63,216 bases of DNA from positions 3,040 through 66,255 of the forward strand of contig MFNE01000024.1 in NCBI GenBank assembly GCA_001783695.1. Direction: 5' to 3'. The notes under the pieces are model-generated. The model had not been told where the DNA came from and made no database searches. It worked only from the letters and a program-made list of their open reading frames with translations. Shown one piece after another: positions 1-63,216 of this stretch; the stretch's first letter is position 1, and each line of letters opens with the position of its first letter. A program made the position numbers and the translations under genes. Source of the stretch: Candidatus Lambdaproteobacteria bacterium RIFOXYD2_FULL_50_16 (GTDB lineage Bacteria; SAR324; XYD2-FULL-50-16).

Positions 1-686
1 TCTTCGGCTATTTTTTCAAAGGCCTCGATTGTTTTTATCCAATTCGAAGCCAGATCGCGAAACCGGCCAGGGCGGTAGAGTTTATGAAAGTCCTGGGCTG
101 CTTGATCATAGGCTCTTAATCGCCCTTCTTTGAGTTTGGGGGCGGTTGGTTCAGGTGCAGAGGCTACCGGCGCTGGGGTGGGCTCTGGGGCTGGGGCAGT
201 CGGGGCCATCTTGGGAATCTTTGCCTTGGCTTGGGCCGCTTGCGAAGAATTAGGATAAAGTTCGCCCAAGCGCCGGTAGGCCTCTTTTGCCTGGGCCGGG
301 TCTTTGACTTGCTCATATATCAAAGCAATCTGCAATTGAGCGTCGGGGGCTAGGTCTGCTTTGGGATACTTCTCCACCATCCGGGAATAGTCATAAATCG
401 CCCGCTCTAACCAGCGTGTTTTTTTATTCCACCGGTAATAGGATTGACAAAGCTTGCCCGCGCTGTAGAGGGCGTCTGGGGCTTTGGCATGGTCGCCGTT
501 GAGATCGGCGAAGCCTTCAAAACGCTTGATGGTTTTAACCCAGTTGGTTGCGTTGTCACGGAATTTGCCTGGGCGCAAAAGCCGGTGATAGTCGCCCGCC
601 GCTTGGTCATATTGCTGCTCTAAGCGCCCGGCTAGTAGGAGGCCAGGTGTTAAGAGCAATAATAGGCAAATAACCAACCGCCTCAT
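1..686 (-). CDS. Secreted TPR-like repeat protein, probably N-terminal part of an AmiC-type N-acetylmuramoyl-L-alanine amidase (partial)
   Basis: About 228 residues are visible and the C-terminus lies beyond the left edge. The protein starts with a signal peptide (MRRLVICLLLLL, cleavage near LLLAG). Tetratricopeptide-like helices follow, and a Pro/Ala-rich linker sits at about residues 160-185. An internal duplication is clear: the first helical unit (AGDYHRLLRPGKFRDNATNW) recurs near the window edge (AQDFHKLYRPGRFRDLASNW). Deltaproteobacterial cell-wall amidases carry this kind of N-terminal unit before the catalytic domain, which is the basis for the family guess; the catalytic domain itself is not in view. 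Its ATG overlaps the mutS stop codon (ATGA), so it is translated from the mutS transcript. It could instead be a stand-alone periplasmic TPR protein. Confidence 0.6.
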   Translation of the reverse strand, partial: MRRLVICLLLLLTPGLLLAGRLEQQYDQAAGDYHRLLRPGKFRDNATNWVKTIKRFEGFADLNGDHAKAPDALYSAGKLCQSYYRWNKKTRWLERAIYDYSRMVEKYPKADLAPDAQLQIALIYEQVKDPAQAKEAYRRLGELYPNSSQAAQAKAKIPKMAPTAPAPEPTPAPVASAPEPTAPKLKEGRLRAYDQAAQDFHKLYRPGRFRDLASNWIKTIEAFEKIAE

Positions 687-3304
687 GATAACCTTTTTTG
701 AAGCTGTTCCAAAAAAAACATCGCCTCTATGGGGCTTTTATGGTTTAGGTCAAAGGCCCGGATTTCGTCCGCCCAGGTTGGCTCGGCGAAGCTGATTTGT
801 TGATTAGCCATAGCCGGGCTGGGGCCTTTATCTAACGAATCGGCCAGGTGAACCCGGTCTTCTTCGAGCCCCGCCAAGATAACCTTAGAACGGGTTACCA
901 CCGATTTGGGTAATCCGGCCAGTTGGGCCACTTGAATTCCGTAACTCTGATCGGCCTTGCCTGCAATCACTTTGTGAAAAAACACCATCTTGCCCGCTTC
1001 CTCGCCTACCACCACCTTAGCATTGGTCACCCCAGGATGATTTTCCTCTAAGCTGGTCAACTCACGGTAATGAGTGGCAAACAGGGTCAAGGCCCCTAAT
1101 TGGTGGAGGTGTTCTATAATCGCCCAAGCAAGGCTGATCCCATCGTAAGTACTGGTGCCCCTCCCGATTTCGTCTAGGATAATCAGGCTTTTTTCAGTGG
1201 CATTATTTAAAATCGAAGCCGCCTCGCTCATCTCCACCATAAAGGTGGATTGTCCGCGGGCGAGATTGTCTGAAGCCCCCACACGGGTAAAAATTCGGTC
1301 AAACAGGGGGAGTTCGACCTGTTCGGCAGGGACAAAACTACCCATCTGGGCCATCAAGGCAATCAAGGCGGCTTGGCGCATGTAGGTGGACTTACCCCCC
1401 ATGTTGGGGCCGGTAATAATTAAAATCCATTTACCCTTAGAGTCCAACGCTAATTGGTTGGCCACAAAAGGGTCAGAGCCGAGGTTTTCAATAACCGGAT
1501 GCCGGGCTCCGACTAGATTTAAATATCGATGTTTAGGGTCAGGGTTAAATTGGGGGCGCACATAATTGCGCTCGCGGGCCAATTGGGCGAGGTTGGCAAG
1601 CAGGTCTAGCTTAGCTAGTGTTTTGGCCGTATCCTGTAGCCGTTTGATTTGGCCTAATACCTTTTGGCGAAGTTGGCGGAAAATTTCTAGTTCCAACGCT
1701 TTGGCCTCATCCTCAGCGCTTAGGAGGCTTTCTTCGAGTTCGGTTAATTCCTCGGTTACGTAACGCTCGGAAGACACCAGGGTTTGTTTGCGATGAAAAT
1801 GGGCGGGGACCTGTCCCTTGGCGGCTTTGGAGATTTCGATATAATATCCAAATACCCGGTTATAAGAGACTTTAAGCCCACTGATCCCAGATTCTTTTTT
1901 TTCTTTGGCTTCTAAATTGGCTAAAAGTTGTTTGCCATTTTTAGCTAGGCCTCGCAGTTGGTCTAGCCGTTCATCAAAGCCACTAGCCACAAAACCGCCC
2001 TCTTGGAGTTTAAGGGCAGGTTCGTCAGCGAGTACATGGTTTAAATAGTGGCGGAGGTCCGAAAGACTGTCAAAATTTTGGAATTGGGCGGTTAAACTTT
2101 GGATTTGGAATCGAGGGAGCAGCCCCTTGATTCCTTCTAGGGGGACCAGGGCTTTTTGCAAGCGGACCAAGTCGCCGAGGGATTGCTCGCTTAAGGTAAT
2201 ACGGGCCAAAATGCGTTCGACATCACCCACCTGTCCCAACAAAGTGCGGAGTTGGGCGGCTTCTACAGACTGGTTAAAGAAACATTCCACTCCATCAAGC
2301 CGCGCCTCTAGCCCGGCTCGATCGGTCAAGGGCATCCCCATCCATCGGCGTAACATCCTAGAACCCATAGGGGTTTTGCAGTGGTCCATCAGTTTGATTA
2401 AACTGTGGTCTCCCCCTGTCCCTTGGGATTCAAAGAGTTCTAGGTTGCGCTGGGTCGCCTCGTCTAGGGTCATCGACCGGCCACTAGAAACCCGGCGGAT
2501 GGCCTGGAAGTGCGAGAGCCCACCCTGCTGGGTTTGTTTAAGGTAGCCAAACAGGGCCCCGGCTGCCCCAATCGCTTGCTCTAAACCGGCCAGCCCAAAG
2601 CCGTCGAGACTCAATACCCCAAAGTGTTGGGTAAGCTGCTTTTTGGCTCCTTCCAGGTCAAACTGATGGGGGCTGTAGGGCTCTAGATGGGGTAGAGGCT
2701 GGGTCAAGCGGTTTAACATGGCCCGGTAAGGGTCTTCGCCTTTTGAGGTTGGATAAAGCACCTCGCGAGGCCGGTAGAATGCAAATCGCTCCAAAAAGGC
2801 TTGGCCACCGCCCTTGACCTCGATTTGGTCTAATTCCAATTCGCCCGTGGTGAGGTCGGCCAAGGCGAGGCCCAGGGTATGTTTTTTGGGGTCTAGCAAA
2901 AGGGAGAGAAGGTAATGGTTTTTTCCAGGCTCTAAAAGGTCTTCGGCTAAGACCGTCCCTGGTGTGATCACCCGGACCACTTGGCGTTTGACCAGTCCCT
3001 TGGCTAGGGCTGGATTTTCCATCTGTTCGCAGATGGCCACTTTTAGGCCAGCTTGGCTTAATTTATTGACATAGCCTTCCCACGCATGGACCGGCACCCC
3101 ACACATAGGCAAGGCGTTTTCTTGGTTTTTGTTGCGACTGGTTAGCTGGATTTGTAAAATTTTCGAAGCGGTAACCGCGTCTTCGCCAAACATCTCGTAA
3201 AAGTCACCCATGCGGTAAAACAAGATGGCGTCGCCATGATGTTTTTTCTGCTCATAAAACTGTTCGAGCATGGGGGTCAATTTGGCCGAAGTGGTCTCGG
3301 TCAT
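683..3304 (-). CDS. mutS: DNA mismatch repair protein MutS
   Basis: MutS scans DNA for mispairs and small loops and recruits MutL using ATP. The 873-residue length is normal for the family. The N-terminal mismatch-recognition domain has the Phe-x-Glu wedge at residues 35-37 (GDFYEMF). Connector, lever and clamp regions follow. The C-terminal ABC-type ATPase has the Walker A motif GPNMGGKST near residue 630, the signature region around residue 680, and Walker B LIILDEIGRG near residue 708. It starts 3 bases after a small upstream gene, and its stop overlaps the start of the amidase-like gene, so three genes form one transcription unit. No mutL is present in the window. Confidence 0.98.
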   Translation of the reverse strand: MTETTSAKLTPMLEQFYEQKKHHGDAILFYRMGDFYEMFGEDAVTASKILQIQLTSRNKNQENALPMCGVPVHAWEGYVNKLSQAGLKVAICEQMENPALAKGLVKRQVVRVITPGTVLAEDLLEPGKNHYLLSLLLDPKKHTLGLALADLTTGELELDQIEVKGGGQAFLERFAFYRPREVLYPTSKGEDPYRAMLNRLTQPLPHLEPYSPHQFDLEGAKKQLTQHFGVLSLDGFGLAGLEQAIGAAGALFGYLKQTQQGGLSHFQAIRRVSSGRSMTLDEATQRNLELFESQGTGGDHSLIKLMDHCKTPMGSRMLRRWMGMPLTDRAGLEARLDGVECFFNQSVEAAQLRTLLGQVGDVERILARITLSEQSLGDLVRLQKALVPLEGIKGLLPRFQIQSLTAQFQNFDSLSDLRHYLNHVLADEPALKLQEGGFVASGFDERLDQLRGLAKNGKQLLANLEAKEKKESGISGLKVSYNRVFGYYIEISKAAKGQVPAHFHRKQTLVSSERYVTEELTELEESLLSAEDEAKALELEIFRQLRQKVLGQIKRLQDTAKTLAKLDLLANLAQLARERNYVRPQFNPDPKHRYLNLVGARHPVIENLGSDPFVANQLALDSKGKWILIITGPNMGGKSTYMRQAALIALMAQMGSFVPAEQVELPLFDRIFTRVGASDNLARGQSTFMVEMSEAASILNNATEKSLIILDEIGRGTSTYDGISLAWAIIEHLHQLGALTLFATHYRELTSLEENHPGVTNAKVVVGEEAGKMVFFHKVIAGKADQSYGIQVAQLAGLPKSVVTRSKVILAGLEEDRVHLADSLDKGPSPAMANQQISFAEPTWADEIRAFDLNHKSPIEAMFFLEQLQKRLS

Positions 3305-3307
3305 CGG

Positions 3308-3511
3308 TTAATCGATGTAGGTGGTCTTTTCGGTGCGGATGGTTAGCTCCTTGTCCAGGGCAAAAAGCCGTCCGTTGTCTTTAAGCTCGTTGGCTTCAAC
3401 CCGTCGGTCCAACTCATCTTGATCCAAAATCTCCCATTGGGCGTAATTTTCCCCAGAGGGAACCAAATAGAGGTATTTGGACGGTTTTTTTTTGCCGAGA
3501 TTAAACTTCAT
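3308..3511 (-). CDS. Small conserved-looking hypothetical protein upstream of mutS
   Basis: A 67-residue, charged, soluble protein (MKFNLGKKKPSKYLYLVPSG at the N-terminus) with no signal peptide or membrane segment. The family is not recognised. An in-frame ATG six bases further upstream would add two residues, but the AGGGG Shine-Dalgarno sequence touches that codon and is correctly spaced (6 bases) from the internal ATG, so the shorter start is preferred. Only 3 bases separate it from mutS, which argues for a real co-transcribed gene. Nothing in the sequence shows whether it acts in repair. Confidence 0.7.
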   Translation of the reverse strand: MKFNLGKKKPSKYLYLVPSGENYAQWEILDQDELDRRVEANELKDNGRLFALDKELTIRTEKTTYID

Positions 3512-3614
3512 GGTCATCCCCTAAATAAATTTGATGCTAACCGATGCCCTCGCTAAAATCCAGCCCCAAAAGGGGTCCTCGCTTTGGGTTTGTTCGGGAA
3601 AAACAGGTACAAAT

Positions 3615-3663
3615 AAGGGGCGTTAGCTATAAAAAGAGTGGTACCCACTCTGGTCTGCCCCTT
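3615..3663. repeat. Nested inverted repeat upstream of the mutS operon
   Basis: An outer pair AAGGGGC/GCCCCTT (3615-3621 and 3657-3663) encloses a perfect inner hairpin AGAGTGG-TAC-CCACTCT (3635-3651). There is no T-run, so it is not a simple terminator. It could be a structured RNA or a double operator for the minus-strand mutS operon. Confidence 0.5.
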
Positions 3664-3737
3664 AGTCGGTTGCGCCTAAATACCGGCGTTAAAAGCAGTG
3701 GGGATAAAATCGAGAGAACCTAACATGCCCACAAACA

Positions 3738-3773
3738 AAAAAGGGCGGATTAACTTAATAACCCGCCCTTTTT
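3738..3773 (-). terminator. Rho-independent terminator downstream of nrdJ
   Basis: The stem AAAAAGGGCGG/CCGCCCTTTTT (3738-3748 and 3763-3773) has a 14-base loop and ends in a T-run in either direction. It lies 21 bases after the nrdJ stop on the minus strand. Confidence 0.85.
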
Positions 3774-3794
3774 CCCCATCCCTGGTCCCTAAAC

Positions 3795-6674
3795 CTAGCT
3801 ACAGCCTTGGCTGCTGCCGCAGGTGATACAGACGTAGCAAGTGCCGGTTCGCAAGAAATCAATGCCGCCACACTCGCCACAAGGGGATAAGTGGTCGCTA
3901 GTTTTCTCGGATTCGATGGACTTGACTGCCTGCACCTTCACCGGTTGCGCGGTAACGATGTTGTTGATACTAGCCGTCGGATTGTCACCAGGTTTAACAT
4001 GTAAAAAATCGGTCCGCCCTAGATATTGAAAGCCTAAAACCCTAAAGATCGCATCGATCAAACTGGTGGCGTTTTTCAAATAGGGGTGACCCTCGACCCG
4101 TCCATGAGGCTCGAACTTAGTAAAGGCAAAGCGGTCCACTAACTTCTCTAAAGGCACCCCATGCTGGAGCGAGAAGGAGATGGAAATAGCAAACTGGTTC
4201 ATTAAAGCCCGCACGGTCGAACCCTCTTTGTAGCCTAGATCCACAAAAATTTCGCCTAGACTGCCATCTTCGTTTTCCCCAGAGCGCAAAAAGACCTTGG
4301 TCCCGGCAACCTTAAATTCCCAGGTCCGACCATTGCGGCAACCGGGAAGTTTTTTCGAGTGCCCCCAATCCAAGGCTTTCGCTTGGGTTTTTTCGCTCAA
4401 ACGCTCTTGGAGTTGGGCCAGTTCGGTTTTAAGGAAGTCGATGGTCTGTTGGGTTTGGGTGTCTTCTTTATCGGGACTGGTGGTCAGAGGCTGGCTGCCT
4501 TTGGAACCATCGCGATAAATGGCCACAGCCTTAAGCCCCAATTTCCAAGACTCAAGATAAACATCTTTGATCTCGTCCACCGTTGCCTCTTTGGGCATGT
4601 TGATGGTTTTGGAGATAGCGCCCGACAAAAAGGGCTGGGTAGCGGCCATCATCTTGATATGGCCCATCGGCGCAATTGAGCGACTGCCTGAACCTGAAGG
4701 CATGGCGCAGTCGAAGATCGATAAATGTTCGGCCTTAAGACCTGGCGCCCCTTCGATGGTGGTTTCCTTTTCGATGTAGTCAGTAATCGCCTTGATCTGG
4801 CTGGCCGAATAACCGAGTTTATTTAAAACCGCAGGAACCGACTGGTTCACCATGGGGATTACCCCGCCGCCAGCAAGCTTCTTCCACATCACCAAACTAT
4901 AAGCAGGCTCAACCCCCGTCGTGGCGCAGTCCATCAAGAGCCCGATGGTCCCAGTAGGGGCTAAAACCGACACTTGAGCGTTTCTAAAGCCAAAGCGGGC
5001 ACCCTTGTCTAAAACCCGGTCCCAAACGCCCACAGCGGCTTTGTGGAGTTCCATAATCACTTTATGCCCTTCGACAAAATATTCCTTTTTGTCTAGGTAG
5101 CTCCGGTGCTGAGCCATCACGTCCATCATCGAAGCCGCATTAACTGGGTGCCCTTCGAAGGGACCCATGGCACTGGCCATGTCAGCAGATAACTCGTAAG
5201 CCGAACCGGTCATCAGAGCGGTCACCAACCCAGCCAAGGCTCGACCTTCGTTAGAGTCATACGCATGCCCAGCCATCATCAAAAGGGTGCCCAGGTTGGC
5301 GTATCCCAAGCCCAACGGCCTAAAGTCATGGCTGTTTTTGGCGATTTTTTTGGTTGGGTAGCTGGAGAGATCAACTAAAATCTCTTGGGCCAACAAGAAG
5401 ACCTTACAGGCCTTGGTGAAGGCTTCTACGTTAAACTGACCGTCTTGGTAAAACTTGACCAAATTCAGGCTAGAGAGGTTGCAGGCCGAGTCGTCGATAA
5501 ACATAAACTCGCTGCAAGGATTCGAAGCCCGAATCGGCGCGGTCTGTGGGCAGGTGTGCCAGTCGTTGATGGTGGTTTCAAACTGGACGCCTGGATCGGC
5601 ACAACGCCAAGCGGCTTCACTGATCTTTTTAAAGAGGAAGCGAGCCTTGTGGGTCTCGTAAACCTCGCCGGTCACCCGGTTGATGGTTTGCCAGTCGCTG
5701 TCTTGCTCGACCGCTTCCATAAAGGCGTCTGAGAGCCGAATCGAGTTATTGGAGTTTTGCCCAGCTACGGTGGCGTAGGCCTCGCCGTTGAAGTCTGAAT
5801 CGTACCCGGCCTGGATTAGGGCCATGGCTTTTTCTTCTTCTTTAACTTTCCAGTCAATAAAGTTGAGCACCTCTGGATGGTCGATATCCAAGCAGCGCAT
5901 TACCGCCGCCCGCCTGGTGGTGCCGCCCGATTTAATCGCGCCGGCAGCCGCATCTAAAACCTTCAAGAAGGACAACAAGCCCGAACTCTGCCCGCCGCCT
6001 GATAGTTTCTCGTTGCCACCCCTAAGTTTGCTCATGTTCGAGCCGGTGCCGCTGCCGTATTTAAAGAGGCGGGCCTCGTTGCTGGCTAATTCAAAGATGC
6101 TGGCTAGATCGTCTTCAACACTTTGAATAAAGCAAGCACTGCCTTGAGGGCGCTCATATTGGTTGTGGATCTTTAGAAAATGATCCCCTTTATCCCATGC
6201 GTAGTTTTCGCCGTTGCCTTTGATGCCGTATTCGTGGTGAAGCCCCACGTTAAACCACACGGGGCTGTTAAAGGCCCCATATTGGTGGAGTAGTAGCCAC
6301 TTGAGGTCGTTTTCATAGTGGGTGGCGTCCGCCTGGGAGGCGAAGTAACCCTCGCTTAAACCCCTTTCGGTGATTGTATGAGCGACTCGGTGGATCAGTT
6401 GGGTAACCGAAAACTCGTGACCCCGATCATTAGGCACTCCAGCCTTGCGGAAATATTTGCTGGCCACGATGTCCGTGGCCAACTGACTCCAATCCTTGGG
6501 GATTTCCACGTCTTTCATCTCAAAGACGGTGCCCCCTTTGGCCGAAGAGATTTTAGAAAGCCTACGCTCCCACTCGACCGTAGCCCAAACGTTATGGACC
6601 GTTTCAGTCGGATGAAAAAAGTAAGGTTCGAAGTGAAGGCTCTTTTTTTCGGTTTCGATTCGTTGCTGATTCAT
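3795..6674 (-). CDS. nrdJ: Adenosylcobalamin-dependent (class II) ribonucleotide reductase
   Basis: Reduces ribonucleotides to deoxyribonucleotides with a B12-generated thiyl radical and needs no oxygen. The 959-residue protein has the ribonucleotide reductase barrel with the core motif NPCSEFMFIDDSACNLSSLN near residue 385. It has glycine-rich substrate-binding segments (APTGTIG, and MPSGSGSRS in the class II region). A Cys-rich tail (CGECGG...CYVCITCG) is typical of the long vitamin B12-dependent form and carries the redox cysteines. It is monocistronic, with a terminator after it and a 358-base leader before it. No nrdAB or nrdDG is in the window. No obvious cobalamin riboswitch was found upstream. 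Confidence 0.95.
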   Translation of the reverse strand: MNQQRIETEKKSLHFEPYFFHPTETVHNVWATVEWERRLSKISSAKGGTVFEMKDVEIPKDWSQLATDIVASKYFRKAGVPNDRGHEFSVTQLIHRVAHTITERGLSEGYFASQADATHYENDLKWLLLHQYGAFNSPVWFNVGLHHEYGIKGNGENYAWDKGDHFLKIHNQYERPQGSACFIQSVEDDLASIFELASNEARLFKYGSGTGSNMSKLRGGNEKLSGGGQSSGLLSFLKVLDAAAGAIKSGGTTRRAAVMRCLDIDHPEVLNFIDWKVKEEEKAMALIQAGYDSDFNGEAYATVAGQNSNNSIRLSDAFMEAVEQDSDWQTINRVTGEVYETHKARFLFKKISEAAWRCADPGVQFETTINDWHTCPQTAPIRASNPCSEFMFIDDSACNLSSLNLVKFYQDGQFNVEAFTKACKVFLLAQEILVDLSSYPTKKIAKNSHDFRPLGLGYANLGTLLMMAGHAYDSNEGRALAGLVTALMTGSAYELSADMASAMGPFEGHPVNAASMMDVMAQHRSYLDKKEYFVEGHKVIMELHKAAVGVWDRVLDKGARFGFRNAQVSVLAPTGTIGLLMDCATTGVEPAYSLVMWKKLAGGGVIPMVNQSVPAVLNKLGYSASQIKAITDYIEKETTIEGAPGLKAEHLSIFDCAMPSGSGSRSIAPMGHIKMMAATQPFLSGAISKTINMPKEATVDEIKDVYLESWKLGLKAVAIYRDGSKGSQPLTTSPDKEDTQTQQTIDFLKTELAQLQERLSEKTQAKALDWGHSKKLPGCRNGRTWEFKVAGTKVFLRSGENEDGSLGEIFVDLGYKEGSTVRALMNQFAISISFSLQHGVPLEKLVDRFAFTKFEPHGRVEGHPYLKNATSLIDAIFRVLGFQYLGRTDFLHVKPGDNPTASINNIVTAQPVKVQAVKSIESEKTSDHLSPCGECGGIDFLRTGTCYVCITCGSSQGCS

Positions 6675-7032
6675 CCTAAAGTTCCCAATCCGTTCAATCC
6701 GTTAAATGGTAATGGTTTGATATTTATTAATAACAGCCCCAGCATTTTGTGTGATTTGGTTTACACCAAAGAGCAGTGGGCGGATTTGGATTATGGGGAA
6801 AGCTTTCCTCTTTGCCCAGAAAAAATTTAGGAAAAATGGGTCAAATTTCTAAGCCCAACATCCTCGGGGCTTTACGGATACCGATGGGTATATGACAATA
6901 AAAACAAATGAATATAGCTATCTCCTTTATCCTTGGGGATCGGCGACGAGGTGGGGTAAAGGGTTAGAAAACAAGGGTTTCAAAGTGGGTTTTTTTAGAC
7001 TTTTTTGGCTCAAGACTGTAAGTGTTGCTTTT
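6675..7032. other. 358-base intergenic region upstream of nrdJ
   Basis: No supported gene is present. The region is AT-rich with long A and T runs. It holds a 6-base inverted repeat TTTGGT-TTAC-ACCAAA (6755-6770) and, just before the nrdJ start, a direct repeat on the minus strand (AACGGATTG twice in tandem around 6690-6710). A weak stem AAGCCC/GGGCTT occurs near 6850. No NrdR-type box (ACACNATATATNGTGT-like) or B12-box core was recognised. The nrdJ promoter is presumably here, but no strong -35/-10 pair stands out. Confidence 0.5.
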
Positions 7033-8052
7033 TTATAAATTTTCGAAGGTTTCCATTTTTTGCCAACCCAACCGCCGACCTTGGGCGTGCGGTCCGCTTT
7101 CGGTAAAAATTTCTCGCCAACCGAAAGGGCGAGGCCCCGGCCCAGACATCGAAAGTAAGCCCGGCTGGCCCAGTTTGGCGCTCCACTCTAAAGCCAGGCG
7201 GCCCATGGTGAGCCGGGGGTTGATTTCGCCTAGGTATAAACGCTCTGTGGTTTCTAAGATATCAATCCCCAAAGGACCTAGGTAGCCTTCTTTAAATACC
7301 TTTTGGGCTAGTGCCAACGCGGTGGGCTCCAGGGGGGCGAGGTGCCCGCCCATAGGCCCAGCCCAGTTGCCTAAATGGGCCCCTTGGCGGGTGGTAAAAA
7401 GCTTAGTTCCTCCGAGAAATCTTGGGCCCTCTGGTTCCAACTCAAATTGCAAACTCCATTCGGCTTTGAGATCAAGCTGCTTCTCTAAAATCAGCCCCTC
7501 CTTGGCCCAGCGGAACCAAGCTTTGGGGGGCGGGCCTCCTAAATAAATCGCCGAAAGTCGTCCGCTACTGCCTAAGGGGTGCTTGACCCGGGTGGGTCCC
7601 CAATCTTGATAGGCTTGGGCCAAAGCCTCGGGCAAAGTTTCGGGGCCAGAGACCAAGTGGCAGGGCGGTGCTAAGGGGTGGGGGCGATCAAAGGTTTTAG
7701 AGAATAATTTTTTATAGGTTAAATCAACTGGACGCCCAGCCAATTTAAGTGCTCTAGGGCTCCAGCCCCAAGGGCAGATAGCGCCTGAATAAGGGCCAAG
7801 GTCTAGGGTCACGCGATTGGTGGGGCCTCCTTGTACCGGCCAGAGTTCGGGGACAAAACCTAAAATTTCGGCAAATTCGGTAGAAAACTGGGGGTGCCCA
7901 TAGACCGCCAATCGGTCGCCCGGTTGCATCAAGGGCCACAAGATGGGCGCCTGTGCGTTGAGAACCGCCCAAGGACTTTGGGGGTTCGCGACTTGGGCTG
8001 GGTCATTGGCCCATTCAAATTCGCAGTCGTAGTTAAAAAGAAAAAGGGTCAC
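7033..8052 (-). CDS. ATP-grasp fold enzyme
   Basis: The 339-residue protein has ATP-grasp features in the expected order: a nucleotide-binding lysine region (RVKHPLGSSGR, about residue 155), a hinge (LILEKQLDLKAEWSL), and the metal-binding end GPLGIDILET...LGEINPRLTMG near residues 255-280. ATP-grasp enzymes join a carboxylate to an amine, thiol or hydroxyl. The substrate cannot be read from the sequence. The start is GTG and overlaps the stop of the upstream glycosyltransferase (GTGA), so the two are translationally coupled, which hints at a role in surface sugar or peptide modification. Another ATP-grasp use, such as a peptide ligase, is equally possible. Confidence 0.7.
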   Translation of the reverse strand: MTLFLFNYDCEFEWANDPAQVANPQSPWAVLNAQAPILWPLMQPGDRLAVYGHPQFSTEFAEILGFVPELWPVQGGPTNRVTLDLGPYSGAICPWGWSPRALKLAGRPVDLTYKKLFSKTFDRPHPLAPPCHLVSGPETLPEALAQAYQDWGPTRVKHPLGSSGRLSAIYLGGPPPKAWFRWAKEGLILEKQLDLKAEWSLQFELEPEGPRFLGGTKLFTTRQGAHLGNWAGPMGGHLAPLEPTALALAQKVFKEGYLGPLGIDILETTERLYLGEINPRLTMGRLALEWSAKLGQPGLLSMSGPGPRPFGWREIFTESGPHAQGRRLGWQKMETFENL

Positions 8053-9128
8053 AAGGCCAAAGGATTAGGTCTGATCTGCCGCTTGACCGCCTTGAACGCG
8101 GCTTCGACCGAAATTTTACCCATACAGTCTTTATCAGGGCAGACCTCCCCGATACATTTATAGGCTTGTTTACATTCGACCGGCGGACTAAGCACCTCGC
8201 CGTCTGCTAAGAAGGGGGCCCAGCGGGTTGCCGACTGCACCCTAATGGGGGGATAAAAGGAGATGATTGGGCATAGAGCCGCGTTGGCCACATGAGTGGG
8301 TCCCGTGCTGCCGCCAATATAAAGCCTAGCATAGCGGAAAAGCAGGGCTAATTGGCGGAGTTCTAATTGCCCAGAGAGGTCAATCAACTTGGCTTCTTGT
8401 GGGAGCCCAAGCGACATCTGGCGTCCCAACTCGATCTCCCCCTTACCATTGCCAGTTAGGACTACTTGATACCCCGCGGCTAAAAGCTCGGAGAGCAAAC
8501 CCCGGTAGTGATCAAAGGGCCAGTTGAGCGCAGAGTCATGCATACCTGCATGAAGCGCGATAAAGCCCATGCCTCGATCTAGTTTGGGGGCCAGCTTAGC
8601 TAGATCGGCCAGAAACCGAGTTTCTTCGGTTTGGCTAAATTCCAGTTTCGGCCTAGGGGGCTCCCCTTGCCAGTTAAATACCTGCAACAGGTCCAGGTTA
8701 TATTGGGCCTCGCTTTTAATAGAGCGGCTGCGTTTTTGCAAAACCGGGTGGGTTAGGTGAAATAACCGGGAGGGCTTTGATAAAGGGCCAATCCGTACGG
8801 GAATGTTATTGAGTTGGGGCACCAACCGCATCCCCGCCTCATCGTTTACTAAGACCAACAGGGCGTCAAATTTTTGAGTGTTTAACTCGGCCACTAAACG
8901 GGCCTCTAAGGTCTCGTGATAAGCGATGGACGATGCGATATGGGGGAGGTTTTGTAAAAGCGGAAGGTTGATCCCCCGGCAGAGTACATGGACTTCCATG
9001 CCCAATTGGTTGCCTAATACTTCGAAAACAGGCAGGCTCAACACGAAATCGCCGATTCGATCGGTTCGGCAGACCAGGATTTTTTTTGGTCTTTTTTTAA
9101 GCTTTCTAAAAATAAGTGTCCGCTTCAT
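8049..9128 (-). CDS. Glycosyltransferase family 9 (heptosyltransferase-type)
   Basis: A GT-B enzyme of the ADP-heptose:LPS heptosyltransferase family, which adds heptose to the lipopolysaccharide core at the inner membrane. The N-terminal motif CRTDRIGDFVLSLPV (residues 20-34) and the C-terminal donor-site segment GGSTGPTHVANAAL are diagnostic. The usual Asp of the D-S-G/A-P-x-H motif reads as S-T-G-P-T-H here. A Cys-rich tail (CKQAYKCIGEVCPDKDC) matches the tail of this family. The chosen ATG lies in a CATG that also holds the start of the divergent GT9 gene; an in-frame ATG 15 bases upstream (9143) is an alternative. The downstream ATP-grasp gene overlaps by 4 bases. Confidence 0.88.
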   Translation of the reverse strand: MKRTLIFRKLKKRPKKILVCRTDRIGDFVLSLPVFEVLGNQLGMEVHVLCRGINLPLLQNLPHIASSIAYHETLEARLVAELNTQKFDALLVLVNDEAGMRLVPQLNNIPVRIGPLSKPSRLFHLTHPVLQKRSRSIKSEAQYNLDLLQVFNWQGEPPRPKLEFSQTEETRFLADLAKLAPKLDRGMGFIALHAGMHDSALNWPFDHYRGLLSELLAAGYQVVLTGNGKGEIELGRQMSLGLPQEAKLIDLSGQLELRQLALLFRYARLYIGGSTGPTHVANAALCPIISFYPPIRVQSATRWAPFLADGEVLSPPVECKQAYKCIGEVCPDKDCMGKISVEAAFKAVKRQIRPNPLAL

Positions 9129-10164
9129 GCCCGTGCCAACCAAGATTTTGATCGTTCGTTTCAGTTCGCTAGGCGACCTGATTTTAACGACCCCTTTTAT
9201 TCGTGAAGCTCGCCACCTTTTTAAGGAAGCTAAGCTGGACCTTTTAACAGCAAAGGAGTTTTCTCCCCTTTTTGCCCAAAACCCTCATCTAAACCAAATC
9301 CTTACCTACGACCGAAAAGCCAAAGAATCTTTAGGCCCTCTGGCCAAACAGATCAGGGCTGAAAATTACGATTTGGTTTTTGACCTACACCGCAGTCCTC
9401 GAAGTACCCTGCTTTTAGCCCTAGCTTTTGGTCCTTTTTCGGGGAAGGTCAAGAGGGTAGATAAACGAAGCCTCAAACGCAACCTCTTGATCACCTTTCA
9501 GCTAGACCTTTTCCCCGAAGTGGTTTCCCAACGCCAGGCCTGTCTAAAACTACTTCAGCCCAAAGTAGGCAAGCTTCGTCTTGCCGACCACACGGAGCTT
9601 TTCCCAAGCCCTGAAGACTTCGAGGCGGTCAAGCCAATTATCAATGACCCAAAAGTATCGGGCAAGCCCCTGATTGCGATTGGGCCCTCGGCCAGTTTTC
9701 CCTTAAAATGTTGGCCGAAGGAATCTTATTTGGAACTTTGCCTAGCGTTAGAAAAGCTTGGGTTTGGAGTGGTGCTTTTAGGGGGAAGTTTTGATTTAGA
9801 ACCCGCCTGGATTGCTGCCCGTAGCCAAGCGGTGGACGCCTCTGGGCGGTTGAGTTTTCTGGGCACCTCTGCGTTATTGGCCAATTGCAAACTATCCGTC
9901 AGTAACGATTCGGCGGTCGTTCATTTCTCAGAAGCCGTAAAAACTGCCGTGGTCGCTCTCTTTGGTCCGACTGCCGCCCAGTTCGGGTTTGGTCCTTTTT
10001 TAGGAAACAGCATGCTCTTAGCTTTGGACCTCCCTTGCCGGCCTTGCAGCCGAAACGGGATTGGCAAATGTACGAACAAAGAAAATCTAGCCTGCCTAAA
10101 AGGAATTAAACCGGAAATGGTGCTTGAATTGGTTTTAGAGCGGGTGCCCGCGCCTTCGCATTAA
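9127..10164 (+). CDS. Glycosyltransferase family 9 (heptosyltransferase-type)
   Basis: A second GT9 enzyme, 345 residues, divergent from the first. The N-terminus KILIVRFSSLGDLILTTP is the acceptor-side signature of heptosyltransferases, and SNDSAVVHFSEAVKTAVVALFGPT is the donor-site region with its conserved Asp and His. The Cys tail CRPCSRNGIGKCTNK is typical. The long open frame extends upstream to 8926 inside the opposite gene, but the family N-terminus fits a start at 9127 (ATG) or 9133 (GTG). No clear Shine-Dalgarno precedes either. It likely acts in lipopolysaccharide inner-core assembly with its neighbour. Its stop overlaps the convergent cyclic-nucleotide-binding gene (TTAA). Confidence 0.88.
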   Translation: MPVPTKILIVRFSSLGDLILTTPFIREARHLFKEAKLDLLTAKEFSPLFAQNPHLNQILTYDRKAKESLGPLAKQIRAENYDLVFDLHRSPRSTLLLALAFGPFSGKVKRVDKRSLKRNLLITFQLDLFPEVVSQRQACLKLLQPKVGKLRLADHTELFPSPEDFEAVKPIINDPKVSGKPLIAIGPSASFPLKCWPKESYLELCLALEKLGFGVVLLGGSFDLEPAWIAARSQAVDASGRLSFLGTSALLANCKLSVSNDSAVVHFSEAVKTAVVALFGPTAAQFGFGPFLGNSMLLALDLPCRPCSRNGIGKCTNKENLACLKGIKPEMVLELVLERVPAPSH

Positions 10165-10658
10165 AGTTGGCTGGTCTCGATCTCGTTGACTAGCGCGTCA
10201 AACAACAATATCACGTCCGCATTGACCATCCGCAAATGGCGGCACAGCACCTTGGCAATCTCACGGGTGATGGGCAGGGCAATCTCTGGGTGTTGATCGC
10301 CAAACTGATGGAAGGCATCCCGGTGGACCACATAGGTAAGGCTGTCTTCTAAGGCTCTAATACTTGCTGAACGCCGGTCCGCGTCCATCAGGGCAAGCTC
10401 CCCAAAAATAGGCCGGTTTTCGGCCTTGTGTTCTGCGACCGTGTATTCCTCCGCATTGCGAGTGAGCTTGACCACGCGCACCGCTCCACTGATCAATAAA
10501 AACATCTCGTCCCCAGTTTCCCCCTCGGTGATCAAGGGCTCACCGGCTGGGAAATGGCGAACCTCAATGATATCCGCAATCATGCGAATCGCTTCTGGGT
10601 TATCGAGGATACTCGAAAAAATTCGAAATTCTTTGATTAGGTTCAGATCGACGCTCAT
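10161..10658 (-). CDS. Cyclic nucleotide-binding domain protein
   Basis: A 165-residue single-domain protein of the CAP/PKA regulatory type without a DNA-binding helix-turn-helix. The beta-roll runs from about residue 33 to 120. The phosphate-binding cassette FGELALMDADRRSAS (residues 85-99) keeps the Glu and Arg that contact the cyclic phosphate, so binding of cAMP or cGMP is plausible. It is last in a minus-strand operon of metallo-beta-lactamase-fold protein, secreted protein, MEMO-like protein and this gene, 3 bases after the MEMO-like stop. The operon suggests a cyclic nucleotide effector role; its partner is unknown. Confidence 0.85.
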   Translation of the reverse strand: MSVDLNLIKEFRIFSSILDNPEAIRMIADIIEVRHFPAGEPLITEGETGDEMFLLISGAVRVVKLTRNAEEYTVAEHKAENRPIFGELALMDADRRSASIRALEDSLTYVVHRDAFHQFGDQHPEIALPITREIAKVLCRHLRMVNADVILLFDALVNEIETSQL

Positions 10659-10661
10659 AGG

Positions 10662-11471
10662 CTATACATAAAAAGCGGCGTAACCAACCGCGTTGGGACC
10701 AGCCGATTTGTGTTGGCTAGAGTCATATTGTTTGAAACTAAAAGGACCTAATCCTTGATTCTTTAAAATCTCCATCGCCGTCAAAACGGGCAAAGCGCCA
10801 CAGATGGTGGCGTGGTAACGCTCGAAAAAACTTTTAAAACCTCGCCGGTCCCCCGTTGCGACCAGTCCAATAGCTTCTTTGTCCATCGCCTCTCCACTCG
10901 CAAAGCCGTGGGTTTTAGGGCTATACCCAAAGTCTGGACCTACGTGGCTAAAATCAGTGGAAATAACCCAAAGGGTTTCGGGTGAATCTAAGGTCTGAAG
11001 CGCTTTTGCCAGGGCTGGGGCTTGCTCTAGGCTTCCAGAAAGCAAAAAAGGGAAAAGCTTTGCATTTGGGAAAAGTTGGGACAAAAAAGGAAGCTGCACC
11101 TCTAGGCAATGTTCTAAAGCATGCCACTTGGATTCACTAAGTGGCCATTGGTTTGGGCGGGTTACAGTAAAGTCGCCCAAAGGGCATTGCCATATTTGGT
11201 CTAGGGTGGCGGCGGCGCCCATGAAGGTGTATCGGTGGCTTGGGCCCAAAAGGATGATTTGTTCGAAGGTTTGCCCCCTCACTTCTTCAAACGCTGCACC
11301 TGCGACCGCCCCAGAGTAAAAATACCCAGCATGGGGCACGATTAAAAACCTAGGAGCATGGTTCGCTGTTTTGGCTGCCTGATTCAGGTACCCTAAAACC
11401 TCGGCCTTTAGTTCCTCGGGGTCTGCTGGATAAAAGCTGCCAGCAACGGCGGGCCTTCTAGTCACTTTCAT
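10662..11471 (-). CDS. amrB: MEMO1-family protein (AmmeMemoRadiSam system protein B)
   Basis: A 269-residue protein of the MEMO family, related to extradiol dioxygenases and, in eukaryotes, a metal-binding redox protein. The start MKVTRRPAVAGSFYPADPEE matches the family; its ATG overlaps the upstream stop (ATGA), so a longer upstream reading is rejected. Candidate metal ligands are His48 (VPHAGYFYSG), His79 (GPSHRYTF) and Cys224 (ATICGALPVL), as in human MEMO1. In many bacteria it is encoded with an AMMECR1 protein and a radical SAM protein (AmrS); neither is adjacent here. The radical SAM protein at 36844 lacks the usual CX3CX2C motif and is not an obvious partner. Confidence 0.85.
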   Translation of the reverse strand: MKVTRRPAVAGSFYPADPEELKAEVLGYLNQAAKTANHAPRFLIVPHAGYFYSGAVAGAAFEEVRGQTFEQIILLGPSHRYTFMGAAATLDQIWQCPLGDFTVTRPNQWPLSESKWHALEHCLEVQLPFLSQLFPNAKLFPFLLSGSLEQAPALAKALQTLDSPETLWVISTDFSHVGPDFGYSPKTHGFASGEAMDKEAIGLVATGDRRGFKSFFERYHATICGALPVLTAMEILKNQGLGPFSFKQYDSSQHKSAGPNAVGYAAFYV

Positions 11472-11947
11472 AAGGCGGGCTCCTTTGGGGGCTCTAAAAG
11501 TCCCAATAAAAAGCCTGCAACCCCAACCGAACAAACCCTCGGCCACGCGATACACTTGGTTGACCCGACTCGTTTGCCGTCGAGGTCATAAGCATAAGAA
11601 TAGGTTGGCGTCCAAAAATAGCGACCTATGACCTCTTTTTTTTCGTTAAATATTTGCCCTTCAAAGGCGTGGCCAACCAATTGGAGTTCGTTTTTTTCCC
11701 GCATAATAAATATCTTTGACCAGCCCTGCTCGGGCATCACTCCAACCCGGCCAATTTTGCCTTTGCCGAGTTGGTGAATCTCTACAAAGCGGGGATATAC
11801 ATGGGCCTCGGCGATTTGCTGGCCTTCTGAATTAAAGATCGGACCCTTTACGGGAAAAGGACCGGGGTAATCCTTCTGTTCAGCAGGGGTTTGGCCCAGT
11901 AGGGTACTAGACCAGAGCAAAACTAGGATGACCCAGAGGCCTTTCAT
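11468..11947 (-). CDS. Secreted protein of unknown function
   Basis: A 159-residue protein with a clean signal peptide (MKGLWVILVLLWSSTLLGQ). The mature part is beta-rich with repeated short strands. One segment resembles the lines of a sequence-repeat protein (GPIFNSEGQQIAEAHVYPRF, then FEGQIFNEKKEVIGRYFWTP), suggesting two copies of a small beta unit. Two cysteines near the C-terminus (TKCIAWPRVCSVGV) could form a disulfide. The family is not recognised. It lies between the metallo-beta-lactamase-fold gene (3-base gap) and the MEMO gene (4-base overlap), so it belongs to that operon and places part of the module in the periplasm. Confidence 0.65.
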   Translation of the reverse strand: MKGLWVILVLLWSSTLLGQTPAEQKDYPGPFPVKGPIFNSEGQQIAEAHVYPRFVEIHQLGKGKIGRVGVMPEQGWSKIFIMREKNELQLVGHAFEGQIFNEKKEVIGRYFWTPTYSYAYDLDGKRVGSTKCIAWPRVCSVGVAGFLLGLLEPPKEPAL

Positions 11948-11950
11948 CGC

Positions 11951-13393
11951 CTAAGCTTCCAAGATAACGATATGGTCGCCTGGAAGGCAATTGTGATGAT
12001 GCTTTGGGATCTCTTTGAGTTTTTTGCCGGTGTGCAGGTAATAAACCGGGCTCGGCTGAGCGGCATAATCTGCCGGGTCCCCATGGATAAGGCCCCCGCC
12101 AGAATCGACCAAAATTGCGTCGTAAAGATCATCTGGGGTCAAAAACGCCTCAATTTCTTGGGCGCGAGGTTTATTGATAACCTTGGATGCGACCAGTTTA
12201 GCAACATTGGCCTTAGAAAGCTGATCCCCAGAGATATAAAGCCCTTTTGTTTCCCCATTTGGGCCTTCAACATGGAGCTTGAGACCTAGTGCTGGGATAG
12301 CATGGACCGAGTAAAACACCTCAAATTGGGCCTTGCCTAACTTTAGGGGCTTTCCTGCGTAAAAGGGATGGAAATCATAATGGGCTTGTGCCTCTTTATA
12401 GCTGCAACCAAGATTGGCTTTAAGCTTTAAGAGCATACAGTGGAATATTTCAGGGCTAGAAAAGATCTTAACCTTTTTGCCCTTCTCGATGGTTTCGATA
12501 ATGTCTAAATGATCTTCATGAACATGGGACACAAAGATCCCTTCAATGTCTGAAAAATCGAGGCCAATCGCTTTTAGGTGTTGGCGTAGATAGGCTGGGC
12601 AGTCCCAAAGATACCACTTGCCGTCCACCCGGATTAAGGACCCGTTGGCGGGCTTGGTGGGGTCGAAACCCTCTGACGTGCCTAAAAGCCGGATTGAAAA
12701 AGCTTGGGCGCTATTTTTTTCTTGGGCGGTCACCGGGTTGGCGGACATGGGGTAGATCGGCACTTGGGGATTCGCTGCCCCTAAAATGGTGGTGTAGGTC
12801 TCTTTGCCTGCATAACAGCGGAACGAGTCTTCGCCGAGCCGTTCGATCAAAACCTCGGGTTGCTCCCCTACGGAAGGGTAAACGCTTTGTTTCTCCCCTA
12901 CTTCTAAGGGGATAAACTCAACTAATTGCTCCACCTGCAAAATCGAACCGTCCTTGCCTTTGAGGGCCAAATGCGCCGCTTCGTCACAGATAGCCTGCAC
13001 CTTTTTGCTCGAAAGATTTGGCTTTAAACCCAGTTGGGTTTCAGAGCCCATGGCTTCTTCGTAAGCAGGCCCCAATAGGGTCACCCGCAACATTTCTTTA
13101 AGATCCTCAAGTACCTTTTTTTTGCCTAATACCCGAAATTTTTTGCCTTGAGCCAGTCCCTGCTGAATAAATAAAAAGTGATAAAACGGGAATTCTAAGC
13201 AAGCCTGGGAGGAGCTAAAACGGGTCATAGTACCCGGAATCACTACCGTATTGGGCATAGGGTAATGCTTGGTTAGTAGCGTCTTAAGCACCTCTGGTGG
13301 ACAGCCTATCAACAGGCCGCCAAGGCTGGTGCTATATAAGACCGCTCCTTCCATCAGCGGGTATTCGGTGATTGCAGTAAATTCGGATCCCAT
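11951..13393 (-). CDS. Metallo-beta-lactamase fold protein, possible cyclic nucleotide phosphodiesterase-like hydrolase
   Basis: A 480-residue protein. The C-terminal half has the metal-binding core SHVHEDHLD near residue 287, a later His (SVHAIPALG), and GLYISGDQ supplying the Asp ligand. The second His of HxHxDH is kept. The N-terminal ~200 residues (SLGGLLIGCPPEVLK and on) look like a degenerate or regulatory domain. A TTG codon 27 bases upstream is possible, but AGGA is well placed before the ATG at 13393. It heads an operon that ends with a cyclic-nucleotide-binding protein, so a role in cyclic nucleotide turnover is an attractive inference; other hydrolase activities of this fold cannot be excluded. 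Confidence 0.7.
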   Translation of the reverse strand: MGSEFTAITEYPLMEGAVLYSTSLGGLLIGCPPEVLKTLLTKHYPMPNTVVIPGTMTRFSSSQACLEFPFYHFLFIQQGLAQGKKFRVLGKKKVLEDLKEMLRVTLLGPAYEEAMGSETQLGLKPNLSSKKVQAICDEAAHLALKGKDGSILQVEQLVEFIPLEVGEKQSVYPSVGEQPEVLIERLGEDSFRCYAGKETYTTILGAANPQVPIYPMSANPVTAQEKNSAQAFSIRLLGTSEGFDPTKPANGSLIRVDGKWYLWDCPAYLRQHLKAIGLDFSDIEGIFVSHVHEDHLDIIETIEKGKKVKIFSSPEIFHCMLLKLKANLGCSYKEAQAHYDFHPFYAGKPLKLGKAQFEVFYSVHAIPALGLKLHVEGPNGETKGLYISGDQLSKANVAKLVASKVINKPRAQEIEAFLTPDDLYDAILVDSGGGLIHGDPADYAAQPSPVYYLHTGKKLKEIPKHHHNCLPGDHIVILEA

Positions 13394-13496
13394 GTTGTTA
13401 TCCTGAAAGCTTATGGGCAATATTGGTTGCAGCCTTCAAAGCAAAGAGCATACCACCAAGGCAATCTTTGAAACTTTAGAAAATTGGTCTTTTTTA

Positions 13497-13523
13497 CCTA
13501 AGGCAGCTAAAACCTGCCATAGG
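13497..13523. promoter_or_regulatory. Inverted repeat, candidate operator 1
   Basis: CCTAAGGCAG and CTGCCATAGG face each other across seven bases, with one mismatch. It lies between the divergent metallo-beta-lactamase-fold and porin genes. Its half-site shares a CTNAGGCA core with the perfect repeat at 13571-13601. Confidence 0.45.
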
Positions 13524-13570
13524 CTTGGATAAAATAATAGCAAATTTGCCTTTGGTCTGCGAGCCAATCC

Positions 13571-13601
13571 CTTAGGCAATGGGCTTTTCAAATTGCCTAA
13601 G
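13571..13601. promoter_or_regulatory. Perfect 10-base inverted repeat, candidate operator 2
   Basis: CTTAGGCAAT and ATTGCCTAAG are perfect complements with an 11-base spacer. The right half overlaps the candidate -35 box of the porin promoter, a placement expected of a repressor site. Confidence 0.55.
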
Positions 13602-13621
13602 TAACAAATTTGGGATAACTA
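13593..13621 (+). promoter_or_regulatory. Candidate sigma-70 promoter for porin/hemL
   Basis: TTGCCT (13593-13598), a 17-base spacer, then TAACTA (13616-13621). The porin start follows 40 bases later. Confidence 0.45.
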
Positions 13622-13661
13622 GTCGAACTCAAACCTCAAATCCTACTTTGCCCTTTTTTTA

Positions 13662-15140
13662 ATGACACGCATCCCTATACTCCTCTTCTGGTTTTTAAGT
13701 TTCGCCCTGGTCGGGGTCCCTTCCTTGGCCCTGGCCCAGCAGAACTTTGTGACCCTTAAAGAGGGGGAATATCAGATCGATCAGGCCCCTAGACCCCATA
13801 TTGAGGACGCCGTGATCACGGGGCGCTTTGAAGCCGATTACCTAAGCGACCGCTCAGAAAACTTTTCCTCCCGAACGGGGACGGGGCAAGCGTTTCAGGA
13901 TATTGAACTTGGGTTCGACTCCAACCTTCATGACCATATTTCAATTGTTGCCAAGATTGCTAACAATTCCAGAAGGGTCGCCGATCAACCCCAAGGGTAC
14001 CAAAGTTACGATACCCAAGAGCAAGGGGACAGCACCGCTGATACCGGGCTGAACCTGATCTTTAAAGAGGCCTTTTTAGAGTATAACCACAATCCTTCGG
14101 CGGTTCTTAGACTGGGGCGACAGCGGTATTCGATTGGTGACAAAAAGGGGTTGGTTTATCAAGGTTGGGCCAACGGGTTTAGTCAAACCTGCGGTATTGG
14201 CACTTGGTGTTACCTAATCGGGGCCGCCCGGATTGGGCAGGGGGTGACCGACAACCTGCTATTTGCCCAGCTGACTTACCCGATCTACGAAAACGGGGTG
14301 GAACATGAAAACCCTTGGGGAGAACCCTACCAAGAAAGCGCTTTTTATGTCGAAATCTTCCGTAACTTCCACCAAGGAAGTGAAATGCCCCTGGCCCTTT
14401 ACGGCGGGCGCACGGGAGCGGGAAGTTCCTATCAAGTCCAAGAAAATGGGCGCGGGGTTTACTACGACAACAAAAAGCTAGAATACTTTGGCACTAATCT
14501 AAATTGGCGGTTTTACGGTTACCACCTTGACTTAAACTACGTCGCCTTTTCTGGGAGGCGCAATTACTGGTCTGGGGCGCGGGGCGAGGCAGATCGGCAA
14601 TATCTTACCAATCAACACCTCGCCGGAGCGGTTTGGTTAGTAAACCAAGAGTTTTTGATCCACAACGATTGGAAACTGGGTTTTGAATACCTTTTGACTC
14701 GCGCGTCAGAACATAATGGGGACGCCTACTATGCCCATGACCGGGTCGATTTTGTGGAGATTAAAAAAGGCACCTTTGGTGACGCTTTGATCTATTTTGA
14801 CGGCGAAGGCCTGGGCCAAGGGCATGGGGTGACTAACCTTAACTATCGTAAACTCGACCTGCATTATAAAAACCCCGTCTTTCATTGGGGACTAGATTTT
14901 GCCCTGTGGGGCTTTAATCGGGATAAAGCGGTGGCCAACCAAACGGGTGAAAAATACACCAAAATTGGCAACGAGTTCGATTTTAAGTTTTCCTATCCAT
15001 TGGATAAAAACCTGACCGCGTTAATGCAAATGGCGCTCTTTAACGCCGACCGGGCCTACAGCCCAAACGACAACTTAGCCCCGGTGAACCGTCCGCAAGA
15101 CTTTAGTACAGTTGGGCTACGTATTGGTTACCACTTCTAA
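13662..15140 (+). CDS. Outer membrane beta-barrel porin, alginate-export-like
   Basis: The 492-residue protein starts with a signal peptide (residues 1-25, ending SLALAQQ). The rest alternates hydrophobic and polar residues with many aromatic-bordered strands, as in a large outer membrane barrel. It ends in the Phe-terminated strand TVGLRIGYHF, the usual Bam recognition end. The segment AVLRLGRQRYSIGDKKGLVY resembles porins of the alginate-export (AlgE-like) group. The substrate is not readable. No good Shine-Dalgarno precedes the ATG. hemL begins 16 bases after its stop and may share its transcript. Confidence 0.75.
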   Translation: MTRIPILLFWFLSFALVGVPSLALAQQNFVTLKEGEYQIDQAPRPHIEDAVITGRFEADYLSDRSENFSSRTGTGQAFQDIELGFDSNLHDHISIVAKIANNSRRVADQPQGYQSYDTQEQGDSTADTGLNLIFKEAFLEYNHNPSAVLRLGRQRYSIGDKKGLVYQGWANGFSQTCGIGTWCYLIGAARIGQGVTDNLLFAQLTYPIYENGVEHENPWGEPYQESAFYVEIFRNFHQGSEMPLALYGGRTGAGSSYQVQENGRGVYYDNKKLEYFGTNLNWRFYGYHLDLNYVAFSGRRNYWSGARGEADRQYLTNQHLAGAVWLVNQEFLIHNDWKLGFEYLLTRASEHNGDAYYAHDRVDFVEIKKGTFGDALIYFDGEGLGQGHGVTNLNYRKLDLHYKNPVFHWGLDFALWGFNRDKAVANQTGEKYTKIGNEFDFKFSYPLDKNLTALMQMALFNADRAYSPNDNLAPVNRPQDFSTVGLRIGYHF

Positions 15141-15156
15141 TTAAAAGAGGAACGTT

Positions 15157-16443
15157 ATGAAGGTCTCTAATTCGCGGGCCCTATTTGATCGCGCTCGCAA
15201 GTCTATCCCTGGTGGTGTAAACAGCCCAGTGCGGGCCTTTCGCGGGGTAGGCGGAGACCCTCTGTTTATCGAGCGGGGCCAGGGCTCGAAGATCTATGAT
15301 GCCGATGGCAACGCCTTTATTGACTACGTTCTTAGTTGGGGGCCTTTAATCCTTGGGCATGCCCATCGGGCAACCTTGGACGCGCTTAAAGTGGCTATGG
15401 AAAAAGGCTTGAGCTTTGGCGCGCCCACCCAAGGGGAAACCGAACTGGTCGAGTTGATCCGCCAGATGGTGCCCAGCATGGAGATGGTAAGGTTGGTTAA
15501 CTCTGGTACCGAGGCAACCATGAGTGCGATTCGGGTAGCGCGGGGTTTTACGGGCCGAGACAAGATTATTAAATTCACCGGCTGTTACCACGGTCACGCC
15601 GATTATTTATTGGTTAAGGCCGGGTCAGGGGCCACAACCTTAGGCGCGCCCGATTCGCCCGGGGTGCCCGCCAGTTTCGCCGCCCACACCCTACTTTGCC
15701 AATATAACAACCTCGCCGAGGTCCAGGCCCAGATTGACGAGCATCCTGGTGAGATTGCTGCCGTGATTTTAGAGCCGGTAGCAGGCAACATGGGGGTGAT
15801 CCCACCTAAAGGATCTTTCCTCAAGGATTTGCGGGCGCTGTGTGATCGCGAAGGGATTTTGTTGATATTTGACGAGGTAATGACCGGCTTTCGGGTGGCC
15901 AAGGGCGGGGCGCAGGAATTGTTTCATATTCAGCCCGACTTGACCACCTTGGGCAAGGTGATCGGTGGGGGCATGCCCGTGGGCGCCTACGGGGGCCGCC
16001 AAGACATCATGGCGCGGGTCAGCCCCTCCGGCGATATCTACCAAGCGGGTACCTTAAGCGGTAACCCCATGGCCGTGGCCGCAGGTCTAGTCACCTTGGG
16101 TGAACTCAATAAACCGGGCTTTTACGAAGAGCAGTCGAAGAAAGTCAATTGGCTCTGTAGCGAGATGAGGGATGCTTTAGAGAAAAAAGGAGTGCCTTAC
16201 CATATGTCCAACATCGGCACCATGTTTGGTTTTTACTTCATTAACCAACCGGTCCATTCCTACGAAGACGCGCTCAAATGCGACGCCGCCCTCTACGGCA
16301 AATTTTTCCGGGCGATGCTGGCCCACGGCGTTTACCTCGCCCCCTCCGCCTTTGAGGCCGCCTTTATGTCCCAAGCCCACAGCGAAGAAGATCTAGAAAA
16401 CACCGCCCAAGCCTTTAGGGCGAGCTTGGAGGAGGTGATTTAA
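15157..16443 (+). CDS. hemL: Glutamate-1-semialdehyde 2,1-aminomutase
   Basis: A PLP enzyme that converts glutamate-1-semialdehyde to 5-aminolevulinate, the C5-route precursor of haem and cobalamin. The 428-residue length is standard. The N-terminus has [16 protein letters not shown], the cofactor region has [25 protein letters not shown] and the PLP lysine in [18 protein letters not shown] at about residue 267. AGAGGA precedes the ATG. Its products fit the B12-dependent reductase and the c-type haem chemoreceptor elsewhere in the window. It sits close behind the porin gene but shares no functional link with it. Confidence 0.97.
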
Positions 16444-16456
16444 AAAAGGGGGGGGG

Positions 16457-17137
16457 CTACCAAGCCAAGGGTTTACTCAAGGGTGTGCCTTCGATTTGGT
16501 CGGGGAGTTGGGAGTCCTTTAGGGTCACTTCATTAAGAACCCTTAACAAATCAGCTGGTGCTTTAAGTTCGTTGGGGATTTTTTGTCGGTATTTCCAAGG
16601 GGTGAGCAAAACGATCTTTTTTTGAAAGTCGTTTTTAGCAATTTGGAGGGCACCCGCGATATCAGAGTCGTTGGAAATTAAGCAAATGGCCTTGCTATGA
16701 TTTTTTGCGGCATCAGCCACGATTTGAATGGCCAGATTAACATCGGACCCCTTTTCTTCCCAACTGGAGACCCAAACATATCCAGGTATTTTTTCATAGT
16801 CCTCAGGCGCGATGGGATGGGAATCTTGGGGCCAACGGGCCAAGGCAAGTTTAGGCCGAACAATTTCGCGGAGCTTATATTTGCCTTTAATTAAGGTGAA
16901 ATTGGGCTGGGTAGCCGAAAGAGCCCGAAGATAGGTGTTTTGCCGTTCAAGCACCTTGGGGTTGTTCGTCGTGGGAATAACCATGGCAGTAAAGTATTTC
17001 AACCCAATCAGGTTAAAATCAGGGCCGAGCCGGGAGGAAATGGCTTGGTGGAGATCAAGCCATTTATAAGGGGTGTCTTTGAGTGCCCCAAAATAAAGGT
17101 TGAATCCATCTACATAGGCGATGGTATCAATAGCCAT
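16457..17137 (-). CDS. NYN-domain (PIN-like) nuclease family protein
   Basis: The 226-residue protein is a single NYN domain, a PIN-like RNase fold. Acidic residues sit where catalytic metal ligands belong: YVDGFNLYFG (Asp10), EEKGSDVNLAIQIVADA, and LISNDSDIAGAL. The tail after about residue 200 is short and unstructured. RNA cleavage is an inference from the fold. It lies alone between hemL and lpxC, followed upstream by a REP-like double hairpin and an AT-rich stretch with a palindrome, a context that suggests later insertion. AGGG lies 9 bases before the ATG. Confidence 0.85.
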   Translation of the reverse strand: MAIDTIAYVDGFNLYFGALKDTPYKWLDLHQAISSRLGPDFNLIGLKYFTAMVIPTTNNPKVLERQNTYLRALSATQPNFTLIKGKYKLREIVRPKLALARWPQDSHPIAPEDYEKIPGYVWVSSWEEKGSDVNLAIQIVADAAKNHSKAICLISNDSDIAGALQIAKNDFQKKIVLLTPWKYRQKIPNELKAPADLLRVLNEVTLKDSQLPDQIEGTPLSKPLAW

Positions 17138-17168
17138 AATAGATGCCCTGGCTGCAACGCCGAGGTAT

Positions 17169-17216
17169 TAGCCCCCGGCCGAAGCCGGGGGCTACCGTAT
17201 CGACGAAGCGATACGG
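17169..17216. repeat. REP-like tandem double hairpin
   Basis: Two perfect hairpins lie back to back: TAGCCCCCGGC-CGAA-GCCGGGGGCTA (17169-17194) and CCGTATCG-ACGAAG-CGATACGG (17195-17216). There is no T-run on either strand. This resembles repetitive extragenic palindromes mobilised by REP-associated transposases. No transposase is in the window. Confidence 0.65.
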
Positions 17217-17281
17217 GGGGTAACTAGCGCGTTTGATGCAATTTATTTACCTAAAATCCTAATCAATCTCTCTCATAATCC

Positions 17282-17303
17282 TATTGCAACCGGCATTGCA
17301 ATA
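17282..17303. promoter_or_regulatory. Perfect 8-base palindrome in AT-rich spacer
   Basis: TATTGCAA-CCGGCA-TTGCAATA lies in a markedly AT-rich spacer upstream of the NYN gene and downstream of lpxC. The geometry fits a dimeric repressor site or a small stem-loop; nothing identifies the binding protein. Confidence 0.4.
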
Positions 17304-17347
17304 CAACTAGAAAATATTCATACATATAAAAAACAATTAGTTATCCC

Positions 17348-18205
17348 TCAAACCCGCACCCACTCCCAGGCGGATTGTTTTTCGGTCATGAGGTGGCGGA
17401 GGAATTCTAGATGGCTCGCATGTCCCGATTTATGGCTGTAGATCGAGCCTAAGATGCGGCGGTTTTGGGCTAGGTAGAAATCGCCGATTTGGTCGAGGAT
17501 TTTGTGGAGGTTGGGCTCGTTGAGCCAGGTCATCACCTCCATGTTTTTAAACTCCCCATCACTGCCTAAAATAATGGCGTTTTTTTCACTGCCCCCCTTG
17601 GCCAGGCCTTGGGCCAACATCTTTTGCACGTCTTTTTCGGCGCAGAAGGTTTTGGCGGCGACAATTTCGTCTTTGTAATTGGTTTCGTTAAACACAAAAT
17701 GATATTCTTGAGCCCCCACCTGTTGGTGTTCGAAGTCGATAGAAAAGGTGAAGCTGGTGGCCGCTGCGGGGGTGGCTATGATGCGAATGTCGCCCTTGGT
17801 GAAACTGACGGGCTCCTTGATTTTAAGGGCCAACCGGGGTTCGCTCAACTCCTTTAGCCCGACTTCACTAAAGCGCTCAAAAAAAACATAACCCGAGCCG
17901 TCAAAAATGGGTACTTCGTCCGAAGACAGTTCTACCAAAAGATTGTCGATACCCATCCCCGAACAAACCGACAAGAGATGCTCAATCGTATGCAATTTCA
18001 CGCCGTCTTTAGTAATGGTGGTGCATAATGGGCTGGTTTCGGCGTATTCCCAGGTTGCCGGGATTTTGATATCTAGGTCTGAACGGTGAAACTGGATGCC
18101 GTGGTTGGCCGGAGCAGGATAAAATACTAGGCGGGTGGGCGCTCCTGAATGGAGACCAATACCGCCAGCAATCATCAGGCTGTCTTTTAAGGTGGTCTGG
18201 TTCAT
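17348..18205 (-). CDS. lpxC: UDP-3-O-acyl-N-acetylglucosamine deacetylase
   Basis: Catalyses the committed step of lipid A synthesis, a zinc-dependent deacetylation in the cytoplasm. The 285 residues cover both LpxC domains. The zinc ligands are His75 in LHTIEHLLSV and the His/Asp pair of LHKILDQIGDFY near residue 234. The catalytic His lies in the C-terminal SHKSGHASH. SSDEVPIFDGSG is a further signature. The protein is slightly short at the C-terminus compared with the roughly 305 residues of E. coli LpxC, which is within normal range. Its start is only 21 bases from the divergent rhodanese gene. Confidence 0.96.
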   Translation of the reverse strand: MNQTTLKDSLMIAGGIGLHSGAPTRLVFYPAPANHGIQFHRSDLDIKIPATWEYAETSPLCTTITKDGVKLHTIEHLLSVCSGMGIDNLLVELSSDEVPIFDGSGYVFFERFSEVGLKELSEPRLALKIKEPVSFTKGDIRIIATPAAATSFTFSIDFEHQQVGAQEYHFVFNETNYKDEIVAAKTFCAEKDVQKMLAQGLAKGGSEKNAIILGSDGEFKNMEVMTWLNEPNLHKILDQIGDFYLAQNRRILGSIYSHKSGHASHLEFLRHLMTEKQSAWEWVRV

Positions 18206-18226
18206 TCCCGCATTAGGAGAAAAAAA

Positions 18227-18601
18227 ATGAAGTGGCGCTTTTTGACCCTCATGGTGGCTCTATTTTGGCTATCAGTCGGTTGTGATCAAGTCCAGAGTAT
18301 GGACCAAGTTACCGATATCGACAAGACCGAGGCACAAAGCCTTTTGGCTAAAGGTGGGGTTACGGTTTTAGACCTACGAACCGCTTCAGAATTTGAAGGT
18401 GGGCACGTGGAAGGGGCGATTTTAGTCGATTTTTACGGGGCAGATTTTAGAAACAAACTGGCCACTTTGGAAAAGGAAAAACCTTATCTGATCTACTGCG
18501 CTAGCGGGGGCCGCTCCAAACAGTCGTTAAGACTTTTTAACCAACTTGGCTTTAAACAGATTTATCACCTCTACCAGGGCGCTGCTGGCGGGCTACCCTA
18601 G
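18227..18601 (+). CDS. Rhodanese-domain lipoprotein
   Basis: A 124-residue protein with a lipoprotein signal (lipobox LSVGC, Cys19), so it should be anchored in the inner or outer membrane facing the periplasm. The rhodanese domain has VLDLRTASEFEGGHVEGA and the active-site loop CASGGRS with Cys91. It may handle sulfane sulfur or act in thiol redox chemistry; the substrate is unknown. The C-terminus stops at GAAGGLP, shorter than the usual end of the fold. AGGAG precedes the ATG. It stands alone and divergent from lpxC. Confidence 0.88.
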   Translation: MKWRFLTLMVALFWLSVGCDQVQSMDQVTDIDKTEAQSLLAKGGVTVLDLRTASEFEGGHVEGAILVDFYGADFRNKLATLEKEKPYLIYCASGGRSKQSLRLFNQLGFKQIYHLYQGAAGGLP

Positions 18602-18602
18602 T

Positions 18603-19475
18603 CTATTTGCGCGGAAACAAGGCGGCCTTGACCATCATCGCTGCCGAAACCGGCTGGATGACCTTATCTTGCCGAGTGTGATCAAATCCAAAAGCGGCCC
18701 CAACGTCTTTGATAAAGGCCGATTCGCGGGCATCATATTCCCCGTCACACATCACCACCTCTGTTAGGTACTTGTACATATAAATGGCCAAATCATCTGG
18801 CAAAAAGACCCGAGGGAACCCGGCCTGTTCTGCACAATATTGCTCGACCTTTTCGATCTTGGATTGGTCGTTGTCTAAAAGTTGGCTAATATTTTCTAAA
18901 TACTTAAATTCGGCTGGATGTAGCTCTTCGTCCGCTTGAATCGCTTTCATCAAGAGAATCGCACAACTCATACATTGTTCTTCGTCGAGTTCGCCGATCA
19001 ACCCTTGGAAAAATACCTTTCTAATCTCGTATTGAGCTTGCTCGATCACCCTAGCTACTAGCGGGGTATCTAGCCCAGCGGCGGCGGCGACGTCGGCAAT
19101 GTAGTAAAAGTCGTTATCAGAGAGGTCTCGATTTAGGGTGAATAACTTGATCAAGGTCCCAATACATTCTTCGGCAATTTGTTGGGGCAATCTCATCGGA
19201 GCGGGGCAAAACTCCATGGGCTCGGTGGCTTGCGCCAGGGTCAAACCGTCTTTCATCACCTGGGTGACCCAGTCGTTGATTTGGCGGGTTTTATATTCAA
19301 ACACCCGTTCCGCTTCAAAACGCTGGCCCGTGCCGGGGGTGACCCAGGCGCTAGGGAAAATAGCGGAAAAAAGTTCCGCACCTGTCTTTAGCAGGGTCTT
19401 GACCCGGGTCCGGCAGTCTTTGACAATGGACTGTCTTGCGCGTTCAAGTTCGAGGCTTTTACTTGTTTCCATCAT
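18603..19475 (-). CDS. TerB-like helical protein
   Basis: A 290-residue, mostly helical soluble protein. Two acidic segments resemble the TerB/DjlA metal-binding helical domain: MKAIQADEELHPAEFKYLEN around residue 180 and VMCDGEYDARESAFIKDVGA around residue 245, each with the D-G/E-x-x-x-x-E pattern of the family. TerB proteins were first known from tellurite resistance operons, but stand-alone members are common and poorly understood. No other ter genes are nearby. A second ATG follows the first directly. It diverges from the large coiled-coil gene at 19667. Confidence 0.6.
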   Translation of the reverse strand: MMETSKSLELERARQSIVKDCRTRVKTLLKTGAELFSAIFPSAWVTPGTGQRFEAERVFEYKTRQINDWVTQVMKDGLTLAQATEPMEFCPAPMRLPQQIAEECIGTLIKLFTLNRDLSDNDFYYIADVAAAAGLDTPLVARVIEQAQYEIRKVFFQGLIGELDEEQCMSCAILLMKAIQADEELHPAEFKYLENISQLLDNDQSKIEKVEQYCAEQAGFPRVFLPDDLAIYMYKYLTEVVMCDGEYDARESAFIKDVGAAFGFDHTRQDKVIQPVSAAMMVKAALFPRK

Positions 19476-19666
19476 AGAGATGACCTGTGTCTATTTCGCG
19501 GACAGCTTAACGACCTTACCGCTTTTTGGCCAGTATTTTTCGGCAACTCAAAGGCGGTGCTAGTTGGCAGTCATTAGGGGGCATATAAATAAAATGAACA
19601 ATCAGGCATATTCCCTGCATCTGCCTCAGCCAAAGTTCGCCCAATGGCGGCCCCAAAAGGGAACCT

Positions 19667-21901
19667 ATGATCGATTTACTAAAGAAAAAAAGACCACTCA
19701 TCCAGCAGACTGCTGCCGAAAAGATGGCTGTGCTCAAGCTTTATGCAGAGCGCATGCTAGGGGCCAAATGGGAATATTACCGCAAAATTAAGCACCAAGA
19801 CAAGGGTTTTAGTTTGCTCGCCGAGGCCAGTTTGGCAGAGCAAATGAAGGCGACTCAGTCGGCCTTAAAGTTTACCAGCAAAACTGCCAGTAAAGCCTAT
19901 TGGGCTACGTTTAAAATCGCTGCGGGTGACGTGAAAACCAAAGGCGGGGTCAAAACGGGAATACCCGATGTCCCTGAAGAAACCGAGGATGGACCTAAAG
20001 TCAAAATGGCGCCAGAACACGACGCCTTTATTATCGAGTGGACCCCGATTAAATTCCTACTTAATGCCAAAGTCATCCGCGAGAAAGGGGTGGCAACGCA
20101 GCGGCATTCAGAGGGATTGGTAGCCAAGTTATATTTTAAAGTGGTTGGTTTCTATGCGGATCCGGCCAACTGGGACCGGAATAAACTCTGCGTTTATTTA
20201 AGGAAGGTGGAGGCTGATACGGACTACCAAAATATTTCAGCCGCATTAGAGCCTCTTAAAAAGGACCTAGCCCGGTTTTGTGAGGTTTACGAGCCCTTCA
20301 AATTCGGCCAAGCGAATCTAGCGAAAGACGCGGTGCAAGAGGCGGATTCCTTCGAAGACGCCATGGGTGCCGAATCCTTTGATGACCAACTTAAGTCCCT
20401 CTATTTTTATCATTTTATTTATGAAGGCATGGAGCAATTTTTGCTCAAATATTTTGCCTACTTGGTATTTTCGACCAACAACCGGCGGGTGATTCGTTAT
20501 TTAGCCACCATCTTTGAGCCCGCCTTGGCCAAGGCTATTGAAAACAAAAACCTGTTTTTAGGTAGCTTCGAGACCGATCGAACGAAAAAGGCTTTTGTTG
20601 CACCTTACCAAGAATATCAGCGTAAAAGAAAGGCCGATCCGCCCCGAAGCAGGGTTGAGGACAAGCGTAAAATTTATGAAAGTTGGACCTATAATCTCGA
20701 TTTAATCGAACGTTATGCGCTGCGTTATAAATTAACTACTGAACCCGAACCTGATTCAGCTTGGGCCGTTTTTGCGCGTCGGTTTTTATTAGGGATCAAA
20801 CCACCTCCACCTCCGCCACCACCTCCACCCAAAGAGGGTGAAGAGCCCGAAGTTCCAGTTGCTACCCAAGAAGCCGAGTGGGAAGCGCCCGAACAAAACC
20901 ACGAGACCCGGATGTTGGCCGCGATTATTTTGACCAACCAACTTCTCTTGTGTTCAAACGCCAACCAAGGCGCTCGGGCGCTGCTCTTGGAGCGATTTAA
21001 AAGTCGGGTGTTAGCCGACAAAGAAACGGCCCAAAAACGGGTGATCGAGTTAAAGAAAAAAGCGGAGAAAAAACTCCGGGAGATGGATAAAAAGGTTAAA
21101 AAACTAAAGAGGATGAAACAGGAAGAGTCGGTCCAGGTGTTCCAGGACGACATGGAAAAATTCCGCGCGACCATTGAGGCTCGGGCTAAGCAGATTTTGA
21201 CCGATGCGGCTGAGGAATTAAACCTACAAAAAAGGCGGCTCAAAGCCTTGTTTGAAGAGGTAGCCCGGGAGCGTAATCACAAACCAGGGGCTAGTGCGGG
21301 GTTTGTGGTGCAGATGACCAATCATCTGGACCCGCAAGAAAAGTTTTCCTCCCGGTTGGTTCAAGCGACGGTCGAAGAAATCGAACGAGAATACTTAACC
21401 GATTTGGCCCCATTGTACGAAAACCTTTTTGTTGTGCTTCACCCGAGTATTCAGGACAAGGTTAAACTGATTGGGGCCTTGGATAAAATGGCCCCTGAAG
21501 GAGGGGTTCGGCTCACCCTAACCGATGATGAAAAGGCAGAGGTGGGCGCAACTATAGGCCAACTAAAGGCCAAAATTGCCCACTTAAAACCAGATTTGTT
21601 TCAGTCTAAGTTGATTGTGCAGGCCACCTTGATTTTGGTGGACGACCTCACCAAGCTTAGCCTAGACACCGATTCTTTAGCTTGTCTTTTAGAGTTTAAG
21701 GCAACCAGCCCCCAGTCACCCAAAGCGACTAAGTTGCCCCCACCTATTGTTAAAGCTTTGATGGTACTGAATTTGGTTGCCAACCCGGTGCCGACCAACC
21801 GGATCATTCAAGAGGGTCGCGAGGCGATGACCGACCCCTTGGCCAGGATCAATTTAAACAGCTTAACTAAATTACTAAAAGAGCTAGAGACGCCCAACTA
21901 G
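19667..21901 (+). CDS. Large uncharacterised protein with poly-proline tract and basic coiled coil
   Basis: A 744-residue cytoplasmic protein with no signal peptide or membrane segment; the family is not recognised. A mostly helical N-terminal half (to about residue 375) is followed by ten consecutive prolines and an acidic patch (PKEGEEPEVPV) at about residues 380-405. A strongly basic predicted coiled coil (KKKAEKKLREMDKKVKKLKR and on) covers roughly residues 455-540. A helical C-terminal region ends the protein. AAGGG sits 5-6 bases before the ATG. It diverges from the TerB-like gene and its stop overlaps that of argH. The architecture suggests a scaffold. Confidence 0.75.
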   Translation: MIDLLKKKRPLIQQTAAEKMAVLKLYAERMLGAKWEYYRKIKHQDKGFSLLAEASLAEQMKATQSALKFTSKTASKAYWATFKIAAGDVKTKGGVKTGIPDVPEETEDGPKVKMAPEHDAFIIEWTPIKFLLNAKVIREKGVATQRHSEGLVAKLYFKVVGFYADPANWDRNKLCVYLRKVEADTDYQNISAALEPLKKDLARFCEVYEPFKFGQANLAKDAVQEADSFEDAMGAESFDDQLKSLYFYHFIYEGMEQFLLKYFAYLVFSTNNRRVIRYLATIFEPALAKAIENKNLFLGSFETDRTKKAFVAPYQEYQRKRKADPPRSRVEDKRKIYESWTYNLDLIERYALRYKLTTEPEPDSAWAVFARRFLLGIKPPPPPPPPPPKEGEEPEVPVATQEAEWEAPEQNHETRMLAAIILTNQLLLCSNANQGARALLLERFKSRVLADKETAQKRVIELKKKAEKKLREMDKKVKKLKRMKQEESVQVFQDDMEKFRATIEARAKQILTDAAEELNLQKRRLKALFEEVARERNHKPGASAGFVVQMTNHLDPQEKFSSRLVQATVEEIEREYLTDLAPLYENLFVVLHPSIQDKVKLIGALDKMAPEGGVRLTLTDDEKAEVGATIGQLKAKIAHLKPDLFQSKLIVQATLILVDDLTKLSLDTDSLACLLEFKATSPQSPKATKLPPPIVKALMVLNLVANPVPTNRIIQEGREAMTDPLARINLNSLTKLLKELETPN

Positions 21902-23403
21902 TCTGGTTTGAGAGCTTCTAAAGCAAAAGCCATGCGAGCATCAAATTGGTGGGTCAATTGGGTCCAATTAGCGTCGAGCTCGGCGAGTTTTGCCCTTTGG
22001 TGTTTAATCATCTTTTGAACCGAGTCCGGCGAGGGCGCTCCGCTGTGGGTCTTGGTTTTTAAGAGTTCCTTCGGATTGTTGAGCCGGTCCACCTGTTTTT
22101 GGTCGAGTTGAATCCGACCCTCAAAACCCGATTCTTGAATCGCCTGTTCCAGCCCTTTAAGGCTCATCACGTCGCCAGTTTGTGCCGAATATTTGACCGC
22201 CAGGCTTAGGATTTCGTAACAATCGCGGAAACTCAATTTAAATTCCTGGGCCAACCAATCGGCCCAATCGGCGGCATTAAGAAAGTCTTTTTTAGCTAAC
22301 TCCTCCATCCGCCCCTGGTTTAGTGTCAAGGTCTCGATTACCCCGGTTAGGACCACGGGCGCGTCTTTAACCTCACGGAACAAGTCCATAATCAAATATT
22401 TAGATTGTTGGCTGTCGCGGTTGTAACCGGACATGGCCCCCTTTTGAATCCCCATTAACGCCACCAGAGTGCCAGAGGCTTGCGCCGCCTTGGCTCGAAT
22501 CAATTCGGCAAAGTCGGGATTGCGCTTTTGGGGCATAATTGAGGACCCGGTGACAAATTGGTCGCTGATTTTAGCTATCCCGTAAAAGGGATGGGACCAT
22601 AAAATCAGGTCTTGGCTGATTTGGCTCAAGCGATTCATCAAAACCCCGATGCTGCCTGCGATGCGGGTTTCCGCTTCGCCTCGGCTGGAGATGGCGTCTA
22701 AAGTATTTTCTTCAACTTGATCAAAACCCAAAAGCTCTGCCGTCCGTTCGCGGTTGATTGGCCAGCTAGTGCCGAACCCAGCCGCAGAGCCAAGGGGGGA
22801 ACGATTGATTAACTCATAGTCTTTATTCATCGCCTGCAAATCCCGCAGCAAGCCCTGACTCCAGGCGGTCAACCAGTGGGCGGCGCTGGTGGGCATGGCC
22901 GGTTGATAGTGGGTAAACCCAGGCATAACCGCCTCGGTCAGATCTTGGGCACGCTCTAAAATACTCAAGGCTAGATTTATCACCGAAGCGGATAAATACA
23001 AAATTTCCCAGCGCAAATAAAGCCGCATGTCTGTAGCTACTTGGTCATTGCGGCTGCGTCCAGAATGGATCTTTTTGCCCGCCTCGATCCCGCAGGTATG
23101 GACTAGATAATGCTCTAGGTTTATATGGACGTCCTCTTTGGCGGGGTCCAGATCGAAACTGTCTAAATCAAGTTTTTCGAAAGCTTCATAAATCTGGCGG
23201 TATTCGTCCTTGCTTAACACCCCACATTCACAAAGCATTTTGGTGTGAGCCAGGTTGGTCCAAACATCCCAACCCAAAAGCTCCTTGTCTGCCATGGGCA
23301 AAGAAGTTACATCGCGCCCGGCGCAGAATCGCAGGTTCGCTTCATCGGGGTTTCCTTCCAGTCGGCCACCCCAAACCTGATTTTTTTTTGCTTTTTTGCT
23401 CAT
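21898..23403 (-). CDS. argH: Argininosuccinate lyase
   Basis: Final step of arginine synthesis, splitting argininosuccinate into arginine and fumarate. The fumarase/aspartase superfamily signature GSSIMPQKRNPD is present, with the HSGRSRNDQVATDMRLYLR region and the serine-loop characteristic of the family. Length is near 500, slightly long, with a C-terminal extension past the usual TPxxVxxxI region. The start MSKKAKKNQVWGGRLEG fits relatives; in-frame ATG at 23415 and TTG at 23427 are alternatives. No other arg genes are adjacent. Confidence 0.96.
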   Translation of the reverse strand: MSKKAKKNQVWGGRLEGNPDEANLRFCAGRDVTSLPMADKELLGWDVWTNLAHTKMLCECGVLSKDEYRQIYEAFEKLDLDSFDLDPAKEDVHINLEHYLVHTCGIEAGKKIHSGRSRNDQVATDMRLYLRWEILYLSASVINLALSILERAQDLTEAVMPGFTHYQPAMPTSAAHWLTAWSQGLLRDLQAMNKDYELINRSPLGSAAGFGTSWPINRERTAELLGFDQVEENTLDAISSRGEAETRIAGSIGVLMNRLSQISQDLILWSHPFYGIAKISDQFVTGSSIMPQKRNPDFAELIRAKAAQASGTLVALMGIQKGAMSGYNRDSQQSKYLIMDLFREVKDAPVVLTGVIETLTLNQGRMEELAKKDFLNAADWADWLAQEFKLSFRDCYEILSLAVKYSAQTGDVMSLKGLEQAIQESGFEGRIQLDQKQVDRLNNPKELLKTKTHSGAPSPDSVQKMIKHQRAKLAELDANWTQLTHQFDARMAFALEALKPD

Positions 23404-23545
23404 ATCTGCTACCATTTGCTTAGGCAAGGATCCGCACTCAAACTATAACGAATTGGCAGGGCTGGCAAGTTGGCTTAAAATGATTAAGAGATTGGACTTT
23501 AGGTGCTCGATCAGGTAGGGTCCCTAGCTTTAAAAGGGGGAGACC

Positions 23546-23860
23546 ATGAAGTGGATCGGAATTGGGGTGGCTTTGATTAGTTTAAGCGGAATGGCATTAG
23601 CCGCGGACACCTTTCAAGTAGCGCAAAAAGACATAAAATTTAGCGTAGAGTACTTGGTGGTCCATCAAGGGGATAAGGTTGAGTTTCCCAATTTAGACAC
23701 CGTCCACCACAATGTATTTTCTTTGTCTGAAACCAAAACCTTCGATTTGGGCAGTTACAAACAAGGCCAAAGTCGGGCGGTGGTGTTTGATAAACCTGGG
23801 ATGGTAAAGGTGGAGTGCGCTATCCATCCCAGTATGAAAATGATTATCGAGGTCCGTTAA
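23546..23860 (+). CDS. Periplasmic cupredoxin (plastocyanin/azurin type)
   Basis: A 104-residue protein with a signal peptide (residues 1-20, ALAAD). The type 1 copper set is complete: His54/55 in DTVHHNVFS, Cys91 and His94 in VECAIHPSM, and Met97 or Met99. It should carry electrons in the periplasm; the mononuclear small form resembles methylamine-utilisation-type cupredoxins. AGGGGGAGA precedes the ATG. It is convergent with the SPOR-like gene with overlapping stops. No copper oxidase is adjacent, so its partners are unknown. Confidence 0.9.
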   Translation: MKWIGIGVALISLSGMALAADTFQVAQKDIKFSVEYLVVHQGDKVEFPNLDTVHHNVFSLSETKTFDLGSYKQGQSRAVVFDKPGMVKVECAIHPSMKMIIEVR

Positions 23861-24666
23861 GGATCGGCAGTCAGGAATACTTCCTGAATAAACCGGCGAC
23901 CCTGCAAAATGTCGGCAATGCTTTGGGCGTTAAACTGGCTAGAGTAAGGCCCGGCGTAAACGTACTCCATGTCGAAACTATGCCTTTTAGGCAACAGGAC
24001 CATTTTCATGTCCACGTCAGGATATAGCTGGGCTAAGTAGGAACGCATTTGCACTGCACGGCGTTTGTCGGGGATATTGCCTAGACTGATACGCCACTTG
24101 CCTCGCACTGGGCGCATATGCCCAGGGGGGGTGTCGCGGGCGTGCCGGTCTAGATCGACCAGTTTATTTTCAGCCTGACTTTTGGTGAATAACTGGGCAG
24201 AGGCTAGCTCCCAATAAACAGTTTTGCGTTTGTAGTCTTTAACCAAATAGTCTAAGTGCAGCGCTTCCAACTCTTTAATTATTTGGAGGCGGCAATCTTC
24301 TGTCATACAGCCGCCCACCCGTACATAATAGAGTTGCTCTCCTTGTTGGGCCGTTATCGCAGGCTTGGGCTTAGGTTTCGGTTTTGCAGGCTCGATTTTG
24401 GGTAAGGGGCTCATGGCCGCAACCCGAAGCGCGTCTTCGTCCTCTTCAGAACTACCAATAAGAGCCGAGAATTTTTCGGTGACCATGCGCTGGATTCCGG
24501 CTAAGCCTCCGTAGGGGCTCAACTGCTCATTAAGAGGGGCCTGAAAATAATATCCCGCCCCTCCCAAGATCAGAACAAGAAAAATCAGCCAAAAAAGGCA
24601 GCCCTTTTTGGAGGATTTTGCCTTAGGCACAGGGGCGGTGGTCTTTTTTTTAATCTGAGGAGCCAT
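23857..24666 (-). CDS. Inner membrane protein with SPOR-like C-terminal region
   Basis: The protein has a basic N-terminus (MAPQIKKKTTAPVPKAKSSK), one membrane segment at about residues 28-45 (CLFWLIFLVLILGGAGYYF), a linker with Lys-Pro repeats (AKPKPKPKPA), and a C-terminal region with two units resembling SPOR domains (YYVRVGGCMTEDCR and KWRISLGNIPDKRRAVQMRS). SPOR domains bind denuded peptidoglycan at division sites. AGGATTCC before the ATG at 24666 favours this start over a reading that runs upstream to 25047. A disulfide between the two cysteines of the CMTEDC segment is possible. It diverges from the FliA-promoted gene at 24880. Confidence 0.65.
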   Translation of the reverse strand: MAPQIKKKTTAPVPKAKSSKKGCLFWLIFLVLILGGAGYYFQAPLNEQLSPYGGLAGIQRMVTEKFSALIGSSEEDEDALRVAAMSPLPKIEPAKPKPKPKPAITAQQGEQLYYVRVGGCMTEDCRLQIIKELEALHLDYLVKDYKRKTVYWELASAQLFTKSQAENKLVDLDRHARDTPPGHMRPVRGKWRISLGNIPDKRRAVQMRSYLAQLYPDVDMKMVLLPKRHSFDMEYVYAGPYSSQFNAQSIADILQGRRFIQEVFLTADP

Positions 24667-24819
24667 TGGAATCCTAACGTATTCGAGCCATCTATACCTA
24701 CTAATCCCTGCTAGGGCAAGGGATTGCCTTTTAAGGGGCAGGCTTGGATGTACAAGAAAGGTGCCAGCCTGACCTGTAGCCTTGGCTAGGCTGAGGTTTT
24801 TTAAGAGGTTGATCTTGAT

Positions 24820-24846
24820 TAAAGTTTTTATGCCAGAAACCGATAA
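24820..24846 (+). promoter_or_regulatory. Sigma-28 (FliA) promoter
   Basis: TAAAGTTT-N11-ACCGATAA matches the E. coli flagellar class III consensus TAAAGTTT-N11-GCCGATAA at 15 of 16 positions with the exact spacing. The downstream ATG is 33 bases past the -10 box. Confidence 0.85.
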
Positions 24847-24879
24847 GGAGCTAACTAGGATTGTTAACCGGAGTCTAAC

Positions 24880-25677
24880 ATGAAAAAACTCTCCGCCTCC
24901 TCCGCCTTTTTGTGGTGCTTGTTGGGGGTAATTGGGCTGGCCCTTTTGGCGTCGTTGCATTTCTTTTCTGAGATGAACGACAATTACGTGCTGATAGCAA
25001 GAGGGTATGATCCCTATCAGCAGGTCACTGATAACTATCGCTTCCACCGTAGCAAAAAGGGACTGATTTTTTCGGTCTCCTTTTTGATTTCGGCGACTAG
25101 TTTTTTGGTGATGGTGCTACTGCCCAACGAGGAAGCAAAACGAGTCAAGCCGGTCCGCAAGGCGGCCCCCGTACCCGAAGGTGTGACCCCGCCCAAGGCT
25201 CAATCTGAATCAACCATCTCAAGCCCAATGCAAGGCGGAGTGGATGATAAGGACGAGGACCTTGAAACTACGGCCCTACCTGAACCCAGATCGAGAAGCC
25301 GCGAGCGAGAATCAGTGATCGAAGCGATCGAGGAATTGGACTTAGAAGATGTGGAGTTCGAAGGCGAGGTCGATATTACCGAAGGAGAAGACGACGTGGT
25401 TTACGGCTCTGGCGAGATTACCGCTGCGGCGCTAATCGACTTCGTTCACAAATATCCAGATTCGTCGTTAAAGTTCCTCTTCCGCCGAAAACTGGACGGC
25501 AAGCCTTTAAGCGCCGAAGAAGAAGATATCTATGCCGCCTGGGAGGCTCGAAGCCTCACCCGGGGGAAAATCAAACGCTATATCTTGCAGTTGATGGATT
25601 GGGAAGAGATGCCCAAGGAACCTCTCTACGAGATTTGGAAAAAGATCAGAGACCATATCTTCGAAAACTACAGTTAA
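24880..25677 (+). CDS. Two-helix membrane protein with acidic cytoplasmic domain, probable motility-linked gene
   Basis: A 265-residue protein of unrecognised family. Helix 1 spans about residues 8-29 and helix 2 about 61-81, with a short loop outside (SEMNDNYVLIARGYDPYQQV) and a long cytoplasmic tail. The tail starts with a basic Pro/Val stretch, goes through a strongly acidic, likely disordered region (residues 145-180, EELDLEDVEFEGEVDITEGE) and ends in a compact helical domain (ALIDFVHKYPDSS... to the C-terminus). A near-perfect FliA promoter lies just upstream, so it should be made with late flagellar genes. It ends at a strong terminator. The function is not known. Confidence 0.8.
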   Translation: MKKLSASSAFLWCLLGVIGLALLASLHFFSEMNDNYVLIARGYDPYQQVTDNYRFHRSKKGLIFSVSFLISATSFLVMVLLPNEEAKRVKPVRKAAPVPEGVTPPKAQSESTISSPMQGGVDDKDEDLETTALPEPRSRSRERESVIEAIEELDLEDVEFEGEVDITEGEDDVVYGSGEITAAALIDFVHKYPDSSLKFLFRRKLDGKPLSAEEEDIYAAWEARSLTRGKIKRYILQLMDWEEMPKEPLYEIWKKIRDHIFENYS

Positions 25678-25706
25678 AAAAAAGCCGCCGTCGGGCGGTT
25701 TTTTTT
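25678..25706. terminator. Bidirectional rho-independent terminator
   Basis: A-run, stem GCCGCC/GGCGGT (one G-T wobble) with loop GTCG, then an 8-base T-run. It separates the convergent genes ending at 25677 and 25710. Confidence 0.9.
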
Positions 25707-25709
25707 GCC

Positions 25710-26801
25710 TTAAATCTCTAATCCCTCAAACAACTTGGCCAGGGCCTTTAAAGAGACCTTGGCCGGAGTAAACAGAAGCTGTTTTTTTGAATCAGTCCCG
25801 GCCATTTGCTCCAAAACCCGAACCATCGCCTTTAAACTAGCGGCGCGGTTTTCTAAGGCTAAATAGGCTCCCAGTTCCAAACCAAGCCCTGAGCTTCGGC
25901 GGCGCTGAATTTGGGGAGTGAGGTCTAAGATGCTTTGGGCGCGGGCTTTGTAGCTGTGTTTGGTCCTTAATTTTTTTGCGGCTAAGGAGGCCGCGGGGGC
26001 TAGTTTATCCCAATGTTCCAACAAATCTCGGGCGCGTTGGACTAACTCCGATTCTTGGTAATCAAAATATTCCACTTCAGGGGTAAATAATTCCTCGCGG
26101 CCTGAATCCTTAATAGGATCCGTTAATAACAGCGCTCCCGAACCTAAAGCTTCGAAATACCGCATGTTTAAATCGCCTTGGATACTTTTGTTAAAGACCA
26201 ATCTGGTTTGGGCATAAATCAGGTACAACTCTTCCATGCTCGCCCGTCCAAAAAAACTATTAGGAAAGGCCTCTTTTAGCCTAGCTACCATTGCGACCCG
26301 CTCTGGGTGGGCCCCTGGGTCTAGGGAGCCCACCAACGCGAGGTCATAGATTTTAGGCAGTTCTTCCTTAGGTAAAAGCGGAAGATCAAGGCCCAACGGG
26401 AGCCAACGAGCAACCAGACCAAGCGCCTCAAACGACCCCAAAAAGGCTTTTTGAGCGGCAAAAGTGAGATCGAAAAGTGGGGCTATTTGCAGGTGTTTTT
26501 TAATCCCAGTGTGGTTGTCGATAGCGTACCAAGCAGTTGGGCAACTAAACCGCTCCAGGCCTCTGGGGAAAAGCTTCATAGTTCCCCCTTCTATAAAAAA
26601 CACCAAGTCCGGCTTAAATTCGTGGAGTTCGCAAAACTCAAACGCCTCAAAATCGCGTTCCACCAAGGAGGCTCCCGGCAGACCCAGACTACCTACATCG
26701 GTGGCGATTAATAATTCTGCCCCAGCACTTAAAAAACCACGCGCCAAGCATTCGGCGGTGGGCTGATTTTTCATTGAAGAGATTAAAAATACCTTTTTCA
26801 T
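25710..26801 (-). CDS. Glycosyltransferase, CgeB/GT4-like
   Basis: A 363-residue GT-B-like protein. The N-terminal half is a Rossmann domain with an early hydrophobic strand (KKVFLISSMKN). The C-terminal segment FNKSIQGDLNMRYFEALGSGALLLTD is the donor-site motif of the glycosyltransferase group 1-type family found in CgeB-like proteins. It is the last gene of a three-gene minus-strand operon with a MurJ-like flippase (4-base overlap) and another glycosyltransferase, which suggests a role in making an exported surface glycan. Acceptor and donor are unknown. Confidence 0.75.
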   Translation of the reverse strand: MKKVFLISSMKNQPTAECLARGFLSAGAELLIATDVGSLGLPGASLVERDFEAFEFCELHEFKPDLVFFIEGGTMKLFPRGLERFSCPTAWYAIDNHTGIKKHLQIAPLFDLTFAAQKAFLGSFEALGLVARWLPLGLDLPLLPKEELPKIYDLALVGSLDPGAHPERVAMVARLKEAFPNSFFGRASMEELYLIYAQTRLVFNKSIQGDLNMRYFEALGSGALLLTDPIKDSGREELFTPEVEYFDYQESELVQRARDLLEHWDKLAPAASLAAKKLRTKHSYKARAQSILDLTPQIQRRRSSGLGLELGAYLALENRAASLKAMVRVLEQMAGTDSKKQLLFTPAKVSLKALAKLFEGLEI

Positions 26802-28318
26802 GGGGTCCCTTTGCCCAACAATTCTCTGATTTCCTTAAACTGGACCACTTTAAGCCCTAAAACTAGTGCACCAAACAAAGCCAAGGCAGCCAGCGATTGC
26901 CAGGCGAGGCCAAAGGTGACTAGAAACTTATTTTCTAACTCAATGGGGATCAAGGGGAAGAGATACCAAACCACCAAAGCCGCCAGCAGGAGCCGCGCCA
27001 GCCAATACATCCCCCGGCCCCAGTCGGCCCAACTTTGCTGGTTTTTTAAGGCCCCTAATAAAAGCACCGTCGAAAGGCAAAGGTTTAAGCTGGTGGCTAC
27101 AGTCATATGATATACCGCCCAATCAACCCGCTGGAAATAAAGGGCCAACCACAAAAACGTCACCCCCGAAAGCCCATTGGCGAGGCTCGCCCAAAAATGC
27201 GCCTTGGCTAATTTTAGGGTAACCAAAATCCGGCTAAAAAGGGTAGTTAACCCGGCGGGAATGATGGCTACCGAAAGCGCCCTAAAACACAGGTCTGTCA
27301 ACTCTAAAGCCCGATCATCAAAGGCTCCACGGGCATAGATTAGGTAGATTACCGGCCTAGAAAAAACCCAACAAAGTACAGATATTCCAACTAAAACCAG
27401 ACTTAAGTGGCGGGCGCTACGCAGGGTTAGTTGGTAAATACCACTCCAGTCCTGGGCCTCGACCTGATCTAAAATCTTGGGCCATAAGACCGTGATTAAA
27501 GCGACGACCAGAATATTTTGGGGAATCTGGCTTAAGGACATCCCATATTGATAAGAGGAGACCCAGCCGGGCCCGAAAAAAGTCAACGCCCGGTTGGCGT
27601 AAACTAGATATAGGTTAGAAAGGAGGTGGCCCACGATTAAGCTAGACCCCATGGCCACAAAGGCGGCCTCGGCGCGTGGTTTGGCGGTTAAATAGAAGTG
27701 GAAACCTATTTTGTTCAGTTCTTTTATTTGCAAGCCCCAAAGTAGCAACCAGCCCCCAAGGGCTCCGGCAACTAAAGCAAAGATCCCCCAGCGCTCGGCT
27801 AAAAGGACCAAGGCGGTGATGCTTCCCAAGGTACCAAAGATGCGGCCTAAATGTTGGAATAGATATCGTTTAAAGCTAATCAGCAGACTCCCCATGACTT
27901 CGGCCAAGGGCATCAGGAAAATTAAGGGGCTTAAGAGCACCATAAAGCGCCCCACCTGTTCTAGGATAGCCTCTTGACCGGGGCTAATCACTAAGCTGGC
28001 AATCCCTTGGGGCCATAAAAGTGCTAAGCCTGTAGAAGCCAAACAAAACAGTAGCATCAAGTTTAACTTAGCCCCAAAATACCGTTCTCCGGCTGTTTTG
28101 TCGGCGGCGTAAGCCGAAAAAAAGAGCGGGATCATTGCGTCTCGGGCGGGCGCCATAAAAACCACTAAGAGATTAATCGCGGCCATCGAGACCCAGTAAG
28201 CGTCCATCTCGGCAGTCGCCCCAAAATAATAGGACAACAAAATCTGGTTAAAAAAACTTAAAGGGTAACTAATAAAGCTGATCCCAACCAGTTTAAAAAA
28301 CCCCTTTTTGGCGCTCAT
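26798..28318 (-). CDS. MurJ/MviN-family lipid-linked glycan flippase
   Basis: A 506-residue polytopic protein, about 14 hydrophobic segments, of the MOP superfamily. The N-terminus KKGFFKLVGISFISYPLSFFNQILLSYYFG and AYWVSMAAINLLVVF match the MviN/MurJ family, as does the region with PARDAMIPLFFS. MurJ flips lipid II, but this copy sits between two glycosyltransferases and overlaps both by 4 bases, so export of another lipid-linked saccharide is at least as likely. It could be the only MurJ of the cell; that cannot be judged from this window. Confidence 0.8.
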   Translation of the reverse strand: MSAKKGFFKLVGISFISYPLSFFNQILLSYYFGATAEMDAYWVSMAAINLLVVFMAPARDAMIPLFFSAYAADKTAGERYFGAKLNLMLLFCLASTGLALLWPQGIASLVISPGQEAILEQVGRFMVLLSPLIFLMPLAEVMGSLLISFKRYLFQHLGRIFGTLGSITALVLLAERWGIFALVAGALGGWLLLWGLQIKELNKIGFHFYLTAKPRAEAAFVAMGSSLIVGHLLSNLYLVYANRALTFFGPGWVSSYQYGMSLSQIPQNILVVALITVLWPKILDQVEAQDWSGIYQLTLRSARHLSLVLVGISVLCWVFSRPVIYLIYARGAFDDRALELTDLCFRALSVAIIPAGLTTLFSRILVTLKLAKAHFWASLANGLSGVTFLWLALYFQRVDWAVYHMTVATSLNLCLSTVLLLGALKNQQSWADWGRGMYWLARLLLAALVVWYLFPLIPIELENKFLVTFGLAWQSLAALALFGALVLGLKVVQFKEIRELLGKGTP

Positions 28319-29250
28319 AACAGGCCCTCTAAGGTTTCCCAGAATTCTTCGGCGGCTCCTTTTAGGTTATTAGGATCGGCTAAATCAAAACCAAAGCTGG
28401 TGGCCCCGACTTGAGTGTTGGTTTCCAGTTTGCAGCCGCAAAGCGCAGCCTCGACCACCACGCGCCCTTGAGGCTCCGGCCAGCGGGGCTTAAAAACAAA
28501 GGTTTGGGCGCGGTTCATCAAGCGGGGGATCTCTTCGTAAGGGACCTTGCCGTGCCAGGTTCCAAAGGCCGGTGGCTCCTTGCCTACAGTTGCCCCGATT
28601 AGGTGTAGGTCCTCGTTTTCATATTCCTTTCGCAAGGTTTCCAGCCCCTTAGCCTCGCCCAAAGCCCCCACAAAAAGGTAGGGAATATCCCTTTTAAGAC
28701 CTTGGTTTGTAAAACGTTCCCAGTCGATTAAAGGGCGTAGCACAAAGCAGGGGGTGTCGATTTGTAAAATGTGGGTCACCTGTTTTTGGTGTAAGGGGCT
28801 TACAAAACAATTTAACTTAGATTCGCGGTAAACCTGCTGAACTAAAGGGTTTTTGGCAAAACAACCACGGCCCCAATCACCTGACTTGAGGTTGCGTTTA
28901 AGTTTAAGGGGCGATTTATGGGGGCAAGGGTCCTGGGTTTGGCCGTTGCAGGGGAGGTAGTCCAGATTGCAACAGTCCACATAGGCGTTGTCAAAGTGGA
29001 CAAAGGGCTGCTTTATCGCCCTAGTGATCCATTGGGGGGGCAAATGTTTTAGGCTAGTTGGGCAGTTAAATAGGTCGGCTAAAAAACATAAATCAGCTTC
29101 CTTGTGCCGTTCTTCTTGAAAAGGGCTGGCGCTACTGATCTTGATCTGATGCCCGCGACGTTGGCCTAACTCTAAAAGTTGACTTAATACCTGCTCGCCG
29201 CCGCCGTGGTGGGCTCTGGGGTCCAGATGCGCTAGGTAGTCAATTTTCAT
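28315..29250 (-). CDS. Glycosyltransferase, GT4-like
   Basis: A 311-residue protein starting KIDYLAHLDPRAHHGGGEQVL, the acceptor-domain opening with the Gly-rich loop of GT4 enzymes. The C-terminal donor region (FKPRWPEPQGRVVVEAALCGC) has the E-x7-E-like spacing. A cysteine-rich middle (CCNLDYLPCNGQTQDPCPHK) could bind metal or form disulfides and is unusual for GT4. It is first in the polysaccharide operon and overlaps the flippase gene by 4 bases (ATGA). Its promoter lies in the 149 bases shared with lexA. Confidence 0.65.
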   Translation of the reverse strand: MKIDYLAHLDPRAHHGGGEQVLSQLLELGQRRGHQIKISSASPFQEERHKEADLCFLADLFNCPTSLKHLPPQWITRAIKQPFVHFDNAYVDCCNLDYLPCNGQTQDPCPHKSPLKLKRNLKSGDWGRGCFAKNPLVQQVYRESKLNCFVSPLHQKQVTHILQIDTPCFVLRPLIDWERFTNQGLKRDIPYLFVGALGEAKGLETLRKEYENEDLHLIGATVGKEPPAFGTWHGKVPYEEIPRLMNRAQTFVFKPRWPEPQGRVVVEAALCGCKLETNTQVGATSFGFDLADPNNLKGAAEEFWETLEGLL

Positions 29251-29326
29251 GGCCTTTGTGGTTTGAGGGATATCCCCTTCTACCCTTACCTGCGGGGGAG
29301 GTCAATTTATTGGAACAGAGTTGGGG

Positions 29327-29338
29327 GGACATATGTTC
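29327..29338. promoter_or_regulatory. LexA-type box 1
   Basis: GGACATATGTTC, a near-palindrome of the Gram-positive type (GAAC-N4-GTTC) with one imperfect half. It is 33 bases, about three helical turns, from box 2. Confidence 0.6.
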
Positions 29339-29347
29339 AGAAAATAC

Positions 29348-29377
29348 TTGACTCACGGGGTACATATGTTCTATTCC
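29348..29377 (+). promoter_or_regulatory. lexA promoter
   Basis: TTGACT (29348-29353) and a weak TATTCC -10 (29372-29377) 18 bases on. Box 2 lies in the spacer. AAGGAGG follows at about 29388 before the lexA ATG. Confidence 0.6.
29360..29371. promoter_or_regulatory. LexA-type box 2
   Basis: GTACATATGTTC, in the spacer of the promoter, sharing ACATATGTTC with box 1. Its position fits autorepression of lexA. Confidence 0.65.
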
Positions 29378-29399
29378 TTGAGAAACCAAGGAGGGCCCT

Positions 29400-30029
29400 A
29401 TGGAGATGACCAAAAAGCAACAGGTGATATTTGACTATATCATCGAATATATCGAAGACCACCAGTATCCCCCGTCTGTGCGTGACATCGCCGCTCACTT
29501 CGATCTGGCCAGCGCCGGAGGGGTGCATAAACACTTGAAAAATCTGGTGGAGAAGGGCTTTATCTCGCTCGATCCAAACGTCTCGCGCTCCATTCGGGTG
29601 CTAAAAGGGGCTGGAATTGTGAGTCCAGAAACCACCTTTAATCCGCAAACCGTGGAGTTGCCCCTAATGGGCAGTGTGGCCGCCGGGCAACCGATTGAGC
29701 ATTATTTAGAAAACGAAACCATGACTCTGCCTGAGTTTATGGTCCGCCGCCCTGATCGAAGCTACCTGCTGAAGGTCCGAGGAAATTCGATGGTCGAGGA
29801 ATCGATTTTAGATGGCGATTTGGTTATAGTGGAGAGACAGGATCACGCCAATAACGGCGAAATGGTGATTGCCATGGTGGACTACAAAGAAGCCACACTC
29901 AAACGCTTCTACCATGAAGGCAAACGGGTTCGCCTGCAACCGGCCAACTTCGATATGGAACCCATCTACGTGGACACCAACCGAATTTCGATCCAAGGCA
30001 TAGTCAAAGGGGTTCTGCGGAGTTATTAA
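29400..30029 (+). CDS. lexA: LexA repressor, SOS response regulator
   Basis: A 209-residue LexA. The N-terminal winged helix includes TKKQQVIFDYIIEYIEDHQY and SVRDIAAHFDLAS. The self-cleavage site is Ala95-Gly96 (SVAAGQP), and the serine-lysine dyad is Ser130 (RGNSM) and Lys168 (ATLKRF), so RecA-stimulated cleavage is expected. It stands alone, with AAGGAGG before the ATG at 29400 and two ACATATGTTC boxes upstream. An in-frame ATG two codons later is possible. No recA, dinB or imuB genes are in the window. Confidence 0.97.
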   Translation: MEMTKKQQVIFDYIIEYIEDHQYPPSVRDIAAHFDLASAGGVHKHLKNLVEKGFISLDPNVSRSIRVLKGAGIVSPETTFNPQTVELPLMGSVAAGQPIEHYLENETMTLPEFMVRRPDRSYLLKVRGNSMVEESILDGDLVIVERQDHANNGEMVIAMVDYKEATLKRFYHEGKRVRLQPANFDMEPIYVDTNRISIQGIVKGVLRSY

Positions 30030-30113
30030 GTTTGGGCCTTTCTGTTTGCCCGCCAAGTTGTTTCTGCCAGCAGGGCACGAGAATCGGGCACCTGCTGATT
30101 AAGGTCGTCTGTC

Positions 30114-31556
30114 TTAAGTCTCCCACGAAAGGGCGATTTCGGCCAAGAGGCGGGCACCGACACCAGTCGCCCCTGACTTGGGGTAATAGGGAATGCGCTC
30201 GGCGCTCCATGCGGTGCCTGCTATGTCTAAATGGGCCCAAGGGGTTTTACCTACAAACTGTTTCAGGAAAAGCCCTGCCGTGATCATCCCGCCGTGGGGG
30301 CCACCCGCGTTTTTAAGGTCCGAAATGGTTCCTTGGATATCTTTTTCATAGATCTCTGCGTGGGGCATTCGCCAGACCGGGTCTCCGGTGACTTGGGCCG
30401 CTTTTTCAATCCGTTTGGCCAGGGGCTCTGAATCACTTTGAAGCCCTGAATGATAATGCCCTAAGGCAACCACACAGGCTCCGGTCAAGGTAGCAATGTC
30501 GATCACCCAGTCTGGTTTGTATTCCTTGACCCCCCAGCTTAAGGCGTCCGCCAAGATCAGCCGACCTTCGGCGTCTGTATTGAGGATCTCAACGGTCTTG
30601 CCATTAAAGGCGGTGAGCACGTCTCCTGGTTTGTTGGCCTTGCCGTCAGGCAGGTTTTCTGAGGTGGGAATCAGGGCGATAATATTAATCTTGGGTTTAA
30701 GCTCCGCAATAATCTGCATCGCCCCAATCACTGCTGCCCCGCCACACATGTCATGTTTCATCTCATGCATGTTGGCGGCTGGCTTAAGCGATATTCCGCC
30801 CGCATCAAAGGTAAGCCCTTTACCCACCCACATCAAGGTAGGGGCGCCCTTATCGCCTTGGTATTCAATCACATTTAAAAAAGCTGGTTGATCCGAACCC
30901 TTAGAAACCCCCAAGAGGCAACCCATCCCCAACTTGCCCATTTGTGCTTCGGTCAGCCGTTTGTATTTGAGGCCGTAAGCCTGGGACATGGATTGAGCGG
31001 CTAGGCTAAGATCACTAGGGGTTAATTTGTTGGCAGGGCGGTTGCCCAAATCACGGGTCAATCTGGTGCCTTCTGCCATAACCCAAGCCCGATCCAGGGC
31101 CTCGCCCAAGGATTTTTTACGGCTTCCTAAAATCGTTAGCCGTTTGAACTTATTTTTTTTGGTGTCGTCCGTTTTGTATTCTTCATACTGATACTGGCCT
31201 AAGAAAAAGCCTTCCAGAAATGGCCCAAAGCCGGTAAGAATGGGGTGTTCTTGATCTTCTGGCAACAGCAGATGAAGCTCGGCGAAGTCGGGATTGATCA
31301 ACTCTTTACCCAAGAGCGCCCCCAACTCGCGAGGCTCCGGTTTTTTACCCAAGCCCACCAGAAATACCCGTTCTAAACGGGGATGTAGAATTTTATACAC
31401 CGCTGACTTGGCGCCAAATTCAGGCAGCTTGAGTAGCTGGGTTAACTCTTCGGTCAGGTCTGTAGGCCAGTCATTGGGAAGGGCTAAATGTTTTTTGGCG
31501 TCGAAAAACAAAACCAAATTAGGCTGAACCTTAGGCTTGGTGAAGCGGATCTTCAT
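30114..31556 (-). CDS. pepA: Leucyl aminopeptidase (cytosol aminopeptidase, M17)
   Basis: A cytoplasmic di-zinc/manganese exopeptidase that removes N-terminal residues. The 480-residue length is standard. The catalytic domain has the signature NTDAEGRLILADAL and the metal-binding Lys/Asp segment VGKGLTFDAGGISLKP, plus HDMCGGAAV. The N-terminal domain is less conserved, as usual. It is monocistronic on the minus strand, with the divergent DUF815-type ATPase gene beginning 20-26 bases upstream. In E. coli PepA also binds DNA; that cannot be judged here. Confidence 0.96.
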   Translation of the reverse strand: MKIRFTKPKVQPNLVLFFDAKKHLALPNDWPTDLTEELTQLLKLPEFGAKSAVYKILHPRLERVFLVGLGKKPEPRELGALLGKELINPDFAELHLLLPEDQEHPILTGFGPFLEGFFLGQYQYEEYKTDDTKKNKFKRLTILGSRKKSLGEALDRAWVMAEGTRLTRDLGNRPANKLTPSDLSLAAQSMSQAYGLKYKRLTEAQMGKLGMGCLLGVSKGSDQPAFLNVIEYQGDKGAPTLMWVGKGLTFDAGGISLKPAANMHEMKHDMCGGAAVIGAMQIIAELKPKINIIALIPTSENLPDGKANKPGDVLTAFNGKTVEILNTDAEGRLILADALSWGVKEYKPDWVIDIATLTGACVVALGHYHSGLQSDSEPLAKRIEKAAQVTGDPVWRMPHAEIYEKDIQGTISDLKNAGGPHGGMITAGLFLKQFVGKTPWAHLDIAGTAWSAERIPYYPKSGATGVGARLLAEIALSWET

Positions 31557-31582
31557 GATGGTTTAATAGTAAGGAGTTGTCA

Positions 31583-32959
31583 TTGAGGCCCAAATGGGAC
31601 GAAGCCAGTATTGATCAGGCTTACAAAACACAAATTGATCGGTTGCAAGACCTGTTGGACCAAGCGATGACGCTGGGTCTTTGGCCCTTGGCACAAAAGT
31701 GGGGGGTCTTGGACCGGTATTACCGATTGGCGCAGATGCTCGAAGAGGAGCTTTTGCTCCAATGGAAAATCAAAAATGAACAAGGGATGGATGGGCTGCT
31801 TAAACATCAAGCCCGGTTTTTGGGCCAAACCTTGCGAAATCCCAAAGGGCTTTTGGCGGCTTGGGCTAAGCTGCGCCAAGCCATCATCTCTGTTTCTCCT
31901 AGGATGCAAGGGAGCCCGTGGAGTGCCTTCCTCTTGGATCAAGTGGCTGACTACGCCTGGGTTAAAAAGCTGGGACTGGAGCCCAAAATTCTGTTGGCCC
32001 ATTGGTTTACGCTGCATCAGCTTGACCCCCAAGAATTACTCATCGGCCTCTTTAATCTGGTGGAACTCGGTGCGCAATCCAGGCCGGAACTGCCCGATCT
32101 GGCCCCCCAAATGGAGGGTCCAAACCTGCCGTTGGGTCAACTAAAAGGTCTCTTTGAGCAACCCCTAGATCAGGCTTGGGCGCGGCTTGAGGCCTTTTGG
32201 GGCCTTTGTTGGGGTGGGGCCTTGGCTCATGGGGCTGCCTTCTTGTTTGGCCAAGATACTAAAGGCCGCTGGGCTTTGCAAGGCGAAGTGCCCCAAAAAA
32301 CCTGTCGCTTTGAAGACCTCTTTGGTTTAGAGAGCCAGTTGGCCAGGGTGCAGGCAGAGGTAGAGCGGTTTTTAAAAGGGGAACGACCCGAACATATTCT
32401 GCTTTGGGGCGCCAGAGGCATGGGTAAGTCAAGCACCGCGCTGGCTTTACTCGATGCCTATTCTGGCCGAGGGCTTCGCTTGGTGGAGATGGCCCAACGA
32501 GATATTGCGCATCTAAACCAACTATTCCCCCTGATTGCCGGGCGGCCAGAGCGATATGTATTGTTTTTAGACGACTTTGGGTTAATTCCTGGCCAAGGGG
32601 ATTTTAAAGCGTTGAAAAGTGTTTTTGAGGGCAGCCTGCAACAATTGCCTTCTAACTTGATGTTGCTGGCCACTTCAAACAAACAAAGCTTGGTCAAGGA
32701 AGAACGGCTTGACCTAAACCTCCCAGAGAACCGCCAAGCCGAAGATGAGCTTCGGGCCTTAGGAGACCGATTTGGGATAAAGATACACTTTGACCGCCCG
32801 GTGTTTAGTGAACTTAAAGATTTGTTTGATTTTATTGCTAAACGGCAAGGGCAAACACCCACGGTCGAGGCCTGGGCACAATTTCAACGCTTTGCTCAAA
32901 CGAACGGACACGATAAACCTTCGGCGAGGACGGTCGAACAGTTTTTGGCTAGATCGTGA
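31583..32959 (+). CDS. DUF815-like AAA+ ATPase
   Basis: A 458-residue protein. The helical N-terminal half is of unclear function. The ATPase half begins near residue 245 with RFEDLFGLESQLARVQAEVE-like sequence, followed by Walker A GARGMGKSST near residue 280 and Walker B YVLFLDDFGL near residue 330. This order and the spacing match the DUF815 ATPases of unknown role. The start is TTG: AAGGAG at 31571-31576 is ideally spaced (6 bases) from TTG 31583 and too close to the earlier TTG 31577. It overlaps the CAP gene downstream (GTGA). Confidence 0.8.
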   Translation: MRPKWDEASIDQAYKTQIDRLQDLLDQAMTLGLWPLAQKWGVLDRYYRLAQMLEEELLLQWKIKNEQGMDGLLKHQARFLGQTLRNPKGLLAAWAKLRQAIISVSPRMQGSPWSAFLLDQVADYAWVKKLGLEPKILLAHWFTLHQLDPQELLIGLFNLVELGAQSRPELPDLAPQMEGPNLPLGQLKGLFEQPLDQAWARLEAFWGLCWGGALAHGAAFLFGQDTKGRWALQGEVPQKTCRFEDLFGLESQLARVQAEVERFLKGERPEHILLWGARGMGKSSTALALLDAYSGRGLRLVEMAQRDIAHLNQLFPLIAGRPERYVLFLDDFGLIPGQGDFKALKSVFEGSLQQLPSNLMLLATSNKQSLVKEERLDLNLPENRQAEDELRALGDRFGIKIHFDRPVFSELKDLFDFIAKRQGQTPTVEAWAQFQRFAQTNGHDKPSARTVEQFLARS

Positions 32960-34353
32960 TCCGCTGGTTGCTTTTTTTGGGCCTCCTGTGGCCAAGTCTT
33001 TTGTGGGCCGACCCGACCCCTATTGAGCAGCTCAACCAAATCCGTGCCCAAGCGGGACTGGTTCCCTTTCGCCGCAACCCTCTGCTGGACCGGGCCGCGT
33101 TGGCTCATGCAGGTTATGTCGCTTATAACCGCGAGCCCCGCCATGAGGAAACCCCTGGCGCCCAGGACTTCACCGGGGTAACCCCCTATGATCGCGGCAA
33201 ACGAGCCGGGTTTACCGGGGTTTCTTTAGCCGAAAATCTGAGCCAAGGCCAGCAAGATTGGCAGCAAAGTCTAAGTGGACTAATGGCGGCGATTTATCAT
33301 CGCAATGCCTTCTTGGCCCCTGACCTAGATGAGTTGGGTATAGGCCGGGAGGGGACGGGAGAGCGGACCAGTTTTGTATATTTAATGGGCCGTCAGGGCC
33401 CGAGCCCTAGTGATCAACCTGCCTGGGTTTGGTGGCCGGTCGAGGGAGGGGAGGTGCCGCCCGCTTTTTTTGAAGAAATCCCTGATCCCCTGCCTGACCT
33501 TTCGGTTTCTGGTTATCCGGTCTCGATCCGCTTTAATCCAGAGCAATTCGCCAGCCCGCCAAAGTTACTCGATTTTAGATTGTCCTCGGGCGGGGTTGCG
33601 GTGACCGAGACCCGAATTTTGACCGCCCATAATGATCCCAATGGGATATTAGATAAATTTAGTTTTGTGTTGTTCCCATTAAAACGGCTGGAATGGGGTC
33701 AAGTTTATAAAGTGGAAGCCCAGTTTGACTTTGGTTCGGGAGAAACCAAAACTTTAAGCTGGAGTTTTAAAACGGAACTGACCAAAAATCGATTGGTCCA
33801 GATCGCCGGCAAAGGCGAATGGTTGGGGCTGGAAAAGGGGGAGGCTTATAGCCTATACTTACCCCCCGATCTGGCCAGCCCCTATATTGGGGAGGTCCAC
33901 TGGGAAGGGGTTGAGGGGAACGATGCCAAGCTGGTCTGGGAGGACAAAAACACCTTAACCGTTATCCCTAAAGGCAAGACTTGTGGGCGGCTGCGGTTTT
34001 ATTTTGGGCCAGAACGGGGTTTTTGGGTAACCCTAATGGGACCAGGCGAAACCACCCCTCCTTCACCTCACCCACCTGCTTGCAAACCCTCTGAATTAAA
34101 AGGTTTACCTGATTTTAAAGTCAAAGGAGGCGAAATTATACAGCTAAAGAGTGGGCAGCTAGCATCGGTTCAATTGGCCGAGTCCTTAGCTTCGGTTAGT
34201 CCGATAAGATGGAGCTTTCCCGCGGGAGTGAGCGTCGATTTTAAAAGGATTGGAGAGGTTCATCTGAAGATTGGGGCCTCTGGCCCCCCTGGTTCATCAG
34301 TAGAATTTAAGCTCGGAGACCAAGCCAACTTTGTGATTCAGTTGACCCGCTAG
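32956..34353 (+). CDS. Secreted CAP-domain (SCP/PR-1-like) protein
   Basis: A 465-residue protein with a signal peptide (residues 1-19). The CAP domain covers roughly residues 22-160: LDRAALAHAGYV, the Arg/His/Glu-containing RHEETPG, GVSLAENLS, and GIGREGTGERTSFVYLMG. CAP proteins are extracellular or periplasmic and often bind lipids or act as toxins or proteases; this member keeps the usual polar cluster but no activity can be assigned. Beyond the CAP domain lie about 300 residues of beta-rich sequence resembling Ig-like repeats. The GTG start overlaps the ATPase stop, so the two genes are coupled. Confidence 0.8.
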   Translation: MIRWLLFLGLLWPSLLWADPTPIEQLNQIRAQAGLVPFRRNPLLDRAALAHAGYVAYNREPRHEETPGAQDFTGVTPYDRGKRAGFTGVSLAENLSQGQQDWQQSLSGLMAAIYHRNAFLAPDLDELGIGREGTGERTSFVYLMGRQGPSPSDQPAWVWWPVEGGEVPPAFFEEIPDPLPDLSVSGYPVSIRFNPEQFASPPKLLDFRLSSGGVAVTETRILTAHNDPNGILDKFSFVLFPLKRLEWGQVYKVEAQFDFGSGETKTLSWSFKTELTKNRLVQIAGKGEWLGLEKGEAYSLYLPPDLASPYIGEVHWEGVEGNDAKLVWEDKNTLTVIPKGKTCGRLRFYFGPERGFWVTLMGPGETTPPSPHPPACKPSELKGLPDFKVKGGEIIQLKSGQLASVQLAESLASVSPIRWSFPAGVSVDFKRIGEVHLKIGASGPPGSSVEFKLGDQANFVIQLTR

Positions 34354-34474
34354 TTTGGCTCTATCAGCGATTCTAGGTAAGGGCTATAAAATTATTTTTA
34401 CTAGCTAAATGTTAAATAGTATGCTAACCGAAGGCAGTAACTATTAAGTCAACCAACTCTACTGCAAATAGGCT

Positions 34475-36184
34475 ATGTCGATCAAATCCAAAATTTTTAT
34501 TGCGATGTCATTGATCTTGATTCTGCCCTTTGTGGTTTTAGACATTATTGATTACAACCACGAACTGGCCGAGGTAACCGAGCGAATCAAGGTGCAGATT
34601 AAAAATGTGGTGCGGATCAATACGGTCACCAACCAAGCCTTTATGTGGAGCCGGGCGGCCATGCGGGACCGGCTTGGGGATCACTTTTATCAGTTGCCCG
34701 AAAATATTCAAAACGACTTAATTATGGTGGGGGCGGATGGATTAGACGTGACCATGGAGATGTTAAACCAAAGTTTGGAAGACACGGTTATCTGGTATTC
34801 TTGGGGCGAAAAGATTGCCACCTACATCGAAAATCGGGGTGACTATACCTATACCCAACTCCCAAAAGACAGTTTGGACCGTAAAATTTTGGCTGAAGGA
34901 GGTGAGTTTTATGGGGTGGTCTCTTGGGATGGAGACCCGGAGATGTACAAACCTGGAACCCAGGTGTTTAGGGGAGTGTTTGGGGTACGAATCCTGGATA
35001 AAACTCCAGTCGATTTACGTGGGCGCGAGATCGAATTTATGGCGGCTTGCGCTAGTTGCCATTTAGTTGACATGGGGGTGGACCCTGAAAAAACCATGGC
35101 CGTGGTTTCGGTAGCTTTCGACATGGAACACACCTTAGCTAACGCCAAAAAGAAACTGATTGTTAGTATCATTACGGTCAGTCTGATGATTGTGGCGATT
35201 TTGATGGTGTTGCTATACCTGCTTAATCAAATGATATTTAAGCCGATTAAGGCGCTTGAAGATAGTTTTAGAGACATTGCCCAAGGAGATGGAGACTTGA
35301 CCCAACGATTGCCAGTGACCCGTCGGGACGAGGTGGGGCGGGTCGCAGATCTGTTTAACCAATTTATGGGTAATATTCAAAAGGTGATTAACGATATTGA
35401 TGGCACCGCCAACACTTTGGCGGCCTCATCTGAAGAATTGCACGCCACCTCAACCCAGATTGAGCGGACAACCAGGGAGGTTAATGAATCAATTGAGGGC
35501 TCTAACGACCAACTCCGAAGAACCACCGCCGATATCCAGCAAATGGCCACCAGTATAGAGCAGATATCAGGCAAAGTGAGTCAGGTACAGCAGATAAGCG
35601 TCCAAGCATCTAAAGACGCTCAAACAGGCACTGAATCGGTAGCTAGCAGTAATAAGGCTATCGCCAAAATCGAAGAATCTTCAAAGCAAATCTTGGGGAT
35701 TATGGATGTAATCAACCAAATATCTAATCAAACCAACTTGCTTTCTTTAAACGCCGCTATTGAGGCCGCCAAGGCCGGGGAGTTGGGCAAAGGGTTTGCG
35801 GTGGTTGCCGATGAGGTTCGAAACCTTTCTGGGCGCAGTGCGGACGCTACCCAAAAGATTCAGCGGCTGATGGAAGTTAGCTATGCTAACGTCTATGAAG
35901 GCACCCAGGTGATTGCGCGGACCGGCAAGATTTTAAGTGGGATTATTGATCAGGTTTCAAAAATCAGTGGTCATATCAATGAAGTAAATCAAGCGGTGAA
36001 CCAGCAATCGAACGCGACCGGCTCCTTAGCCAAGGCCGCGCAGGACCTAAGTCAAAACAGTCAGTCCAATGCCCAGGCAATTAGGGAGCTTTCTAAGGCG
36101 ATTCGGGAGGTGGACGCTACCACGGAAGATTTAAGCCACATGGCGGACAAACTCAAGGCCCAGGTCAATACCTTTAAAACCTAG
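34475..36184 (+). CDS. Methyl-accepting chemotaxis protein with periplasmic c-type haem motif
   Basis: A 569-residue chemoreceptor. Helix 1 covers about residues 5-25 and helix 2 about 228-250, leaving a 200-residue periplasmic sensor. Near the end of the sensor is CASCH (Cys192, Cys195, His196), the covalent c-haem attachment motif. A HAMP domain (DSFRDIAQGDGDLTQRLPVT) follows, then the signalling coiled coil with the tip NQISNQTNLLSLNAAIEAAKAGE. Geobacter has chemoreceptors whose PAS-like periplasmic domains bind one c-haem, so redox, NO or CO sensing is a fair inference. No C-terminal CheR-binding pentapeptide is seen. A good terminator follows. Confidence 0.92.
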   Translation: MSIKSKIFIAMSLILILPFVVLDIIDYNHELAEVTERIKVQIKNVVRINTVTNQAFMWSRAAMRDRLGDHFYQLPENIQNDLIMVGADGLDVTMEMLNQSLEDTVIWYSWGEKIATYIENRGDYTYTQLPKDSLDRKILAEGGEFYGVVSWDGDPEMYKPGTQVFRGVFGVRILDKTPVDLRGREIEFMAACASCHLVDMGVDPEKTMAVVSVAFDMEHTLANAKKKLIVSIITVSLMIVAILMVLLYLLNQMIFKPIKALEDSFRDIAQGDGDLTQRLPVTRRDEVGRVADLFNQFMGNIQKVINDIDGTANTLAASSEELHATSTQIERTTREVNESIEGSNDQLRRTTADIQQMATSIEQISGKVSQVQQISVQASKDAQTGTESVASSNKAIAKIEESSKQILGIMDVINQISNQTNLLSLNAAIEAAKAGELGKGFAVVADEVRNLSGRSADATQKIQRLMEVSYANVYEGTQVIARTGKILSGIIDQVSKISGHINEVNQAVNQQSNATGSLAKAAQDLSQNSQSNAQAIRELSKAIREVDATTEDLSHMADKLKAQVNTFKT

Positions 36185-36204
36185 GCTTTCTCGCTCTATT
36201 TTAA

Positions 36205-36234
36205 AAAAAAGCCCCTTCACTGGGGCTTTTTTTT
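36205..36234 (+). terminator. Rho-independent terminator of the chemoreceptor gene
   Basis: A-run, stem GCCCC/GGGGC with a 6-base loop (TTCACT), then an 8-base T-run. Confidence 0.9.
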
Positions 36235-36245
36235 GTCTAAAAATT

Positions 36246-36272
36246 TCAAGTTTTTTATTCCCCTGCCGATAA
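36246..36272 (+). promoter_or_regulatory. Sigma-28 (FliA) promoter
   Basis: TCAAGTTT-N11-GCCGATAA, 15 of 16 matches to the E. coli class III consensus with exact spacing. It reads into the two small coupled genes at 36351 and 36650; the ATG lies 78 bases past the -10 box. Confidence 0.85.
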
Positions 36273-36350
36273 GGAACTAGGCAAACAAAATACTCAAATA
36301 CCCATGGCGGTCTTCGGGCCGCTAGCCAACTTAAAAAAACAGGAGCGGTG

Positions 36351-36653
36351 ATGGAAAGGGATATCCAAAGAATCCGGGAAACCCTGGCGCAGATGATTCA
36401 GCTTAGCGTGGTTACCGAGCGAAGTTACCGGATGTCGGTCCGCGAACTAGGAGCGTTTTATCTAAACGGCACCAGCCGGTCTGAACAAGGGGAAGTGGAT
36501 TTACTTTGGGAATATGAAGACGGACGCCCGATTCGGGTGAATCGGGAAAACAGCGAGCTAGTTGTGGCCGAATACTTTGAACGTTTAGGTCTGGAATTGG
36601 TTTTACCTCCCACTCCAGATCCGATCCTACAAAAAACCTGGAGGTTGGCGTGA
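36351..36653 (+). CDS. Small protein of unknown function, FliA-promoted
   Basis: A 100-residue soluble acidic protein (MERDIQRIRETLAQMIQLSV at the N-terminus, DLLWEYEDGRPIRVNRENSE in the middle). Its family is not recognised. AGGAG at 36341-36345 favours the ATG at 36351 over the GTG just before. The helical start and beta-rich middle suggest a small compact fold. A FliA promoter is upstream and its stop overlaps the next small gene (GTGA), so both should be made during late flagellar assembly or for chemotaxis. It does not look like FlgM, FlgN or a Che protein. Confidence 0.75.
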   Translation: MERDIQRIRETLAQMIQLSVVTERSYRMSVRELGAFYLNGTSRSEQGEVDLLWEYEDGRPIRVNRENSELVVAEYFERLGLELVLPPTPDPILQKTWRLA

Positions 36654-36811
36654 AGATCGAAGATAAAAAGGCCAAACCTTTCGCCGAGCCTAATCGAGAC
36701 GAAATCGCCGAGGCGTTAAAGAAATTTTTGGCCAAGGGTGGGCGGATTCGCAGGGAAGAACCGCTGTGGATCGAAGAAGAGCGAGGGGCTGATTTTCAGC
36801 CTAAGAACTAA
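36650..36811 (+). CDS. Small basic/acidic protein with FLAKGGRI motif, SutA-like pattern
   Basis: A 53-residue protein begun by GTG that overlaps the preceding TGA. Sequence: a charged N-terminus, then AEALKKFLAKGGRIRREEPL, then an acidic tail. The pattern of helix, F-L-x-K/R-G-G-K/R-I and charged tail resembles the small RNA polymerase-binding protein SutA and similar short regulators, though similarity in so short a sequence proves little. Good codon use over the whole length, translational coupling and a terminator immediately after its stop support it as a real gene. Confidence 0.6.
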   Translation: MKIEDKKAKPFAEPNRDEIAEALKKFLAKGGRIRREEPLWIEEERGADFQPKN

Positions 36812-36838
36812 AAAAACCGGCGCAGGCCGGTTTTTTTT
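36811..36838. terminator. Bidirectional rho-independent terminator
   Basis: A-run, stem ACCGGC/GCCGGT with loop GCAG, then eight T's. It separates the convergent genes at 36811 and 36844. Confidence 0.9.
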
Positions 36839-36843
36839 TAGCT

Positions 36844-38130
36844 TTAAAGTACATCCATAAACGCAGAAACCGAAAACACCGCCTTGCCTAATCCTGGTTC
36901 CCCGTATCCTGGAGGCGGGGGGAGGTGGTATCTGGCAACGGTTTCTTTAAACTGCTCCAAGAGATAGACATAATATTCTAGCGGAGCGGCCTGTTGATTG
37001 CCTAAAAAGCTGGTGGGCTCTGGGCACCAGGTGGTGAATCGGGGCATAATCCCTTTGGACATAAAAAAATCGAGCCCTAAAACCGTTGAATCTACCGCCT
37101 TTTTTGGGTCAGTAAACCCATAAGGTTGGGCCATCTCAACCCCACCGACAAAGTTGGGGATAACCCGGGAAGGCCCAAAAACCTCCGCTGATTCCACAAT
37201 CCGCCGCATCCAGTTCTCCCTACCCACAAACCGCTCTTTACCCGGACAAAGTCGCACAAATAGTTCAGGGTCCCAGACCTCATAGTTAGGATGGTAGATG
37301 CTCACCCCACCTTCGTCTTTGAGGCGTTGGCAGTCTTTTTTTTCAAAAGCCTCGACGACCGCCTTTAGAATCCAACGCTGGCCGAACCGTTCGCTAATCG
37401 CTTTGGCGTAATCCAGATAAAAATCCAACTCCCCTTTTCCTGACAACTGGCCTGTGATGCTGCCCCCGGTTAGGGTTACCGCTTGGGTGACTTGGGCTTG
37501 ATCGAGTTGGTTGATTAGCTGTAGCGCCTCTAAAATATCGGCGCTATTTTTGATTCCCGTATATTCGCGGCCAGCCTTTTTTTGTTGGCGATAGTTTTCG
37601 TTAATATCGCAAAACTGGCACTCTTCCTCTTTGCCCCAATATTGGCAAAGTCGGTAAACAGTTAAGTAAATCAGGTAGCCCCACTCTAATACCGGGGCGA
37701 TTTCGCTGATTTTTTTGCCAGAGGAGAGGGGAGCTTGGTAAAAGGGAGGGACCGGATGATACTCCACCTCGGACAGGGGCTTGCCTTCTAAGGCCAAAGT
37801 CAATTTGCCTTGGATCAGCTCGACTTGATAGGGGCTTTTTGGGGCCAAGCGGACGTTAAAGATCGTTGGTTTTAGCGCCCAAGTTCCCCCTGAAAACCGC
37901 ACCTCTTCTGGGGCCGTGAGTAGATGCTCCCCCGCCTCTTCTAGTTCTTCTAGGGTTGCCAGATCGAAGCTAAAGATAAAATAGTCTTTTGGTTTAAACC
38001 CGGCGGCAACCAACAGGCTATCTTTAGAAAAACCCACCCCAAGGCGCAGCACGTCTTGCTTGATAATTGCCTCTTTGGGGACGCTAGGGTATTGTTCAGA
38101 AAGGCTTTCGATTTGGTCCCAGCGGCTCAC
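36844..38130 (-). CDS. Radical SAM-type protein with atypical CX8CX2C motif
   Basis: A 428-residue protein. A candidate iron-sulfur motif, LCQYWGKEEECQFCDIN, has Cys162, Cys171 and Cys174, giving CX8CX2C instead of the canonical CX3CX2C. The aromatic residue before the last Cys (QFC) and the following AVTLTGGSITGQ, with a Gly-rich GGE-like element, fit the radical SAM barrel, and downstream beta/alpha repeats continue to PNFVGGVEMAQPYGFTDPKK. The N-terminal ~145 residues form a separate domain. The substrate is unknown. It is last in the long moxR/bat operon and overlaps the upstream SDR gene by 4 bases. It ends at a shared terminator. Confidence 0.7.
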   Translation of the reverse strand: MSRWDQIESLSEQYPSVPKEAIIKQDVLRLGVGFSKDSLLVAAGFKPKDYFIFSFDLATLEELEEAGEHLLTAPEEVRFSGGTWALKPTIFNVRLAPKSPYQVELIQGKLTLALEGKPLSEVEYHPVPPFYQAPLSSGKKISEIAPVLEWGYLIYLTVYRLCQYWGKEEECQFCDINENYRQQKKAGREYTGIKNSADILEALQLINQLDQAQVTQAVTLTGGSITGQLSGKGELDFYLDYAKAISERFGQRWILKAVVEAFEKKDCQRLKDEGGVSIYHPNYEVWDPELFVRLCPGKERFVGRENWMRRIVESAEVFGPSRVIPNFVGGVEMAQPYGFTDPKKAVDSTVLGLDFFMSKGIMPRFTTWCPEPTSFLGNQQAAPLEYYVYLLEQFKETVARYHLPPPPGYGEPGLGKAVFSVSAFMDVL

Positions 38131-38954
38131 GGCTCTTCCTTGGCCAGGGCGGCCCGATAGTTGGGGAATTCGAGATTAAAACCTATTGATTTTAATCTAC
38201 TAGCGCCAATCACTCGACCTGGGGCCGAGGCATAACCGCTTCTAGCCAAAAATCCAGGTTCTGTGACCATCTTAACCCCTGCCCAATTCGGTTGTTTTAA
38301 GAGCCACAAGGCTAGTTCTAAACTCTCTGCTGGTTCCTCATCTAGGGCGTGCAGAGGGCTGGGACAAGGGGTCGTTAAAGCCAGCCGGCAAATCGCCGCT
38401 AGGTCGCGCACCTCAATTCGGTGAATCCGGCCCGAATCTGCTGGGATGGGCAACCCTTGGCGGAGTCGCTGGGCTATCCCCCGTCCAGGTCCATATATCG
38501 CGGCTGGGCGGATAACGGTTAAATCAAAATAGGGACCCAAAGCCTGCTCGGTAGCCCAACGTAAGCAACCTTTGGGACTATCAGGCTGAGGTGGGGTAGT
38601 TTCATCGTAAAAACCGGGCTGGTTGGGAAATACCCCGGTGCTGGATATATAAACCAACCGCTTGAGACCGGGCCGGTGCCGACTCATCCAGTCTCCCCAT
38701 TCTTGCACCCGGCACTTTTCTTGAGCCAGATCTTCGAGAATCGGAGGGATGGTTAAAACCAACCCGTCTGCCTTCAAAGGCAAGGCCTCCCAGGTTTTGG
38801 GTTGGGCCCAGTCAAAACCCACCCAATCGCCGATAAACGAGGCCGGTTTAGAGCCGTGACCCGCCCCAAAACTGCCAGACCCCCAACTATATCTTTTATA
38901 GAGCCATTGCCCTAGGTAACCCAGGCCTAAGACCCCTAAACGGAAGTCGGTCAA
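38127..38954 (-). CDS. Atypical short-chain dehydrogenase/NAD-dependent epimerase-like protein
   Basis: A 275-residue Rossmann protein. The nucleotide-binding loop is LGVLGLGYLG near residue 10. The segment RLVYISSTGVF holds the catalytic-region Ser/Thr, and VIRPAAIYGPGRG is the epimerase substrate-side motif. The usual Tyr-x3-Lys pair is not clear, so it may be a non-catalytic or atypical member related to YeeZ. It lies one base after the FKBP gene and overlaps the radical SAM gene. The substrate is unknown. Confidence 0.75.
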   Translation of the reverse strand: MTDFRLGVLGLGYLGQWLYKRYSWGSGSFGAGHGSKPASFIGDWVGFDWAQPKTWEALPLKADGLVLTIPPILEDLAQEKCRVQEWGDWMSRHRPGLKRLVYISSTGVFPNQPGFYDETTPPQPDSPKGCLRWATEQALGPYFDLTVIRPAAIYGPGRGIAQRLRQGLPIPADSGRIHRIEVRDLAAICRLALTTPCPSPLHALDEEPAESLELALWLLKQPNWAGVKMVTEPGFLARSGYASAPGRVIGASRLKSIGFNLEFPNYRAALAKEEP

Positions 38955-38955
38955 C

Positions 38956-39639
38956 CTACAAGACCTCTAACAACTCCACCTTGAAAACCAATACCGAGTT
39001 GGGCTCGATGGGGCCCATACCGCGGTCGCCGTAGGCAAGCTTGGCGGGGACGTAAAGCTCCCACTCTGAACCAGCAGTCATCATCATCAGGGCTTCGGTC
39101 CAACCAGGGATTACGCCGGTCACAGGGAAGGTCGCAGGAGTACCCCGTTTGTAGCTTGAGTCAAAGACGGTGCCGTCGATCAGCTTGCCTTCATAATTGA
39201 CCTTAACCTTCGATTCGGTTGTGGGCTTGGCCCCTTTGCCGGTTTTGACTACTTTGTATTGCAGCCCCGACGCGGTTACCTTAACTCCTTTATTCTTTTT
39301 ATTGGCTTCTAGCCACTTGTTGCCTTTTTCGATATTGGCTTTGCCCATGGTTTCTTGTTGAGCTTTTTGTTTGGCCATCATTTTTTCCCTAAACGCATCC
39401 ATCACCTTGCGCATCGTCTCCTCGTCGAGTTTCGGTTTGCCGTTTTGGGTCCCGTCTTCTAGCCCAGCGGTCAAAGCGGCTAAATCTAGGTCGATAGATT
39501 GGCGCTTTAGATTCGAACCCATCTGGAATCCAATAATATAACTCACCTTGGAGTTTTCATTTTTTAGGTCGGGATCCTTGGCCCAAAGGTTGGAGGCAAA
39601 AAGGGCGAGGGTCACAAACAACAATAGTTTTTTGAACAT
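38956..39639 (-). CDS. FKBP-type peptidyl-prolyl cis-trans isomerase, periplasmic
   Basis: A 227-residue foldase with a signal peptide (residues 1-20, LWAKD). An N-terminal helical dimerisation domain (about 25-110, with VSYIIGFQMGSNLKRQSIDL) precedes the FKBP domain (about 120-227: KVKVNYEGKLIDGTVFDSSY, VIPGWTEALMMMTAGSEWEL, and AYGDRGMGPIEPNSVLVFKV). This is the architecture of Mip and FkpA. It assists folding of envelope proteins. It is in the Bat operon 36 bases after batB, which fits a shared role in envelope protein quality control. Confidence 0.93.
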   Translation of the reverse strand: MFKKLLLFVTLALFASNLWAKDPDLKNENSKVSYIIGFQMGSNLKRQSIDLDLAALTAGLEDGTQNGKPKLDEETMRKVMDAFREKMMAKQKAQQETMGKANIEKGNKWLEANKKNKGVKVTASGLQYKVVKTGKGAKPTTESKVKVNYEGKLIDGTVFDSSYKRGTPATFPVTGVIPGWTEALMMMTAGSEWELYVPAKLAYGDRGMGPIEPNSVLVFKVELLEVL

Positions 39640-39675
39640 GGTTGATCCTGTGGATTCGAAGTGACTGTAAGGCCC

Positions 39676-40617
39676 TTAGCTTTGCCGGTTTGCTCCCAGT
39701 TGTAAAGGAGAAACGGCCCATAACAAACAAAGCGCAGCGGGCCATAAAACCCAAGGAAACAGTTCAGTATAAACCTGTGCCTCCTTGGTTTGCCCCTGGG
39801 CCTCTGCAGGGTGGGACAAAAAATCTCGGTAGATTTCAGCCATATCGACCCGCTTGAGTTCGGCGGGGATATACACACCGCCAGTCTGGCGGGCGATTTC
39901 GTTTAAGGTTTTTTGGTCGAGTCGGCTAAGCACGGGCTGGCCATCTTTTTCGGCTCCAGGCACCAAGGTACCCCGAGGGTCGCCCAAACCTAGGGTATGC
40001 ACAATCACCCCTAGTTTTGCGGCCTCTTTAGCGGCCTCTAAGGGCTCTGATTCTTGGTCTTCGCCGTCGGTAATCAGGAGCAGTTCGCGGGTGTGGTTGG
40101 AGGGGTCAAAAAACAGCATCTCTAAGGACACCCTGATTGCCTCGCCTAAGAGGGTTCCGCCTCGATGGAGGCTTTGTGGGTCCGTTTGAGCGAGGGTATT
40201 TGAAAAATAATCGTAGTCTAAGGTTAGTGGCACCAAAAGCTTTACCTCGCCTGCAAAACCAATCAAGGCCACCCGTTCTCCAGAAAGCGAGCCCAAGAGG
40301 TCACTGATCATCCCCTTAGCCCGCTCTAAGCGGTTGGGCCTTAGGTCTTGGGCTAGCATAGACTTGGAGAGGTCTAAAAGAATTACCAAATCGCGCCCTT
40401 TCTTCTGGGCCATAACGCTCTGCGGGTCCCCTTGAGGCCGCATCAATGCCAGAAGCCCCAAGAGTAAAGCAGCCAGGGGCCATAGTAATTGGGTCTTGGC
40501 TGGGCGTCTTTTAAGCTTTAGTGGCCGTTTTTTAAAAAACAGCCAGCCCAAAATTCCAAGCCCCAACCATAATCCTAAACCCAGAGCCCAGCCAGGGTGA
40601 CTAAATCCAGAGATCAT
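39676..40617 (-). CDS. batB: VWA-domain membrane protein BatB
   Basis: A 313-residue protein with two membrane segments (near residues 10-28 and 44-62), a von Willebrand A domain and a C-terminal membrane segment. The MIDAS metal site starts as VILLDLSKSM (DxSxS) and continues with TLLGEAI and LLITDGEDQES. BatB/BatA pairs with MoxR and DUF58 proteins occur in many bacteria and were linked to aerotolerance in Bacteroides and Leptospira. The ATG at 40617 overlaps the crcB stop (ATGA). Its exact partners in complex assembly are not known. Confidence 0.9.
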   Translation of the reverse strand: MISGFSHPGWALGLGLWLGLGILGWLFFKKRPLKLKRRPAKTQLLWPLAALLLGLLALMRPQGDPQSVMAQKKGRDLVILLDLSKSMLAQDLRPNRLERAKGMISDLLGSLSGERVALIGFAGEVKLLVPLTLDYDYFSNTLAQTDPQSLHRGGTLLGEAIRVSLEMLFFDPSNHTRELLLITDGEDQESEPLEAAKEAAKLGVIVHTLGLGDPRGTLVPGAEKDGQPVLSRLDQKTLNEIARQTGGVYIPAELKRVDMAEIYRDFLSHPAEAQGQTKEAQVYTELFPWVLWPAALCLLWAVSPLQLGANRQS

Positions 40618-40994
40618 AACCAAGCCTGCATCAATTTATCCCCGGCCCAGACCATTCCCAAGCCTAATAATACTTGGGCCCCGATGTTGGCTAGTCCGTT
40701 AATCGTCATGCCACTCTTAAAAAAACTGTAGGTTTCTAGGCCAAAGGTGCTGAAGGTGGTCAGACTACCTAAAATCCCGGTTACAAAAAAGAACCATGCA
40801 GTCGAACCGGCTAGTTCCTTGGCTTGGAACCAAGCGGCTAGGGCCCCAATGATTAAGCAGCCCAATAAGTTAACGCTTAAGGTGCCTACCGCCACCAATG
40901 CGCTCGGGAAATTTAGGTTGGCCCAGGCTTGTAAATAGTAGCGGGCCACCGCTCCAGCAAAGCCGCCAAGTCCAATGGTTAAGATGGGGTGCAT
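40614..40994 (-). CDS. crcB: Fluoride channel Fluc/CrcB
   Basis: A 126-residue four-helix protein. The signature GILGSLTTFSTFGLET, the early GGFAGAVARYY, and the VNLLGCLIIG segment identify the Fluc fluoride-exporting channel, which acts as a dual-topology dimer. It lies between batA and batB, overlaps batB, and starts 8 bases after batA, so it is inside the operon rather than under a fluoride riboswitch of its own; no riboswitch was recognised upstream. Confidence 0.94.
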   Translation of the reverse strand: MHPILTIGLGGFAGAVARYYLQAWANLNFPSALVAVGTLSVNLLGCLIIGALAAWFQAKELAGSTAWFFFVTGILGSLTTFSTFGLETYSFFKSGMTINGLANIGAQVLLGLGMVWAGDKLMQAWL

Positions 40995-41002
40995 AGGTTC
41001 CT

Positions 41003-42046
41003 TCAGTCGATTTTTTTTAAGTAAATTAGGCTCAAAGTCAGTTCCAAGGCCAGCAAGAAAAGGCCAAAGGCGAGGGGGGTCGCATAATATTCTTGGTAAA
41101 CCATCCTTTTTTCGGCGAACGGGGTTTTTTCGAGTTCGTCGATCTTCTTGTACACCTCGATTAGAGCTTCACCGGTGCTTACCTTAAACATTTCCCCACC
41201 TGTGAGGTGGCTGGCCTCTTCGATTAGGCGGGTGTCTAAAATGGGGTTATTAAGTCTAAACAAATTACCCAACATCCCTCCCCGGGACGGGTCAGATACA
41301 ATAGCAATGCTGTAAAGCTTGATTCCGTTGGCCTGTGCCAGCTTGGCTGCCTCTTTAGGATCGAGGCCACCAGGGGTCTGTTGGCCATCGGTTAGCAGGA
41401 TCATTATTTTAGACTTAATGGCCAATTCGGCTTCCCCTTGGCGGCCAAGCAGGGCCTGATAACTAATCATCCGCAAGCTGGCCATATGCAGAGCATCGCC
41501 GATCATCGTGCCGTCTTCATAGCGGGCGGCGGGCTCGATCCCTTGAGCGAAATGGACCAGACTTTGGTGGTCCGTTGTCAGCGGGGAGATTTCATCGGCA
41601 AACCCGGCAAAGCTAATCAATCCAATCCGGTCATTAGACCGTCCGGCCAATCCTTTATGGTCACCTAAAACAAAGTCCGCAAACACCGCCTTAACTATGT
41701 CTAACCGGGTCTCCTCCTGGCCAAGAAAAAGCATGGGGTCGAGCATACTCGAACTTTTGTCTAAGATCATCATAATCGCCATTCCTGGCTGATAACTCTG
41801 GACCGCCTGTTCACCAGAGCGAGGGCGGGCCAGGGCGAGGCAGATCAAGCTAAAAGCCAAAAGTCGAAGCCAGGGCTTGTAACGCTGGATCAAGACCTTA
41901 GGCCCCCTTTGGGCGGCCATTAGTGGGGATAAAGCAGGCACCGCCAGATTGGCCGGAGGGGGTCGGCGGCGGTTGAGTAGCAGGAAGATTAGATAGAGCC
42001 CAAATGCAGCTAGCGCCCAAGGCCAAGCTTGGGGATCAAATTCCAT
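41003..42046 (-). CDS. batA: VWA-domain membrane protein BatA
   Basis: A 347-residue protein of the same build as BatB: two N-terminal membrane segments, a VWA domain, and a C-terminal membrane segment. The MIDAS starts MMILDKSSSM, so the usual D-x-S-x-S is kept as D-K-S-S-S, and LLTDGQQTPGG is the third metal loop. GGAGAG precedes the ATG at 42046, 11 bases inside the end of the upstream gene; a start at 42064 is less likely. It is expected to work with BatB, the MoxR ATPase and the DUF58 protein. Confidence 0.9.
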   Translation of the reverse strand: MEFDPQAWPWALAAFGLYLIFLLLNRRRPPPANLAVPALSPLMAAQRGPKVLIQRYKPWLRLLAFSLICLALARPRSGEQAVQSYQPGMAIMMILDKSSSMLDPMLFLGQEETRLDIVKAVFADFVLGDHKGLAGRSNDRIGLISFAGFADEISPLTTDHQSLVHFAQGIEPAARYEDGTMIGDALHMASLRMISYQALLGRQGEAELAIKSKIMILLTDGQQTPGGLDPKEAAKLAQANGIKLYSIAIVSDPSRGGMLGNLFRLNNPILDTRLIEEASHLTGGEMFKVSTGEALIEVYKKIDELEKTPFAEKRMVYQEYYATPLAFGLFLLALELTLSLIYLKKID

Positions 42047-42896
42047 GGTTCTCTCCAGCCTCAATAAATCCCTGCACTTGCGCCAGAGCCTCCCTGCTTA
42101 GTTCTTGGCTGGCTTCGAATTGGGCAAACTTCACTTGATCCGCCAAATGCAGATAGGCGTCAAACCAATCTCGCTCCGTTTTCGAGAAGGTTTTTACCCT
42201 TTGCGCTTGGTGCAAAAATTCCTCAGTGGTTTGACCCTGAATAGGCAATAAAAATTGGTCACTAAGGTAATCTTTGAGGCAGTGGGACAGGGCGAAGTGA
42301 AACTGGGCCGGGTCTTGCTCAATCAAGGGTTCAATCTCGGCTAAGTGATTCATAGCCTTGGCCCTGGGGGTTAGCGGGCTCGCTTTAATCGGGCGTGGAC
42401 CCCTTGGGGACCAGAGGAAATATAAAGGGAGGCTAAGGTAACAAAGACTCAAGGCCCCAATGATCCAGCCCGCTTCAAACTGCGGTGGGATTGGGGGCGC
42501 GTAGGGGCGAATTTCTGGGGGAGTTGCGGGGGCGGCAACTGAATAGGTTTGAGGCATTGACTGGGATAAACCCTCACCTAGGTCGGTTGGGTAGTGGAGG
42601 TTCAAGGCAGGTAACCTCACCTCTCCAGGTTGGCGGGCCCAGAGGTTAAAGGTGAAACGCTGCGCCCAAAGGTCTCCCTTGAGGAACCGCTCAAAACGGG
42701 GGCCTTCGATTAGATAGGGTAACTCAGGCAGAGGGTCTAATTTGATATCGACCGCTGGGCCATAGGCGGTTATCTCCCAAACCTGGGGCTCAAAAAGCCC
42801 TGGGTGGGGTTTTAGCAGGTGGGTCTCAACGGTAATTGGGCTCGCCCCCAAGCTCCCTGCCCAAAATCCAAAAAGTATAACCCATCCCCATTTCAT
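42036..42896 (-). CDS. BatD/DUF4381-like membrane protein
   Basis: A 286-residue protein with a signal peptide, a periplasmic beta-rich domain (about 20-140), one membrane helix (about 148-165, GWIIGALSLCYLSLPLYFLW) and a cytoplasmic helical domain ending in a run of leucine-rich helices. In many moxR-bat operons the gene between DUF58 and batA encodes a DUF4381 or BatD-type protein of this layout, which is the main ground for the call. It overlaps both neighbours. Confidence 0.6.
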   Translation of the reverse strand: MKWGWVILFGFWAGSLGASPITVETHLLKPHPGLFEPQVWEITAYGPAVDIKLDPLPELPYLIEGPRFERFLKGDLWAQRFTFNLWARQPGEVRLPALNLHYPTDLGEGLSQSMPQTYSVAAPATPPEIRPYAPPIPPQFEAGWIIGALSLCYLSLPLYFLWSPRGPRPIKASPLTPRAKAMNHLAEIEPLIEQDPAQFHFALSHCLKDYLSDQFLLPIQGQTTEEFLHQAQRVKTFSKTERDWFDAYLHLADQVKFAQFEASQELSREALAQVQGFIEAGENHGI

Positions 42897-43777
42897 CGGC
42901 GGCGGCCCCTTTTGAGGAAAAACCGGGTCAAGGTTTTTTGCAGATCCTCGCCTTCTGCTAATTTAAGATAGTCCGCCCCTAACCCTGTAAAAAACCGGGA
43001 TCGGTCCTCACTAGGGGTTTGTGGCAGAAGGTCTGTATCGATCAAAACCCGTTGGCCCGTCTCTAGGTCTTCGACTTCTAATAGCCCCATGCCTTTAAGC
43101 TCGTTTAGCTGCGCCGCCCCGGTCTCGATGGCGACTAGGTCTTGTTTTTTAGCGAGGTGTCGCAGGGGCTTTTCATAACCTTCAGGCGAGATAAAGTCGC
43201 TAAGTACAAAAATCACCCCTCGGCGCTTGAGGGCGTGGTTGCAATATTCGAGTGCCCCTTTTAGGTCGGTTCCCTTGTGTTCTGGCTGGAAATACAACAT
43301 TTCTCGCAAGAGCCGCATCAGGTGTTTGCGACCTTTTTTAGGCGGGATAAATAGCTCAATTTGATCGGTGAACACCAGTAGGCCTAAGGCGTCATTCTTG
43401 CGCAGTCCAGAAAGACCAATAGTCGCCGCCACTTCCACAGACTTTTGGTATCGGCTAGCCCCCTCCAAACCAAAGCCCGAACTAGCGGAGCCGTCGATCA
43501 CAAAAAAAACACTTAGCTCGCGCTCTTCGTGATAGGTTTTGATATAAGGGTGGCCCAAGCGGGCGGTGACCATCCAGTCGATGTGCCGAGGGTCATCGCC
43601 AGGGACATACTCGCGGACCTGATCAAACTCCATTCCCCGGCCCTTAAAGGCCGACTGATATTCCCCGGCCAAGTGTTCGTCCACTTGTCTGCGGGTTTGC
43701 AGTTGCAGCGCCTTAACCCGGCGGAAGAGTTCGGCTTCTGGGCGGGATTGGTCGGGCAGGGTGCCTTTACTCCTCAT
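42893..43777 (-). CDS. DUF58-domain protein
   Basis: A 294-residue protein with the DUF58 signature YQSAFKGRGMEFDQVREYVPGDDPRHIDW and the following Thr-containing ARLGHPYIKTYHEERELSVF. DUF58 proteins carry a VWA-like fold and regularly neighbour MoxR ATPases; they may bind the ATPase's client. A VWA-like segment VFFVIDGSASSGFG (DxSxS) is present. It overlaps both moxR and the BatD-like gene by 4 bases. Confidence 0.93.
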   Translation of the reverse strand: MRSKGTLPDQSRPEAELFRRVKALQLQTRRQVDEHLAGEYQSAFKGRGMEFDQVREYVPGDDPRHIDWMVTARLGHPYIKTYHEERELSVFFVIDGSASSGFGLEGASRYQKSVEVAATIGLSGLRKNDALGLLVFTDQIELFIPPKKGRKHLMRLLREMLYFQPEHKGTDLKGALEYCNHALKRRGVIFVLSDFISPEGYEKPLRHLAKKQDLVAIETGAAQLNELKGMGLLEVEDLETGQRVLIDTDLLPQTPSEDRSRFFTGLGADYLKLAEGEDLQKTLTRFFLKRGRRR

Positions 43778-44766
43778 GGGACCTTCACCGCGCCTAATAT
43801 CCGCCCAATCATCTGGTCGCTAGTGATCTCTTCGGCTTCGGCCTCATAGCTGACCAATATCCGGTGACGCAGCACCATGGGGGCGGCCAATTTGATCTCA
43901 GTGGGGGTGACAAATCCCTTGCCCGCCATAAAGGCTAAGGCTTTGGCAGCAATCGCAAGGTTAATGCTGGCCCTAGGGCTAGCACCCATTTCAATCAAGG
44001 GGGCCAACTCGGCTAACCCATATTGGCTGGGGTGGCGAGTGGCATCGACTAGCTCGACAATGTAGCGTTTGATTTTTTCGTCTAAGTAAACCTGTTCGAT
44101 CAAACCCCGAATCTCCATCACCTCGGTTTTGTCTAAAACCGGGGTTAATGGAGCAAACTCGGCAAGGCCGGTCACCCGGTTAAGTATCTCTAATTCGTCT
44201 GCCTTAGAGGGGTAACCAACCAAAAGTTTGAGCATAAACCGGTCGATCTGGGCTTCGGGTAAGGGGTAGGTGCCTTCTTGCTCGATGGGGTTTTGGGTTG
44301 CTAGGACCATAAAGGGGTCCGCCAATTTGTGGGTGGTATCGCCTAAGGTCACTTGGCGTTCTTGCATCACCTCTAAAAGCGCCGACTGTACCTTGGCGGG
44401 AGCCCGGTTGATCTCGTCGGCCAAGATCAGGTTGGAAAAAATCGGCCCTTTTTTCGGATTAAAACTCCCGTCTTTAGGGTTATAAATCAAGGTGCCGGTT
44501 AGGTCGGCAGGTAACATGTCTGGGGTAAATTGAATCCTAGAAAAATCGGCTTTAATCGCTTGGGAAAGCGCTTTGACGGTCAAGGTTTTGGCCAGACCGG
44601 GCAAACCTTCTAAGAGCACATGGCCGCCGGTCATCATCCCAATAATCAACCCCTCAATCATCTCCTCCTGGCCCACCACCGACTTGGCCACCTCGGCCTT
44701 GAGGCGGCCAAGTTTGCTGGCCAAACGGGCGATTTCTTGTTCCAATTCTTTGATTTGATCGTACAT
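43774..44766 (-). CDS. moxR: MoxR-family AAA+ ATPase
   Basis: A 330-residue AAA+ ATPase. Walker A is LEGLPGLAKTLTVKAL, Walker B LILADEINRAPAKVQSALLE, then sensor 1 FMVLATQNPIEQEGTYPLPEAQIDRF, the MoxR hallmark. It is thought to act as a chaperone that activates or inserts metal or cofactor-containing enzymes together with VWA proteins. It is the first gene of a minus-strand operon reaching to 36844. A weak AT-rich promoter region lies between it and the divergent glycosyltransferase. Start ATG 44766 is preferred over TTG 44772. Confidence 0.94.
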   Translation of the reverse strand: MYDQIKELEQEIARLASKLGRLKAEVAKSVVGQEEMIEGLIIGMMTGGHVLLEGLPGLAKTLTVKALSQAIKADFSRIQFTPDMLPADLTGTLIYNPKDGSFNPKKGPIFSNLILADEINRAPAKVQSALLEVMQERQVTLGDTTHKLADPFMVLATQNPIEQEGTYPLPEAQIDRFMLKLLVGYPSKADELEILNRVTGLAEFAPLTPVLDKTEVMEIRGLIEQVYLDEKIKRYIVELVDATRHPSQYGLAELAPLIEMGASPRASINLAIAAKALAFMAGKGFVTPTEIKLAAPMVLRHRILVSYEAEAEEITSDQMIGRILGAVKVP

Positions 44767-44857
44767 AGTCAAGTCTGGGCAGAGGTGAAGTTTTTTTTTA
44801 TAAGTAGAATAGGCCTAAACCCCTTCTCTTTCAAGGGGCACAAGGCTAAGATAGGTT

Positions 44858-45946
44858 ATGAAAATTGGCATTGATACAAAAAACTACGGTTTGCACCAAG
44901 GGGGCATCTTTAACGCCACCTTTGCGCCCTTGACCGGCTTGATTAAGTCCAAGCGGGATTGGGAGTTTTTAGCGATAGGGCCAGAGGCCGGTTGCCGCTG
45001 GTTTACGGGGCAACCTAACGTTCAAAGCTGTTTAGTCGAACTGCCCGCCATAAAGTATGGGGGTTATCTCTACAACTTCACCCGGTTTCCTTATCGATTG
45101 CCCAAAGGGCTAGACGGATTTTACAGCCCCTACTATGACCTGTGGCTTCCTAAAGATCTCCCGCAGGTAATTACCATTCACGATCTAGTTTATTTCCTAC
45201 AACCTGAAGGTTACAATCCCCTTCTGTTGGCCTACTACAAAAGAATCGCCAACCGTAACGGGGCCTTGGCCAAGGCAGTGATTACCGTCTCCGAGAGCAG
45301 TCGCCGTGATATTTTAACCCATTTGGGGTTGCCTGAGGACAAGGTGGTGGTGATCCCAAACAGCATTGATCCCCAGTGGCTTTCCCCGGTGCAAAAAACC
45401 GGGTGGGGAGAAGCGGTAGCCGCGAGGTTTAAGGACCAGGCGTTGCTTTTATATCCTGGCGGACTGGAACGGCGGAAAAATCTGGGCCGCTTGCTGGAGG
45501 CGGTGGCGCTCTTGCCTGAGGGGTATTGTTTGGTTTTGACCGGCAACCCAGCCCAGTATCGCAAGGCCCATCCGAGGTTGGTTCATTTAGAAAAAAAAGG
45601 TCGTGCTTGGCTGCCTGGATTTTTAAGTTCGCAGGAGTTGCGCGAATTATACGGGCTTTCGCAAGCGGTGGTGTATCCTTCGCTACTAGAGGGGTTTGGT
45701 TATCCGATGATCGAGGCGATGGCCACCAGAAAGCCTCTGGCCTGTTCTAACGCCAGTTGCTTGCCCGAAATTGGGGGGGATTATCCGATCTATTTTGATC
45801 CAAAAAGCCCGGCGCAAATGGCCGAAGCCATGTTAGAGGCGGCAGGAAAAACGATTCACCCAAATTTTGTGTTCCCCGAAAAGTACCGACTAGAACACAA
45901 CCAACCCCAATTTATCCAACTGTTCGAACGGATTTTTGGCTTGTAG
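44858..45946 (+). CDS. Glycosyltransferase family 4
   Basis: A 362-residue GT-B enzyme. The acceptor domain opens with MKIGIDTKNYGLHQGGIFN. The donor domain has YPGGLERRKNLGRLLEAVAL, then SLLEGFGYPMIEAMATRKPL with the conserved Glu pair of GT4. It should transfer a sugar from a nucleotide donor in the cytoplasm, but the acceptor is unknown. It stands alone, divergent from the moxR operon and convergent with accD (4 bases between stops), so no pathway partner is adjacent. Confidence 0.9.
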   Translation: MKIGIDTKNYGLHQGGIFNATFAPLTGLIKSKRDWEFLAIGPEAGCRWFTGQPNVQSCLVELPAIKYGGYLYNFTRFPYRLPKGLDGFYSPYYDLWLPKDLPQVITIHDLVYFLQPEGYNPLLLAYYKRIANRNGALAKAVITVSESSRRDILTHLGLPEDKVVVIPNSIDPQWLSPVQKTGWGEAVAARFKDQALLLYPGGLERRKNLGRLLEAVALLPEGYCLVLTGNPAQYRKAHPRLVHLEKKGRAWLPGFLSSQELRELYGLSQAVVYPSLLEGFGYPMIEAMATRKPLACSNASCLPEIGGDYPIYFDPKSPAQMAEAMLEAAGKTIHPNFVFPEKYRLEHNQPQFIQLFERIFGL

Positions 45947-45950
45947 TTTT

Positions 45951-46793
45951 TTATGGGTGTAAGAGCCTTAGAAGATTAGCGATTTTGGCTTTCATCTGCT
46001 GGCGGTCACAAACAATATCCACCGCCCCATGCTCGAGCAGAAACTCGGCCCGCTGGAAGCCTTTAGGTAGTTTTTGTCCGATGGTCTGCTGGATCACGCG
46101 CGCTCCAGCAAAGCCAATCTGGGCTCCCTTCTCGGCGATTTGCACATCACCTAGCATGGCAAAACTGGCCGAGACCCCGCCTGTGGTGGGGTCGGTTAGG
46201 ACTGATAGGTAAGGGATTTTTGCTTCTGAAAGCTTGTGTAAGGCAGCCGAGGTTTTGGCCATTTGCATCAGACTTAACGCCCCTTCCTGCATCCGCGCCC
46301 CCCCAGAAGCCGAGACTAAAATCACCGGGATTTTGCGTTTAATACCGTGCTCGATGGTGCGAGTGATTTTCTCGCCCACCGCCGAACCCATGGACCCCCC
46401 CATAAACCGGAAGTTAAACACCCCCATTGAAACCGACTGGCCTTCAATTTTACCTTCACCGCAGGTAATTGCTTCTTCCAGCTTGGTTTTACTGGTCGCT
46501 TCTTTGATGCGGTCCTTGTATTTTTTTGAATCTTTGAACTGCAAAGGGTCCAGCGCGGTTATTCCAGTAAACAGTTCTGTCCAGGTGCCTTCGTCGATCA
46601 GGGTTTCGATCCGTTCCTCAGCGGTCAGTCGGTAGTGGTAACCACAAGAGGGGCAAACCTTGAGATTTTTATCCAGGTCTTTCGAATACAGGGTTTGGCT
46701 GCATTCTGGGCATTTGATCCACACCCCGGTAGGAATATTTTTTTTGTTGTCCGCCGGGATCAACTTGGCGGCAGTCCGCTTGAACCAGGACAT
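45951..46793 (-). CDS. accD: Acetyl-CoA carboxylase carboxyltransferase subunit beta
   Basis: The beta subunit of the carboxyltransferase that makes malonyl-CoA for fatty acid synthesis. An N-terminal zinc finger CPECSQTLYSKDLDKNLKVC-PSC gives two CX2C pairs, and the crotonase-fold region contains VSASGGARMQEGALSLMQMA and VLTDPTTGGVSASFAMLGD, both diagnostic. The 280-residue length is standard. It is convergent with the glycosyltransferase gene; accA is not in the window. Confidence 0.97.
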   Translation of the reverse strand: MSWFKRTAAKLIPADNKKNIPTGVWIKCPECSQTLYSKDLDKNLKVCPSCGYHYRLTAEERIETLIDEGTWTELFTGITALDPLQFKDSKKYKDRIKEATSKTKLEEAITCGEGKIEGQSVSMGVFNFRFMGGSMGSAVGEKITRTIEHGIKRKIPVILVSASGGARMQEGALSLMQMAKTSAALHKLSEAKIPYLSVLTDPTTGGVSASFAMLGDVQIAEKGAQIGFAGARVIQQTIGQKLPKGFQRAEFLLEHGAVDIVCDRQQMKAKIANLLRLLHP

Positions 46794-46859
46794 AAAAGGT
46801 CTCGAAAAGGTTGATGGCCAAGAATAACCGGTTTGGCGGCAAAGGTAAAGCGGGGGGCT

Positions 46860-48716
46860 TTAAAACTGCTCGGCAAGAGCTAAAACCCGGCGACCATAGG
46901 ACCTAGGGCCTTGAGAATAGAGTTCACTTTTGATTTGCGGAAAGGCCCGCTCGCCTGCGGTGGGGCCCATTAATCGCAGATATAAGGGATTTTTTAACAG
47001 GTCAGAACGGAGCTGGGCCTCACACAGTTGGGTAACCAAGGCCTTGGGTGAGGTTTTGCCCCAAGCCTTTTTATTGTCTAAAGCATAACGCAACAAAAAC
47101 CACTGGGTTTGAGATTGGTGGGTCCAGTCGATGGTTAACGAGTAGGGTTTATAAAAGGCGAGATCCCCATCGGCGCTGACCGGACGCTTAAGTTTATAGG
47201 AGAGCCTAAGTTGAATGGCCGCGCGAAAGGTGGAGAGTTCACCCGTTAGATTTTCTGCTGCAAAAAACAGCAGGTCATGGGGGTGGCCTTGTTGATGGTC
47301 GAGGTAGCGTGGTTTTATTTTAGTTAAAAAAATCAAGGTCAAGGTGCGTGTTTTGTTTAGTGGAGCCTTCTTTAAACCACTTAAAGACGCAATTAGCCCG
47401 TGCCGGTCAACCTGCCCTTTTATAAACACCTCTGGGAAACGCGCCGAAAGCTCTGGGTTTTGGTTTAGTTTTTCAACTAAGTGATTAATATTGACCTGCC
47501 AAAGCCCAAAGGTCTGGGGCTCATAACGCAAGCGCCTTAAGCGGGCTTCTAGGTTTAACGCTTGACTGCCCAACTTGGCGAGGCTGCTATATTTATCCAT
47601 AAGTTGGTCTAACAATTGCGCAGCTTGGTGACTCCAGAGATAAACGTCGTATTCAGTGGCGTGGGACTTGGGCTCGGTTATCTCTAGGAGCCGTTTGGTA
47701 AGGGCTTCCTTTTCTTGTTCTAATTTCTTATCTAACATCAACCCCGTCAAAAACCGCCCCCAACCGACCTCGGTGGGGCCTAGCACTTTGTGGAACTGTT
47801 CGCGCAAGGATTTCTTTTTAATCTCATTTACCGAAGGGTTCCAGAGCAAGCTGGATTCCTTAAAGGCCATCGCTAAAATAACCTTTAGCCCTTGGGGGCT
47901 TGGATAAAACTGGGCTTCGTGCAAGGCTTGTTCTAAGGGCTGGGCTAGATCGGGCGGGAGTTGCGCACTAGCAAAAATCGGTTGATAAAGCAGCTCATCA
48001 CCAATAAAGGCAATATTTTTCCCCTGGTCTAAAGAAAACCCAAATTCGCCACATCGCTTGGCTAGCCTTTGGGCAACCCCCCGCCCCTCTATCGTGCCTA
48101 TGGAGGCTTGTATCAATGGACGTTGCTGGTGGCGGTTGGTGTAAAAGGGTAGGCCGACCTTTTTTAAGGTGGTGGGCAGATCACTTTGGGACTGTCCCAT
48201 CTCCCAAGCTACATAAGCCGGACTTTGCCAGCCTTTTAACGTATTTAAATGAACCCTTGAACCAGCTTCAACCCGGTGTTGGCAGTGATCCCACATGGCC
48301 GCCATCACCGGTGGCATCCAGGCACGACCTCGTTGCAAAAAACCTTTGGCAGTGACTAGTTCCGCCTTTTCACCAGGTACCCGGTAAAACATTTTGATTC
48401 GAGCCGCCTTGTTTTCTAAATAATTGAGCCAAAAAAGTCCGTCCTTGATCTCTTGGCGGCTTAGTTTTTGGAGCTTGGCCTCAGCCAAGAGTCTGGTTTT
48501 TAGGGTTGGAAAATCAATGGCTTGTTGGTCGCTAAGATCGAGTAGTCTTAAAAAAGGTTTGGCTGATTCAAAGGTGCGTTTTAAGTAGGCCGTTTCCTTG
48601 GGGTGCGCTACTTCAGGAGGCGGTAGGGAAGGCTTTTTGGGTGGAACGGGCTTGGGCGCAGCACAGGCGCCAAGAAAAAAAAGAAAAACTAAAAGGGAGC
48701 GAACATAGGGGGCCAT
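46860..48716 (-). CDS. Lipoprotein with lysozyme-like domain, DUF1615-like
   Basis: A 618-residue protein with a lipoprotein signal (LLVFLFFLGAC, Cys near residue 18) and a Pro/Lys-rich linker. The middle contains a transglycosylase-like stretch: LKVILAMAFKESSLLWNPSV, with the candidate catalytic Glu, and later YEPQTFGLWQVNINHL. The C-terminal part (AAENLTGELSTFRAAIQLRL and DGDLAFYKPYSL) resembles DUF1615, a lysozyme-like lipoprotein family. Peptidoglycan cleavage is an inference. A TTG start at 48749 is possible; ATG 48716 places the signal better. It follows atpE in the same direction. Confidence 0.6.
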   Translation of the reverse strand: MAPYVRSLLVFLFFLGACAAPKPVPPKKPSLPPPEVAHPKETAYLKRTFESAKPFLRLLDLSDQQAIDFPTLKTRLLAEAKLQKLSRQEIKDGLFWLNYLENKAARIKMFYRVPGEKAELVTAKGFLQRGRAWMPPVMAAMWDHCQHRVEAGSRVHLNTLKGWQSPAYVAWEMGQSQSDLPTTLKKVGLPFYTNRHQQRPLIQASIGTIEGRGVAQRLAKRCGEFGFSLDQGKNIAFIGDELLYQPIFASAQLPPDLAQPLEQALHEAQFYPSPQGLKVILAMAFKESSLLWNPSVNEIKKKSLREQFHKVLGPTEVGWGRFLTGLMLDKKLEQEKEALTKRLLEITEPKSHATEYDVYLWSHQAAQLLDQLMDKYSSLAKLGSQALNLEARLRRLRYEPQTFGLWQVNINHLVEKLNQNPELSARFPEVFIKGQVDRHGLIASLSGLKKAPLNKTRTLTLIFLTKIKPRYLDHQQGHPHDLLFFAAENLTGELSTFRAAIQLRLSYKLKRPVSADGDLAFYKPYSLTIDWTHQSQTQWFLLRYALDNKKAWGKTSPKALVTQLCEAQLRSDLLKNPLYLRLMGPTAGERAFPQIKSELYSQGPRSYGRRVLALAEQF

Positions 48717-48770
48717 CCAAGGCCGAGGGAAGGAAAGCGAGGCCTCCAAGAGGAAGCCCCGCCAGACCTA

Positions 48771-49094
48771 CTAGATCTTATTGAGCAGCATAAAGGCGAT
48801 CAACAGAGCGTAGATAACCAAAGATTCGATCAACGCCAATCCGATAATCATTGGGGTGAAGATCTTGTCTGCACTACCAGGGTTGCGGGCGATACCTTCT
48901 AGTGCGGCAGCACCAACGCGACCTTGGCCAATTCCACCACCGGCAGCGGCGACAGCAATCGCAAGGCCAGCGCCCAGCGCCAAGCCCATTTTGTCTAGTC
49001 CACTGCCAGTCGAAGCGGCAGCCGCTGCTTCTTCAGCGAAAAGGGCCATTGGAGCCAGCAAAGAGAAAAGCAAAAAGAAAGCTTTTTTAAACAT
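48771..49094 (-). CDS. atpE: ATP synthase F0 subunit c with leader peptide
   Basis: A 107-residue subunit of the c-ring. A hydrophobic leader ending near residue 20 (APMALFA) precedes the two membrane helices; such leaders are known in deltaproteobacteria and relatives. Helix 1 has the [14 protein letters not shown] region with Gln57, the loop is ARNPGS, and helix 2 has the ion-carrying Glu90 followed by Ser91 ([11 protein letters not shown]). AAGGATTATC precedes the ATG at 49094. It is followed by the lysozyme-like lipoprotein gene; the F1 genes are not in the window. Confidence 0.95.
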
Positions 49095-49119
49095 GATAAT
49101 CCTTGTTTGTCGTAGGATG

Positions 49120-49836
49120 TTAATGATCGTGGGCAAGTGCCATCTGAAAATAAACCAGGGTCAAGAGTAGGAAGACGAAGGTTTGTACAAAGGAAACAAA
49201 CAGGCCCAGCCCCAAAAAGGGTAGAGGCAGCACCAAGGGTAGGATGCCAAAGAAAACGGCTCCGACCATATGGTCACCCGTGATGTTTCCGAAGAGACGT
49301 AAAGCCAAAGACAAAGGCCTTACCAAGTGGCTGATCAATTCAATGGGGAACATCAGCCAAGCTAACCACCAAGCTGGTCCCATGAAATGTTTAATGTACG
49401 CAAACCCATGGGTCTGGAATCCAAGAACATGGGTAATAACAAAGACGATCAGCCCCAAGACGATAGTCACGTTAAATTGGTCAGTCGGGGGGTTAAAGCC
49501 GGGGACCAATCCTAAAAGGTTGTTAATCAGAATAAAAAACGCCAGCGAGCCCGTTAAGGCAAAAAGGCTTTTGGCTTTGTGTCCAATAAGGCCTTCGGTA
49601 AAATGGTAAACCCCGCCAACAATCGTTTCGGTCACGCTGGCCAAGTCAAGTTTGCCTGTAGGCTCAATCTGTGTCCCAGAGCGAAACTTAGCCCCAGCTA
49701 CTAGCGCGAGTACAATCAACACTAGCGAGGTAAACAAAACATCGACCCCTAGGTGAGTATCAACATGGATCGATTCAAGGGCATGATTGACCGGCGTGGC
49801 CAAGGAACCCCAAGTAAACGCGCCTTCTGCGGACAT
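49120..49836 (-). CDS. atpB: ATP synthase F0 subunit a
   Basis: A 238-residue polytopic subunit forming the half-channels that move ions past the c-ring. The essential Arg lies in [20 protein letters not shown]. The helix before it ([12 protein letters not shown]) and [11 protein letters not shown] are conserved family features. The ATG shares one base with the stop of the upstream AtpI-like gene. Confidence 0.96.
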
Positions 49837-50240
49837 CAGTTATCTTCGGACAGGTGGTTGTTTGACTCGGCCTCTGGGCCCCCGGCCATTAGACTGGAAC
49901 CCAAGCTTATCAAAGGCAAAGTCGCGAGTCCGGCCATAATCCCCCAAGTGTCCATCTTATAGCGGGTGACCGCCAAAAACAGGAACGCCATGCTGATCCC
50001 GAATTTGAGGACGTAAAACACCGCTACCGGAGCCTTGGGCTGACCGGAAATAAACAGGCGGGCCATCAAAAACTGTGAAGCGTAAAAATTGAAGGCCACA
50101 ACTGCCGACCCTACCAACGCACCTAGGGCAAAGTCAACCCCAAAGGCCGCCCATCCACCCCCACAAGTCAGGGTAATCAGGCTCAAAAGGCCAAGGTTGG
50201 TGCGAGTGAGCCTTTTTTTTTCTCTAGGGTCTTTGATCAC
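49836..50240 (-). CDS. atpI: ATP synthase I-chain-like membrane protein
   Basis: A 134-residue protein with four hydrophobic segments (starting at about residues 14, 36, 72 and 96) and a polar C-terminal tail. Size, topology and place just before atpB identify the small accessory ATP synthase subunit I family, which may help assemble the c-ring or carry magnesium. The start is GTG (50240), inside the end of the upstream gene by 17 bases. Confidence 0.75.
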   Translation of the reverse strand: MIKDPREKKRLTRTNLGLLSLITLTCGGGWAAFGVDFALGALVGSAVVAFNFYASQFLMARLFISGQPKAPVAVFYVLKFGISMAFLFLAVTRYKMDTWGIMAGLATLPLISLGSSLMAGGPEAESNNHLSEDN

Positions 50241-50505
50241 TATTATTTTCGGAAGATTGAGCTTTTTCTGTAGCGTTGTCTGCTTTTAGTTTTTGCAAGG
50301 TGCGGTACAGAGCACTAAAGCTGGCCCCGACACCGGCAAAAAACCATAAAAACAGCATGTATGGCTCGGTCCCTAGCCATTTGTCGAGTCCGTAGCCGAT
50401 AAGCGCACCTACGGCAACGGACAAACCCATTTCAATACCCACAGAACTGTACTCTAACTTTTTAAGCCAAGGGGGACTGTCATTTTGGTTAGTTTCTGGT
50501 GCCAT
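50224..50505 (-). CDS. atpZ: AtpZ/F1F0 ATPase subunit 1-like protein
   Basis: A 93-residue protein with two membrane helices (SSVGIEMGLSVAVGALIGYGL and YMLFLWFFAGVGASFSALYR), matching the small AtpZ family. The signature Gly-rich first helix and a Lys-Asp-rich C-terminal tail fit. It is the first gene of the F0 operon and overlaps the AtpI-like gene. Confidence 0.8.
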   Translation of the reverse strand: MAPETNQNDSPPWLKKLEYSSVGIEMGLSVAVGALIGYGLDKWLGTEPYMLFLWFFAGVGASFSALYRTLQKLKADNATEKAQSSENNSDQRP

Positions 50506-50512
50506 TACCCTA

Positions 50513-50542
50513 GAAATATGCCGTAAAGCATGTGTTCGTCAA
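50513..50542 (-). promoter_or_regulatory. Candidate sigma-70 promoter for the atp operon
   Basis: On the minus strand: TTGACG (plus coordinates 50537-50542), 18-base spacer, TATTTC (50513-50518). The atpZ ATG follows closely, so the leader would be only a few bases. Confidence 0.4.
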
Positions 50543-50633
50543 GCTTAGTGACGCTTTTTGCACGTCTTTTGCTTTGCAAAGGGACACTAAAAGGATAAAG
50601 TGAGACGCCTTATCAAAAGTGGCCAGAACCTAT

Positions 50634-52394
50634 ATGAATCAATCAAACAATATAAAAGCAGTTCCCGAAAACCTGTTAAAGCTGGTGGCTTCTATCCAGG
50701 AGCCCGCTTTTTTACAGGAAAAAGGCGGTAGAATTGCCTGGGCCAACTTGGCGGCGCTGCGGCTTTTTGGGCTTAGCGAATCTGAAATGATTGGTAAAAG
50801 TCCCTCTGAAGCGCTGGAGCCCAAGGGCCAGGGGATGTTTGATCGGCAATTTGAAAAGATCGCCCAAGGGGACCAACACGGCTTTATGACCACGGTCACC
50901 AAAAAAGACGGCAGCGAGCTTGATCTTAGTTTTCACTTTTCCCACCTAGCCAATGGGTCTGATGCCTATCTGCTTTCGCAAGTAGAAGCCGAACAAAACC
51001 ACCTGCCCAGTTTACACCAGCAAGGCTACCAAGAACTCTTAGAAGCCATTGAGTCAGGCGTTTTTGTGTTGGTTGATGATCACATCCGCTTTGCGAACCG
51101 CTATTTCTGCGAATTAACCGGCTTTAGTGAGGCCGAGTTGATCGGCAAGTCTCTTTTTGACTTGATTCACCATAAAGATCTGCACCAATTCAGCCGAAAA
51201 TACCGAAACCGCGACGAGATGGTTTTAGGTGGCGATGAATTCGAGTTCCGCATCCACCAAAAAGATGGGCTGGTGGTATATGTATATATGGTCTTGGGGG
51301 AGATCAAGTTCGAAGGCCGCGACGCTATGGCCGCCTCGGTTAATGATATTACCATGCGTAAAATCATCGAAGAGGAAAACGAAAAATATGCCTTAGAGAT
51401 TAAAGAACAGTACGCCTACGTGGACAACCTGATCGAACGCTTGCCTTTGGGTGCTTGGATTATCGATTTTTCTGAAGAGCCCTGCCAGTCTGGCGACCCG
51501 TTTTGTAAAAAGGCGCATGAAAAGTTAGGCTTTTCTGTTTCGATTACCCGAGTAAACAAAGCCTTGGCCCAAATGATGGGGTTTTCGAAGCGGGAAATGG
51601 TGGGTGCTTCAATCTTTGATCCCCGATTTGTTGACGAAAAAAATGCCAACATTTTTTTAGAAAACCTCACCCAACGCCGTCAGGGTAAAAGGGGTAGTTA
51701 CGAGATTGAGGTCAAACACAGGTCTGGGCGTATAATCCCAATTCTCTTAGAAGCGATCCCCACGGTTTTTGAGTCAGATCACGTTATGGCTAGGCAAGCG
51801 ATTGGGCTCATGGTGGACCTGACCGAGTCTAAGGCCGCCGAAGCCGAGATGAAACGGCTTAATGAAAAGCTTACCGAGTTTTCTAAAACCGATGCGTTGA
51901 CCGGTCTGGCCAACCGCCGAAACTTCGACGAATACCTTGGCCAAGAGATCAACCGGGCTATTCGCGAAAAGTGGGATTTGTCGTTGATTTTGATCGATAT
52001 CGACTTCTTTAAAAAATACAACGACGGTTATGGCCACCTTGCGGGTGACCAATGCTTGCAAGGCGTAGCCGAGGCCTTTCGCTCGGTGGTTAAACGGGCT
52101 ATTGACTTGTGCGCCCGTTATGGCGGAGAGGAATTTGCGGTTATTCTGCCTTCAACTAGCACCGAAGGGGCGCTGAAAGTTGGTGAATCCTTGCGGGCGG
52201 CAGTAGCAGCAGCACAAATCCCTCACGCTCATTCAGCCGCCGCTCCCTTTGTAACGATTAGTGCCGGGGTCTCCACTATGCGAGCCGGCGAGAAGTTTGA
52301 CGCAGATCGGTTGATTGTTTTGGCAGATGAAGGCTTGTATCAGTCGAAAACCGATGGCCGCAACCGGGTGACTGCGGCGCTCCGGCGAAGGTAA
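50634..52394 (+). CDS. PAS-PAS-PAS-GGDEF diguanylate cyclase
   Basis: A 586-residue signalling protein without membrane segments. Three PAS-like domains cover about residues 15-130, 130-250 and 260-400 (AFLQEKGGRIAWANLAALRLF and FANRYFCELTGFSEAEL mark the first two). The GGDEF domain begins with KTDALTGLANRRNFDEYL. The active-site loop is GGEEF near residue 497, and RAID lies exactly five residues before it, a product-inhibition I-site, so it should make cyclic di-GMP and be feedback inhibited. A GTG start at 50619 is an alternative. No EAL domain is nearby. Confidence 0.93.
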   Translation: MNQSNNIKAVPENLLKLVASIQEPAFLQEKGGRIAWANLAALRLFGLSESEMIGKSPSEALEPKGQGMFDRQFEKIAQGDQHGFMTTVTKKDGSELDLSFHFSHLANGSDAYLLSQVEAEQNHLPSLHQQGYQELLEAIESGVFVLVDDHIRFANRYFCELTGFSEAELIGKSLFDLIHHKDLHQFSRKYRNRDEMVLGGDEFEFRIHQKDGLVVYVYMVLGEIKFEGRDAMAASVNDITMRKIIEEENEKYALEIKEQYAYVDNLIERLPLGAWIIDFSEEPCQSGDPFCKKAHEKLGFSVSITRVNKALAQMMGFSKREMVGASIFDPRFVDEKNANIFLENLTQRRQGKRGSYEIEVKHRSGRIIPILLEAIPTVFESDHVMARQAIGLMVDLTESKAAEAEMKRLNEKLTEFSKTDALTGLANRRNFDEYLGQEINRAIREKWDLSLILIDIDFFKKYNDGYGHLAGDQCLQGVAEAFRSVVKRAIDLCARYGGEEFAVILPSTSTEGALKVGESLRAAVAAAQIPHAHSAAAPFVTISAGVSTMRAGEKFDADRLIVLADEGLYQSKTDGRNRVTAALRRR

Positions 52395-52395
52395 C

Positions 52396-52752
52396 TTAAG
52401 CCTTGGCGGCAATAAGTCGGTCAAGTTCTCCGTTTTGGTACATTTCTGTAACAATGTCGCAACCGCCCACAAACTTCTGCTTGTAATAAACCTGGGGCAA
52501 AGTTGGCCAACTCGAAAATTCTTTGATCCCTTGGCGCACTTCCTCATCCTTTAAGATATCAAAGGTTTTAAAGGAGGCTCCCATCCGTTTTAGAATCTCC
52601 ACCACCTGTGCTGAAAAGCCACATTGCGGCATTAACGCATTGCCTTTCATAAACACGAGTAGTTCGTTTTCTTCGACCATTTTTTGGATGGTCGCTTGTA
52701 CAGTTTCTGTGGTAGCTGGGGTTTCTAGGCGGATTTCGTTGGGTACGTTCAT
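52396..52752 (-). CDS. grxD: Monothiol glutaredoxin, Grx4/GrxD type
   Basis: A 118-residue CGFS-type glutaredoxin. The active site is MKGNALMPQCGFSAQVV with Cys44, followed by FKTFDILKDEEVRQGIKEFS and WPTLPQVYYKQKFVGGCDI. Such proteins hand over Fe-S clusters and sense iron, and form complexes with BolA. It is encoded 6 bases after bolA in the same direction, as is common for this pair. Confidence 0.95.
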   Translation of the reverse strand: MNVPNEIRLETPATTETVQATIQKMVEENELLVFMKGNALMPQCGFSAQVVEILKRMGASFKTFDILKDEEVRQGIKEFSSWPTLPQVYYKQKFVGGCDIVTEMYQNGELDRLIAAKA

Positions 52753-52758
52753 GGGGAA

Positions 52759-52986
52759 TTAAGGGAGTTTAGGGTTGATCGTGAGAGCGTGAACCTCTTC
52801 TTTCATTAGTTCGCCAAGGGCGCGGTAAACCATCTGGTGCCGCTCTACAGCGGATTTACCTTGAAAGGCAGCAGAAACGACGGTAACACCGTAATGATTT
52901 TGGGTTCCGGTCAGGTCTTCCACTTCGACCGACTCACACTCAAAGGCATCGCGAATCAATTGAGCCACGGTTGCAGGGGTTGCCAT
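52759..52986 (-). CDS. bolA: BolA-family protein
   Basis: A 75-residue protein of the BolA/YrbA-type fold. The signature is SVEVEDLTGTQNHYGVTVVS followed by FQGKSAVERHQMVYRALGEL with His50 and the C-terminal MKEEVHALTI. It should form a [2Fe-2S]-bridged complex with the CGFS glutaredoxin encoded just downstream. It has a very good promoter at 53018-53046. Confidence 0.94.
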   Translation of the reverse strand: MATPATVAQLIRDAFECESVEVEDLTGTQNHYGVTVVSAAFQGKSAVERHQMVYRALGELMKEEVHALTINPKLP

Positions 52987-53017
52987 AATTTATATAGTTT
53001 AAGGTTGCAATAATATA

Positions 53018-53046
53018 TTTATACGGCCAGCAGGCCGCTTGGTCAA
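53018..53046 (-). promoter_or_regulatory. Strong sigma-70 promoter of bolA-grxD
   Basis: On the minus strand TTGACC (53041-53046), 17-base spacer with a palindromic GGCC-N4-GGCC, then TATAAA (53018-53023). Confidence 0.8.
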
Positions 53047-53065
53047 GCCTTGAATAAGCGACCCT

Positions 53066-54202
53066 TCAAAAAAGCCGATCTGTGCGGAAGTAAAAAAGTA
53101 AGCGCCAAAAGGCGGTTAAATCCAAGGGATCTTTAAAGAAGCCAAAGAGATGGCTTGAGCAAGTACAATCTGAAGAACCAAAACTAGGGAAACGGAGGTC
53201 CGCCAGTTTGTCTAAAGCCTGGGCCAATTGGCACTCAATCTGGTCAGTGCTTAAAATCGGTAATCCATGGTGGTGGTGGGCGTGGCGGCGTAGATAGTCG
53301 ATATGCCAGTGGGCCTTTTTACGCACCAGACGGTGCCGCGCGAGGCGTTTGGCGACACCATTCATAGCGGAGCCGACATACACATAGTATCCTGCCGGAA
53401 ACCCGCGCACCCCTAATCCTCCGATTGGAATCTCGATGGGTTGATCTATCTTAATTAAATAAAGATAGCTCCCTTTATCCTTTGCCTCGGATTCGATGAT
53501 CTCCCAAGGGATAGGCAACAACTCGGTCTTGGCCGAAAGCTCCATTCGTATGTTTAGAGAGACTGCTAGGGGCAATATCTCTAAAAAGGGCCGGACCGCC
53601 AGCAGGGTTTGAGCAAATTCTAAATCGGTGTGGTAATCGGGCAAAAATTGTTTTAGACCCTTTTTTTGGATCAAAAAAATAATCAAGGGCTTGGGGGCAT
53701 CTGGGTTCTGCTGGGCCCATTGGGCCAGTTCCTTAAGGTGCTTGACCGCTCTTTTGCTGGGGGCATCTGGGAATTGGGCGGTTTTTTCACTAAACAGGGT
53801 GACACATTTAACCTCGGCTAATCTCTGTACTCCGGCTTTTTCGAGTAGCAAATCAAACCGACTGTGGCCCACCTTGTGTTCTCTTTTTAAAACCCGCCAC
53901 CCCTCCAGTTCGCGCACCTGGCCTTCATTGATCAGCCATTGGGCCATATGGTTGGCTTGGTGGGTGTTTAGCAAAACCGGCTCGCCCTCTACTTCGATAG
54001 CCACCGCTTGCCAGGGCTGCTTGGCTTTGGGATTGGGGCTGGGGATCAAATAGAGCGTGCACCCAGGGATCAAAAGTTCTAAAAGTCGCCCTGGATTGGC
54101 CAGATAAGCCTCAACCTCTTGGCCCTGAAGTTTCGCCACTACCAAAAAACGGTTAGGTCGCTTTAGAAAAACTGCGGTTACCGTTTTCGGGTAGAGTTTC
54201 AT
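53066..54202 (-). CDS. SfsA-DUF123 (GIY-YIG-type) fusion protein
   Basis: A 378-residue two-domain protein. Residues 1-235 are an SfsA domain: YLANPGRLLELLIPGCTLYL, the DNA/RNA-binding and nuclease region GHSRFDLLLEKAGVQRLAEV (Lys-Glu-x-Glu-like active site), and FPDAPSKRAVKHLKELAQ. Residues 245-378 form a DUF123 domain, a small GIY-YIG-type nuclease fold: GSYLYLIKIDQPIEIPIGGLG, VYVGSAMNGVAKRLARH, and a His-rich IDYLRRHAHHHHGL. The joint may act on nucleic acids. It overlaps the DUF4149 gene by 4 bases. Confidence 0.85.
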   Translation of the reverse strand: MKLYPKTVTAVFLKRPNRFLVVAKLQGQEVEAYLANPGRLLELLIPGCTLYLIPSPNPKAKQPWQAVAIEVEGEPVLLNTHQANHMAQWLINEGQVRELEGWRVLKREHKVGHSRFDLLLEKAGVQRLAEVKCVTLFSEKTAQFPDAPSKRAVKHLKELAQWAQQNPDAPKPLIIFLIQKKGLKQFLPDYHTDLEFAQTLLAVRPFLEILPLAVSLNIRMELSAKTELLPIPWEIIESEAKDKGSYLYLIKIDQPIEIPIGGLGVRGFPAGYYVYVGSAMNGVAKRLARHRLVRKKAHWHIDYLRRHAHHHHGLPILSTDQIECQLAQALDKLADLRFPSFGSSDCTCSSHLFGFFKDPLDLTAFWRLLFYFRTDRLF

Positions 54203-54666
54203 CTTTTACGCCCTCGACCCAATAACACCAACAGGCCCCCCGAAATCATCACCACTAGGCCCAGACTGTTGGCCTGGATATGGAGGCTTCTAAAAGCCTG
54301 CCGGTTGGGGTCCTCCTTGGGGGTAGTTTCAAAACTGCCAATCTGCACCTGTAACGCGGCGGCGCGTGGGAAGAGGGAAAATTGCTGATACCCGTTTATC
54401 AACAGTGAGATCACTAATAAAAAGATCCGAATCCGAAACCCAGTGACTATAGGCGGACTGCTTAATAGGAAAAAGATCAGCGCCAATAAGCTTAAAAGCG
54501 TTGCTGCTGGATAATAGAGGGTAAACAAGGTGCCCACTAATTTCGCTGCTTCGTCGCGCCCAAGATTGGCAAAAAGCAGAGGGGTGACTAAAAAGGCGAA
54601 ACAAGCCATGCCGCCAAACCACAGAGCGACACTAAGACGAAAAAAACAAGAAAATATTTGGTTCAT
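54199..54666 (-). CDS. DUF4149-type membrane protein
   Basis: A 155-residue protein with four hydrophobic segments (starting at about residues 8, 44, 75 and 130), an amphipathic loop (FETTPKEDPNRQAFRSLHIQ) and a C-terminal basic end. The FRLSVALWFGGMACFAFLVTPLLF start and its topology match the DUF4149 family. Nothing is known of its function. It is the first gene of the SfsA-DUF123 operon. Confidence 0.8.
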   Translation of the reverse strand: MNQIFSCFFRLSVALWFGGMACFAFLVTPLLFANLGRDEAAKLVGTLFTLYYPAATLLSLLALIFFLLSSPPIVTGFRIRIFLLVISLLINGYQQFSLFPRAAALQVQIGSFETTPKEDPNRQAFRSLHIQANSLGLVVMISGGLLVLLGRGRKR

Positions 54667-54781
54667 CGGCCAAATCCTTGCAAAGAGGTCGATAGGGCAG
54701 GAGACACAAAAACCCTAACTGGAACCGAAGGTTCTGCCAAGTAATCCGTAACGATGTTTTACTTAGACAATAGTGCCTATC

Positions 54782-54797
54782 GGGCATAGCTCTTGTA
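54782..54797 (+). promoter_or_regulatory. Possible sigma-54 promoter for the flagellar hook block
   Basis: GGGCAT-N5-TTGTA, with GG and the -12 dinucleotide separated by ten bases as in TGGCAC-N5-TTGCA, but GT in place of the usual GC. It lies 34 bases before fliJ. Confidence 0.35.
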
Positions 54798-54830
54798 TTA
54801 CTTTTTTTGGACCTCCCTATAAGGCAAACT

Positions 54831-55280
54831 ATGTTCCGCTTTTCGATGCAGACCGCCCTTGACGTCAGGGGCAAACAAGAGCGGGTCAAAATGAAGGAAA
54901 TGGCCGAACGCTTGGCGGTGCAGCAAGGGATTGAAGCTGGCATTGCCAAGATCGATCAGGCCCTTATAGACGCGGACCAAAAGATGAATTTGGCCAAAAG
55001 ATCAGGGCTACTCGACCTAGGCAGCCTAAGGCAAATCGAGGGTTTTAAGTATCGCTCTAAAGTGGAGCGAGGGCGGCTAGAGGCCAAACACAAAGAAGCG
55101 GTAAGAGCGACTGAAGTCAAACGATTAGAACTTATTGAGGCCGCGCGCCGCCGCCGAACGTTAGAAATTTTAAGAGACCGCGAAGAGGGACGTTATACCG
55201 AACATTTAGCCCGAATCGAACGGGCCTTTGTCGATGAAACGGCAACCAATCAATTTGTTCAGCGACAGCGACAGGCATGA
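54831..55280 (+). CDS. fliJ: Flagellar export protein FliJ-like
   Basis: A 149-residue, almost wholly helical, strongly charged coiled-coil protein (FRFSMQTALDVRGKQERVKM at the N-terminus). Length, charge pattern and place before the MotE-like and fliK genes fit FliJ, the general chaperone and central stalk of the flagellar export ATPase. AAGG with a proper gap precedes the ATG at 54831. Its stop overlaps the next gene by 4 bases (ATGA). Confidence 0.8.
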   Translation: MFRFSMQTALDVRGKQERVKMKEMAERLAVQQGIEAGIAKIDQALIDADQKMNLAKRSGLLDLGSLRQIEGFKYRSKVERGRLEAKHKEAVRATEVKRLELIEAARRRRTLEILRDREEGRYTEHLARIERAFVDETATNQFVQRQRQA

Positions 55281-55885
55281 AACAAAACTACCTAAGACTT
55301 TTTATCGGCGCGATGTTTGCCCTTAATTTGCTCTGCGCCATGCCCAATGAGGCCTTGGCGATGAACACGGTCAAAGGCTGGATCAATAAAGTGGCGCCAG
55401 GTACGTTTGCCACCGATCAAGACGCCACCACGGATACTGGGGCTGGGTCTGAGGTTAGTTATACCGAGTCAGAGGTCAAGGTCTTAACCGCCCTGAAAGA
55501 CCGTGAAGCGGAATTGGAAAAGCGTGAAGAGGCCTTTTCTAAACGAACGGGCGAGTTAAAGCTGCTTTCTCAACAGATCGAGCAAAAGCTAGAACAGATG
55601 CGTAGTTTGGCCGCCAGGATTGAGACCATGCGTAAAGAACGCAAAGAATTGGATGAAAAGGACATTTCGCGGATGGTTAAGTATTACGAAACCATGTCTT
55701 CCGAAAATACGGCCCCCTTTTTCAACCAGATGGATCGGGTCACCGCCATGCATTTGATCATGCGGATGAACCCCAGGAAAGCTTCGGCAGTGCTGCAACT
55801 CTTGGATCCCAAGGTTGCGGTGGACATTACCGAACGGGTTACCCGGTTTAAAGAAAACCGGGAAGAGTTGGTGGTCAATAAATAG
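55277..55885 (+). CDS. motE: MotE-like flagellar protein with signal peptide
   Basis: A 202-residue protein with a signal peptide (residues 1-28, ALAMNT), a linker, a charged coiled coil (about residues 75-125) and a C-terminal domain (about 130-195: KYYETMSSENTAPFFNQMDR, MRMNPRKASAVLQLLDPKVA). This last segment is the hallmark of MotE/FlbB-type MgtE N-terminal-domain-like proteins, which stabilise the flagellar motor stator. Location between fliJ and fliK is typical. A GC-rich hairpin lies just after its stop. Confidence 0.85.
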   Translation: MKQNYLRLFIGAMFALNLLCAMPNEALAMNTVKGWINKVAPGTFATDQDATTDTGAGSEVSYTESEVKVLTALKDREAELEKREEAFSKRTGELKLLSQQIEQKLEQMRSLAARIETMRKERKELDEKDISRMVKYYETMSSENTAPFFNQMDRVTAMHLIMRMNPRKASAVLQLLDPKVAVDITERVTRFKENREELVVNK

Positions 55886-55896
55886 ACCATCATGCG

Positions 55897-55914
55897 GGGC
55901 GGGGGAGCTCGCCC
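55897..55914 (+). terminator. Weak GC hairpin between motE-like gene and fliK
   Basis: GGGCG-N8-CGCCC followed by TTGTTT. The T-run is interrupted, so it may attenuate rather than stop transcription into fliK. Confidence 0.3.
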
Positions 55915-55972
55915 TTGTTTGCCTTGGTTTACACGGACGTAAGCCTTCACCATCCAGGTATGGAGTATTCGC

Positions 55973-57298
55973 ATGAAATTAGAAGGTAGTTTTAGCTATC
56001 AAGGGACGGTGCAAACCGACCGGCGGCAGCCTCAAGTTCCCCAGGACTTAGGTCAGTTCACCGGATCCTTGAGCGCAGCCCAGTCCCAGCTTGATTGGTT
56101 GTCCAGTCAAGACTTGGCTCTCCCCAAAACCGCCGACTCGGTGGAATTGATTAAGGAACATAAGTCTAAAAAGGAACTGGCCGATGAACGGGCCGAGGCC
56201 TCTTTAGTGTCTGGCATGGTTAACCAGCAAAAGGTTGGCCAAACCCAAAGCGCTAAGAGTTGGTCTAATTCGTCCGTTTTAGAGCAAAATGGTCAGAAGC
56301 AAATGACCAATCGTCAGGCCGAATTTCGTTTCCAAAAATCTGCCGAGCAACTCCAGGGCGACCGGGCTTCAGAGATGCTTAACCAAAAGATTATGGAACG
56401 AAAAGGGCACCTCTTTAACCCCGCCTTAGCCCAAACTGCACAAGGCGACACCGAGACCTACGCTAAGTTGACCGAGGCGAAGCCAGCGGCCAATAAGGCA
56501 GAGGAACCGGCTAATGTGTTTAGCAAAAGTGCTCAAACCGAACCAAAGATAGATTCTGAAGCCGCCAAAGCAAGGCAACAGTTTCAGCAATTTGGCGAGG
56601 TGAGGAACTCAACCGCTAAACCTAACCGAGCTTTTGTCCCCGAGAACAAGGCGAGCAGCGGCATTCAGGCCCTGAATCAGGCAGCTCAAGCGCGGGCAAC
56701 CGCTTTGACCGCTTCAAAAGGGATGCTGACCAAAGCAGCTAGCGCTGGAGACTCCCCTGGGGTAACTTTTGCCGCTTTGACCAAAGAGAAACCCAACCGT
56801 TTAGAAGAAAAGGGTCAAGCCCAAGCCGCCAAGCCGAAGCCGACGACCCAAGCTAAGCTTAAGGAAGTGGCTGACAACGTCAAGATGATGATCAACGCCA
56901 AACGGGGCGAGTTGACCATGCAACTCAACCCGGCACATTTGGGCAAGTTGGAAATCAAACTGACCAAGTTGGAAGACGGCTATAAGGGCAAAATGAAAGT
57001 CGATTCGATCGAGGCCAAAGAGGTGTTAGAGCGCCAACTTCCCGAGTTAAAGGAAACGCTTGCCGCCCAAGGGTTAAAAATCGAAGAATTTACCCTAGAA
57101 GTGCGCGACCAGGGGGCTCAGGCCACCTTCGCCGATGCTGGTGATCAACGAAGTGGGAACCGCGCCTTTGAACAAGGCACGCAACCTGCTTTTAATGCTA
57201 ATAAGGCCCGATCTTTTGAACCCCAGATGACCCAGTCGATTCCCTTGGGAGCGCCTGCTAATCGGGTTTCGGCGGATCAGGTAAGCATTTACGCCTAA
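55973..57298 (+). CDS. fliK: Flagellar hook-length control protein FliK
   Basis: A 441-residue protein with a long, low-complexity, Gln/Ala/Lys-rich N-terminal part and a folded C-terminal domain (about residues 290-385): VKMMINAKRGELTMQLNPAH, LGKLEIKLTKLEDGYKGKMK, and VLERQLPELKETLAAQGLKI, the conserved FliK/type III switch domain. It measures hook length and flips the export apparatus to filament mode. GGAG precedes the ATG at a slightly long distance. It is 12 bases before flgD. Confidence 0.93.
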   Translation: MKLEGSFSYQGTVQTDRRQPQVPQDLGQFTGSLSAAQSQLDWLSSQDLALPKTADSVELIKEHKSKKELADERAEASLVSGMVNQQKVGQTQSAKSWSNSSVLEQNGQKQMTNRQAEFRFQKSAEQLQGDRASEMLNQKIMERKGHLFNPALAQTAQGDTETYAKLTEAKPAANKAEEPANVFSKSAQTEPKIDSEAAKARQQFQQFGEVRNSTAKPNRAFVPENKASSGIQALNQAAQARATALTASKGMLTKAASAGDSPGVTFAALTKEKPNRLEEKGQAQAAKPKPTTQAKLKEVADNVKMMINAKRGELTMQLNPAHLGKLEIKLTKLEDGYKGKMKVDSIEAKEVLERQLPELKETLAAQGLKIEEFTLEVRDQGAQATFADAGDQRSGNRAFEQGTQPAFNANKARSFEPQMTQSIPLGAPANRVSADQVSIYA

Positions 57299-57310
57299 TA
57301 GGAGGGTACC

Positions 57311-58075
57311 TTGTCTCTTGAAACCACTCGAGCCACGCTGAACCAGTCGGCCTCAAGCCTGCGTAGTGAAGCGATCCACTCGTCTAAAGGAAATGCCAAT
57401 CTGGGCAAAAAAGATTTTATGAATCTTTTTCTAACCCAGATGAGCAATCAAAACCCGACCGACCCGATGGACTCGGCTGGGATGACTACCCAATTGGCCC
57501 AATTAGGATCAATGGAACAATTGGAGAACCTCAACAAGGGCTTGGATACCCTAAATCAGACCCAAAGTTCAATCGCTAACTATCAAGCACTACAGTTTAT
57601 CGGCAAAGATGTGGCCTTGGAATCGAGCGAGATGGAACTTTCTCGGGGCGCTGGGCAACCAATTTATTACAACCTCGATTCAGACGCTTCTCAATTGAAG
57701 CTTACGGTCGAGGCCCAAGACGGCAGCCCAGTGTACTCAGAAAACATGGGCCTGACCACCCAAGGCAAACATCGCTTTGTTTGGGACGGCAAAAACGACC
57801 GTGGGATCTTAATGGCCGACGGAGTCTATAAAGTCAAGTTGTCTGCTACCTTGCCTAACGGCGAGGTTGCCGAGCTGACCCCCTATAATTCAGGAAGGAT
57901 CAGTCAGGTCGAATTTAAAGACGGCCAAGCCTTTGTGAATGCACAAGGACGGCAACTTCCCCTAAGTAAGGTAAAACGAGTAGATAATGCCAGTGAACGG
58001 GTCTTCTCCAAAGCAGCGCCCCTAGGGCTGATGCGCGAATTGACCCCCATGGCACCGGCCAAAAAAGCCGAATAA
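57311..58075 (+). CDS. flgD: Flagellar hook assembly scaffold FlgD
   Basis: A 254-residue hook-cap protein. The N-terminal FLTQMSNQNPTDPMDSAGMT and QLAQLGSMEQLENLNKGLD are diagnostic. The Ig-like/FLG-TUD region includes QDGSPVYSENMGLTTQGKHR and FVWDGKNDRGILMADGVYKV. The start is TTG with GGAGG placed 5 bases before it. It ends with a 76-base gap to flgE that holds a small GC hairpin. Confidence 0.95.
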   Translation: MSLETTRATLNQSASSLRSEAIHSSKGNANLGKKDFMNLFLTQMSNQNPTDPMDSAGMTTQLAQLGSMEQLENLNKGLDTLNQTQSSIANYQALQFIGKDVALESSEMELSRGAGQPIYYNLDSDASQLKLTVEAQDGSPVYSENMGLTTQGKHRFVWDGKNDRGILMADGVYKVKLSATLPNGEVAELTPYNSGRISQVEFKDGQAFVNAQGRQLPLSKVKRVDNASERVFSKAAPLGLMRELTPMAPAKKAE

Positions 58076-58110
58076 TAAGGCTGGTCTGACAAGGACGTCT
58101 GACCCATTAA

Positions 58111-58125
58111 GCCCCTAAGCGGGGC
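58111..58125 (+). repeat. Small intercistronic hairpin between flgD and flgE
   Basis: GCCCC-TAAGC-GGGGC with no T-run after it, lying 27 bases before flgE. It might protect or attenuate the flgE message. Confidence 0.35.
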
Positions 58126-58151
58126 ACCAGCACCTCAAGGAGGAAACGCAA

Positions 58152-59615
58152 ATGTTAGGTTCGCTATATACTGGCGCCAGCGGGGTCCGCACCCATTCGT
58201 CAGAGATGACCGTTACCGGTAGTAACATCGCCAACGTTAACACGGTTGGCTACAAATACAACCGGGTCAACTTTGAGGATCTGGTGTCCACCTCGGTCGA
58301 GGGCGGGACCAAAATCGGCAAAGGGGTAAATATTGCCGATATCCAAAATATGCACTCCCAAGGCTCGTTTGAGACCACCGAAAACGAAACCGACTTGGCT
58401 ATTGATGGTCAGGGATTCTTTACGGTAGCCGATCAAACAGGCAAGGTTTTTTATACCCGCGCAGGTCAGTTTACCTTTGATAAAGCGGGCTTTTTAACCA
58501 CTCAAGATGGTAAATTCCTCCAGGTCAAAGATGTAAACAACGACACCGGGGAAACCTCAGGGACCAAAAAGAAGATCAATATCTTAGATCAGATTGACCC
58601 TCCTAAGGCGACAGGCGACGGGGTTAAGGATAAAACTGGGGTTAATATTGTGGCTAACCTAGATGCCAACGTTAAGCCGCCGGTTTTACAGGTGGATTAC
58701 GAAAACGTCACCTCGGACATGTACAACTTTTCGACCTCGATCACCGTTTATGACTCTAAAGGTCAAGAGCATGCGATTAACGTAGTCTTCCGTAAACTGC
58801 CTGACACCCCTCCCCAGATTGACCCGGCAACGGGGGCCCAAATCCCTAATACTGAAGTAAAAAATCAGTGGCAGTGGATGGCCTTGAGCCCTGGCGAAGA
58901 CTTGGAAGCCGGGATTCCGGGGACCATGAAAGCCGTGGGTGGTGGATTCCTTCAGATGTCTAACGATGGTCGCTTGGTGTCTGATATCCCCGGCGAAGTG
59001 GTGGTGCCCCCGCCGCCAGCCGACCCTGCCCTGCCCCAACTCCCGCCGACGATGGAACGGCGTGTGAAAGTCGAAGGGACCCCTTCACAAATAGGTTTCA
59101 ACTTTGTTGGCTCTGGTGCCGCGCAGTTGATTGGCTTCAAATTTGGCAAGGGTTCCAACCCAGACGATCCTTTAGACACCCGAACCGGTGTGGACGGGGT
59201 CACTCAGTTTGCTAATGAATACAAGCTGATCGAAGCTAACGCAGACGGGATGAAGTCGGGTAAGATCGAGTCTATCTCGGTTAAACAAGACGGCACCATC
59301 ATGGGTTCCTTTGATTCGGGCAACAACAAGGCCTTGGGCCGCGTAGTAGTGACCGATTTTAAGGCTCGCAACAAACTCAAACAGTTGGGTCAAAACCTCT
59401 TCCAGCAGACCTTCGAAGCGGGCACGGCGATCGAGACCGACCCTGGCCAAGGCGGCGCGGGAACGGTCAATGCCAAAACCCTGGAGCGTTCAAACGTCGA
59501 GCTCTCCAACGAGTTTGTCAACATGATCGAAGGACAACGCGCCTTCCAAGCAAACGCCAAGACGGTAACCACCGCCGACGAAGTCCTCTCGGACATGATC
59601 CAGATGAAACGGTAA
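58152..59615 (+). CDS. flgE: Flagellar hook protein FlgE
   Basis: A 487-residue hook protein. The N-terminal rod/hook signature is MLGSLYTGASGVRTHSSEMT with GSNIANVNTVGYK; the C-terminal coiled coil is LERSNVELSNEFVNMIEGQR followed by AFQANAKTVTTADEVLSDMI. The middle contains variable beta domains with a long Pro-rich stretch (VVPPPPADPALPQLPP). AAGGAGG precedes the ATG. It is the last gene of this hook block and is followed by a strong terminator. Confidence 0.97.
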   Translation: MLGSLYTGASGVRTHSSEMTVTGSNIANVNTVGYKYNRVNFEDLVSTSVEGGTKIGKGVNIADIQNMHSQGSFETTENETDLAIDGQGFFTVADQTGKVFYTRAGQFTFDKAGFLTTQDGKFLQVKDVNNDTGETSGTKKKINILDQIDPPKATGDGVKDKTGVNIVANLDANVKPPVLQVDYENVTSDMYNFSTSITVYDSKGQEHAINVVFRKLPDTPPQIDPATGAQIPNTEVKNQWQWMALSPGEDLEAGIPGTMKAVGGGFLQMSNDGRLVSDIPGEVVVPPPPADPALPQLPPTMERRVKVEGTPSQIGFNFVGSGAAQLIGFKFGKGSNPDDPLDTRTGVDGVTQFANEYKLIEANADGMKSGKIESISVKQDGTIMGSFDSGNNKALGRVVVTDFKARNKLKQLGQNLFQQTFEAGTAIETDPGQGGAGTVNAKTLERSNVELSNEFVNMIEGQRAFQANAKTVTTADEVLSDMIQMKR

Positions 59616-59661
59616 GTGACATTTGGTTAGAAAGGCTGAAGTCCCCCTTCAGCCCGTTCGG

Positions 59662-59700
59662 AAAAAGCCCCGACCAGCTTAGCTGGGCGGGGCTTTTTTA
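59662..59700 (+). terminator. Rho-independent terminator of the flagellar hook operon
   Basis: Stem GCCCCG-A-CCAGC with GCTGG-G-CGGGGC, loop TTA, flanked by A-run and T-run. Confidence 0.92.
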
Positions 59701-59889
59701 TTGGGGGACTATTTGCGGTGGTTTTTTGTGAACCAACGGGCTTAAATCGCCTCCCCTCAGGCCGGATGGTTTTTTGGGCACCACTGGGTTCGCCTAAAAG
59801 GAAGGAGCAGGTTTGTCTCCTGGGTAACCCTCCAAAATTGCCAGTGTCCTGCACCACCAGATGGGCTGGCCAAATGCCGGTAGTCTCAG
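59701..59889. other. Non-coding stretch with an imperfect direct repeat
   Basis: No gene is supported. Two similar blocks, GGTGGTTTTTTGTGAACCA (about 59716) and GGATGGTTTTTTGGGCACCA (about 59762), share TGGTTTTTTG-G-ACCA. Open frames cross the region but run through the terminator, so they are probably not translated. The end overlaps a hairpin at 59877-59896. Confidence 0.4.
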
Positions 59890-59896
59890 TTACCGG
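59877..59896 (-). terminator. Hairpin after the small gene of the C39 cassette
   Basis: CCGGTA-N8-TACCGG directly after the TAA of the small gene on the minus strand, without a T-run; a weak terminator at best. Confidence 0.3.
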
Positions 59897-60081
59897 AGAA
59901 TCGATTTTTTCGCGTACTCCAAGGTTTCTGCTTGGTAGCGGCTGCTTCTTTCCTCATACTTGGCTGAGTCCCGCTCAATCCCTTCCGTGATTTTCTTTTT
60001 CCAGGCCACGGCCTTTTTGTTTGATTTACTTGGGGTCAATTGGTCCTCAAAAATGCAAGTCAATTTTGGTTCACCTGACAT
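59890..60081 (-). CDS. Small highly charged protein after the C39-like gene
   Basis: A 63-residue, hydrophilic protein rich in Lys, Glu and Ser (SGEPKLTCIFEDQLTPSKSN, then helical KKKITEGIERDSAKYEERSS). The family is not recognised. AGGAG sits at a good distance before the ATG, and it starts 13 bases after the C39-like gene, so the two form an operon. It might be a partner or regulator of the peptidase-like protein; that is an inference from position only. Confidence 0.6.
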   Translation of the reverse strand: MSGEPKLTCIFEDQLTPSKSNKKAVAWKKKITEGIERDSAKYEERSSRYQAETLEYAKKSILR

Positions 60082-60094
60082 CCTGTCTCCTGGT

Positions 60095-61450
60095 TTAGAT
60101 TTCGGTGAGATTGTTGATTATTAGTGGAGTAACGGGATCGGTAATTTTGTATTCTTCAACTTTTTTATTCGAGTAGTCAAGAATCGTACTCCCTTGCTGA
60201 AAACTCAAAATCGCATCCTTGTCATGGATAGTGGCCGTCGAGTCAACGATAAGTCGATAATCTGCCTTACGGTCATCATAATGCTTAGGCTCCGAATATT
60301 CAACTATCCATACAAATTTTGGCAAATTCAATTTGTAAATGTATGCTTTGTAAGCAGTATCAGTCGTTTTCTCTCTAGCATATTTTTTAAGCGCCCTTGA
60401 ACTGGTAAGGAAAACCCGACGGATTAATTTCTTTCCCTTAATGGGCGATTGTTTTTCGATTTGCGGCAAAAGGAGCTCCAGTAGATCGACAGGAGTGATG
60501 TACATTTTGTCGTGCAAAGGAACTAATATTCCCTCTATCTGGTCAATCGAATAGCCGCTGCCTGAATCAGACGTTAGATCTCTGTATGGCAAATAATTAT
60601 CGTCTGAACTCAAGAAGCAGTCGATCAGACTCGATGCGTCTGTAATGCCCGGTGAATTCAATCCTGTAGTTTTTTTGACGAGCCCATGCCCGATAATCAC
60701 CATCGCATGTTCTTTTGCGATGTTAGCAATAACCGGTATCCCAGATTCTACGTAGTGATAAACAATTTGCGGGAAAAGGTCTTTTGATACCTCGGTTTTA
60801 GGAAAAATTTTAGTTGAAAAGCCTATTTCGTTCAAAATATGGGCCATTTGGCCCATGGTCAGCCCTTCGGATGGAATTTTTCGTACCGGCGATTGCGACG
60901 CGCTAACCACTTCTGCCAGATTGCGGTCTGTGTACCAGGGCTGGCGTGAGCTAAAATACCTCATCACACTCCAGGCTGCGACATGAGCGCAGACGGTAAC
61001 ATTAATGTCTTGTTGCATCCAGGGGAAAGCATTTACCGATAACTCTTGCCCAAGAATGTTCACTTTATAGGGGGACAAAACCACATAACCAGGCGAATGT
61101 TTAACCGCTCTTGGAGAAAGATAACTGCGCCCGATGGTATATTTGGGGGTCTGTCTCAGTGTAATAAACCCGAGGTATCCAGCTTTTGGAAGGTCATGGT
61201 CTGAAAACTCAGTCTCAAATAGGTGGACACGAACACAGTCACGGCTTATCTGTTTGTGCCTTTTTGAGAGGTCAGAATAATAAACGGACCTAAAATCCCG
61301 ATCAACATAGGGAAATTCGATTAGTTTATATTTTACCTTGTTGCTCAATCCCTCATCGAGGCGGTCAGCACAAAGGTTAGTTAAAAATTTATCACCTATA
61401 GTTTTTAACAATTGAGAAAAAGAGTCGGTAGAGCCTTTATACTTGATCAT
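60095..61450 (-). CDS. Predicted C39-like (papain-fold) cysteine peptidase
   Basis: A 451-residue protein with no signal peptide. Residues 145-290 carry a papain/C39-like triad: Gln147 and Cys154 in MQQDINVTVCAHVAAW, His248 in AKEHAMVIIGHG, and Asp283/284 in FLSSDDNYLPY. The N-terminal 140 residues and the C-terminal region after 310 are unique to it. The start is set at ATG 61450; an in-frame TTG at 61522 lies in the promoter. Base composition looks more AT-rich than in its neighbours, which suggests transfer. It is followed by a small charged protein. Peptidase activity has not been shown. Confidence 0.7.
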   Translation of the reverse strand: MIKYKGSTDSFSQLLKTIGDKFLTNLCADRLDEGLSNKVKYKLIEFPYVDRDFRSVYYSDLSKRHKQISRDCVRVHLFETEFSDHDLPKAGYLGFITLRQTPKYTIGRSYLSPRAVKHSPGYVVLSPYKVNILGQELSVNAFPWMQQDINVTVCAHVAAWSVMRYFSSRQPWYTDRNLAEVVSASQSPVRKIPSEGLTMGQMAHILNEIGFSTKIFPKTEVSKDLFPQIVYHYVESGIPVIANIAKEHAMVIIGHGLVKKTTGLNSPGITDASSLIDCFLSSDDNYLPYRDLTSDSGSGYSIDQIEGILVPLHDKMYITPVDLLELLLPQIEKQSPIKGKKLIRRVFLTSSRALKKYAREKTTDTAYKAYIYKLNLPKFVWIVEYSEPKHYDDRKADYRLIVDSTATIHDKDAILSFQQGSTILDYSNKKVEEYKITDPVTPLIINNLTEI

Positions 61451-61493
61451 TTCGCTTAAATATAAGGTGAAAGTATTCAAAAAAACTACACGA

Positions 61494-61522
61494 GAGCTAC
61501 TCAGAGTTAAACAATATGTCAA
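61494..61522 (-). promoter_or_regulatory. Candidate promoter of the C39-like cassette
   Basis: On the minus strand TTGACA (61517-61522), 17-base spacer, TAGCTC (61494-61499). The -35 is perfect and the -10 weak. Confidence 0.45.
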
Positions 61523-61547
61523 TAAAAGCTTTTTAATGCCAAGGCTT

Positions 61548-61569
61548 CCCCCGCCATTATCGGCGGGGG
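61548..61569 (-). terminator. GC hairpin downstream of prs
   Basis: CCCCCGCC-ATTATC-GGCGGGGG. It lies just after the prs stop on the minus strand. A short AAAGCTTTT follows further on but not directly, so its strength as a terminator is uncertain. Confidence 0.55.
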
Positions 61570-61575
61570 CTGGCT

Positions 61576-62520
61576 TTAAAACAAAGTCGAAAGCGATTCG
61601 CCGTTGTGGATGTTGGCGATGGCTTTGGCGAAGAGGGGGGCTACCGAAAGCACCTTGATCTTGGGGCAGAGTTTCATTTTGTCGGCCACGGGGATGCTGT
61701 TGGTTACGATCAATTCATCGAGGCTGGAATTATTGATTTTTTCAATTGCGTTGCCACAAAGCACCGGATGGACAATGGCGGCAGTGGTAGATAAGGCACC
61801 ATGTTCTTTTAGAAACGCAGCCGCTTTGATCAAGGTTCCGCCCGAGGCGATTTCGTCGTCGATGATCAAGGCGTTTTTGCCTTTTACGTCGCCAATTAAA
61901 TGGGTGGGGACCACTTCGTCTGTGTTGCCCAAGCGGCGCTTGTCGATAATCGCCATGGGTAGGTTTAGCCGATTGGCAAAACGGCCCAAAGGCTTGGCCT
62001 CGCCGACGTCGGCTGCCACAATAACAAAATTTTCCAGATTTTTTTCCTTAAGAAAATAATCGCAGATCACTTCGGTAGCCATTAACTGATCCACGGGAAC
62101 GTCAAAGAATCCCTGGATTTGAGGGCTGTGAAGTTCCATCGTTAGAAAACGGTCCGCCCCCGCAGTTTGTAGCATACGGGCCATCAACTTAGCGGTGATG
62201 CTGATCCGTGGTTGATCCTTTTTGTCGCTCCTAACATAGGGGAAATAAGGAATCACGGCGGTGACCCGAGCGGCTGAACTATGGCGCAGGGCGTCCAACA
62301 AGATGGTGGTTTCCACGATATGGTCGGACACCGGCGGGCAGCTAGTCTGAATTACAAAGACATCAGCTTCGCGCACGTTGTCTAAGATGCGCACCAACAT
62401 GTTTTCATTAGAAAAGGTGATATTTTCGATGTTGGTTAGATCTTTAGACATCAAGCTACAAACCTCTTCGGCGAAAGCTCGGTGCGACCTTCCAGAGATG
62501 ATCTTAAGTGGACCCTGCAT
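61576..62520 (-). CDS. prs: Ribose-phosphate pyrophosphokinase
   Basis: Makes PRPP from ribose 5-phosphate and ATP for nucleotides, histidine and tryptophan. The 314-residue length is standard. The ATP/ribose region has AVIPYFPYVRSDKKDQPRIS, the flexible catalytic loop starts VVAADVGEAKPLGRFANRL, and the PRPP-binding loop is ALIIDDEIASGGTLIKAA. That loop reads DDEIASGGT in place of the more usual DDMIDTAGT/GGT, a variation seen in one bacterial subgroup. A good promoter precedes it. Confidence 0.95.
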   Translation of the reverse strand: MQGPLKIISGRSHRAFAEEVCSLMSKDLTNIENITFSNENMLVRILDNVREADVFVIQTSCPPVSDHIVETTILLDALRHSSAARVTAVIPYFPYVRSDKKDQPRISITAKLMARMLQTAGADRFLTMELHSPQIQGFFDVPVDQLMATEVICDYFLKEKNLENFVIVAADVGEAKPLGRFANRLNLPMAIIDKRRLGNTDEVVPTHLIGDVKGKNALIIDDEIASGGTLIKAAAFLKEHGALSTTAAIVHPVLCGNAIEKINNSSLDELIVTNSIPVADKMKLCPKIKVLSVAPLFAKAIANIHNGESLSTLF

Positions 62521-62561
62521 GGAATAACTCCAATAGTTGCGGTAAATGAATCGAATGTCCC

Positions 62562-62590
62562 AGCTTAAAAAATGCGGTCCGTTCGGTCAA
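62562..62590 (-). promoter_or_regulatory. Candidate sigma-70 promoter of prs
   Basis: On the minus strand TTGACC (62585-62590), 17-base spacer, TAAGCT (62562-62567). Confidence 0.6.
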
Positions 62591-62623
62591 AGGTGAGAAG
62601 GGAAAAAATGCAAATATTTTTTT

Positions 62624-63216
62624 TCAATCAAAAGAGATCAATCTTAAGGCTTTGGTTTCGTCTATAAAAATAGAGATTTGGTCGCCCATTTCTGTATAAA
62701 TTACATCCGTTCCCGAATCGAAGCTGAGGACGTATCCCTCCCGTTCTGGAGTGATCAAGAGTTCATGCCGCTTCGAGATAACCCCACCCATAAACTTTAA
62801 AGGTCGCTTTAGGTTGGGGAACAAGACCCGAAAACCAAAGGCATCTAGTTCATTAGAAAAGGGAGAACCCCCCGCGTTGGAGTACCATGCGTGACTGCCC
62901 ATTCCGGTGCAGCACAATAAACCAGAGCAGTTAAAATCTTGCGATTGCCCACCTTGGGTGACGATAATATCGCAGGTCCGGTAAGCGATTTGCATCCCGT
63001 AATAGATATCGTTTACCGCGAACCTGGGGATTGGAATGCCATTTACCGAGGCTTGCAGGCGGTTCCAGCGGTCCTCTTGCCAATGGCCCTCTACCAGTTG
63101 GGTCAGTCGCTCCTCAAGGTTGGTGCGATTGACCATGGTTAAGGCACCATAACTTCCTAGCCCGGCGCGGGGCTTGTAGTCCGAATTAAGACCTAAGAGG
63201 GTGGCATGCCCGAAAT
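62624..63216 (-). CDS. NAD kinase-like protein (partial, N-terminus beyond window)
   Basis: About 197 residues are visible and the frame stays open to the right edge, so the start is outside. The visible part fits the ATP-NAD kinase fold: a loop with HATLLGLNSDYKPR (related to the G-x-N-S/T-D loop), VNDIYYG, SGLLCCTGMGSHAWYSNAGG where classical enzymes have SGL-x3-TPTGSTAYxxSAGG, and the C-terminal beta strands (LSFDSGTDVIYTEMGDQISI). The altered TPTGS motif is notable. The G-x-N-S-D pattern resembles NADK-type enzymes of organelles. An internal ATG at 63136 would give a shorter protein and is not favoured. Confidence 0.65.
   Translation of the reverse strand, partial: FGHATLLGLNSDYKPRAGLGSYGALTMVNRTNLEERLTQLVEGHWQEDRWNRLQASVNGIPIPRFAVNDIYYGMQIAYRTCDIIVTQGGQSQDFNCSGLLCCTGMGSHAWYSNAGGSPFSNELDAFGFRVLFPNLKRPLKFMGGVISKRHELLITPEREGYVLSFDSGTDVIYTEMGDQISIFIDETKALRLISFD

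Follow-up and report, generated by a model that had tools for sequence, protein, structure and literature searches.

The locus analysed lies within a 63,216-nucleotide stretch of the genome of Candidatus Lambdaproteobacteria bacterium RIFOXYD2_FULL_50_16 (G000; the whole stretch is called the window in the following), a member of the group that is also called SAR324. It holds a FliA-type promoter site, a likely ribosome-binding site, an open reading frame and an intrinsic terminator (Table 1). The gene located 3' of the frame converges on it and, given this and the terminator, the gene appears to form a single-gene unit. The neighbours in this genome and in G010 encode glycosyltransferase and flippase-like proteins, and in the loci that were read the gene was found outside the flagellar clusters. 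The open reading frame is real, because every one of the 11 genomes of the order has an ortholog and 49 of the 52 genomes of the class have a homolog; the ortholog of Candidatus Lambdaproteobacteria bacterium RIFOXYD2_FULL_56_26 is 63-65% identical. Wherever the two-helix protein is present, it is encoded by one copy per genome.

Table 1. Features of the locus, with window positions and the basis of each assignment
Feature	Position	Strand	Basis or remark
-35 element TAAAGTTT	24820..24827	+	8/8 to consensus; kept upstream of orthologs
-10 element ACCGATAA	24839..24846	+	7/8 to GCCGATAA; 11-nt spacer; kept upstream of orthologs
Likely ribosome-binding site GGAG	24870..24873	+	sequence; 6 nt before ATG
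265-aa ORF, stop included	24880..25677	+	membrane hairpin of two TM helices, then a proline-rich/acidic linker and a helical C-terminal domain
TM helix 1, about residues 8-30	24901..24969	+	hydropathy; AlphaFold2 helix 6-33, low confidence
30-residue inter-TM loop, probably periplasmic	24970..25059	+	equal length in 22/22 aligned homologs; hydropathy
TM helix 2, about residues 61-82	25060..25125	+	hydropathy; AlphaFold2 helix 50-80
Low-complexity linker, Pro-rich then acidic, residues 83-165	25126..25374	+	composition; poorly conserved; pLDDT <50
C-terminal conserved domain, residues 166-265, predicted helical	25375..25674	+	alignment; common to soluble paralogs
Intrinsic terminator, bidirectional	25687..25706	+	hairpin plus T-run

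Hydropathy, composition and a low-confidence AlphaFold2 model agree on the architecture that the initial annotation had proposed, i.e. two membrane helices, an acidic segment (residues 120-172 hold 23 D/E vs 5 K/R) and a C-terminal helical domain. The alignment revealed a series of near-invariant residues within this domain (domain numbering): V9, G12, F24, P29, D30, S31, K34, F35, L36, L41, D42, W57, R60, M75 and W77. The structure predictions were poor: from three input sequences AlphaFold2 reached a pLDDT of 44 for the full protein and of 57 for the C-terminal domain, for which five helices were suggested with low confidence, and a Foldseek search of the models against the PDB gave no fold match. 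The domain is also found in proteins that have no evident TM segment and no evident signal peptide; a cytosolic location is therefore most likely and would orient the hairpin N-in/C-in. The family, unrecognised at the outset, is indeed without a match in Pfam, NCBIfam, PHROGs or the PDB: scans of the protein against the first three, profile searches against the PDB, and scans of 30 homologs against Pfam and NCBIfam returned low-complexity or non-significant matches only. This includes the MCPsignal, HAMP and CheW-type domains of chemoreceptors and coupling proteins (no significant match in Pfam or NCBIfam) and the known stator, motor and basal-body families (no match in Pfam, NCBIfam, PHROGs or the PDB). 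A match to 'Tube' (E 0.095) was rejected as weak, as was one to GltJ (4 members, best E 2e-4), which was attributed to the Pro-rich linkers.

The promoter site TAAAGTTT-N11-ACCGATAA (24820-24846) equals the FliA consensus TAAAGTTT-N11-GCCGATAA at 15 of 16 positions, has the exact spacing and is separated by 33 nt from the ATG at 24880, as had been claimed for it. The full pattern with at most one mismatch occurs twice in the window. The other near-perfect site (TCAAGTTT-N11-GCCGATAA, 36246-36272, forward strand) lies 3' of an MCP gene and some 75 nt ahead of two small unrecognised open reading frames (36348-36653 and 36650-36811). Across the 3.14-Mb genome, the pattern TNAAGTT-N13-CCGATAA has 7 matches vs 0 for the reversed-pattern control, and the full consensus at ≤2 mismatches has 18 vs 4.

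The same genome encodes FliA (C30:68548-69219; TIGR02479, 245.7 bits vs a cut-off of 189.6) as well as FlgM, and the motif precedes fliD-fliS (two sites), flgM-flgN-flgK (two sites, 13-nt spacer) and fliM; the sites at fliD, flgM and fliM are internal positive controls. Sites in tandem, 70-135 bp apart, were seen upstream of fliD (L058:2134/2267), upstream of flgM (L133:784/856, 13-nt spacers) and close to a contig end (L130:3697/3790), and other sites precede a fabMG-like gene and a gene for a small outer-membrane beta-barrel (L059:3570, L060:4003). The flagellin genes that were recovered in full from this genome (C21, C26; L128, L129) are without a FliA-type site at ≤3 mismatches, and sigma-28 control therefore does not simply cover the filament genes here. 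Sigma-54 control of these flagellin genes was considered and rejected: convincing -24/-12 sites were not found.

To assess the conservation of the site, the 300 bp ahead of one two-TM ortholog per genome were compared with the E. coli consensus, scored at 15 positions and with two spacers; this covered the 43 genomes in which the N terminus could be read. At ≤3 mismatches out of 15, a FliA-type site precedes 36 of the 43 single-copy orthologs, representing 18 of 24 genera, and at ≤4 mismatches one precedes 41; five orthologs have a 4-mismatch site at best, and those of G001 and G039 have no recognisable site within 300 bp upstream. G001 was rejected as a clean negative control: FliA and flagellins are present, and its own flagellins are also without good sites. 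The control set comprised 239 upstream regions (250 bp each) of other genes at the same loci. Six of these contained a site at ≤3 mismatches, namely three copies of this family and three purposely fetched FliA-site genes; the remaining control genes contained none (0/~233, with 14 scoring 4). The difference between orthologs and controls (Fisher p ~1e-38) is uncorrected for phylogeny and is to be read as 'not chance' only. The site is positioned at -58 to -69 from the ATG within the family of the studied genome, at about -140 in genus g19 and at -188 in others, and the gene neighbourhood differs between SAR324 families. Since both distance and neighbours vary, the site itself was kept, rather than a recent common sequence, and this comparison shows a FliA-type site retained through descent. 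It is thus highly likely that the gene belongs to the FliA (sigma-28) regulon, and its transcription is predicted to depend on FliA.

A profile of the C-terminal domain matched in 48 of the 52 SAR324 genomes and did not match in any of the 331 outside genomes, a broad but not exhaustive sample, so that 'SAR324-restricted' applies to the genomes searched. Flagellin was found in all 52 SAR324 genomes and FliA, above the curated cut-off, in 50; the former count is in line with the reported occurrence of motility genes in all SAR324 genomes (PMC9031357) and implies that co-occurrence with flagella cannot discriminate inside the group. The two-helix protein is absent from six flagellate genomes of genus g24, which has many flagellins, and so is not shared by all flagellate SAR324 members. 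Four of these six genomes have the domain as a stand-alone copy, and in the same genus the N-terminal region and the C-terminal domain of the third paralog are separate nearby genes (L072:3931-4635 and 5296-5676), which suggests gene fission.

Within family f4 the domain is found on two further, soluble architectures. The gene for the first follows a flagellin gene on the same strand, at a distance of 3.9-5.4 kb, in eight genomes according to the hit tables (G021, G022, G023, G028, G036, G038, G039 and G040) and, by direct reading, in G042. The cluster in G040 has the order flagellin-mnmE-small ORF-flaG-paralog; fliE and genes for rod proteins are oriented towards it. The gene mnmE, encoding a tRNA modification GTPase, lies within the flagellin cluster of several f4 genomes (L069:560-5216; L064; L067; L075). 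The other soluble paralog has an unrelated N-terminal region and its flagellar neighbours are not consistent; a link of the third paralog to CheY, nearby in only two genomes, was judged weak. Directly upstream of the paralogs no FliA-type site was found.

The phylum-wide conservation of the promoter, the presence of the motif at fliD, flgM and fliM, and the occurrence of a paralog in flagellin clusters strongly support the initial view of a motility-related gene under FliA, and the protein is very probably part of the swimming machinery; it may, as was also suggested, be a motor or chemoreceptor-associated factor. Our preferred reading, held tentatively with a probability of roughly 0.45, is that of a membrane adaptor of the late flagellar stage, specific to SAR324. 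RNA polymerase with FliA would transcribe the single-gene unit from the promoter described, once the hook is complete and FlgM has left the cell through it, and the product would insert as a two-helix hairpin with both termini in the cytosol. The flexible proline-rich/acidic tether would then present the small helical domain for docking; its probable partner is a cytosolic component of the flagellum or of chemotaxis that the soluble paralogs would bind as well, and this component would be held at the membrane, close to the motor or pole, with a presumed effect on swimming. The presence and the conservation of the promoter, the domain architecture and the linkage of the soluble paralog to flagellin clusters argue for such an adaptor. 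Against it stand the poor structure models and the missing fold match, the absence from g24, the lack of a homolog of known function, the siteless flagellins of the same genome, the siteless orthologs of G001 and G039, and the five orthologs with only a 4-mismatch site. We would give even odds to the more general proposition that the phylum-specific docking domain, membrane-tethered under sigma-28 control or soluble beside flagellin, constitutes an undescribed accessory module of the flagellum or of chemotaxis.

Several other explanations have to be weighed. A coincidental FliA-like match ahead of a gene that has nothing to do with flagella might be argued from shuffled 63-kb windows, which contain on average 0.8 sites at ≤3 mismatches, and up to 3; the genome-wide excess over the reversed-pattern control speaks against this and the comparative result, orthologs against control genes, refutes it in practice, which makes a chance match most improbable. 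The gene could also be a member of the FliA regulon without a direct part in swimming, e.g. an envelope, adhesion or surface-glycan factor of motile cells, in agreement with its glycosyltransferase and flippase-like neighbours and with the other FliA-type sites ahead of the outer-membrane beta-barrel gene and fabMG. These neighbours, however, converge and are not co-transcribed, they are not kept in other SAR324 families, and the other homes of the C-terminal domain include flagellin clusters, so that we regard such a factor as quite improbable.

Closer to the flagellum itself, the domain might dock flagellin, a chaperone or export-gate parts, and the membrane form would bring these to the export gate as a helper of filament assembly. 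The soluble paralog is clustered with flagellin, and in G040 with flaG, and the genes for FliD, FliS and FlgN, all filament-stage proteins, come after sigma-28-like sites in the studied genome; yet neither an export signal nor a chaperone family match was found, the two-helix gene lies outside the flagellar clusters in the loci read, and genus g24 makes its many flagellins without it, which renders this role unlikely. We are similarly doubtful of a scaffold for positioning or number control, in which a membrane hairpin would mark the pole that bears the flagellum or limit assembly, by analogy with the layout of TipN and TipF. A two-TM anchor with a long disordered linker and a small C-terminal domain, present as a single copy per genome, would suit such a task, and hydropathy indicates the N-terminal TM hairpin of these proteins. 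However, FliA-dependent genes are normally expressed once the basal body is in place, a timing that suits a late function better; no sequence or fold similarity was found, and the C-terminal part of this protein of only 265 residues is a short, predicted helical domain that matched neither an EAL-like nor any other domain and is not a long coiled coil.

Preferring the late-flagellar adaptor for its mechanism, we consider the finding itself to be a solid regulon assignment of an uncharacterised family that is SAR324-restricted among the genomes searched, rather than the demonstration of a new mechanism. SAR324 is a globally abundant and largely uncultured phylum (marine/subsurface) and, to our knowledge, its motility machinery is known only through homology to model bacteria. 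A single-copy gene that has stayed under a flagellar promoter in most of the phylum, and whose domain was absent from all other genomes searched, makes a concrete candidate for a flagellar part peculiar to this lineage, and the case illustrates that promoter conservation can place otherwise unannotatable genes in a regulon.

Three known systems invite comparison. The polar/flagellar placement proteins TipN and TipF of Caulobacter are two-TM proteins whose N-terminal TM segments are followed by a cytosolic C-terminal part, a long coiled coil in TipN and an EAL-like domain in TipF. Their general layout is that of the present protein, which differs in carrying a 100-residue predicted helical domain instead, in its FliA-type promoter and in being without detectable similarity to any annotated family. 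The AmaP-type membrane anchor proteins (NF033218) likewise tether a cytosolic domain by a hairpin, but match only 1 of the 30 homologs (E=0.028) and differ in C-terminal domain and regulation. Finally, unlike the FliA class III genes (e.g. fliD, flgM and the chemotaxis genes), the gene encodes a product for which none of the known class III protein families gave a match and which is confined to SAR324 among the genomes searched, while its promoter consensus and spacing are identical to theirs.
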